A DNA stretch of 34,367 nt, taken from positions 1 through 34,367 of the forward strand of contig CAMQRS010000017.1 in the NCBI GenBank assembly GCA_947036815.1, written 5' to 3'. The notes beneath the pieces are model-generated. The model did not search any database. It was not told the DNA's origin and worked only from the letters and a program-made list of their open reading frames with translations. Positions 1-34,367 of the stretch are shown piece by piece (position 1 is the stretch's first letter; every line of letters begins with the position of its first letter). Source of the DNA: an uncultured Erysipelotrichaceae bacterium (GTDB taxonomy: Bacteria; Bacillota_I; Bacilli_A; Erysipelotrichales; Erysipelotrichaceae). The position numbers and the translations under genes were made by a program.

Positions 1-1
1 A

Positions 2-75
2 TGGAGCGGGTGATCAGAATCGAACTGACGTAATCAGCTTGGAAGGCTGGGGTTCTACCATTAAACTACACCCGC
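2..75 (-). tRNA. tRNA-Gly (anticodon UCC)
   Basis: Read on the minus strand this folds as a complete cloverleaf of 74 nt including an encoded CCA end. The 7-bp acceptor stem pairs GCGGGTG with CACCCGC. The D-arm contains GGTAGA, the T-arm contains GTTCGATTC, and the anticodon loop is CTTCCAA, giving anticodon UCC, which reads GGA/GGG glycine codons. The discriminator base is U, as usual for tRNA-Gly. It lies at the window edge and may be part of a larger tRNA cluster outside. Confidence 0.93.
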
Positions 76-109
76 ATGTATGCAGTGTTAATAAAATCAA
101 CGTATTAAT

Positions 110-138
110 AATTTACCATATTAGATAAAATTTGGCAA
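110..138 (-). promoter_or_regulatory. Candidate promoter for the tRNA-Gly gene
   Basis: On the minus strand TTGCCA (138-133) and TAAATT (115-110) are separated by 17 bp, with an extended -10 TGG just before the -10 box. The -10 matches the consensus at only four of six positions. It lies about 35 bp upstream of the tRNA 5' end. Confidence 0.4.
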
Positions 139-174
139 TACTATTTAATAAAAATATTTATTTATTCTATTATA

Positions 175-183
175 TGGTACAAT
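175..183 (+). promoter_or_regulatory. Extended -10 promoter for the HAD phosphatase gene
   Basis: TGGTACAAT is an extended -10 element; no good -35 is visible. Transcription would start near position 190. That is downstream of the first in-frame ATG at 187 and supports the start at 208. Confidence 0.45.
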
Positions 184-207
184 TCTATGTATAAGCGGGG
201 TGTCTTA

Positions 208-1083
208 ATGATAAAATTATTAGTAAGTGATATTGATGGAACACTATTAAATGAAAAACATCAAATAAGTGATATAGTAAGGAAAGCAATTCATGATTTA
301 CGTGAAGCCGGAATATCTTTTATACCAGCAAGTGGTAGAGATTATGGAATGTTGATGAAAGTGGTAGAAGAATTAGGAATTAAACCTAAATGTATCTGTT
401 CAAATGGTGCAGAATGCTATGATAATGAGGGTGTATTAATTGAAGAATACCCATTAACAGCGAAAAAGATTAAAGAAGTGCTTGCTATTATTGATGAATT
501 AAACCTAGATATTGATTTCTCTACAGATGATGGGCGATATAATTATGGGCCAAGAGAATTACATAAGAATGTTTTACTTGCTAGATTTCAAGCGTTATTT
601 CATGATCATACGAAACAACAAATTCTAGATTTTATTGAAGAAAATAAATTTTTAGAAACGACTACTTGTGAAGAAGACATAGATGTAATCTTAAAACGTA
701 AAATTATGAAGATAGAAGTCTATTCAAGTAATGTAGCTCAAAGAAATTTAGCTTTTTCTAAATTAAAACACATTGAAGGAATTGTAGCTGTAGGATCACA
801 CGATACTAATTTAGAGGTAACATGTGAAGAGGCGACAAAAGGATCAATGATTGAAACAGTGTGTAAACATTATGGATACAAAGAAGATGAAGTAGTAGTT
901 ATTGGTGATGGATTCAATGATGTAAGTATGTTCCAAAAATTTACGCATTCATTTGCGATGGGACAAGCGAGTGATGATTTGAAGAAATTCGCAACTTATG
1001 AAGCATTACGTAATGATGAAGATGGAGTTGCTCATGTTATTTATTCAATATTGAATAATGGGAATGAAGTACCTGTAAAATAA
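208..1083 (+). CDS. Cof-type HAD-IIB family phosphatase
   Basis: A 291-residue cytoplasmic Mg-dependent phosphatase of the Cof/YidA group (HAD superfamily subclass IIB), which usually act on sugar phosphates or flavin and pyridoxal phosphates. Motif I is DIDGT at residues 8-12 with the nucleophile D8 and general acid D10. Motif II is the serine of ASGRD near 42, and motif III/IV is GDGFND at 233-238. The roughly 150 residues between motifs II and III fit a type IIB cap. I chose the ATG at 208 because GGGGTG lies just upstream and the ATG at 187 would fall before the predicted transcription start. The exact substrate cannot be inferred. It is monocistronic; the lysS T-box follows. Confidence 0.87.
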   Translation: MIKLLVSDIDGTLLNEKHQISDIVRKAIHDLREAGISFIPASGRDYGMLMKVVEELGIKPKCICSNGAECYDNEGVLIEEYPLTAKKIKEVLAIIDELNLDIDFSTDDGRYNYGPRELHKNVLLARFQALFHDHTKQQILDFIEENKFLETTTCEEDIDVILKRKIMKIEVYSSNVAQRNLAFSKLKHIEGIVAVGSHDTNLEVTCEEATKGSMIETVCKHYGYKEDEVVVIGDGFNDVSMFQKFTHSFAMGQASDDLKKFATYEALRNDEDGVAHVIYSILNNGNEVPVK

Positions 1084-1104
1084 GAATAAAATGTCTTATC
1101 TTCA

Positions 1105-1133
1105 TTGACTTTTATAGTGAAAATGAATATAAT
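1105..1133 (+). promoter_or_regulatory. Promoter of the lysS T-box leader
   Basis: TTGACT (1105-1110) and a perfect TATAAT (1128-1133) are separated by exactly 17 bp, a near-consensus vegetative promoter. Transcription should start close to 1140, at the 5' edge of the T-box RNA. Confidence 0.85.
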
Positions 1134-1142
1134 CAACACATA

Positions 1143-1372
1143 ACAAATAGTGATGAAAAGAAGAGTAATTTAATGTGGATATGTGAAGAGAGTCCTAGTC
1201 GGTGGAAATGGATACATAAACCTTAAATGAATAAAGACTTGGAGCTAAACGTGTAATTCGCGGCATAAGAATTGACTCTTACCAGAGTCACTAAGATATA
1301 TAAAGTGATTTATATATGAATTAGGGTGGTACCACGATACTCTCGTCCCTTATACAGGATGAGAGTTTTTTT
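1143..1372 (+). ncRNA. T-box leader (lysine-specific) controlling lysS
   Basis: This leader senses uncharged tRNA and lets transcription enter lysS when lysine-tRNA is poorly charged. Stem I is seen as ATTTAA pairing with TTAAAT around a specifier loop whose strands carry AGTA and GAA, the loop-E-like T-box signature. The codon AAA at 1233-1235 then sits in the specifier position and reads lysine, matching the downstream gene. The conserved T-box AGGGTGGTACCACG is at 1323-1336. Its bulge UGGU (1327-1330) can pair with an ACCA tRNA 3' end, consistent with an A discriminator. The specifier is read by eye from the loop geometry, so it is slightly less certain than the T-box itself. Confidence 0.95.
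1339..1372 (+). terminator. Regulated terminator of the lysS T-box
   Basis: ACTCTCGTCC (1339-1348) pairs with GGATGAGAGT (1357-1366), one G-U pair, and is followed by a T run to 1372. Its 5' arm overlaps the 3' half of the antiterminator, so the two structures exclude each other as in other transcription-attenuating T-boxes. Confidence 0.92.
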
Positions 1373-1374
1373 AA

Positions 1375-2871
<1,497 letters not shown>

Positions 2872-2891
2872 GGTATATAAAACCTTTTGAA

Positions 2892-2922
2892 AAAGACTCG
2901 CATTTATTTGCGGGTCTTTTTT
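2892..2922 (+). terminator. Rho-independent terminator after lysS
   Basis: AAAGACTCGCA (2892-2902) pairs with TGCGGGTCTTT (2909-2919) around a 6-base loop, one T-G pair, followed by a T run. Confidence 0.88.
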
Positions 2923-2976
2923 CTTTATATAGATATTACTATAAATAAGAGAAAGTAAAGTAATGGAATTTAATGG

Positions 2977-2994
2977 ACAATAACGGGTTATTGT
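2977..2994. repeat. Perfect 7-bp inverted repeat upstream of a membrane protein gene
   Basis: ACAATAA and TTATTGT flank CGGG. It lies about 75 bp upstream of the 3068 gene. It could be an operator, or a weak second terminator because TTTGTT follows. The sequence does not decide between them. Confidence 0.4.
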
Positions 2995-3067
2995 TTTGTT
3001 CAACAATAAATTGACAAATGCATTTATGTAGTCAATAATGAATATATAATGATAAGGAGCTACCTAT

Positions 3068-3538
3068 ATGAACGAAATTACATTCAATCGCAGAAAAACA
3101 AATATAGTAATCTTAACTTTAGTTGTTATATTTCTAACAATTGGTTATTTAGTTATACCCTATGGAGTAGAATTCGTTTTTCCGACATTTGCACTATATA
3201 TACTTACTGAATTTTTTACAGATATACTCAACATTGTAGTATCAGTTTGTATCATATTAATTGCGTTAAATGCACGAGCAAAAACCATGAACTTGACTTT
3301 AGTTAGTTACATGAAAGAGGGATTTAAAACTATATTTTCTAAATATAAAAAAGGAGATTTTAAAATCACTGTTAAAATCACTATCATATATAACATTGTC
3401 TTAGGAATAATGTTGCTCAGTTCTTTATTTATTAACGATGAAAGACTATTTTTTATGACACATTTATCATTGATATGTAATTCATTTCTAATTGGAGATA
3501 TCATAGGAATGAAATGTTTCAAAAAAACTAGTAGTTAG
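3068..3538 (+). CDS. Small integral membrane protein of unknown function
   Basis: 156 residues. Hydrophobic stretches near residues 14-34, 45-68, 103-121 and 126-147 suggest four membrane helices with a basic cytoplasmic loop (KYKKGDFK and nearby lysines) between helices two and three. An AAGGAG site lies 8 bases before the ATG. The layout resembles DUF2975-like or DUF2178-like small membrane proteins, but I see no diagnostic motif and do not assign a family. The mazG-like gene starts 32 bp downstream without a terminator between, so the two are probably co-transcribed. Confidence 0.7.
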   Translation: MNEITFNRRKTNIVILTLVVIFLTIGYLVIPYGVEFVFPTFALYILTEFFTDILNIVVSVCIILIALNARAKTMNLTLVSYMKEGFKTIFSKYKKGDFKITVKITIIYNIVLGIMLLSSLFINDERLFFMTHLSLICNSFLIGDIIGMKCFKKTSS

Positions 3539-3570
3539 ATATAATACATTAAAACTAAAGGAGTTTAACA

Positions 3571-3891
3571 ATGAAAGAATTACCGTTATCAAAATTAGAG
3601 AGTTATTTAAAAGAATATTATGGGCAGGCAAATGAACAGAGCTTATTCATGAAGTTAATTGAAGAAGTAGGAGAAGTAGCAGAGGTGTTAAATATTCGTG
3701 CAGGTAGAAAAGCGGGATCAAATGAAACAGATGAAAACTTGGCTAATGAATTAGTGGATGTTATTCATTATGCTGTTGCAATTGCAGCGATAAATGATAT
3801 TGATCTAGTGAATTCGATAATAGAGAAAGACAAAAAGGCTTCTATAAAATACAATCATAAAATAAATTTAGAAGATTACTTAAAAGACTAA
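3571..3891 (+). CDS. MazG-like nucleotide pyrophosphohydrolase
   Basis: A 106-residue all-alpha NTP pyrophosphohydrolase-like protein. The family hydrolyses (d)NTPs, often non-canonical ones, to the monophosphate and pyrophosphate. The metal-binding pattern is visible: EEVGEVAE (two ExxE glutamates near residues 26-33) and later ELVDVIHYAV with the conserved E and D near 61-64. It is a single-domain form, about half the length of full MazG. An AAAGGAG site precedes the ATG and a strong terminator follows. The exact substrate is not evident. Confidence 0.82.
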   Translation: MKELPLSKLESYLKEYYGQANEQSLFMKLIEEVGEVAEVLNIRAGRKAGSNETDENLANELVDVIHYAVAIAAINDIDLVNSIIEKDKKASIKYNHKINLEDYLKD

Positions 3892-3900
3892 AGGAAACAT

Positions 3901-3939
3901 AAAAACACTGCAAGAAATATAATTCTTGCAGTGTTTTTA
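3901..3939. terminator. Terminator, probably bidirectional, after the mazG-like gene
   Basis: AACACTGCAAGAA (3904-3916) pairs perfectly with TTCTTGCAGTGTT (3923-3935). It is flanked by an A run on the left and a T run on the right, so it can act on both strands. It may also stop the minus-strand padR/DUF2812 transcript about 100 bp further on; no closer terminator for that unit is visible. Confidence 0.88.
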
Positions 3940-4036
3940 TATCTTAAAGAAGGATAGTTAATATAGTATGTGGATAATTATAATTTGGTATTTATAGTGG
4001 TATATTAGTCCTCAATTGAGTGAAAGGGATGAAGTA

Positions 4037-4771
4037 TTAAAAGTTAGAGACACTTTTATATAGATAAACAAATGGGAAAATGAATAGGGTGATAAGAGCG
4101 AACCCCAGGATAGATCCAACAACATTTGATGATGTTAACAGAGTATCAATTAAGAATCCTCCTGCAAAGATAAGATCTGCGGGTAGTAAGATAAACTTTT
4201 TAGATAAAATACCGGTATTGATATTAAAGTTTGATTGACGTTGCATCCTGTTTAGTAATAACCATAGCATGCAGTAATAACTTACAACGCATAAAAATGT
4301 AACCGGAATTATTAGTTCTGGAAAGAAGGATTGTGTTGCAAAATCCATTCTAAGTCCATAAGGAGCAAACACATATACCAAAGGAAGTATGGCATAAAAC
4401 ATTATTTGTTTGGAGATACGCTTCTTCATGTTTTTCAACAATCCTCTTCTTATCATGTAGTTTTCCGTTTCTTCATCATTTTGAAGTGGTTGAATCTTAG
4501 TTCCTTCATGTGAAAATATCATGAATTCACTATTTGAATATACAAATTCCCATCCATAAAAAGCACAGGTTTCAATATATTCAGCACTGTAATTTTCAAT
4601 GAAATCAACGCAGTATTGTATGTTTCTTGGTGATGTAGAATAATATTGTACATCTCCTTTAATGTCCCATGATTTTAGTACATAACCCTCACTCGCTTTT
4701 TTTTCAAATAATTTAGTAATTTTTTTATAAGCACAGGGTAAGTAAGATATAGTATCAATTGTTTTTTTCAT
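4037..4771 (-). CDS. DUF2812-domain membrane protein
   Basis: 244 residues. The N-terminal ~105 residues resemble DUF2812: an aromatic-rich soluble domain with FEKKASEGYVL and YGWEFVYSNSEFMIF. The C-terminal half has about four membrane helices (near 127-145, 153-178, 197-214 and 218-240). DUF2812 genes are commonly paired with PadR-type regulators, as here. I chose the ATG at 4771-4769 because AAGGAG lies just upstream and the longer frame to 4861 would run through most of the C-terminal half of padR. It overlaps padR by 17 nt, so translation is probably coupled. The molecular role is unknown. Confidence 0.83.
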   Translation of the reverse strand: MKKTIDTISYLPCAYKKITKLFEKKASEGYVLKSWDIKGDVQYYSTSPRNIQYCVDFIENYSAEYIETCAFYGWEFVYSNSEFMIFSHEGTKIQPLQNDEETENYMIRRGLLKNMKKRISKQIMFYAILPLVYVFAPYGLRMDFATQSFFPELIIPVTFLCVVSYYCMLWLLLNRMQRQSNFNINTGILSKKFILLPADLIFAGGFLIDTLLTSSNVVGSILGFALITLFIFPFVYLYKSVSNF

Positions 4772-5093
4772 GCTGGTTCTCCTTATTTTTTTCAAGTTGT
4801 TTCCCATCGTTATACAAATTTTTAATTCGTTGAAATTCTTTATATAATGCTTCTTCTCCAAGCGTAGCTATTTTATACATCTTTCTACGCTCTACTTCTT
4901 TCGTTTGAATGATATATCCATTTGTTTCGAATCTTGCCAGTAATGCATAGAGTGTACCGGCACCGATAGTGACTCTACCATTAGTTTTGTTTTTGACATC
5001 TTCCATTATTTGGTATCCAAAGTTTTCTTCTTGAAGTGACAATAACACGTAGTACATGGGTTCACTTAAGTTTTGTAACTGTTCTCTTGCCAT
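4755..5093 (-). CDS. PadR-family transcriptional regulator
   Basis: A 112-residue winged-helix repressor of the short PadR-s2 type. The N-terminal LSEPMYYVLLSL and GYQIMEDV segments form the start of the winged helix, and the recognition region is TIGAGTLYALLARFETNGYI near residues 42-61. The charged C-terminal tail (KEFQRIKNLYNDGKQLEKNK) fits the dimerisation helix. An AGGTG site lies just before the ATG. Two matching palindromes sit in and just after its own promoter, which suggests autorepression together with the co-transcribed DUF2812 gene. The inducing ligand is unknown. Confidence 0.93.
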   Translation of the reverse strand: MAREQLQNLSEPMYYVLLSLQEENFGYQIMEDVKNKTNGRVTIGAGTLYALLARFETNGYIIQTKEVERRKMYKIATLGEEALYKEFQRIKNLYNDGKQLEKNKENQHEKNN

Positions 5094-5103
5094 CTCACAC
5101 CTA

Positions 5104-5118
5104 TATCGACACTCGATA
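5104..5118. promoter_or_regulatory. PadR operator box 1 (5'-UTR position)
   Basis: TATCGA-CAC-TCGATA is a perfect 6-bp palindrome with a 3-bp spacer. It lies between the predicted transcription start and the padR start codon. It has the same half-sites and spacing as box 2, and the centres are 36 bp apart. Confidence 0.75.
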
Positions 5119-5132
5119 CCTTTCTTAAATAC

Positions 5133-5161
5133 ATATTACTATCGATAGTCGATAGAGTCAA
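5133..5161 (-). promoter_or_regulatory. Promoter of padR-DUF2812
   Basis: On the minus strand TTGACT (5161-5156) and TAATAT (5138-5133) are separated by exactly 17 bp. The whole spacer is operator box 2, so bound repressor would exclude RNA polymerase. Confidence 0.78.
5139..5155. promoter_or_regulatory. PadR operator box 2 (promoter spacer)
   Basis: CTATCGA-TAG-TCGATAG is a perfect 7-bp palindrome with a 3-bp spacer. It shares the TATCGA/TCGATA core with box 1 and fills the 17 bp between the -35 and -10 elements of the padR promoter. Confidence 0.8.
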
Positions 5162-5302
5162 GGAAATTTCTATTTATTTGAATAAGAAGCGATCGGAAGT
5201 GGAATGAGCTTTATTTGTTTGAGCATGAGGCTTATATTTGAAGTTGAGTGAAGCTATAATAATGAAAAAGTCACTCAATGGTATGCGAAACGCAATAAAA
5301 AA

Positions 5303-5311
5303 TGGTATGAT
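5303..5311 (+). promoter_or_regulatory. Extended -10 promoter for the lipoprotein gene
   Basis: TGGTATGAT matches the extended -10 pattern and would start transcription about 20 bp before the ATG at 5339. No convincing -35 is seen. Confidence 0.4.
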
Positions 5312-5338
5312 ATTGAAATAAGATAAGAAGAGGACTCT

Positions 5339-5944
5339 ATGAAAAGAAAAATAATGATACTAGTATGCGTAGTGCTGACTTTCACATTAAGTGCTTGTCG
5401 ATCTACAAACACTGATAATGACTCTATGTATATTCAAAAAGCAGAACTTTCATCAGAGGAAAGAGAACTTTTAGAATTTGTGGGTGCCGAAGAATTTCCG
5501 TATATTATGGATTTTATAGTCGATTACTCGATCCAATCGATGACTTTTAACACGTATGAACTAGTAGGTGATGAATGGATATTGCTGAATAGTGGTGGTA
5601 ATGGATATACTAAAAATGAAGGTCGAATCGGATTGAAGTTCAGCGACATTGGAATAGGAGCGACAATCAGTATAGAAGGCGTGGGATCAACTGACTATGA
5701 ATATAATCAAAACGCAGAGTCTGATGGATTGAATGTAACTACAGCTTATTTAAGCGAGGAATATAAGATAGGGTATGAAGTCGAAGTACCTTTAGTGGTA
5801 CAAGTACACACGGCACAAAATGCAATTGATTCTCTTGCACCTGAAATAGGGTTTTACGAACCAAAAACGTATGCAGAACACGGGTATGAAAAAGTATATG
5901 CAATTACATGTACCTTTAGCAAGAACCCTGTGATTAATGAATAA
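5339..5944 (+). CDS. Predicted lipoprotein of unknown function
   Basis: 201 residues. A short basic start (MKRK), a hydrophobic stretch and the lipobox LSAC with the cysteine at residue 20 mark a type II signal peptide, so the protein should be lipid-modified by Lgt and anchored outside the membrane. The mature part is acidic and rich in beta-type segments; I recognise no domain. An AAGAGG site precedes the ATG. It is transcribed divergently from padR across about 240 bp and ends at its own terminator, so it is probably monocistronic. Confidence 0.78.
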   Translation: MKRKIMILVCVVLTFTLSACRSTNTDNDSMYIQKAELSSEERELLEFVGAEEFPYIMDFIVDYSIQSMTFNTYELVGDEWILLNSGGNGYTKNEGRIGLKFSDIGIGATISIEGVGSTDYEYNQNAESDGLNVTTAYLSEEYKIGYEVEVPLVVQVHTAQNAIDSLAPEIGFYEPKTYAEHGYEKVYAITCTFSKNPVINE

Positions 5945-5987
5945 AATAGAAAGCACACTTTTAATGGTGAAGTGTACTTTCTATTTT
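5943..5987 (+). terminator. Terminator overlapping the lipoprotein stop codon
   Basis: AAAATAGAAAGCACACTT (5943-5960) pairs with AAGTGTACTTTCTATTTT (5970-5987) with one mismatch. The stem begins inside the stop codon. The A-rich left flank and T-rich right flank may allow action in both directions. Confidence 0.82.
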
Positions 5988-6126
5988 GATATATAATGCA
6001 TCATTTCCAGTTACAGGTAGAGTCTAAGTGCAATGTTCATTGAGGAAAGGCATCAGTGTGGAAAAGGTAATCATAAGTTAATATTAGATAATTTCCAATA
6101 AATTCAATAGAACCTTTATCTTATTA

Positions 6127-6135
6127 TGTTATAAT
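6127..6135 (+). promoter_or_regulatory. Extended -10 promoter of ftsE-ftsX
   Basis: TGTTATAAT is an extended -10 with a perfect TATAAT. It lies 23 bp upstream of the ftsE ATG. The -35 region is poor. Confidence 0.6.
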
Positions 6136-6158
6136 GAATTACATAGGAGTGATTAAAA

Positions 6159-6848
6159 ATGATACATTTAGAAAACGTTTCAAAAATATATACCAACGGA
6201 GTTCATGCTCTTAAAAATGTAAATATAGATATTGAAGAAGGAGAATTCGTATATATTATAGGACCAACAGGAAGTGGGAAATCTACTTTTATAAAATTAT
6301 TAGATGGAGAAGAAATACCAGATACTGGAACTGTCTTAGTTGCAGATATCAACGTGGGAAAATTAAAACATTCAAAAGTACCTTACTACCGTAGAAATAT
6401 TGGAGTTGTGTTTCAAGATTTTAGACTGTTACCCAATCTTACTATATTTGAAAATATAGCATTCGCGTTAGAAGTATTAGGTACAGATAGAATTGAAGTT
6501 AGAAAAAGAGTACGTGAAGTATTGACATTAGTTCAATTAGATGAAAAAGCGAAGGCGTTTCCTAGAGAATTAAGTGGCGGACAACAACAACGTGCTACAA
6601 TCGGTAGAGCTATTGTAAATAAACCGAAGGTTTTGATTGCAGATGAGCCTACTGGGAATTTAGACCCAGCTATGAGTAAAGAAGTAATTGATCTACTAGA
6701 AGCGATTAATAAAGAAGAGGGGACTACCATTCTTATGGTAACTCATGATAAAGCATTAGTTGATTTACATAAAAAAAGAACAATTGCCTTAGATCAAGGA
6801 TTTGTTGTTGCAGACATTATGAAAGGTGGATATATTAAGCATGATTAA
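6159..6848 (+). CDS. ftsE: Cell-division ABC transporter ATP-binding protein FtsE
   Basis: A 229-residue ABC ATPase that, with FtsX, transmits a cytoplasmic division signal to peptidoglycan hydrolases outside the membrane. Walker A is GPTGSGKS (residues 35-42) and the Q-loop glutamine is in VFQDFR (86). The signature is LSGGQQQR (138-145), Walker B VLIADEP (158-164), and the switch histidine is H196 in THD. The length is typical. An AGGAGTG site precedes the ATG. Its stop overlaps the ftsX start by 8 nt, indicating coupled translation. Confidence 0.95.
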   Translation: MIHLENVSKIYTNGVHALKNVNIDIEEGEFVYIIGPTGSGKSTFIKLLDGEEIPDTGTVLVADINVGKLKHSKVPYYRRNIGVVFQDFRLLPNLTIFENIAFALEVLGTDRIEVRKRVREVLTLVQLDEKAKAFPRELSGGQQQRATIGRAIVNKPKVLIADEPTGNLDPAMSKEVIDLLEAINKEEGTTILMVTHDKALVDLHKKRTIALDQGFVVADIMKGGYIKHD

Positions 6849-7743
6849 GTTTTTTAAATTAATACCTTATCATTTCAACAATGCTTGTAAGAGTATTTAC
6901 CGAAATTTGGCGATGTCATTTTCAAGTGCTACCGCAGTAAGTGTTACATTGTTATTGGTGATGTTATTCCTAGTAATAGCAGTGAATCTTAGTTCGGTTA
7001 GTGATAAGATAGAAAAAAGTGTGCAAATATTTGTACAAATTGACAATATTGTCTCAGAAGAAGAATATGATGCAATAGAGGAGTCTATTAAATCAATTGA
7101 AAATGTCACTGTAGTTGAGTATTCTAACAAAGAAGAACAGTTCGATTTGTTAGTTGCTGATGAACAAGCAGGAAGTGAATATGAACTATTAAGAGAAGAA
7201 AACCCTTTGCTTAATGCATTCTATGTAGATATCACTTCAGGAGAACATTTAGAAGCAGTAAATGCTGAAGTTCTAGAAATTGAAGGAGTATACAATTCAG
7301 ATTATGGTGGAACCAGTGCCAACTATTTAATGGAAGCCTTTGAAACGATTCGTTTAGGTGGAGGATTATTTGTCGTGATATTGTGTTTCTTAGCCATATT
7401 CTTAATATCTAATACAATCAAAATTACAATTCATTCAAGAAGTGATGAAATTGCAATTATGCGTCATGTAGGAGCTGATAATACCTTTATTAAAATGCCA
7501 TTCATGATGGAAGGAATGATGATTGGTCTTATAGGATCTATTGCACCAATTCTTATATTAGTATTTGGATATCAGTATCTGTATAATGTATTAGGAGGAA
7601 ATTTCTTTTCATCACTATTAGAAATGCAAAGTCCAACACCGTTTGTATTATATGCATCGTTAACGTTACTAGGATTAGGAGCGTTAGTAGGAATGGTAGG
7701 AAGTTTCTTGTCCGTGAATAAATATGTGAAGTGGAAAAGATAA
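6841..7743 (+). CDS. ftsX: Cell-division protein FtsX
   Basis: A 300-residue membrane partner of FtsE. The N-terminal cytoplasmic segment is followed by a first helix near residues 25-49 and an extracellular loop of about 120 residues (roughly 50-172), the region that in other Firmicutes contacts a peptidoglycan hydrolase. Three C-terminal helices complete the FtsX/MacB-type permease domain (near 174-196, 222-247 and 266-293). I chose the ATG at 6841, which overlaps the ftsE stop and has AAAGGTGG upstream. The DUF975 gene follows after 11 bp, suggesting one transcript. The hydrolase partner is not in the window. Confidence 0.94.
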   Translation: MIKFFKLIPYHFNNACKSIYRNLAMSFSSATAVSVTLLLVMLFLVIAVNLSSVSDKIEKSVQIFVQIDNIVSEEEYDAIEESIKSIENVTVVEYSNKEEQFDLLVADEQAGSEYELLREENPLLNAFYVDITSGEHLEAVNAEVLEIEGVYNSDYGGTSANYLMEAFETIRLGGGLFVVILCFLAIFLISNTIKITIHSRSDEIAIMRHVGADNTFIKMPFMMEGMMIGLIGSIAPILILVFGYQYLYNVLGGNFFSSLLEMQSPTPFVLYASLTLLGLGALVGMVGSFLSVNKYVKWKR

Positions 7744-7754
7744 GGGGAAATAAA

Positions 7755-8390
7755 ATGAGTAATTCAGAAATTAAAGCATTAGCTAAGGTTAAGATTAAGG
7801 GGAATATAGGAGTTATTTGGAAAGGTGTAGGAATTTTATTCTTCATCCAGTTTGGGTTTAATATGTTGGCAGGAAATTCAGTAGATATAGATTCAATATT
7901 ATCTAGATCGTCTATGTTTACAGCGATACTATTTATGTTTGTAATCTCACCATTGCAGTATGGAACAACGGATTATTTAGTAGATTTTTCGAATAATGGA
8001 GTATCAAGCACCAAACAATTATTTGTTCATTATAAAGATATTGTGAAAATATTTGTTATTGTTGTAATGACTCAAATAATTGCAAATCTTGGACTACTAC
8101 TATTTATTGTACCAGGCATTATGGCAGTTACAACATTCTCTATTATTCCATATATGTATCGTGAAAATAGAGATTTAGACATCTTTAAGTTATTAAGTCT
8201 ATCTTGGAAAATGATGAAAGGGCATAAAATGTCAGCATTTCTATTTGAATTAAGCTTTATTTTATGGTTGCTATTAGTAATTTTCAGTTTTGGATTAGCA
8301 ATTATTTGGATCGGTCCATACATGGATGTATCACTAGCTATTTTCTATAATCAAATTAAAGAAGAGTATTATGCTAGTAATGTATTATAA
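7755..8390 (+). CDS. DUF975 family integral membrane protein (intact copy)
   Basis: 211 residues. The N-terminal SEIKALAKVKIKGNIG with the following Trp/Gly residues matches the usual start of DUF975 proteins (basic amphipathic segment, then KGNxG). About five to six membrane helices follow, near residues 20-40, 53-72, 92-110, 112-130, 158-178 and 180-197. An AAGGGG site precedes the ATG at 7755. It sits 11 bp after ftsX and is probably co-transcribed. The family has no established function. A same-length paralogue with one in-frame stop lies 320 bp downstream. Confidence 0.82.
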   Translation: MSNSEIKALAKVKIKGNIGVIWKGVGILFFIQFGFNMLAGNSVDIDSILSRSSMFTAILFMFVISPLQYGTTDYLVDFSNNGVSSTKQLFVHYKDIVKIFVIVVMTQIIANLGLLLFIVPGIMAVTTFSIIPYMYRENRDLDIFKLLSLSWKMMKGHKMSAFLFELSFILWLLLVIFSFGLAIIWIGPYMDVSLAIFYNQIKEEYYASNVL

Positions 8391-8411
8391 AAAAAATAAA
8401 ATGAAAGGGCG

Positions 8412-8445
8412 TCTAGTTAAGTAATTAATTGGATTCCTTTTTTTT
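8412..8445 (+). terminator. Terminator after the intact DUF975 gene
   Basis: TCTAGTTAA (8412-8420) pairs with TTAATTGGA (8425-8433) around the loop GTAA, with two G-U pairs, and leads into a T-rich run to 8445. The same hairpin with the same loop follows the second DUF975 copy, so it was duplicated with the gene. Confidence 0.75.
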
Positions 8446-8534
8446 GAATCCATCAAAATAAGTTTAAAAAAAAGGCTGAATTTGATAAAAATAGGTACGT
8501 TTATTATACATATTATATTAGAGGTGCAGTACTC

Positions 8535-8565
8535 ATCATTAGATGGCATATATCAATCATTAGAT
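8535..8565. repeat. Two 10-bp direct repeats spaced by two helical turns
   Basis: ATCATTAGAT occurs at 8535-8544 and at 8556-8565, with starts 21 bp apart. Exact repeats at about two helical turns are the arrangement of many activator or repressor sites. No protein can be named. Confidence 0.45.
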
Positions 8566-8582
8566 AATATATTAGGGATATA

Positions 8583-8604
8583 TAACTCGCATGATTGCGA
8601 GTTA
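8583..8604. repeat. Perfect 9-bp inverted repeat
   Basis: TAACTCGCA and TGCGAGTTA flank TGAT. No T run follows on either strand, so a terminator is unlikely. It is more probably an operator or a 5'-UTR hairpin for the second DUF975 copy. Confidence 0.5.
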
Positions 8605-8710
8605 AAATATATGTATCTTTTACAATGCTAGTCTTAGGATAATTGGTCAAACGATAAAATATTTTTAAGTGAATATTCAAAGACAGTTAAAAAGAAAAGG
8701 AGAAATTACA

Positions 8711-9346
8711 ATGAGTAATTTTGAAATTAGAGCGTTGGCAAAAGTTAAGATTAAAGGAAATTTAGGAGTAGTTTGGAAGGGGCTAGGATTGTGGTTTTTT
8801 TTAGATATTGTATTAGGTATGTTAGTGGAGTATCCGTTTGATGTAGATACAATAATAACAAAGAGGGCTATCATTACTATGATAGGTATTTTGTTTGTGC
8901 TGTCTCCTTTATACTATGGAACCATGGATTAAGTATTGGATTTCGCGAATAATGAGGATACTAATGTGAAGAAAATATTTGTTCATTATAAAGATATTAT
9001 TAAAATATTTGTAATTATGATGCTAATAGAAATTATCACATTATTCGGAATAACGCTGTTTATTATACCCGGGGTTATAATGATTTTTAACTTTTCAATT
9101 GTTCCTTATATATATCGTGAGAATAAACATTTAGATATATTAAGTCTATTAAAACTATCTTGTAAAATAATGAGTGGTAATAAAATGAAATTATTATTAT
9201 TTGAATTTAGTTTCATTTTATGGTTTCTTTTAGTAGTTAGCACTTTCGGATTTGCAATTATTTGGGTTGGACCATACTCACAGGTATCGTATGCAATTTT
9301 CTATAGCCAAATTAAAGAAGAGTATTACGCTAGTAATCTAATATAA
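8711..9346 (+). pseudogene. Second DUF975 copy, interrupted by one in-frame stop
   Basis: A tandem paralogue of the gene at 7755 with exactly the same full length (212 codons including stop). It starts MSNFEIRALAKVKIKGNLG and ends KEEYYASNLI, closely matching the first copy throughout. Codon 74 is TAA (8930-8932) where the intact copy has TAT for tyrosine (TDY becomes MD-stop). The frame then continues uninterrupted to 9346, so this is a single nonsense change, not a frameshift. An AAAAGGAG site precedes the ATG at 8711. It is probably a young pseudogene. A sequencing error or a split protein is the alternative. Confidence 0.85.
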
Positions 9347-9365
9347 AAATAAATAAATCAAAGGG

Positions 9366-9398
9366 TATCCAGTTAAGTAATTAATTGGGTACTTTTTT
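9366..9398 (+). terminator. Terminator after the second DUF975 copy
   Basis: TATCCAGTTAA (9366-9376) pairs with TTAATTGGGTA (9381-9391) around GTAA, followed by CTTTTTT. It is a diverged copy of the hairpin at 8412, with a longer stem. Confidence 0.78.
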
Positions 9399-9424
9399 AA
9401 TTACATAAGAATTATATGGATTAA

Positions 9425-9448
9425 TATCTATCATAGTTGAGATAGATA
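9425..9448. repeat. Perfect 8-bp inverted repeat before the GntR-like pseudogene
   Basis: TATCTATC and GATAGATA flank an 8-bp centre. It lies about 35 bp upstream of the decayed regulator and could be its old operator. The support is only positional. Confidence 0.4.
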
Positions 9449-9481
9449 AACATTTAAAGTATTATTTCAAAAGTTGGATGA

Positions 9482-10098
9482 TTGGGTGTATTCTATGTAA
9501 AAACAATAAAATATGAACTTAATAAACAAGTGGTTGATGAAATTGGAATGAATATACAAAATGAAGTATATAAGCTTGAGAATAAAATACCTGCCGAACC
9601 TGAACTTTTGAGTCAATATATTGTAAGTAGGAATACGATTCGTGAAGCTGTACAAGCTTTAACTCATGCGAGATTACTAGAAGCTCGACAAGGTGATGAA
9701 ACATACGTTGTTTTAAAATCACAATTGAAAGTTGATTTCATTTCTTTAATGAAGAAGACAAATCGTGAGGAAATTATAGTATTATGGAATCTAGTTGAGG
9801 GACATATGACGATATCGGCAACGATGAATACGACTTCTTAAACTATATTGCATATAGAATCTTGTATAAAGCTAAGAGATACATTAATAGATCATATACA
9901 TGAACATACAGAAGCAGTCATTACTTTTTATAAGAGATAGCACCAACAATGCATAATATCTTTCTGATCAGTATATACAATTATATCTTGCAATATTTTA
10001 TTAAAAGTTTAGCAGTTCATGAACAATCGTATATAGATGATTTACATTTGAAACTTTGTAATTCGATTAAGATAAAATATGTAAATAAAGTGAAATAA
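9482..10098 (+). pseudogene. Decayed GntR/FadR-type transcriptional regulator
   Basis: The first ~75 codons encode a GntR winged helix with the family pattern IPAEPELLSQ, then SRNTIREAVQAL and LLEARQGDETYV. A TAA stop ends this frame at 9839-9841. The same frame then continues (HIESCIKLRDTLIDHIHEH) to a TAG at about 9938-9940. A +1 shift restores IAPTMHNIFLISIYNYI, resembling the metal-binding FCD-domain histidine segment (H..IA.ATHN). The frame ends at 10096-10098. So a full FCD-type regulator once existed and is broken by a stop and a frameshift. The original start is uncertain: a TTG at 9482 or a GTA-adjacent codon soon after, with no clear ribosome site. Confidence 0.72.
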
Positions 10099-10134
10099 GT
10101 GATGTAAAAAATTATAAAAGCATAGGGGGATAAT

Positions 10135-10492
10135 ATGAAAAACAAAGAAAAGATACTAATTATTTTAGATATCTTATGAATATCCTTTAATCGTTAAGCG
10201 TCTATTACGGTGGCGGTTTTTGCAGTAGACATGATAAGTGAAGAATATGCGGTGTTGAGCAAAATGTGTAGATTTATCACGATTGTGCCAGTAATTGCAT
10301 TCGTTGTAGTATCCCTGTTGTTTCAAAACAGCGCAAAAAAATAGGAATGGATCAACAAAGAAAATTTAACGGTTTTATATTTTAGGCGAAGAACATATTT
10401 GTTCTTCTACCAATCTTTTTTAGACTCTATGTAGAGACTATTTTCTTGGAATTGGATTTACAGTTGGGAATTTTTTTATAACATCTGAATAA
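10135..10492 (+). pseudogene. Remnant of a CynX/NimT-type MFS transporter
   Basis: An AGGGGGA site and ATG at 10135 begin a hydrophobic reading (MKNKEKILIILDIL) that stops after 14 codons. Pieces in other frames then give SITVAVFAVDMISEEYAVL and FITIVPVIAFVVVS, matching the first helices of CynX-like transporters (RPAIT.VGPL.. and ..TTLPL.AF). The last piece, DYFLGIGFTVGN, resembles their fourth helix (GIGIA.GN). About 120 of roughly 400 codons remain, with several stops and shifts. GntR regulators are often encoded next to such transporters, so the two pseudogenes look like one lost regulator-transporter pair. The subfamily assignment is tentative. Confidence 0.6.
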
Positions 10493-10507
10493 CAGAACTG
10501 AAACTCA

Positions 10508-10559
10508 AAATGTAAATATTGTTAAATACACATGAACTTAACTAATTTACATTTTTTTT
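10508..10559 (+). terminator. Terminator after the transporter remnant
   Basis: AAATGTAAAT pairs with ATTTACATTT, and a second nested stem GTTAA/TTAAC lies inside. A T run follows to 10559. It survives although the transporter coding sequence is mostly gone. Confidence 0.65.
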
Positions 10560-10625
10560 AATGCTTAAATTGGTTGAAATATGTGAAAACAATGTTCTTA
10601 TAGTTCCTAAATGTAAAATATTGTG

Positions 10626-10631
10626 TATAAT
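10626..10631 (+). promoter_or_regulatory. -10 element before pulA
   Basis: A perfect TATAAT lies 17 bp upstream of the pulA ATG. The best -35 (TTCCTA, 16 bp upstream) is weak, so the promoter may depend on an activator. Confidence 0.45.
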
Positions 10632-10648
10632 ATAAAAGGTGATAAAAA

Positions 10649-12697
10649 ATGAGAATGGAACACATATATACAGCTTATTTAGATAATTTTAATGAAATTA
10701 ATATCTATTTTTCAATTATTTCATATGGAGGAATTAGTAAATCCTTTTATATTGAAGATGAGAATCATAATCAAATTTCTTTAACAATAATAGAATCAAA
10801 ATTAATTGACACTTACTACGTGTATACATGTAGTTTTGAAGGTGCCATTAATTTTGGTAGTCAATACCATGTATTTCATGAACATGCACGCAAGACTCCT
10901 TTGATATTTGCAGAAATAGTAAAGCAACCATTATTCGATGAACTATTTTACTATGATGCGAATGATTTAGGAAGTGTGTATACGAAAAAGGAAACTACAT
11001 ATAAAGTGTGGGCGCCTACAAGTTACAAGGTGTGGCTACAAACAAATGACATTATGTACAAAATGAATAGAGATGCAAAAGGAGTATATTCATATACGCT
11101 TTTTGAAGATATGTTACAAGAAGAATATCTGTACTATGTAGAAGTAAATGGACAAGTATACGAAACGCAAGACCCATATGAAAAAGCATGTAGTGCAAAT
11201 TCGAAGAAAAGTGTTGTATATCAATCACAAGCAATGCTCAATGCACGTTCACTAACAAGACAAGAGCATTATTGTGATGCGATTATATATGAAGCGAGTG
11301 TACGTGATTATGCAACACTTGGTACGTTCAATTCATTGCTTGAAGATAAATTAATTGAGTATGTCAAAGAATTGGGTGCTACTCATATTCAATTACTACC
11401 GATTACAGACTTTGGTAGTGTTGATGATTTAGATGTTTCTAAATATTATAACTGGGGATATGACCCTATTTCATGGATGAGTTTAGAAAATAGTTATTCA
11501 AGCGATGTACACAATCCACAACAAGTATCAAAAGATGTTAAACGTTTCATCTCAAAAGCACATGAACAAGGATTGAGAGTTAATATTGATGTTGTATTTA
11601 ATCATATGTATGATTTAGATGACTCTCCATTACAACGTTGTGTTCCGTATTATTACTATCAATACGATAAGGATAGAGGATATTCTAATTCAAGTGCTTG
11701 TGGTAATGATGTAGATACCCAAGCAAGCATGTGTTCGAAATTAATAAATGATAGTTGTCTGTACTTACTAAATGAATTTGATATTGATGGATTACGCTTT
11801 GATTTAATGGGTATTATTGATATTCAAACAATGAATGAGATAGCAACAGCTACACAACAGCTTAAACCTGACTTTATGATGTATGGAGAAGGTTGGGATA
11901 TGCCAAGTTTCTTAGACCAAGATCAAAGAGCAACGATTAGAAATCAAGCTCACATGCCAAATGTCGCACATTTTTCAGACCGTTTTAGAGATATCTTAAA
12001 AGGTGGAACGATGGAGTCGAATCATGTTGAATTCGGATACCTATTAGGAGATACCACAAAGATATTTAAGGCAATGAATGTATTGGGTGCATCTACTCAA
12101 ACGATAGGGGACTATAACCTATTTGATAATCCAAATAAAGCAGTAAACTATGTAGAATGTCATGATAATCAAACAAGTTGGGATCGTATCGATAGTATAA
12201 TGGATGTACCAACAGAAGAAAAGAAAAAATATCATAAATTATTATTAGGAACGGTACTACTATCTCAAGGGATTCCATTCATTCATGGGGGACAAGAATT
12301 CGCTCGTACGAAAGGTGGATTACACAATACCTACAATACAAGAGATGAAGTCAATCATATCAATTGGAACCGCTTAAAAGAAAATAAAGATATCTATGAC
12401 TACGTAAAGACAATAATTAAGTTGCGTAAGAAATTTGATGGATTTAGAAAAAACAATGTTCAAGATCTTCATCACAATATAAGTTATGAATCAATTTATG
12501 AAATAGCAATTAAATATAAAATTGAAACGAGTACAGAACACATAATGGTAATTATTAATCCTACTAAATTAGTACTAGAAATAGATGTGGATAAAGAATT
12601 CGATGTTTTGTATCATGATGATAATAAACAAATTTATAATGGGAAAATCGTATTAGCAGTTATTGGAATTGTAGTATTATATAAGAGTAAACAATAG
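10649..12697 (+). CDS. pulA: Type I pullulanase (alpha-1,6-glucan debranching enzyme)
   Basis: A 682-residue GH13 enzyme that hydrolyses alpha-1,6 branches in pullulan, limit dextrin or glycogen. The type I pullulanase signature YNWGYDP is near residues 267-273. GH13 region I is DVVFNH (~314-319), region II GLRFDLMG with the nucleophile Asp near 384, and region III YGEGWD with the acid/base Glu near 414. Region IV is VECHDN (~502-507). An N-terminal CBM48-like segment (VYTKKETTYKVWAPT and after) starts near residue 109. No signal peptide is seen, so it acts inside the cell, fitting turnover of glycogen made by glgCDA. Start: AAAGGTGAT 6 bases before the ATG. ung follows after 9 bp. Confidence 0.93.
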   Translation: MRMEHIYTAYLDNFNEINIYFSIISYGGISKSFYIEDENHNQISLTIIESKLIDTYYVYTCSFEGAINFGSQYHVFHEHARKTPLIFAEIVKQPLFDELFYYDANDLGSVYTKKETTYKVWAPTSYKVWLQTNDIMYKMNRDAKGVYSYTLFEDMLQEEYLYYVEVNGQVYETQDPYEKACSANSKKSVVYQSQAMLNARSLTRQEHYCDAIIYEASVRDYATLGTFNSLLEDKLIEYVKELGATHIQLLPITDFGSVDDLDVSKYYNWGYDPISWMSLENSYSSDVHNPQQVSKDVKRFISKAHEQGLRVNIDVVFNHMYDLDDSPLQRCVPYYYYQYDKDRGYSNSSACGNDVDTQASMCSKLINDSCLYLLNEFDIDGLRFDLMGIIDIQTMNEIATATQQLKPDFMMYGEGWDMPSFLDQDQRATIRNQAHMPNVAHFSDRFRDILKGGTMESNHVEFGYLLGDTTKIFKAMNVLGASTQTIGDYNLFDNPNKAVNYVECHDNQTSWDRIDSIMDVPTEEKKKYHKLLLGTVLLSQGIPFIHGGQEFARTKGGLHNTYNTRDEVNHINWNRLKENKDIYDYVKTIIKLRKKFDGFRKNNVQDLHHNISYESIYEIAIKYKIETSTEHIMVIINPTKLVLEIDVDKEFDVLYHDDNKQIYNGKIVLAVIGIVVLYKSKQ

Positions 12698-12706
12698 AGG
12701 TGCCTG

Positions 12707-13369
12707 ATGAATTTTAAAACGTTACTATCGGAAGAACAACAAAAGCCATACTTTAATGAATTAATGAATTTTATTGATCAAAGATATGTTGAGGGAATTG
12801 TATACCCTAGAAAAGAAAATCTTTTTTCATGTTTTGAAGCATGCCCTTTAGATAAGGTAAAAGTAGTGATTTTAGGACAAGACCCTTATCATCAAAAAGG
12901 ACAAGCCATGGGTTTGTCTTTTTCCGTATCTAAGGGTCTAAGAATTCCTCCTTCACTAAGAAACATTTATAAAGAGTTAGAGAATGATCTAGGTGTTTCA
13001 CAATGTAATCATGGAGACTTAACTTGTTGGGCTAAACAAGGAGTTCTATTGTTGAACAGTGTACTTAGCGTAGAAGATAGCCAAGCAAATATTCATAAAA
13101 ATAAGGGATGGGAAAAATTCACAGATAGAGTGATGGAAGTGTTGAATGAGAGTGAAACACCAATCGTATTTATCTTGTGGGGAAAACCGGCTCAATTAAA
13201 AGCAAAGATGATCAACGAAGAAAAACACTTATGTCTAAAAAGTGTACATCCTTCTCCACTGAGTAGTTATCGAGGATTTTTTGGAAGCAAACCATTTTCT
13301 TTAACGAATGAGTTTTTAGAGATTCATGGAATGCAGCCAATCCTATGGAGGATACAAGATGATATTTAA
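12707..13369 (+). CDS. ung: Uracil-DNA glycosylase, family 1
   Basis: A 220-residue base-excision repair enzyme removing uracil from DNA. The water-activating loop GQDPYHQ is at residues 57-63 with catalytic D59. The Leu-loop HPSPLSSYRGF starts at the catalytic H181. The length is typical of Ung. An AGAGGTG site precedes the ATG. It overlaps the folC start by 11 nt and follows pulA by 9 bp, so pulA-ung-folC appear to form one transcript. Confidence 0.97.
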   Translation: MNFKTLLSEEQQKPYFNELMNFIDQRYVEGIVYPRKENLFSCFEACPLDKVKVVILGQDPYHQKGQAMGLSFSVSKGLRIPPSLRNIYKELENDLGVSQCNHGDLTCWAKQGVLLLNSVLSVEDSQANIHKNKGWEKFTDRVMEVLNESETPIVFILWGKPAQLKAKMINEEKHLCLKSVHPSPLSSYRGFFGSKPFSLTNEFLEIHGMQPILWRIQDDI

Positions 13370-14588
13370 ACATAGCAGTGAGGTTATTTCACGAATAGAA
13401 ACGAGAAAAACGAATACGATAGAACTTCGCTCATTCAATGAATTTATGAAACGAATGAAGAATCCTCAAGATCAATTGAAATGCATTCATATCGGTGGAA
13501 CAAACGGTAAAGGAAGTACCACAAATACATTGTCTCAAGTATTACAAACAGCGAATTATAAAGTAGGGATGTTTACTTCTCCGTATTTAGAAACACATCA
13601 TGATCGAATCCGAGTAAATGAAGCGTTTATCGAAGATAAATTTATCGTAACATGCGCAAACCAACATTATGATCAGTGGATGGAATATGGACTTAGCATG
13701 TTTGAAATAGATATGTTTATTGCGACTATGTATTTTATTGATAAGAAAGTTGATTATGCCATCTTTGAAGTAGGATTAGGTGGAGAAAAAGATGCAACTA
13801 ACATTATCACTCCCTTAGTTAGTGCTATCACAAATATTGGAAAAGATCACATGGAATATTTAGGAAGTACCTATGAAGCAATTGCGAGTGCTAAGGCTGG
13901 AATTGTGAAATGTAATGTTGCGTTAATCACGAGTGAAACGAAACAAGAGTGCTTAGCTGTATTTGAAGATACTTGTTCCAAAAAGAAAAGTGAACTGATT
14001 ATATGTGAACCTGTGACGCATATTAAGTTAGATCCGTATCTGCAATTTGACTATAAACAATTAACAGGGATTAAGCAAAAAACATTGGCAATTTATCAAG
14101 CCAAGAATATAAGTTTAGCAATTGAAATAATAAATTATTTGAGAGAGACACACCAACTACAAGTAAGTGATCATATGCTTTACGAAGGTATTGAAAAAGC
14201 ATTGTGGAAAGGTCGTTTCGAAGTAATTAATGAAAATCCATTTATCATATTAGATGGAGCTCATAATAACGAAGGTATTGAAGCGCTAGTTGCTTCGTGT
14301 CAACACTTTGACAATGTCCATATTGTCTTTTCCGCATTAAAGGATAAGCCGTATTCAAGTATGATTCAAAAACTATCTACAATCAGTTCGGATATATGTG
14401 TGTGTGAATTTGACTTTTATCGGGCGGCAAAAGTAGAAGACTTTGCTCATGTTGAAGGTATTTCAACATGTAAAAGCATGCAAAAAACCATTGATATCAT
14501 GAGTGCTAAAGGAGGGGTTACAATCATTTGTGGATCTTTATACTTCATCTCATTAGCAAGACAATATTTAATCGATAAACAAGGGTGA
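13359..14588 (+). CDS. folC: Folylpolyglutamate synthase / dihydrofolate synthase
   Basis: A 409-residue Mur-ligase-family enzyme that adds glutamates to folates and keeps them in the cell. The P-loop is GGTNGKGS (residues 46-53). The central motif is FEVGLGGEKDATN, and ILDGAHN marks the C-terminal ligase domain. I chose the ATG at 13359 because GGAGG lies 8 bases upstream; it overlaps the end of ung. A folate-type ECF transporter component follows, which supports a folate salvage role. Whether it also acts as dihydrofolate synthase cannot be told; no other folate-synthesis gene is in the window. Confidence 0.94.
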   Translation: MIFKHSSEVISRIETRKTNTIELRSFNEFMKRMKNPQDQLKCIHIGGTNGKGSTTNTLSQVLQTANYKVGMFTSPYLETHHDRIRVNEAFIEDKFIVTCANQHYDQWMEYGLSMFEIDMFIATMYFIDKKVDYAIFEVGLGGEKDATNIITPLVSAITNIGKDHMEYLGSTYEAIASAKAGIVKCNVALITSETKQECLAVFEDTCSKKKSELIICEPVTHIKLDPYLQFDYKQLTGIKQKTLAIYQAKNISLAIEIINYLRETHQLQVSDHMLYEGIEKALWKGRFEVINENPFIILDGAHNNEGIEALVASCQHFDNVHIVFSALKDKPYSSMIQKLSTISSDICVCEFDFYRAAKVEDFAHVEGISTCKSMQKTIDIMSAKGGVTIICGSLYFISLARQYLIDKQG

Positions 14589-14603
14589 CAACCTTGTTTT
14601 TTT
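14577..14603 (+). terminator. Terminator embracing the folC stop codon
   Basis: AAACAAGG (14577-14584) pairs with CCTTGTTT (14592-14599), followed by a T run. The TGA stop of folC lies in the loop. Confidence 0.82.
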
Positions 14604-14619
14604 AATATATTGGTGGTAC

Positions 14620-14625
14620 TATAAT
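14620..14625 (+). promoter_or_regulatory. -10 element of the folate transporter leader
   Basis: A perfect TATAAT gives a transcription start near 14632 and a leader of about 140 nt. A TTGTTT 20 bp upstream is a poor -35 and overlaps the folC terminator. Confidence 0.5.
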
Positions 14626-14774
14626 TTCATTGCATCTCGCAGTAGAAAAAGGAGAGCTACTCTTTTTATGTATTAGAATGTACGCATTAGAATGCGGAAT
14701 TTACGCCTGTGGAGTGTACGCACGTTAGAAACAGGAAATTCTTTTACTCATAGTGATGAGTAGCAATAGTTAAA
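14626..14774 (+). promoter_or_regulatory. Structured 5' leader of the folate transporter gene
   Basis: The ~140-nt leader contains several pairings. AGTAG (14641-14645) can pair with CTACT (14657-14661). Alternatively AAAAAGGAG pairs with CTCTTTTT (14646-14667), a terminator-like hairpin that excludes the first. Further on, GAATTT/AAATTC, CCTGT/ACAGG and GTG-TACG-CAC stack into one long hairpin (14697-14741), and TACTCAT/ATGAGTA forms a last hairpin before the ATG. The unit AATG-TACGC recurs in diverged form three times. The competing structures suggest a ligand- or protein-responsive leader. It does not match the THF riboswitch order that I know. Confidence 0.5.
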
Positions 14775-15602
14775 ATGGGAAATTTTAATGTATTGGTATC
14801 ACAAGTAATATGTCTTGTGATGATTGTAGCTTTGTATATTTATATATTTAAGGTGTATCCATTAAAGAAGGATATTCGCTCGCTTGTATATGCCTCAATG
14901 TTTGTCGTGATAAGTATCGTGTTAAATGCCCTTTCCTTGACGATTCCTTTTTTTGGAGTACCTAGTGTCAAAGTGGGATTTACGTATATACCATTACTGA
15001 TGTGTGGATTTTTTATGTCTCCTAGTTGGGCGATGTTGGTAGGATTATCAATGGATATGATTGGATTGATGATTACTCCGACACAATATCCTTTCTTAGG
15101 ATTTACATTGAACCATATTATTGCCGCAGGATTACCGGCATTGTTTATTCAAAAAAGTAAAAACCTTAGTACAGATAAAGTAAGAAAAAGCGTCACTGTT
15201 ATGCTGGTTTTATTTGCATCTATAGCTATCGTGTATTTAATTCCATTACAAGAAGTAGTGATTAGTGGCACTGATTTTTTACTAACAAACTCAATAAAGA
15301 TTAGTATCATCTTATATATAATAGGTGCTTGCACGTTGATGTTGATGATATTAAAAAGAGTAGAAAATAAAATGGGAGAAAAGAATAGTGATGTACTAGC
15401 AAAGTGGATATTGATTACTATTTTTGCGGAATTGATTATCAATATGATCTTAACCCCGATATGGTTGGATGTCATGTATCAAATTCCGTTCATATTTTCA
15501 CTGTTTATAAGGATGATTAAAGCTTGTGTAATGATTAGTTTAAACATAATTATAGGATTTAGTTGTATTAATATACTGAAAAGAATTATTAAGGTGTCAT
15601 AG
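14775..15602 (+). CDS. folT: Folate-type ECF transporter S component
   Basis: A 275-residue membrane protein with about six to eight helices. The pattern of a FolT-like substrate-binding component is seen: VKVGFTYIPLLMCGFFM, then a Gly-rich turn (LVGLSMDMIG) and FPTQYPFLGFT-like residues (TPTQYPFLGFTLNHII) near residues 95-115. In other Firmicutes such proteins join the ATPases and T subunit (EcfA, EcfA', EcfT) to import folates. Those genes are not in the window and are usually shared by several S components. folC directly upstream supports folate as substrate. The ATG has no Shine-Dalgarno sequence. The protein is longer than usual for FolT, with an extra C-terminal region. Confidence 0.75.
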   Translation: MGNFNVLVSQVICLVMIVALYIYIFKVYPLKKDIRSLVYASMFVVISIVLNALSLTIPFFGVPSVKVGFTYIPLLMCGFFMSPSWAMLVGLSMDMIGLMITPTQYPFLGFTLNHIIAAGLPALFIQKSKNLSTDKVRKSVTVMLVLFASIAIVYLIPLQEVVISGTDFLLTNSIKISIILYIIGACTLMLMILKRVENKMGEKNSDVLAKWILITIFAELIINMILTPIWLDVMYQIPFIFSLFIRMIKACVMISLNIIIGFSCINILKRIIKVS

Positions 15603-15618
15603 TTTGGCATCTTTTTTT
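15591..15618 (+). terminator. Terminator overlapping the folT stop codon
   Basis: AAGGTGTCA (15591-15599) pairs with TGGCATCTT (15605-15613), two G-U pairs, followed by a T run. The TAG stop lies at the stem-loop junction. Confidence 0.8.
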
Positions 15619-15689
15619 ATTAATGGTTAAAAAAAGAAAGAAAAGATAGAAAGTTAAAGGGTTTGTATTTCATTAAAATAAAAAAAGAG

Positions 15690-15695
15690 TATAAT
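15690..15695 (+). promoter_or_regulatory. -10 element before pta
   Basis: A perfect TATAAT lies 29 bp upstream of the pta ATG. No clear -35 is seen at the usual distance. Confidence 0.45.
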
Positions 15696-15724
15696 ATATG
15701 TATAAGTAAAGTGAGGGTATATAT

Positions 15725-16690
15725 ATGTTAACACCAATGTTTAATGTGTTAGAAGGTAAACACACAAAAATCGTATTTCCAGAAGGAATCGAACCTAGAA
15801 TTTTAATTGCGGCAGCAAAATTACATGCTGAAGGAATGGTATCTCCAATTCTTTTGGGAAATGTTGAAGAAGTAAATGAAATGTCAAAAAAATGTGGAGC
15901 ATACATTGACGATGTGACGGTAATTGATCCAGAAAACTATGATGGAATAGAAGCTATGATTAGTAAAATGGTTGAATTACGTAAAGGTAAAATGGACCGT
16001 GACACATGTGCAAAAGCATTGAAACAAGGAAACTACTTTGGAACTATGCTAGTTGCTATGGGATTGGCTGATGGATTAGTTGGTGGAGCTACATACTCTA
16101 CTGCTGATACTGTAAGACCAGCATTACAATTAGTTAAAACAAAACCGGAATCAAAAATTGTTTCTAGTGCTTTTATATTAGTTAGAAATAATGAAAAATT
16201 AGTAATGGCTGATTGTGCTATTAATATTTCACCTGATGAAGATGCAATTGTTGAAATCGCATTGGAAACAGCGAAAACGGCAAAAGTATTTGGAGTAGAA
16301 CCAATTGTAGGTTTATTAAGTTATTCAACTAGAGGATCTGGAAAAGGTGAAGCAGTGGATAAAATGGCAAATGCTACACAACGTTTAAAAGCAATGGATT
16401 TAGATTATCCAGTAGATGGAGAATTCCAATTTGATTGTGCAGTATCTCCGGTTGTTGCGCAAACTAAAGCGCCAGATTCAGATGTTGCTGGAAATTGTAA
16501 TACATTTATTTTCCCAAACATTGAAGCTGGGAACATTGGTTACAAAATTGCACAACGTTTAGGTGGATTTGAAGCGGTAGGACCTATTTTACAAGGGCTT
16601 AATGCGCCGATTAATGACTTAAGTCGTGGATGTACAGCAGAAGAAGTTTACAAAGTTGCGATAATCACAGCAGCTCAAAAATATATTTAA
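15725..16690 (+). CDS. pta: Phosphate acetyltransferase
   Basis: A 321-residue short-form Pta (EutD/Pta family) interconverting acetyl-CoA plus phosphate and acetyl phosphate plus CoA. This is the first step of acetate formation with ATP gain through acetate kinase. Visible family features are the N-terminal KIVFPEGIEPRILIAA and GLADGLVGGATYSTADTVRP near residues 116-135. Further ones are GLLSYSTRGSGKGE near 197-210, and GNCNTFIFPNIEAGNIGYK near the C-terminus. The length is standard for the single-domain form. A GAGGGT site precedes the ATG. It is flanked by terminators, so monocistronic; ackA is not in the window. Confidence 0.95.
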   Translation: MLTPMFNVLEGKHTKIVFPEGIEPRILIAAAKLHAEGMVSPILLGNVEEVNEMSKKCGAYIDDVTVIDPENYDGIEAMISKMVELRKGKMDRDTCAKALKQGNYFGTMLVAMGLADGLVGGATYSTADTVRPALQLVKTKPESKIVSSAFILVRNNEKLVMADCAINISPDEDAIVEIALETAKTAKVFGVEPIVGLLSYSTRGSGKGEAVDKMANATQRLKAMDLDYPVDGEFQFDCAVSPVVAQTKAPDSDVAGNCNTFIFPNIEAGNIGYKIAQRLGGFEAVGPILQGLNAPINDLSRGCTAEEVYKVAIITAAQKYI

Positions 16691-16695
16691 TACAT

Positions 16696-16736
16696 AAGGC
16701 AATTAAAAGATGCATTTCTTTTGATTGTCTTTTTTT
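16696..16736 (+). terminator. Terminator after pta
   Basis: AAGGCAATTAAAAGA pairs with the following TTCTTTTGATTGTCTT (G-U pairs included), leading into a T run to 16736. Confidence 0.85.
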
Positions 16737-16789
16737 AGACATATTATAAGGAGATAGGGCATATAAATATATATACATGTAATTATGTT

Positions 16790-16803
16790 TGTAAGCGATT
16801 ACA
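16790..16803. promoter_or_regulatory. cre-like / LacI-family operator before glgC
   Basis: TGTAAGCGATTACA has perfect TGTAA/TTACA arms around GCGA. It matches the CcpA cre consensus (TGWAARCGYTWNCW) at 13 of 14 positions and is also the general LacI-family operator form. It ends 6 bp before the -35 of the glgC promoter. An activating or repressing role cannot be told from sequence. A dedicated LacI-type regulator such as MalR is as possible as CcpA. Confidence 0.75.
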
Positions 16804-16809
16804 ATTTCG

Positions 16810-16839
16810 TTGTAAAAACAATATAAAACGTGTTATAAT
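16810..16839 (+). promoter_or_regulatory. Promoter of glgC-glgD-glgA
   Basis: TTGTAA (16810-16815) and TATAAT (16834-16839) are 18 bp apart, with an extended -10 TGT at 16831-16833. Transcription would start about 30 bp before the glgC ATG. Confidence 0.75.
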
Positions 16840-16875
16840 ATTTGCAAGAAAACAGGAAATGGGAGAGAACATAAA

Positions 16876-18015
16876 ATGAGACAAAACAACATGCTTGCCA
16901 TGATTTTAGCTGGAGGAAGAGGTTCAAGACTTTATGAATTAACGAGTAAAGTTGCGAAACCTGCTGTTTATTTTGGAGGAAAGTATAGAATTATAGATTT
17001 TCCACTAAGTAACTGTGCGAATTCAGGAATTGATGTAGTAGGGGTACTTACACAATATGAACCAGTATTATTAAATGCATATGCAAGTGCGGGTCATCGC
17101 TGGGGATTAGACACATTTGATAGTGGTGTATATGTATTGCCACCAAGTGAAAAAGAAGATTCAGATTTAGATGTATACCGTGGAACAGCAGATGCAATTA
17201 CACAAAACATTGATTTTATTGATCAATACGACCCTGAATATGTACTAGTTTTATCAGGGGACCACATTTATAAAATGGATTATTCGAAAATGCTTGCTTG
17301 TCATAAAGAAAAAGGTGCAGATGCAACAATTGCAGTATTACCTGTAACAATGAAAGAAGCGAGTCGTTTTGGAATTATGAATACGGATGAAGATAACAAA
17401 ATTATCGAGTTCGAGGAAAAACCAGAACATCCAAAAAGCAATTTAGCAAGTATGGGGATATACATATTTGATTGGAAATTATTACGTAAAAAATTAATTG
17501 AAGATGATAAAAATCCCGAGTCAAGTCATGACTTTGGAAAAGATATTATTCCAGGATTATTAGCTGAACACAAACGTTTATATGCTTACGAATTTAATGG
17601 GTATTGGAAGGATGTAGGAACTATTGATTCTCTTTGGGAAGCAAATATGGACTTACTAGATAAAAATGAAGAACTAGATCTAAATGATCCGGCTTGGAAA
17701 ATTTATACTGAAGAAGGAGTAAATTTACCTCAATATATTAGTGAAGAAGGTGTTGTTGAACATTCTTACATTAACCAAGGTTGTTCGATTGAAGGGAACG
17801 TTAAACGTTCCGTATTATTTCATGATGTTGAAATTGGTAAAGGAGCGCAAATTAATGACGCTGTTATCTTACCAGGGGCAGAAATTGGAGAAGGTGCAAT
17901 AGTGAATCGTTGTATTATTGCCGAAAATGTTAAAGTTGATCCATACACAGTAGTAGGGGATCCAAGTAGTGAAGAAATCGAACTGGTTTCTAAAAGAGTG
18001 AGAGGTAACAAATAA
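16876..18015 (+). CDS. glgC: Glucose-1-phosphate adenylyltransferase, catalytic subunit
   Basis: A 379-residue ADP-glucose pyrophosphorylase making ADP-glucose from glucose-1-phosphate and ATP, the committed step of glycogen synthesis. The nucleotidyltransferase loop [11 protein letters not shown] (residues 13-23) is followed by [15 protein letters not shown], then the metal/sugar-binding [11 protein letters not shown] and GYWKDVGT. A left-handed beta-helix of hexapeptide repeats fills roughly the last 100 residues. A GGGAGAG site precedes the ATG. It is first in the glgCDA operon, shares one base with glgD (TAATG), and has a cre-like operator upstream. Confidence 0.97.
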
Positions 18016-19130
18016 TGTGCAATGCATTTGGAGTAGTTGTATTTTCGGGTAACGGAGTACACGTAGACGGATTAGAAAATTATCGTTCAATTGGAGCGTT
18101 CTCATTTTTAGGTAGATATAGAGTAATTGACTTCCCTATTTCGAATCTAACAAATTCAGGAGTTGATGAAATTCAACTATATGTTAGTAAGAGACCAAGA
18201 AGTATTATTGATCATGTAGGTATTGGTAGACAATATAATATTAATTCAAAAAGAGGGAAATTATCAATTTTATTCGGAAACGAAGATAATTCTTCAAATA
18301 TTTATAAACATGATATTGCAAGTTTTAAATTTAATCGCCGCGCGATTGAAAGTATGACACAAAAATATGTAATCGTTGCATCAAACTATATGATTTATAA
18401 CATTGATTATAATCAAGTAGTGGAAGAACATATTGAAACAAAAGCTGATATAACAATGGTTTATAAATCTGTGGATACAGCAAAAGAAGAATTTATTAAT
18501 TGTGATACTTTAGTGTTGAATAAACAAAAAGGTGTTTCAGAAATTAGTTTAAATAGAGGAAATTATAAAACTAGAAATATTTCATTAGAGTCATATGTAA
18601 TGAGTAAAGAAATATTCTTAGCATTAATAGATCAAGCAGCAACAACGTCATCATTATATAAAATGCGTGATATGTTAAATGATGCTTGTAGTTTCTTAGA
18701 TGTTCGTGGATTCCAGTATAAAGGATATTTAACAGCAATAAACTCATTTAATAATTATTATAAAGCAAATATGGATTTATTAGATCCAGCTGAACGCAAA
18801 AAATTATTTAAAAAAGATTGGCCTATTTATACTAAAACTAGCGATAGTGCTCCCACACATTATTTTGAAGGTGGAACAGCGACAGCAAGTTTAGTATCTA
18901 ACGGTTGTAAAATTGAAGGAAGAGTAGAAAACAGTGTAATTGGACGTGGTTGTACAATCAAAAAAGGTGCTGTTATTAAAAATAGTGTAATTTTACCAGG
19001 TAGTATAATCGGAGAAGATACGTATATTGAAAGTAGTGTAGTTGATAAAAAAGTAGAAATTAATAAAGTGAAGGAAGTTATTGGGACACCAGAACAACCA
19101 GCTTACGTAAAAAGACACGACAAAATCTAG
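18015..19130 (+). CDS. glgD: GlgD, regulatory subunit of ADP-glucose pyrophosphorylase
   Basis: 371 residues, homologous to GlgC but altered at the active site. The GGRGSRL loop is replaced by FSGNGVHVDGL, and [10 protein letters not shown] by ASNYMIYNIDY, so it should not catalyse efficiently. The fold-defining GRYRVIDFPISNLTNSG and the C-terminal hexapeptide beta-helix remain. GlgC/GlgD heterotetramers are typical of Firmicutes. The start overlaps the glgC stop by one base, with GAGAGG upstream. glgA follows after 9 bp. Confidence 0.93.
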   Translation: MCNAFGVVVFSGNGVHVDGLENYRSIGAFSFLGRYRVIDFPISNLTNSGVDEIQLYVSKRPRSIIDHVGIGRQYNINSKRGKLSILFGNEDNSSNIYKHDIASFKFNRRAIESMTQKYVIVASNYMIYNIDYNQVVEEHIETKADITMVYKSVDTAKEEFINCDTLVLNKQKGVSEISLNRGNYKTRNISLESYVMSKEIFLALIDQAATTSSLYKMRDMLNDACSFLDVRGFQYKGYLTAINSFNNYYKANMDLLDPAERKKLFKKDWPIYTKTSDSAPTHYFEGGTATASLVSNGCKIEGRVENSVIGRGCTIKKGAVIKNSVILPGSIIGEDTYIESSVVDKKVEINKVKEVIGTPEQPAYVKRHDKI

Positions 19131-19139
19131 GGGGCTTAT

Positions 19140-20573
19140 ATGAAATCAATTTTATTTGTAGCTGCTGAAGGCTTACCATTTATTAAAAGTGGAGGATTGG
19201 CAGATGTTATAGGTTCATTACCAAAAGCATTATTAAAGCAAGGTCACGATGTAAAAGTGGTATTGCCTTTATATAAAAAAATGGCAGAAAAGAATCATCA
19301 AGATTTTGAGTATGTATGTTCGTATTCTGTAACGATTAGTTACGAAGAAATAAATGTTAATATTTATCAACAAGACGTGAATGGAGTTATATTTTATTTC
19401 ATAGAAAATCAAACATATTTTGAACGAGATGAACTGTATGGATATGATGATGATGGAGAACGGTTTGCGTATTTTCAAAAAGCAGTGTTAGAAATGCTGA
19501 GTAGATTAGATTATTTCCCGGATGTAATGCATTGTCATGATTGGCATACAGGAATGATTGCTACTATGTGCAAAGAAAACTATAGACACGATGCACGTTA
19601 TGCAGCAATGAAACATGTATATACAATTCATAACTTAGCTTACCAAGGAAACTTTGGTAAAGAAATGTTGCATTCATGCTTAGGATTGAATGAAGATTTA
19701 TTTGATTGTGGAGCAGTACGTTACGATACAGGGATTTCATTTATGAAATCAGGTATTGTGTATGCTGATCGAATTTCAACAGTATCACCTACGTATGCAC
19801 AAGAAATTTTAACTACTGAATATGGTGAACATTTAGAGCATGTGTTACAAATGCGTTATTCAGAATTAGGTGGAATTTTAAATGGAATAGATATTGATGA
19901 GTGGAACCCAGCGAAAGACCCAGAGATTACCAAAAACTTTAATAAAGTTAGTGTATTCAAAGGAAAAGTTGAAAATAAATTAGCTCTTCAAAAACGTTTT
20001 GGATTAGAGGAAGATAAAGATGTAATGTTAGTTGGGATGGTTACTAGATTAACTTCTCAAAAAGGATTGCAATTAGTATTGGACCAAATGGGTCACATGT
20101 TAAAAGCAAATATGCAAATTGTATTGTTAGGTAGTGGAGATAAAGGAATGGAAGCTGCCTTTGATGCAATTAACTCGAAAAATGCAGGTAAATTCGGATT
20201 CTACCGTGGATATAATGAAGCGTTGGCTCATCAAATTTATGCAAGTTGTGATTGTTTCTTGATGCCAAGTAAATTTGAACCATGTGGATTGTCTCAAATG
20301 ATTTCATTACGTTATGGAACTCTTCCAATTGTAAGAGAAACAGGTGGATTGAAAGATAGCGTGTTACCTTACAATGAATTTACTAAAGAAGGAACAGGGT
20401 TCACTTTTACTAATTATGATTCACATGAAATGATGGATGCGATAAATCGTGCCTTATGTGTGTATTATGACAACAAAGTAGATTTTAAAAAATTAATTAA
20501 ACAAGCAATGAAATTTGATGTGTGTTGGGATAAAAGTGCCCAAGATTACTCGAATATGTATGAATACCTATAA
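19140..20573 (+). CDS. glgA: Glycogen synthase (ADP-glucose type)
   Basis: A 477-residue GT5 glycosyltransferase that extends alpha-1,4-glucan from ADP-glucose. The KSGGLADVIGSLPKAL motif (residues 16-31) holds the ADP-glucose-binding K16, and SKFEPCGLSQM near residue 376 contains the C-terminal GT5 motif with its catalytic Glu. The length is standard. An AGGGGG site precedes the ATG. It closes the glgCDA operon; branching enzyme (glgB) and phosphorylase (glgP) are not in the window. Confidence 0.97.
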   Translation: MKSILFVAAEGLPFIKSGGLADVIGSLPKALLKQGHDVKVVLPLYKKMAEKNHQDFEYVCSYSVTISYEEINVNIYQQDVNGVIFYFIENQTYFERDELYGYDDDGERFAYFQKAVLEMLSRLDYFPDVMHCHDWHTGMIATMCKENYRHDARYAAMKHVYTIHNLAYQGNFGKEMLHSCLGLNEDLFDCGAVRYDTGISFMKSGIVYADRISTVSPTYAQEILTTEYGEHLEHVLQMRYSELGGILNGIDIDEWNPAKDPEITKNFNKVSVFKGKVENKLALQKRFGLEEDKDVMLVGMVTRLTSQKGLQLVLDQMGHMLKANMQIVLLGSGDKGMEAAFDAINSKNAGKFGFYRGYNEALAHQIYASCDCFLMPSKFEPCGLSQMISLRYGTLPIVRETGGLKDSVLPYNEFTKEGTGFTFTNYDSHEMMDAINRALCVYYDNKVDFKKLIKQAMKFDVCWDKSAQDYSNMYEYL

Positions 20574-20595
20574 AGAGCCATTTGGCTCTTTTTTT
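20572..20595 (+). terminator. Terminator overlapping the glgA stop codon
   Basis: AAAGAGCCA (20572-20580) pairs perfectly with TGGCTCTTT (20583-20591) around a 2-base core, followed by a T run. The stem begins inside the TAA stop. Confidence 0.88.
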
Positions 20596-20654
20596 AAAAA
20601 AAAAGTGAGAATAGATTCTTTTGTTTTTTATAGTTATGCAATTTTACATTAGTA

Positions 20655-20663
20655 TGTTATAAT
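20655..20663 (+). promoter_or_regulatory. Extended -10 promoter of the dbpA-like gene
   Basis: TGTTATAAT ends 9 bp before the ATG at 20673, so transcription would begin only about 3-4 nt upstream of the start codon. No -35 is evident. Confidence 0.55.
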
Positions 20664-20672
20664 ATCGAAGTT

Positions 20673-22025
20673 ATGATAAAATTAAGTAAAGAAATAGAAA
20701 AAGCACTTCAAATTATGGGTTACCATACTTTAAATGAAGTCCAAGAACAAGTAATTCCACTGTTTTTAGAACGCAAAAATATTGTTGTTCAATCAAATAC
20801 AGGAAGTGGAAAAACAGCAGCATACGCAATACCTTTATGTGAAATGATAGATTGGGAAAATTTGAATGTACAAGTGTTAGTATTAACATGTACAAGAGAA
20901 TTGAGTGTTCAGGTGAAAGAAGAGTTTTCACACATAGGTAAATTCAAGAAAATTAAGTCTACGGCTATTTATGGAAAAGAAAAAATGAGTTATCAAGTAA
21001 ATGCCTTACAACAAAAATGTCACGTAGTAAGTGCAACTCCTGGAAGATTAATAGATCATATTAATCGTGGAACCATTGATTTAAGCCATGTAAATTATGT
21101 GGTAATAGATGAAGCAGATTATATGTTAGATTTAGGATTTAACGAACAAGTAAAAGAGATATTATCTTATTTACCTCAGAATATTAATAAAGCATTATTT
21201 AGTGCAACATATCCAGAAAAAATTCAAGATTTAATTGAAACGTATTTTGCTCCATATGAATATTTAAATTTAAGTGGACAACTTAAAATTAAACATATGT
21301 TTGTAGAAACAAATGATGCTGATGAAGCATTAATTGATACATTAGATGGATGTAATGCACAAAGCGTTATTATTTTCTGTGAAAGAAAAGATGAAGTAGA
21401 TGATGTTTGTTTAACATTGAAAGATCAAGGATTCAGACATGTTAAAATTCATGGAGATATCTTCCAAGAGAAACGTTTTGAAAACTTACAAAAGTTTAAA
21501 ACAGGACAAGTACGTATTTTAGTTGCAAGTGATGTTGCTGCTAGAGGGATAGATATTGATAAAGTATCACATGTAATACATTATGGGTTACCTAGTAATA
21601 AGTTTGACTATGTTCACAGAAGTGGTAGAACAGGAAGAATTAATGAAGAAGGAAATTCAATTGTATTGATTAAAGATAGAAAACAATTACAAATATTAAA
21701 AGACTATACATGGGAAAAATTTGTTGAAGAGAAAACAAGTGATTTGAACACGAGAGTCGAAAAGAAAAATATTGGAAAACAATTCAGCGAAGCTGTTGAA
21801 AAAATCTATTTAAATGCCGGTAAAGAAAAAGGGATTCGTACCCTTGATATTATTGGAGCGTTTGGATCAATTGATGGTGTTAACCAAGATGATATTGGAG
21901 TAGTTGAAGTTTTAAATAAAATTAGTTATATTGAAATTTTCAATGGAAAAGCGAAATATATCGTTGACCAAATGAAAGATAAAACAATTAAGAAGAAAAA
22001 AGTTAGAGTAGAGATCGCAAAATAG
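20673..22025 (+). CDS. dbpA: DEAD-box RNA helicase of the DbpA/YxiN type
   Basis: A 450-residue ATP-dependent RNA helicase. The Q motif region is TLNEVQEQVIPL, motif I SNTGSGKT (residues 41-48), motif II VIDEADYML, and motif III FSATYP. Motifs V and VI are VASDVAARGIDI and HRSGRTGR. The C-terminal ~75 residues (GIRTLDIIGAFGSIDGVNQD onward) look like the DbpA RNA-binding domain that targets 23S rRNA in Escherichia coli and Bacillus. The role would be large-subunit ribosome assembly. The ATG at 20673 has no Shine-Dalgarno and lies almost at the predicted transcription start. It converges with the FemABX gene. Confidence 0.9.
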   Translation: MIKLSKEIEKALQIMGYHTLNEVQEQVIPLFLERKNIVVQSNTGSGKTAAYAIPLCEMIDWENLNVQVLVLTCTRELSVQVKEEFSHIGKFKKIKSTAIYGKEKMSYQVNALQQKCHVVSATPGRLIDHINRGTIDLSHVNYVVIDEADYMLDLGFNEQVKEILSYLPQNINKALFSATYPEKIQDLIETYFAPYEYLNLSGQLKIKHMFVETNDADEALIDTLDGCNAQSVIIFCERKDEVDDVCLTLKDQGFRHVKIHGDIFQEKRFENLQKFKTGQVRILVASDVAARGIDIDKVSHVIHYGLPSNKFDYVHRSGRTGRINEEGNSIVLIKDRKQLQILKDYTWEKFVEEKTSDLNTRVEKKNIGKQFSEAVEKIYLNAGKEKGIRTLDIIGAFGSIDGVNQDDIGVVEVLNKISYIEIFNGKAKYIVDQMKDKTIKKKKVRVEIAK

Positions 22026-22026
22026 A

Positions 22027-22060
22027 AAAAACACTCGTATCATTGGATACGAGTGTTTTT
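22027..22060. terminator. Bidirectional terminator between dbpA and the FemABX gene
   Basis: AAAAACACTCGTATC and GATACGAGTGTTTTT form a perfect 15-bp stem around ATTG. The A and T runs suit both directions. On the minus strand it begins at the FemABX stop codon. Confidence 0.93.
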
Positions 22061-23300
22061 ATATTTTATTTAATTTATTTAAAAATTGGTACGACATTTG
22101 GTTGATGGGTAAGATAAATTCACCAATCAATTCAACGACGTCGGCTTTGAATCCACGTTTGAATGAGAAAACACCATAGCCTGCTTCGTCGGAATTAAAG
22201 TAACCACTAATTCCATAGAAGTTATATGTCTTATATCCTTCTTCAATTGCTTTTTGAATCACATACCATTGGAGTGCGTAAGGACCTTTGAACTTTTTGA
22301 ATTCATCAAATGAACCACTTGTTAAATACACTACTTCATCTCCGTAAGAAACGAATAATGAGGCTGCTAATCTTAGTTCATTTCCATGCTTTTGTGTAAG
22401 GATTGATGCTTCTTCTTTATTTTCTGACAATTTAATAATTGCTTGTTCGGATTCTTTTACGCGATTCATCATCTTTTTAGAGTTTGGTGTAGCTACTAAT
22501 CTTTCTTTCGCAAGCATTAATATTTCTTCTTGCTTACTTAAGTCTTGATGAATAGATTGTATATAGTCGTCTAAATTGATGTACGCTAAATATACGTCAG
22601 CGCATTCTTTATGAATCGTATATTGTCTTTCAAAATAAGATAATGGATATTCATCAAAGTGTTGTCTTTCACCAGTAGCATCTACTATTTCTTTAATAAT
22701 ATGCAGTTCCTCATAGGCTAATCTTCGTATTTGTACGTTTATTTTATGAGCTGTATTAATCTCTCTTTTCACACTTGGGTTAAACCGATTGAATACTTCT
22801 TCTTGTGTTTGGTCTTTTAAGTGGAGAGTAGACATCCAACGACATTGCTTATTATTATAACCTCTTGTGAATCCTTGATGAATATAGTTGTTAGATGTTA
22901 AATTATGAATTGCATCATCATTTTTAGGTGCATTTTCAATGCTGTTTCCATCTATATCTCGTACTTGATAAATCACATAAGGATCTAGTTTTAAGTAACT
23001 AATCTTTTGTTGCTTTAAGTATGAAGTTAAATTTTGAGTAAATATAGTTACTAGCTCTTTATTATGGTAGTCTATTAAGAACCCTCTTTGTGCATAGGCA
23101 TAATGAAATTTTCTAAGGGTGGGAACAAAGATTAGCCCTGTTGCTGCAATGATTTCGTTATTATCATATAAAGCAACAAACTTAACAACCCAGTCTGCTG
23201 ATTTAGACTGCAAAGAAGCAGTTCCATTTAAAAAGTTATTATGCGCATGTTGACTTGCGAATTGATCGTATGTCGTAGCACTTATTTCTGTAAATTTCAT
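22059..23300 (-). CDS. FemABX-family peptidoglycan interpeptide-bridge aminoacyltransferase
   Basis: 413 residues with two GNAT-like halves, as in FemA/FemX/MurM, which transfer amino acids from aminoacyl-tRNA to the stem peptide of lipid II. Visible pieces are LKLDPYVIYQVRD, FNPSVKREINTA (the basic motif after the first half), and YALQWYVIQKAIEEGYKTYNFYGISG near residues 340-370, then GVFSFKRGF. Between residues ~250 and 300 is a charged helical stretch (QEEILMLAKERL through EQAIIKLSENKEEAS), matching the FemA coiled-coil arm. A GAGGTG site precedes the ATG. The amino acid added cannot be predicted. Confidence 0.9.
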   Translation of the reverse strand: MKFTEISATTYDQFASQHAHNNFLNGTASLQSKSADWVVKFVALYDNNEIIAATGLIFVPTLRKFHYAYAQRGFLIDYHNKELVTIFTQNLTSYLKQQKISYLKLDPYVIYQVRDIDGNSIENAPKNDDAIHNLTSNNYIHQGFTRGYNNKQCRWMSTLHLKDQTQEEVFNRFNPSVKREINTAHKINVQIRRLAYEELHIIKEIVDATGERQHFDEYPLSYFERQYTIHKECADVYLAYINLDDYIQSIHQDLSKQEEILMLAKERLVATPNSKKMMNRVKESEQAIIKLSENKEEASILTQKHGNELRLAASLFVSYGDEVVYLTSGSFDEFKKFKGPYALQWYVIQKAIEEGYKTYNFYGISGYFNSDEAGYGVFSFKRGFKADVVELIGEFILPINQMSYQFLNKLNKI

Positions 23301-23320
23301 ATTGGCACCTCAGTTGTATT

Positions 23321-23329
23321 ATTATAGCA
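23321..23329 (-). promoter_or_regulatory. Extended -10 promoter of the FemABX gene
   Basis: On the minus strand TGCTATAAT forms an extended -10 with a perfect TATAAT, about 20 bp upstream of the ATG. Confidence 0.6.
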
Positions 23330-23515
23330 TAAAGGAAATAATTTTAGTATATTACATAATAATATAGTTATGTGCATAAGTACATAGATTATGAATATAT
23401 GGTTTATATTGTTAACTTTTGAGCAAAATAGTGTATTATAAATGAAAAAATGATAAAATAGAATGAAGTCTAATTATTTAGCAAGAATCGTGAATACTAA
23501 CTTAGAGGTAAAAAC

Positions 23516-26353
23516 ATGAGTAAAAATATATTATCCATTAAGGGTGCAAGAGAGAATAATCTTAAAAATATAAGTATTGATATACCAAGAGATAAAATTG
23601 TAATTATGACAGGAGTCAGCGGAAGTGGAAAAACTTCGCTAGCTTTTGACACTATTTATGCAGAAGGGCAACGTCGTTATGTTGAATCTTTAAGTGCGTA
23701 TGCAAGACAGTTTTTAGGAAATAGTGAAAAACCAGATGTTGATAGTATAGAGGGATTAAGTCCAGCTATCTCAATTGACCAAAAGACAACGAGTAATAAT
23801 CCTCGAAGTACAGTAGGGACATCTACTGAAATATATGATTATTTAAGACTGTTGTTTGCAAGAATTGGAGTGCCTTATTGTCCGATACATCATGAGCCTA
23901 TTACTTCTCAAACATTGAAACAAATGGTCGATAAAGTAATGGAATTAAAAGATAATACAAGATTACAAATATTAGCTCCTGTTGTTGATAATAAAAAAGG
24001 GACGCATAAAGAACTGATTGAAAAGCTTCAAAAAGATGGGTTTATTAGAGCCAGAATAAATCATGAAATAGTGATGTTAGAGGATATTGAAGAATTAGAA
24101 AAAAATAAAAAACATACGATAGATGTAGTAGTAGATAGAGTAATTAAAGGGGAAGATCGCTCGCGCATCCATGATTCATTGGAAACAGCAGTAAAATTGT
24201 CTGAAGGGCTTGCGATTGTTGTATCTGATGAAAAAGAGTTGTTATTTTCGAGTAATTACTCATGTAAGTTTTGTGGATTCAGTGTACCTAAGTTAGAACC
24301 GAAATTATTTTCTTTTAATGCACCCTGTGGAGCATGTCCGACTTGTAAAGGGTTAGGAGTGACACAGAAGGTGGATGTAGATTTACTTATCCCAGATAAG
24401 AGTTTATCTATCATACAAGGGGCAATAATTTACTATAAAAACATATTAAAAAAAGATAATTTAGAATGGCAGAAATTCAAATCTCTTTGTGATTATTATG
24501 CGATTGATGTAGATAAACCAATCAAGAAAATGACAAAGAAAGAAATGGATATTATTTTATATGGAAGTCGTGATCTTATTGACTATACTATGTATTCTAA
24601 GAGTGGAAGTGTAACACATCGTTTAGAATTCATTGAAGGTATTATTACATTAATTGAACGTCGTTTCATGGAAACAACAAGCTCTTTCTCAAGAGAGTGG
24701 TATGCTTCTTTTATGAGTGAAGATACATGTCCTACCTGTAGTGGTCGACGCCTAAATGAACAAGCATTATGTGTACTTGTAGGTGAAAAAAATATTGATG
24801 AATGGACAAGTATGAGTATTAAACAAGCATTGTTTTTTGTGCAAAATGTAGTGTTGAATGAGCAACAAAGACAAATCTCAAGAATGGTGTTAGTAGAAAT
24901 AGAAAACAGATTACAATTCTTATTTGATGTAGGGTTGAATTATTTAACGCTAAATAGATTAGCAGGATCATTGAGTGGAGGAGAAGCACAACGAATTCGT
25001 TTAGCTACTCAAATCGGTTCTCATTTAAGTGGTGTATTGTATGTATTGGATGAACCAAGTATTGGGTTACACCAAAGAGATAATGATCGTCTAATTGAAT
25101 CATTGAAGAAGATGCGTGATTTAGGTAATACACTAATTGTTGTTGAGCATGATGAAGATACGATGATGCAAAGTGATTACGTTATTGATATTGGACCAGG
25201 AGCTGGAATTCACGGTGGTGAAGTAATGGCGATGGGGACGGTTGAAGAAGTAATGAATGATGAACGTAGTTTAACAGGACAATATTTATCAGGTAAAAAA
25301 CAAATATACATCCCGAGTGTTAGAAAAAAAGGTAGTAAAAAGTTTATTGAAGTAATAAATGCGAGAGAAAACAACTTACAAAATGTGAGTGTGAAAGTTC
25401 CGTTACATACATTTTGTGCAGTTACGGGTGTAAGCGGAAGTGGAAAAAGTAGTTTAGTAAATGAGATTATTAGTAAAGCAATTGAAAAAGAACTTGGTAG
25501 AAGTAAAGTGAAGCCAGGTGCATATGATAAAATTAAGGGATTAAAACACATTGATAAATTAATTAATATATCACAAGATCCAATCGGTAGAACCCCAAGA
25601 AGTAATCCAGCAACATACACTGGAGTATTTGATGATATTCGAGATTTATTTGCGCAATCTCCAGAAGCGAAGATGCGTGGATATGAAAAAGGAAGATTTT
25701 CATTTAATGTAAGAGGTGGAAGATGTGAAGCTTGTCAAGGTGATGGGATTATTAAAATATCTATGCACTTCTTACCGGATGTATATGTAACGTGTGAAAA
25801 CTGTGATGGAAAACGTTACAATGAAGAAACATTACAAGTTACGTACAAAGGGAAAACAATATACGATGTGTTAGAGATGAGCGTTGAGGACTCTATATCG
25901 TTCTTCTCTAAAATTCATAAAATTAAGCATAAAGTACAAACGTTATATGATGTGGGATTGGGATATATAAAACTGGGACAAAGTGCAACTACCTTGTCTG
26001 GAGGTGAGGCGCAGCGAGTAAAATTAGCGAGTGAATTACAAAAGAAACCAACAGGAAAAACAGTATTTATCCTAGATGAGCCAACGACAGGTTTACACAC
26101 GCATGATGTGGCTATACTGTTAAAAGTACTTTGTCGTATTGTCGATAATGGAGATAGTGTTATCGTGATTGAGCATAATTTAGATGTGATAAAATGCGCA
26201 GACTACATTATTGACTTAGGTCCTGAAGGCGGAGATGAAGGCGGAACTATTATTGCCTGCGGAACTCCTGAAATGATCAGTGAATGTGAAGAATCGCATA
26301 CAGGTAGATATTTGAAGAAGGTACTAGAAAGAGGAGTTTATGAATCAAAATAA
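23516..26353 (+). CDS. uvrA: Excinuclease ABC subunit A
   Basis: A 945-residue damage-recognition ATPase of nucleotide excision repair. There are two ABC modules: Walker A GVSGSGKT at residues 33-40 and GVSGSGKSS in the second half. The signatures are LSGGEAQRIRLA and LSGGEAQRVKLA, and the Walker B-like segments are VLDEPSIGLH and ILDEPTTGLH. Zinc-binding cysteines are present in CKFCGF with CGACPTC, and in CEACQGDG with CENCDGKR. An AGAGGT site precedes the ATG. uvrB is not in the window. The stop overlaps the hprK start by 14 nt. I see no LexA-type box upstream. Confidence 0.98.
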   Translation: MSKNILSIKGARENNLKNISIDIPRDKIVIMTGVSGSGKTSLAFDTIYAEGQRRYVESLSAYARQFLGNSEKPDVDSIEGLSPAISIDQKTTSNNPRSTVGTSTEIYDYLRLLFARIGVPYCPIHHEPITSQTLKQMVDKVMELKDNTRLQILAPVVDNKKGTHKELIEKLQKDGFIRARINHEIVMLEDIEELEKNKKHTIDVVVDRVIKGEDRSRIHDSLETAVKLSEGLAIVVSDEKELLFSSNYSCKFCGFSVPKLEPKLFSFNAPCGACPTCKGLGVTQKVDVDLLIPDKSLSIIQGAIIYYKNILKKDNLEWQKFKSLCDYYAIDVDKPIKKMTKKEMDIILYGSRDLIDYTMYSKSGSVTHRLEFIEGIITLIERRFMETTSSFSREWYASFMSEDTCPTCSGRRLNEQALCVLVGEKNIDEWTSMSIKQALFFVQNVVLNEQQRQISRMVLVEIENRLQFLFDVGLNYLTLNRLAGSLSGGEAQRIRLATQIGSHLSGVLYVLDEPSIGLHQRDNDRLIESLKKMRDLGNTLIVVEHDEDTMMQSDYVIDIGPGAGIHGGEVMAMGTVEEVMNDERSLTGQYLSGKKQIYIPSVRKKGSKKFIEVINARENNLQNVSVKVPLHTFCAVTGVSGSGKSSLVNEIISKAIEKELGRSKVKPGAYDKIKGLKHIDKLINISQDPIGRTPRSNPATYTGVFDDIRDLFAQSPEAKMRGYEKGRFSFNVRGGRCEACQGDGIIKISMHFLPDVYVTCENCDGKRYNEETLQVTYKGKTIYDVLEMSVEDSISFFSKIHKIKHKVQTLYDVGLGYIKLGQSATTLSGGEAQRVKLASELQKKPTGKTVFILDEPTTGLHTHDVAILLKVLCRIVDNGDSVIVIEHNLDVIKCADYIIDLGPEGGDEGGTIIACGTPEMISECEESHTGRYLKKVLERGVYESK

Positions 26354-27275
26354 AACATATGTAAAAGAGATGCTAAGTCATTTCAATTTCGAAGTTTTAT
26401 GCGGAGATGATACTTCGTTTGAAAGAGAAATTACCATTCCAGATGTGAATCGTCCGGGATTAGAATTAGCAGGATACTATGATTATTCTCAACAAAAGAG
26501 AATTATCGTATTAGGAGATAAAGAAATAGAATATATTAAAACAATGCAAGAAGAGCATAAATATTATGCTTTTGATTTTATTACTAATGAAGAAACACCA
26601 GCAATTATTATATCTAGAAAACATGAATGTCCGAAAGAATTATTGATTGTAGCGAAAGAAAAAAAATTTCCAGTGTTCAAATCACATCAACATACGAGCC
26701 AATTAATAGTGAATTTGATTAGTTTCTTAGATGAGCATTTGGCTTTAAATGACTGTTTCCATGGAGTACTATTGAGTATGTATGGAAAAGGAGTTCTGAT
26801 TGAAGGAGAAAGCGGTATTGGGAAGAGTGAGGTTGCGCTAGAATTAATGCGTAGAGGTCACCAACTCGTAGCCGATGATAGAGTGGATGTATATTCTGTA
26901 CACAATACAGTATATGGAAAAGCTCCGGATATTTTAGAAGGAATGTTGGAGATTAGAGGAGTTGGAATTATTGATGTTGCAAGAATGTATGGAGTAAACT
27001 CGATTCTAAAGAAAAGTAAGTTAGATGTAGTGATCTCATTATCTGCATGGAATCATGAAAACACGTATGACCGTGTAGGGATTGAAGCAACTAAATATGA
27101 AACTATTTTAGATATAGAAATACCGATGATAAACTTACCTATTCGAGAAGGAAGAAGCATGGGGATTGTAATTGAAGCGGCTGTGTCTAATATTATACTA
27201 AGAGAGAATGGATTCGACAGCGCGAAGGAATTTGAAAATAAAGTATTAGAATTTATAGAACAACAACGAACATAA
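26340..27275 (+). CDS. hprK: HPr kinase/phosphorylase
   Basis: A 311-residue bifunctional enzyme that phosphorylates HPr at Ser46 and reverses this by phosphorolysis, releasing pyrophosphate. It is the sensor of Firmicute carbon catabolite control. The P-loop is GESGIGKS (156-163), the catalytic His is in CFHGVLL (H141), and the HprK signature LEIRGVGIIDV is at 203-213. The N-terminal DRTGG-like domain spans about 1-130. A GAGGAG site precedes the ATG, which lies inside uvrA. The lgt-ppaX fusion follows after 11 bp, as in the hprK-lgt-ppaX order of Bacillus. Confidence 0.97.
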   Translation: MNQNKTYVKEMLSHFNFEVLCGDDTSFEREITIPDVNRPGLELAGYYDYSQQKRIIVLGDKEIEYIKTMQEEHKYYAFDFITNEETPAIIISRKHECPKELLIVAKEKKFPVFKSHQHTSQLIVNLISFLDEHLALNDCFHGVLLSMYGKGVLIEGESGIGKSEVALELMRRGHQLVADDRVDVYSVHNTVYGKAPDILEGMLEIRGVGIIDVARMYGVNSILKKSKLDVVISLSAWNHENTYDRVGIEATKYETILDIEIPMINLPIREGRSMGIVIEAAVSNIILRENGFDSAKEFENKVLEFIEQQRT

Positions 27276-27286
27276 GGGGGAACTAT

Positions 27287-28768
27287 ATGGATTTTTTTCC
27301 AACATTTAATACGTTTTTAGAAATTAATTTATTTGGATTATCACTTAGTATTCAGTGGTATGCTGTATTTATTTTAACAGCAGCTTATCTAGCTTATTTT
27401 ATCTCATTAAATAATGCGACCAAACTAGGATATAAAAAAACAATATTAGAAGATTATTTTCTAGTAATGCTTCCATTAGCGATAGTAGGAGCCAGATTAT
27501 ACTACTGCTTATTTGAGTGGGAGCGATACATTAGAGAACCTTTACGTATATTGTATATATGGGAAGGTGGATTAGCGATACATGGTGGAATCATTGCCGG
27601 TGTTGCTTACGCATATTATTATTTTAGAAAGCATGGATATAATTTACTGCGATTAGGAGATTGTGTCTTACCTAACCTAATGCTGGCACAAGTAATTGGT
27701 AGATTTGGGAATTTCATGAATCATGAAGCTTATGGAAATATTGTGGATGAATCTTTCTATAATAATTATCCTGCTTTTATAAAAGATAATATGTTTATTG
27801 ATGGATTTTATCGTCAACCTACCTTCTTATTTGAGGCTATGGGCAATTTAGTTGGATTCTTTTTTATCATAACTATTTTCAAAAAATACCTTTGGAAAAA
27901 AAGGGGGGACTTATGTTATGCCTATGCAATATGGTATGGTGGAGTACGCTTTTTTGTAGAGTCATTAAGAAGTGATTCATTAATGTTCTTTGGATTAAGA
28001 ATAGCCCAAATTGTATCGCTTATATTTATATTCATTGGATTATTAGGTTATTTTGGTGTATTTGATAGAATGTTTAAAAATTATTATCCATTTAAAAAAG
28101 AGAAGCCAACCATATTATTTGATTTTGATGGGACATTAGCGGATACCTATCCATTGATATACCAAAGTTTTAGACATACATTTAATGTGCACCCATTACC
28201 TTATGAAGTAAGTGATGAAGAAATACAATCGTATTTTGGGCCGCCATTAAAGGCGACGTTTGCGAAACATTATTCACCAGATATGTTTGAAACAGTGTTA
28301 ACTACATATCGAACACATAATCATGCAAACCACGATGAATACGTGAAACCACTGCCGAATGCGATAGAATTGTTGACGTATTTAAAAGAAAATGAATACG
28401 AGATGGGTATTGTCACAAGTAAATTAAAAGTGGCTGCACATCTTGGGTTAAAAGTATGTGAGATGGAGCAATTTTTTGATGTAGTTATTTGTGGGGAGGA
28501 TGTTGAAAAACATAAGCCACATCCGGAACCATTATTAAAAGCATGTGAATTAATGCAAGTTACTCATGATAACTTAATTTATGTAGGAGATACAGTGGGT
28601 GATGTAATGAGTGCCAAAAATATGGGTACTTTCAGTATTGCGTACATATCAAGTACATTTAATGAAAAAGCAATACGTGAAGTAAGTCCAAGTCGAATTA
28701 TATATGATTTGAATGAAATTAAAGAAATTTTAAAGGAGGATATTGAATGGAGCGAATTTTTGATTTAG
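27287..28768 (+). CDS. lgt-ppaX: Fused prolipoprotein diacylglyceryl transferase and PpaX-like HAD phosphatase
   Basis: 493 residues in one open frame. Residues 1-262 are a complete Lgt, the membrane enzyme that adds diacylglycerol to lipobox cysteines. It has several helices, HGGIIAG (H99), the signature GRFGNFMNHE (138-147, R139), and a late Arg in GGVRFF (R221). After a short basic linker (KNYYPFKKEKP, ~264-274) comes a full HAD phosphatase. Its motifs are LFDFDGTLAD with D279/D281, T377 in GIVTSK, K410 in KHKPHP, and GDTVGD (434-439). In Bacillus lgt and ppaX are separate neighbours after hprK; PpaX cleaves pyrophosphate made by HprK. Position supports PpaX, but a phosphoglycolate phosphatase is possible. 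The start has AGGGGGA. It overlaps trxB by 22 nt. Confidence 0.92.
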   Translation: MDFFPTFNTFLEINLFGLSLSIQWYAVFILTAAYLAYFISLNNATKLGYKKTILEDYFLVMLPLAIVGARLYYCLFEWERYIREPLRILYIWEGGLAIHGGIIAGVAYAYYYFRKHGYNLLRLGDCVLPNLMLAQVIGRFGNFMNHEAYGNIVDESFYNNYPAFIKDNMFIDGFYRQPTFLFEAMGNLVGFFFIITIFKKYLWKKRGDLCYAYAIWYGGVRFFVESLRSDSLMFFGLRIAQIVSLIFIFIGLLGYFGVFDRMFKNYYPFKKEKPTILFDFDGTLADTYPLIYQSFRHTFNVHPLPYEVSDEEIQSYFGPPLKATFAKHYSPDMFETVLTTYRTHNHANHDEYVKPLPNAIELLTYLKENEYEMGIVTSKLKVAAHLGLKVCEMEQFFDVVICGEDVEKHKPHPEPLLKACELMQVTHDNLIYVGDTVGDVMSAKNMGTFSIAYISSTFNEKAIREVSPSRIIYDLNEIKEILKEDIEWSEFLI

Positions 28769-29658
28769 TAATCGTTGGAGCAGGTCCAGCAGGTATGAGC
28801 GCAGCAATATATGCGTCAAGAGCAGGTTTAACAACGTTAATGATAGAGATGGGGGCCCCTGGTGGAAAACTAGTGAAAACTCATGAGATTAGTAATTATC
28901 CTGGAATTGAAACAATTAATGGTGCGAATCTTGCAATGCAAATGTTTAATCATTCAACTAGTTTTAGTGCTCAATATGTATATGGTAATGTAGTGAACAT
29001 AGTAGATGGTGAAACGAAACAAGTTGTATGTGACGACGCTACTTACGAATGTAAAGCAATCATTATTGCGAGTGGGACACAAGAAAAATTATTGGGAATT
29101 GCAGGAGAAGAAGAAAATGTGGGTCGTGGTGTATCTTATTGTGCGGTCTGTGATGGAGCTTTCTTTAAAGATGAAGAAGTTGCAGTTATAGGTGCTGGAA
29201 ATGCAGCGTTAGAAGAAGCGTTGTATTTAACTCAATTTGCGAGTAAAGTCCATGTAGTTATGAGAAGAGATGTATTTAGAGCTGATCAAATCATTGTGGA
29301 TAAAATAATCCAAAATGAAAAAGTGATTGTACATCAAAAATATATTCCACTAGAAATTACATCGATGAATAACAAGGTAGATGGAATTGTAGTAAAATCA
29401 AATGAAGAAACTGAAACAATAAAAGTAAAAGGAATCTTTCCGTATATCGGAGCAGATCCAATGACACACTTTGTGAATCATTTAGATATATTGAATGATC
29501 ATAAATATATTATTGTTGATGAAAATATGGAAACAAAATATAAAGGTATTTATGGTGCAGGAGATGTATGTCAAAAAGGATTAAGACAAGTGGTAACAGC
29601 AGTAAATGATGGTGCTATCGCAGCTCAACATGCATTTCACCAAATTAAAGGAATGTAA
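28747..29658 (+). CDS. trxB: Thioredoxin-disulfide reductase
   Basis: A 303-residue flavoprotein that uses NADPH to reduce thioredoxin. The FAD-binding GAGPAGM is at 11-17, the redox-active CAVC at 132-135 within YCAVCDG, the NADPH-binding GAGNAALEEA near 152, and the second FAD motif GIYGAGDV near the C-terminus. AAAGGAGG lies 6-7 bases before the ATG, inside the end of lgt-ppaX, so translation is coupled. It ends at a strong terminator and closes the operon from uvrA onward. Confidence 0.96.
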   Translation: MERIFDLVIVGAGPAGMSAAIYASRAGLTTLMIEMGAPGGKLVKTHEISNYPGIETINGANLAMQMFNHSTSFSAQYVYGNVVNIVDGETKQVVCDDATYECKAIIIASGTQEKLLGIAGEEENVGRGVSYCAVCDGAFFKDEEVAVIGAGNAALEEALYLTQFASKVHVVMRRDVFRADQIIVDKIIQNEKVIVHQKYIPLEITSMNNKVDGIVVKSNEETETIKVKGIFPYIGADPMTHFVNHLDILNDHKYIIVDENMETKYKGIYGAGDVCQKGLRQVVTAVNDGAIAAQHAFHQIKGM

Positions 29659-29660
29659 TA

Positions 29661-29697
29661 AAAAAGTATAATGACCAATTGGGTTATTATACTTTTT
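29661..29697 (+). terminator. Terminator after trxB
   Basis: AAAAAGTATAATGACC (29661-29676) pairs with GGTTATTATACTTTTT (29682-29697) with one G-U pair. The left A run may allow bidirectional action. Confidence 0.88.
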
Positions 29698-29733
29698 AAA
29701 TTAAATAGTTTTTATTTTCTATAAACGAGAATA

Positions 29734-29742
29734 TGATATAAT
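29734..29742 (+). promoter_or_regulatory. Extended -10 promoter of rapZ-mgfK-whiA
   Basis: TGATATAAT is an extended -10; it overlaps the first in-frame ATG (29741) and so rules that codon out as the start. Transcription would begin near 29749. Confidence 0.6.
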
Positions 29743-29764
29743 GTTGCAAAGGCTGGTGTTACAT

Positions 29765-30619
29765 ATGAAAAAACAAAATATAGTTGTAGTGACGGGAATG
29801 TCAGGTGCTGGTAAAACCACAGCGATGGCAGTATTGGAAGACATGGGATACCATTGTATTGATCAATTTCCTGTTCAACTTATTCATGAATTAGGACAAA
29901 TCATTAGAAATGAACATGATTCAAGATATCAAAATTTAGCATTGGCAACAACGGCTTTGGATTATACCACATTTATTAATTACTTTAACGATAGAGGATT
30001 AAGTGTAAAAGTACTGTATTTAGATTCAAGTAGCGAGAAATTACTTCTTCGTTATAAATTCACTAGACGAAATCATCCGTTTATTGTTTTTAATAAAGCG
30101 AATACACTAGAAGAGGCGATTGAAGCAGAAAGAGATATGTTTATAAATTTAACATACTTTAATACACTGAGAATCGATACTACTAAATTAACTCAAAAAG
30201 GGTTGAAAACTAAATTGGAAGCGCAACTTTCTATTGAAAACAAACGTGCATTCACAATTTCTATTGTATCGTTTGGATATAAACATGGAGTACCGATGGA
30301 TGCAGATTTATTAATTGATGTAAGATTTTTGCCCAATCCTTACTATATAGAGAAATTAAAAGAATTAACTGGTGATGATAAAGAAGTATATGAGTATGTA
30401 CTGAGTTTTCCACAAACTGATGAGTTTATAGAACACACCATACCATACTTAGATTATTTGTTTTATCAGTATCAAAAAGAAGGGAAAAGTCATTTAACAC
30501 TAGGAATAGGCTGTACAGGAGGTCAACATCGTTCAGTAACTTTAACGAATTACTTATATAAATATTACAAAGATAAATATTCATGCCATAAAGCGCATAG
30601 GGATAAAAAAGGTCAATAA
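29765..30619 (+). CDS. rapZ: RapZ/YvcJ-family nucleotide-binding protein
   Basis: 284 residues. The Walker A GMSGAGKT is at 11-18, followed by AVLEDMGYHCIDQFP. The C-terminal domain carries VSFGYKHGVP, DVRFLPNPYY and the family end signature IGCTGGQHRSV. In Bacillus YvcJ is a GTPase/ATPase linked to competence, and in Escherichia coli RapZ controls GlmZ RNA and GlcN6P supply. The role in this organism is unknown. I chose the ATG at 29765 because the upstream ATG lies in the promoter. It begins the rapZ-mgfK-whiA unit; mgfK starts 1 bp after its stop. Confidence 0.94.
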   Translation: MKKQNIVVVTGMSGAGKTTAMAVLEDMGYHCIDQFPVQLIHELGQIIRNEHDSRYQNLALATTALDYTTFINYFNDRGLSVKVLYLDSSSEKLLLRYKFTRRNHPFIVFNKANTLEEAIEAERDMFINLTYFNTLRIDTTKLTQKGLKTKLEAQLSIENKRAFTISIVSFGYKHGVPMDADLLIDVRFLPNPYYIEKLKELTGDDKEVYEYVLSFPQTDEFIEHTIPYLDYLFYQYQKEGKSHLTLGIGCTGGQHRSVTLTNYLYKYYKDKYSCHKAHRDKKGQ

Positions 30620-30620
30620 T

Positions 30621-31559
30621 ATGAAAAAAGTAGCAGTTATCGGAGGAGGAACGGGTTCTTCAGTGATACTTCAAGGATTTAAAGAAATAGACGATATTGA
30701 ACTAAGTGCCATTGTGACTGTTGCTGATGATGGCGGAAGTACGGGGAGATTGCGAAAACATTATCAAATTCCTGCGATGGGAGATATTCGAAACGTGATG
30801 GTTTCTTTAGCTGAGAATGAAAGTTTATTAGGGCCTCTTATGGATTATCGCTTTGAGGGTGATTCAGAAATAGGTGGTCATAATTTAGGTAATTTAATGC
30901 TTACAGCACTTACTCAAACTACCGGTAGTTTTATGGAAGCGATTGAGAAGATGTCTAATGTATTGAAAGTTAGAGGGAAGATATTGCCGTCTACAACTCA
31001 AATTGTTACTCTTATGGCAATGATGGAAGACGGAACGATTGTACGTGGAGAAAGTAATATCCCTGAAATGAATCATCGAATTAATCATGTGTTTTACCAA
31101 CAAAAAGTTACGGCAAGTATGCAAGCAATCAAAGCGATAACAGAAGCGGATTATATTGTATATGGAATAGGTAGTTTATATACAAGTATTCTTCCTAATA
31201 TTATTATTCCTGAACTAAAGAAAGCAATTATTGAAAGCGAAGCAAAAAAAATATACTTTTGTAATGCGATGAGTCAACCTGGTGAAACAACTAACTATAG
31301 TTTAGAGGAACATGTGTGTGCGATTAATGAACACGCGCAAGCAAATATTGTTGATGTGGTAGTTACATACAGTGATATATTGCACACGAAAACACTGAAT
31401 CGATATTTAGAGAGAAATAGTGTACCTATTAAAATAAAAGAAAGCAGTCACGATTATCAAATTATAGAAAGCCAATTATTAACGTTTAATAAAGGGTATA
31501 TCCGTCATGATAGTAATCGTTTAAAAGAAGTATTTTTAGAAATATTAGAAAGTGAGTAG
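30621..31559 (+). CDS. mgfK: YvcK/MgfK-type gluconeogenesis factor
   Basis: 312 residues. The N-terminal VIGGGTGSSVILQGF (G8-G12) is the nucleotide-sugar-binding loop of the CofD/YvcK fold, followed by VTVADDGGSTGRLR and MGDIRNVMVSL. In Bacillus YvcK is needed for growth on gluconeogenic carbon and for cell shape, and binds UDP-GlcNAc. The length is typical. An AAAGGT site precedes the ATG. It lies between rapZ and whiA, the standard Firmicute order. Confidence 0.95.
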   Translation: MKKVAVIGGGTGSSVILQGFKEIDDIELSAIVTVADDGGSTGRLRKHYQIPAMGDIRNVMVSLAENESLLGPLMDYRFEGDSEIGGHNLGNLMLTALTQTTGSFMEAIEKMSNVLKVRGKILPSTTQIVTLMAMMEDGTIVRGESNIPEMNHRINHVFYQQKVTASMQAIKAITEADYIVYGIGSLYTSILPNIIIPELKKAIIESEAKKIYFCNAMSQPGETTNYSLEEHVCAINEHAQANIVDVVVTYSDILHTKTLNRYLERNSVPIKIKESSHDYQIIESQLLTFNKGYIRHDSNRLKEVFLEILESE

Positions 31560-31563
31560 GAAT

Positions 31564-32502
31564 ATGTCGTTTACAAGTGAAGTTAAAAAAGAAATATGTA
31601 TGAATATATTGCTTGACCACTGTATGAAAGCAGAGCTAAGTGCGTTTTTGCAAATGTGTTCAACGCTGAATATTACGAATCAAGGATTGAGTATCACTTG
31701 TAAGAGTGAAAATGTATCGAGTGCTAAAAGAATTTTTCAATTAGTAAAAGAATTGTATAAAGTAGATATTGAAATATCTGTAATAAAAAAAATGACATTG
31801 CGTAAAAATAACATTTACTATGTCAAGATAAAGGAAAGAGCTCTAGATATCTTACAAGATTTAGATATATTATCCGATGAAGGATTGAAAGATCACCCGA
31901 GTAATTTAATTGTTAAAAAAGAATGTTGTGCAAGAGCTTATTTAGCAGGAGCATTTTTAGCTAGTGGAAGCGTAAATTCTCCAAACACTTCGAATTACCA
32001 CTTAGAAATTTCAACAACGAATAAGCCTTTGGCAAAATATATCCAACGTCAAATGAAAAAATTCAACATGAATGCCAAGTTGATAAAACGACGAAATCAA
32101 GAAGTTGTCTACTTAAAAGCAGGGGATCAAATTAGTGATTTTCTTAAATGTGTGGGAACAAATGATTCGTTATTTAGATTTGAAGATAGTCGTATTCAAA
32201 GAGATTTCATGAATAATTTAACACGATTAGATAATTGTGAATTAGCAAATGAAATGAAAAGTATTAAGACTGGAAAAAAACAATTAGAAGACATTGAGCG
32301 AATTGAAAATTTTGTAGGATTAAACAATCTACATCCAAATTTATTAAGAGTCGCAAATTTAAGAAAAGAGAATCCTGAAGCTAGTTTAAATGAACTTTGT
32401 GATTTATATGAAAATGAATATGGTGATGAAATTTCGAAATCTGGGATGCGTCATCGATTAAATAAGATAAAAGATATCGCAAGTCAGTATAAAAACGTGT
32501 AG
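31564..32502 (+). CDS. whiA: WhiA-family DNA-binding protein
   Basis: 312 residues. The N-terminal part resembles a degenerate LAGLIDADG homing-endonuclease fold (AYLAGAFLASGSVNSP and the following YHLEIST near residues 126-150). The C-terminal helix-turn-helix reads LNELCDLYENEYGDEISKSG and MRHRLNKIKDIA. In Bacillus WhiA affects chromosome segregation and division; in actinobacteria it regulates sporulation. I prefer the ATG at 31564, since homologues begin MSFxSEVK; the site AGGA is close. An earlier GTG at 31552 would overlap mgfK. Confidence 0.94.
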   Translation: MSFTSEVKKEICMNILLDHCMKAELSAFLQMCSTLNITNQGLSITCKSENVSSAKRIFQLVKELYKVDIEISVIKKMTLRKNNIYYVKIKERALDILQDLDILSDEGLKDHPSNLIVKKECCARAYLAGAFLASGSVNSPNTSNYHLEISTTNKPLAKYIQRQMKKFNMNAKLIKRRNQEVVYLKAGDQISDFLKCVGTNDSLFRFEDSRIQRDFMNNLTRLDNCELANEMKSIKTGKKQLEDIERIENFVGLNNLHPNLLRVANLRKENPEASLNELCDLYENEYGDEISKSGMRHRLNKIKDIASQYKNV

Positions 32503-32529
32503 AGTGAGAATATTAATAAGGGTGATGAA

Positions 32530-33000
32530 ATGAAACTTTTATTAATATACCTTGCTCTTTTTTCTTGTGAAGAAAAATATGTGGCAAGTGAGATGCGATG
32601 TGGGAATAACGAAGTTGAGATAATGTATGAAAATAATTGGTATTCGATAGAATTGTTTAATGTATTTGTGGAGGATGGAGTCAATGTATGTGAGTATGTG
32701 GGTGGGGAGAATTACAGTGTGGAATTTGAACCGCTAGTTGCGCTTACTCAACCATATCAAGCATATGTATTTATAGACGATGAACTACTTCAACAAAAAT
32801 TGATCGAAGAGGAAAAAGCGACTATTAAAATTAATAATCCCAATTATGCCTATGTCCTAACAGAAAAGGATCTAGCTGTGGAGGTTATTGCTGAAGCGGA
32901 AGAAGAAAAAGAATATAGTAGTAGAAATACAGCCATTTATATTATCATTGGATGGATCGTTATATTAGTAATATACTTTCTTTTTAAGAAGTTATTTTAG
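32530..33000 (+). CDS. Membrane-anchored protein with degenerate SNase-like region, function unknown
   Basis: 156 residues. A short hydrophobic start (MKLLLIYLALFSC) is followed by about 110 soluble residues, a charged EEEKEYSSRN segment and one C-terminal helix (IYIIIGWIVILVIYFLF) with a basic end. The part PYQAYVFIDDELLQQKLIEE and NPNYAYVL resembles the late portion of staphylococcal-nuclease folds (VYVFVDG..LQEELI..G.A.V). The catalytic arginines are not visible, so it is unlikely to be an active nuclease. This similarity is by eye only. An AAGGGTG site precedes the ATG, 27 bp after whiA, so it may belong to that operon. In Bacillus this position holds crh. Confidence 0.65.
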   Translation: MKLLLIYLALFSCEEKYVASEMRCGNNEVEIMYENNWYSIELFNVFVEDGVNVCEYVGGENYSVEFEPLVALTQPYQAYVFIDDELLQQKLIEEEKATIKINNPNYAYVLTEKDLAVEVIAEAEEEKEYSSRNTAIYIIIGWIVILVIYFLFKKLF

Positions 33001-33006
33001 GTTGCT

Positions 33007-33034
33007 TTGAAAGAGAAGGAAAATATAGTATAAT
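33007..33034 (+). promoter_or_regulatory. Promoter before the small membrane protein and GNAT gene
   Basis: TTGAAA (33007-33012) and TATAAT (33029-33034) are separated by 16 bp. The start codon at 33056 follows about 15 bp after the expected transcription start. Confidence 0.65.
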
Positions 33035-33055
33035 AGAAACATTAGAGGTGAATTT

Positions 33056-33331
33056 ATGAATCAATTTAAATCAACAGTTATTTCAATTATAGGAATTATA
33101 TTATTTGTTATCTTTTTACCAGCATTACTTAATCTATTATTTGTGCTCATATTAGTGGTAATGATATTGATAATGTGGCAAAGATATAGGATACGAAAAA
33201 TATTAAATGACGAAGCAAACAGTGGAATGAATTATCAGCGGTATTCAAGTTCAGAAACAAACAATCAAGATGCTGGTGTCGAAGGAGCAATCGATGTAGA
33301 ATTCAGTGAAAGTGAAGAAACGTATGATTAG
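33056..33331 (+). CDS. Small membrane protein with acidic tail, function unknown
   Basis: 91 residues. One long or two short hydrophobic helices cover residues ~8-42, then a basic stretch (RYRIRKI) and a low-complexity, Ser/Asn/Glu-rich acidic tail (VEFSESEETYD at the end). The basic residues after the membrane part suggest a cytoplasmic tail. An AGAGGTG site precedes the ATG. Its stop overlaps the GNAT gene by 8 nt, so the two are translationally coupled. No family is recognised. Confidence 0.72.
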   Translation: MNQFKSTVISIIGIILFVIFLPALLNLLFVLILVVMILIMWQRYRIRKILNDEANSGMNYQRYSSSETNNQDAGVEGAIDVEFSESEETYD

Positions 33332-34235
33332 ATTTGCGAATGAAAAAGATAAGAGTAAGCTAAAGGAACTTTGTATTTCTTCTCAAAGTGCGAAACAAGA
33401 ATTATTTTTAAATTATTATTTTGAGCATAAATATATAAAATCTAATGTGTTAGTTACAGAGTTAGATTCAAAATTGATTTCTCAAGTGCATATGAATGAA
33501 CATGTGCTTAATTTACAAAACAAAAAATTGTTGGTGTCGTATTTATCAGGGATCAACACGCACTATGATTATCGACAAAGGGGTATTATAAGAGATTTAT
33601 TAGACTTAATTATTGAAGACGAAACTTGTAAGTATTTATTTACATTCGTTGAAGCTTGTAATCCGAAACTGTTTGAGAAATACGGATTCGAAATACTTAA
33701 CTTTCGTAAAAGATATGTTATATACAAAGAAGAATTAACAAAAGTGAATGCATTTGGAGTGACTAATCAAGTTAAGTCCAGCGAATTATTGATGGTTTTT
33801 CAAAAGTTTTCAGCTATATTTGATTGCTACTATGATAGAGATTTAAATTATTATTCTGATTTGATTCGTCGTGTCACTTGTTGTGATGAACAAATCGCTA
33901 CTTACTATGAAGGAGATCAACTACAAGCGTACTGTATATACGTTGATAAAAAGGATGAAGTTCTTATAAGTGAAATTATATATTTAGATTCATTGTCTTT
34001 AATGAAATTATTGAAGTATGTACTGGATCATTATTTATATGTATGTGTTGAAGTAAGTGAAAGTGAACGACTTGAAAGAGTGTTTAAGCAAAGCATACCT
34101 AGAACGCATGCGCATACAATGGTTAGATTAAATCAACCTAAATTATATAATAAACTATTTAATGTTGATGTTAAAAACACGAAACAGTTTATTAGTAGTT
34201 TGAAGAAACCTATTTTATTAAATGAAAAATTTTAA
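33324..34235 (+). CDS. GNAT-family N-acetyltransferase (two-domain)
   Basis: 303 residues. The first half has the acetyl-CoA-binding pattern HYDYRQRGIIRDLLDLII (RQRGI as the Q/RxxG/A loop), followed by a terminal strand CKYLFTFVEAC and FEKYGFEI, the usual end of a GNAT domain. The second half (from about residue 150) has a similar strand-rich layout but no clear cofactor motif, as in Eis-like proteins. I chose the ATG at 33324, inside the end of the preceding gene; an earlier GTG at 33306 is possible. The substrate is unknown. Confidence 0.78.
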   Translation: MIRFANEKDKSKLKELCISSQSAKQELFLNYYFEHKYIKSNVLVTELDSKLISQVHMNEHVLNLQNKKLLVSYLSGINTHYDYRQRGIIRDLLDLIIEDETCKYLFTFVEACNPKLFEKYGFEILNFRKRYVIYKEELTKVNAFGVTNQVKSSELLMVFQKFSAIFDCYYDRDLNYYSDLIRRVTCCDEQIATYYEGDQLQAYCIYVDKKDEVLISEIIYLDSLSLMKLLKYVLDHYLYVCVEVSESERLERVFKQSIPRTHAHTMVRLNQPKLYNKLFNVDVKNTKQFISSLKKPILLNEKF

Positions 34236-34367
34236 AAATATACTATTAAAAATGATGTGATGCTTACCAAGTAGACACCAAAAAAAATAAAAAAGAAACA
34301 ATTGTTATTTATAGGTTCTTTAAATTCTAGTGTTGGTGGAGTAAAATCTATTACTAAATAGGCTGTA
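34232..34367 (-). CDS. 3' end of a minus-strand gene cut by the window edge
   Basis: On the minus strand an open frame runs from the window edge to a TAA at 34234-34232. It encodes about 45 residues ending in a hydrophobic helix (CFFFIFFGVYLVSITSFLIVYF) preceded by LVIDFTPPTLEFKEP. A C-terminal membrane anchor is plausible. The stop overlaps the end of the convergent GNAT gene. The frame is short and AT-rich, so a chance opening is possible. Confidence 0.45.
   Translation of the reverse strand, partial: TAYLVIDFTPPTLEFKEPINNNCFFFIFFGVYLVSITSFLIVYF

Follow-up and report, generated by a model that had tools for sequence, protein, structure and literature searches.

A recurrent fusion of Lgt with a PpaX-type HAD phosphatase behind hprK in Erysipelotrichaceae, and an Lgt body conserved after loss of its active site

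The genes lgt and ppaX are conserved in Gram-positive bacteria, and their neighbourhood has no clear explanation. In the window (the whole stretch of 34,367 nucleotides analysed here, from an uncultured Erysipelotrichaceae bacterium), a prolipoprotein diacylglyceryl transferase (Lgt) and a PpaX-type HAD phosphatase were encoded by one gene directly behind hprK. The features of the locus were as follows:

23516..26353, forward strand: uvrA, which opens the conserved block and is the basis of the organism tree
26340..27275, forward strand: hprK, HPr kinase/phosphorylase, 311 aa, with Pfam Hpr_kinase_N and Hpr_kinase_C and TIGR00679 at 348 bits
27287..28768, forward strand: fusion gene of lgt and a ppaX-type HAD (lgt::HAD), 493 aa, a single open frame from ATG to TAG
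27287..28051, forward strand: Lgt half, residues 1-255, transmembrane body with the signature GRFGNFMNHEAYG (R139-G150), R221 and E225
28052..28108, forward strand: short basic linker, residues 256-274, predicted cytoplasmic
28109..28738, forward strand: HAD phosphatase half of PpaX type, residues 275-484, with D279/D281, T377, K410 and D435/D439
28739..28765, forward strand: C-terminal aromatic tail DIEWSEFLI, residues 485-493, conserved with the membrane half in the family of the window (f1)
28747..29658, forward strand: trxB, thioredoxin reductase, overlapping the 3' end of the fusion gene by 22 bp in another frame

The gene order of the block was uvrA-hprK-[lgt::HAD]-trxB-rapZ-yvcK-whiA. 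A gap of 11 bp separated hprK from the fusion gene, through which the window HAD lies in the hprK operon. No internal stop was found in ORF 27287..28768. Pfam LGT (PF01790) matched residues 16-254 (E 1.5e-61, 208 bits, cut-off 24.9), the NCBIfam lgt model TIGR00544 scored 177 bits, above its cut-off of 118.9, and Pfam HAD_2 matched residues 276-452 (E 4.3e-52). The best HAD model in NCBIfam was PpaX NF009804 with 181 bits, which is below its equivalog cut-off of 218 bits. The Lgt signature GRxGNFxNxExxG was present in the window protein together with the equivalents of E. coli R239 and E243, and the equivalent of H103 was found as H99 (27581-27583) in an HGGL motif. The phosphatase half carried the DxD, T/S, K and D(x3)D motifs of HAD subfamily IA with a cap, and the fold agreed. 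A reading made from the sequence only had described a complete Lgt and a complete, PpaX-like HAD phosphatase in a single frame directly downstream of hprK; the ORF, the Pfam and NCBIfam matches and the TIGR00679 score of the upstream gene bore this out, and the residues that it named were found where it had placed them.

An AlphaFold2 model of the fusion was confident throughout, including the linker (mean pLDDT 91.6, pTM 0.85, linker pLDDT about 92), and a Foldseek search with this model matched E. coli Lgt (5azb) and HAD phosphatases. The C-terminal transmembrane helix of the Lgt half comprised residues 239-255, and the linker stretch (residues 254-276) had a mean net charge of +3.4 across f1 fusions. 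Because a short basic linker follows the last transmembrane helix, the HAD domain is predicted by the positive-inside rule to lie on the cytoplasmic side of the membrane; the catalytic site of E. coli Lgt faces the periplasm (PMC4728403). This topology agreed with the earlier claim that the HAD domain would be cytoplasmic and hence held at the membrane. A membrane localisation of the PpaX-type phosphatase is supported, and it is its placement at the membrane that we infer.

Other genomes with this domain pair were sought. The whole fusion was present in one frame in 146 of the 196 sampled genomes of the same family and in 49 of 60 genera (Erysipelotrichales), with hprK upstream at nearly all same-family loci. 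The window comes from a draft assembly of 68 contigs, but because the same one-frame fusion recurs across genomes of the family, and single-frame fusions were found in three other families, an assembly frameshift is ruled out and the chance that an artefact joined two genes is negligible. The Lgt-HAD fusion is a real, old and recurrent architecture, and no prior description of an Lgt-HAD/PpaX fusion was found in the literature searched (open-licence papers only). As a separate observation, the fusion in genome G077 (L076 4970-6255) was split: the reading frame changes at a base that is ambiguous (translated as X), and a fault of the assembly is the likeliest cause.

Residue conservation was counted in an alignment of 122 full-length fusions. 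R139, N142, N145, E147, G150, R221 and E225 of the Lgt half and D279, D281, K410, D435 and D439 of the HAD half were invariant in 122/122, while HAD position 377 varied between T and S. E. coli Lgt (5azb/5azc) shares with the fusion the fold, the signature motif and the catalytic R143, N146, N149, E151, R239 and E243 but has no C-terminal HAD, and several of the E. coli counterparts of the invariant Lgt residues are essential (PMC4728403). The position of E. coli H103 was different. Substitutions of this residue with A, N, Q, R or Y all fail in E. coli (PMC4728403), whereas position 99 of the fusions was H in 61, Q in 53, Y in 6 and V in 2 of the 122 with the other Lgt residues invariant. The fusion was the sole Lgt-family protein above the Pfam cut-off in 66 of the 74 f1 genomes with an intact fusion, the genome of the window included, and for this reason the Lgt half is presumably active.

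Comparison with known systems showed that the window has hprK, lgt and a PpaX-type HAD in the same order and direction as the B. subtilis hprK-lgt-yvoD-yvoE(ppaX)-yvoF operon. In B. subtilis, however, Lgt and YvoE are separate proteins, whereas in the window trxB directly follows the fusion and leaves no room for yvoD. The sequence-only reading had compared the fusion with separate Bacillus genes after hprK, which was correct, but had made lgt and ppaX direct neighbours, which was not, since yvoD, encoding a membrane protein, lies between lgt and yvoE/ppaX (PMC12345273). A pyrophosphatase is likewise brought next to HprK in the Brucella HprK/P-NPr-Ppa case (PMC2937029), but there the association is non-covalent and comes from yeast two-hybrid, the enzyme is a different inorganic pyrophosphatase (Ppa) and no Lgt is involved. 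Acinetobacter MtlD (7ocq etc.), a match of the fold search, likewise joins a HAD phosphatase to another enzyme, a dehydrogenase. The HAD of MtlD acts on the product of its partner (mannitol 1-phosphate), whereas no shared chemistry is apparent between Lgt and the HAD and the partner is a membrane protein. Compared with PpaX as modelled by NF009804, the window HAD scored below the cut-off, was fused to a membrane enzyme and had the extra C-terminal aromatic tail.

Outside f1, lgt and the HAD gene were adjacent but separate in the sister family f2 (genera g71 and g80), f7 and f12, and adjacent separate genes were also seen in f3 and f8. Fused genes were found in f14 (all loci read), in genera g90 and g140 of f3 but not in g81 and g128, and in genus g92 of f8; at the loci read in f8 relatives the genes were not fused. 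In unfused relatives the two genes ran in the same direction with only tens of bases between them, and at times shared a reading frame. A fusion in genus g71 (f2), suggested by the open-frame column, was rejected, as a stop and 60 bases separate the two genes. The UvrA tree required a minimum of four fused/separate changes, with each fused group nested apart; this count by itself gives no direction (fusion versus fission), and on the assumption that fusion is the commoner event and fission the rarer, adjacent genes were joined on at least four occasions (f1, f14, f3 g90 and g140, f8 g92). N-terminal extensions of about 30-170 residues with hydrophobic stretches were also noted ahead of the Lgt domain in several fused and separate Lgt proteins (L231 and L232 in f8; L225, L226 and L229 in f14; L214, L220-L223, L230 and L236 in f3).

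The best explanation, which we consider reasonably probable, is that two independent activities are carried on one chain, an Lgt platform and a membrane-held cytoplasmic PpaX-type phosphatase that probably acts on pyrophosphate. The fusion gene would encode one bifunctional inner-membrane protein. Its N-terminal half would be the normal Lgt of the cell, with an outward-facing active site that transfers diacylglyceryl to prolipoproteins, and its C-terminal half would be a PpaX-type HAD phosphatase in the cytoplasm, which the last Lgt helix and the short basic linker would tether. The two reactions would run independently on opposite faces of the membrane, and the fusion would couple location and assembly rather than chemistry. 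In the cytoplasm, the most likely task would be the hydrolysis of pyrophosphate, and in hprK-bearing lineages its source would be the phosphorolysis of P-Ser-HPr by HprK, close to the membrane. As with the membrane placement, the pyrophosphate substrate and the link to HprK are what we infer.

Lineages in which one half had decayed showed that the two halves are separable. In genera g31, g53, g28 and g4 (15 genomes read), the gene after hprK kept a hydrophobic N-terminal body and the HAD, and the Lgt signature and catalytic residues were gone; at least three lineages lost Lgt catalysis and kept the HAD intact. In genera g37, g51 and g13 the Lgt was intact and the HAD was dead, having shrunk to about 95-118 aa without the catalytic Asp. 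This loss occurred in at least two lineages, as g51 and g13 form one small group on the HprK tree. The dead-HAD remnant retained the first strand, the second half of the Rossmann fold and the C-terminal tail, its dN/dS came from a single close pair with very few differences, and hprK was still upstream in all three genera. The link to lipoprotein maturation that had been proposed for the phosphatase is not supported in view of these reciprocal losses. In g5 and in some members of g4 and g31, hprK was immediately followed by a free HAD of about 213-285 aa, such that a HAD that leaves Lgt stays with hprK. With the HAD released from the membrane in these three lineages, anchoring can be dispensed with, even if it is favoured in some lineages. 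In g56 (G088) both halves were absent and hprK abutted trxB.

Two further observations were made in these genomes. Loci L105 and L106 (g31; G165 and G184), which have a freed HAD behind hprK, also encoded a second HAD homologue of 279-300 aa with FNFDGT or FSFDGT, in which the first Asp is replaced, perhaps a catalytically dead paralogue. In genomes G015 and G055, rated 98-99% complete, hprK, Lgt and several families of pyrophosphatase were all without a match, and these two genomes may be misbinned or unusual.

Pfam LGT still matched the dead Lgt body in 12/12 proteins scanned (g31, g53), and the model of L060 kept the Lgt helix order and matched 5azb. The omega values of the dead Lgt half, from four close pairs all of genus g31, were 0.053, 0.117, 0.146 and 0.134, a range of 0.05-0.15 versus 0.02-0.08 for the HAD half. 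Because omega is far below 1, the dead Lgt body is under purifying selection and kept for something other than catalysis, and anchoring of the HAD is the simplest reading of its retention. Adequately assembled dead-Lgt genomes had a separate Lgt elsewhere, of about 260 aa, 25-30% identical and with a signature of another type (N142>C, N145>A, E147>C; GRxGC..AGCCxG; L112-L130). The nearest NCBIfam model of this Cys-type Lgt was NF000778, with a score below its cut-off. Where the fused Lgt is dead or lost, the Cys-type protein is likely the only working Lgt of the genome.

The C-terminal tail gave a second indication of a structural role. Its consensus in alignment A1 was KEDxxW. A W or F at 6-7 residues from the C-terminus was present in 122/134 membrane-anchored f1 proteins (dead-Lgt and dead-HAD proteins included) versus 2/12 HAD-only rows, with a p value of 4e-8 that, like the other tail p-values, is optimistic owing to phylogenetic dependence. 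Two of the 12 HAD-only rows were misfiled (L076, a frameshifted fragment, and L213, an f2 gene), and without both the count was 1/10. In the independent fusions outside f1 the aromatic tail was found in 0/20. The overlapping trxB start codon (A-TGG) falls on the TGG codon and accounts for part of the W conservation. The tail is only in part a by-product of this overlap, as the aromatic residue persisted without a trxB overlap in 30/34 anchored versus 0/6 HAD-only proteins, and the W codons of genus g31 were mostly without a preceding A. One possibility is that the tail docks onto the membrane half.

The suggestion that the coupling may be structural gained support from both the selection on the Lgt body after loss of its active site and the tail that travels with the membrane half. 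A more specific version is that the Lgt body is a non-catalytic membrane platform for the PpaX-type phosphatase, with the aromatic tail as a C-terminal latch, and was kept after catalysis moved to another gene; we put this forward tentatively, as possible but short of probable. The fusion, its recurrence, the intact catalytic residues, the separable halves and the purifying selection on an Lgt body that has lost catalysis are all established at the sequence level, and the strongest new point is the conservation of the Lgt body, apparently as a platform, after its own activity was lost.

For the substrate, NF009804 PpaX was matched by 27/27 separate homologues and was the best HAD model in every fused or separate protein for which scores were shown, about 30-145 bits above the phosphoglycolate phosphatase models. 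Separate orthologues in f2, f7 and f12 scored 230-259 bits, exceeding the cut-off of 218. The lowest scores (107-150 bits) were those of f8, where hprK was found in none of the genomes tested and the HAD was beside or fused to Lgt wherever the locus was read. The hprK operon of B. subtilis encodes the pyrophosphatase YvoE/PpaX, whose removal of pyrophosphate was proposed to pull HprK toward dephosphorylation (PMC2937029); deletion of yvoE does not block lipoprotein N-acetylation (PMC12345273). From the family models, pyrophosphate near HprK is the leading substrate hypothesis. Other pyrophosphatases (PpaC-type or family I) were present in nearly all genomes tested, with PpaC-type PF02833 in the genome of the window. 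The HAD as the only pyrophosphatase was rejected on this ground, and given how common other soluble pyrophosphatases are in these genomes, bulk pyrophosphate probably does not depend on the HAD domain. A strict HprK accessory was also rejected, as f8 keeps the HAD without hprK and hprK persists in HAD-dead genera. That PpaX serves HprK, as first proposed, is plausible but not obligate, and with the other pyrophosphatases and f8 taken together, an HprK accessory is not the only possible role of the HAD.

It is conceivable, if unlikely, that the HAD is a housekeeping metabolite phosphatase for phosphoglycolate or another small phosphoester, with a merely historical place near hprK and lgt. Members of HAD subfamily IA are promiscuous, and the sub-cut-off score of the window HAD, its retention in f8 and the presence of other pyrophosphatases would all fit. 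Against these stand the lead of the PpaX models over phosphoglycolate phosphatase wherever scores were shown, the orthologues of f2, f7 and f12 that exceed the PpaX cut-off, and the freed HADs that remain directly behind hprK.

The fusion could also be no more than an operon accident, in which a stop codon was lost between co-transcribed neighbours and the product is tolerated or saves translational coupling, with a functionless tether. The closely spaced, co-directional and sometimes in-frame genes of unfused relatives would fit such an event, and the halves do decay or separate independently. We regard this as improbable, because precisely lgt and the HAD were joined at least four times independently, the fusion was retained across 49 of 60 genera, the dead Lgt body is under purifying selection, and the tail goes with the membrane half even in the absence of a trxB overlap. 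Channelled removal of a by-product, in which the HAD would hydrolyse the glycerol 1-phosphate that leaves Lgt (PMC4728403), would suit the f8 HAD that follows lgt even without hprK, but is very improbable given a periplasmic Lgt site (PMC4728403) and a predicted cytoplasmic HAD, a HAD that stays intact where the catalytic residues are gone from the fused Lgt, and PpaX as its best model.

The question of why ppaX is beside lgt and hprK becomes testable, as at least four fusions that were then dissected by evolution provide a natural set of mutants. For annotation, caution is required, as dead Lgt proteins match Pfam Lgt without an active site, and in such species lipoprotein modification must come from another, Cys-type Lgt. 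The findings raise the question of whether pyrophosphate removal, and hence carbon catabolite control, is localised at the membrane. If the platform reading is true, P-Ser-HPr control would be membrane-localised in these bacteria and the dead Lgt would be a new class of anchor protein.
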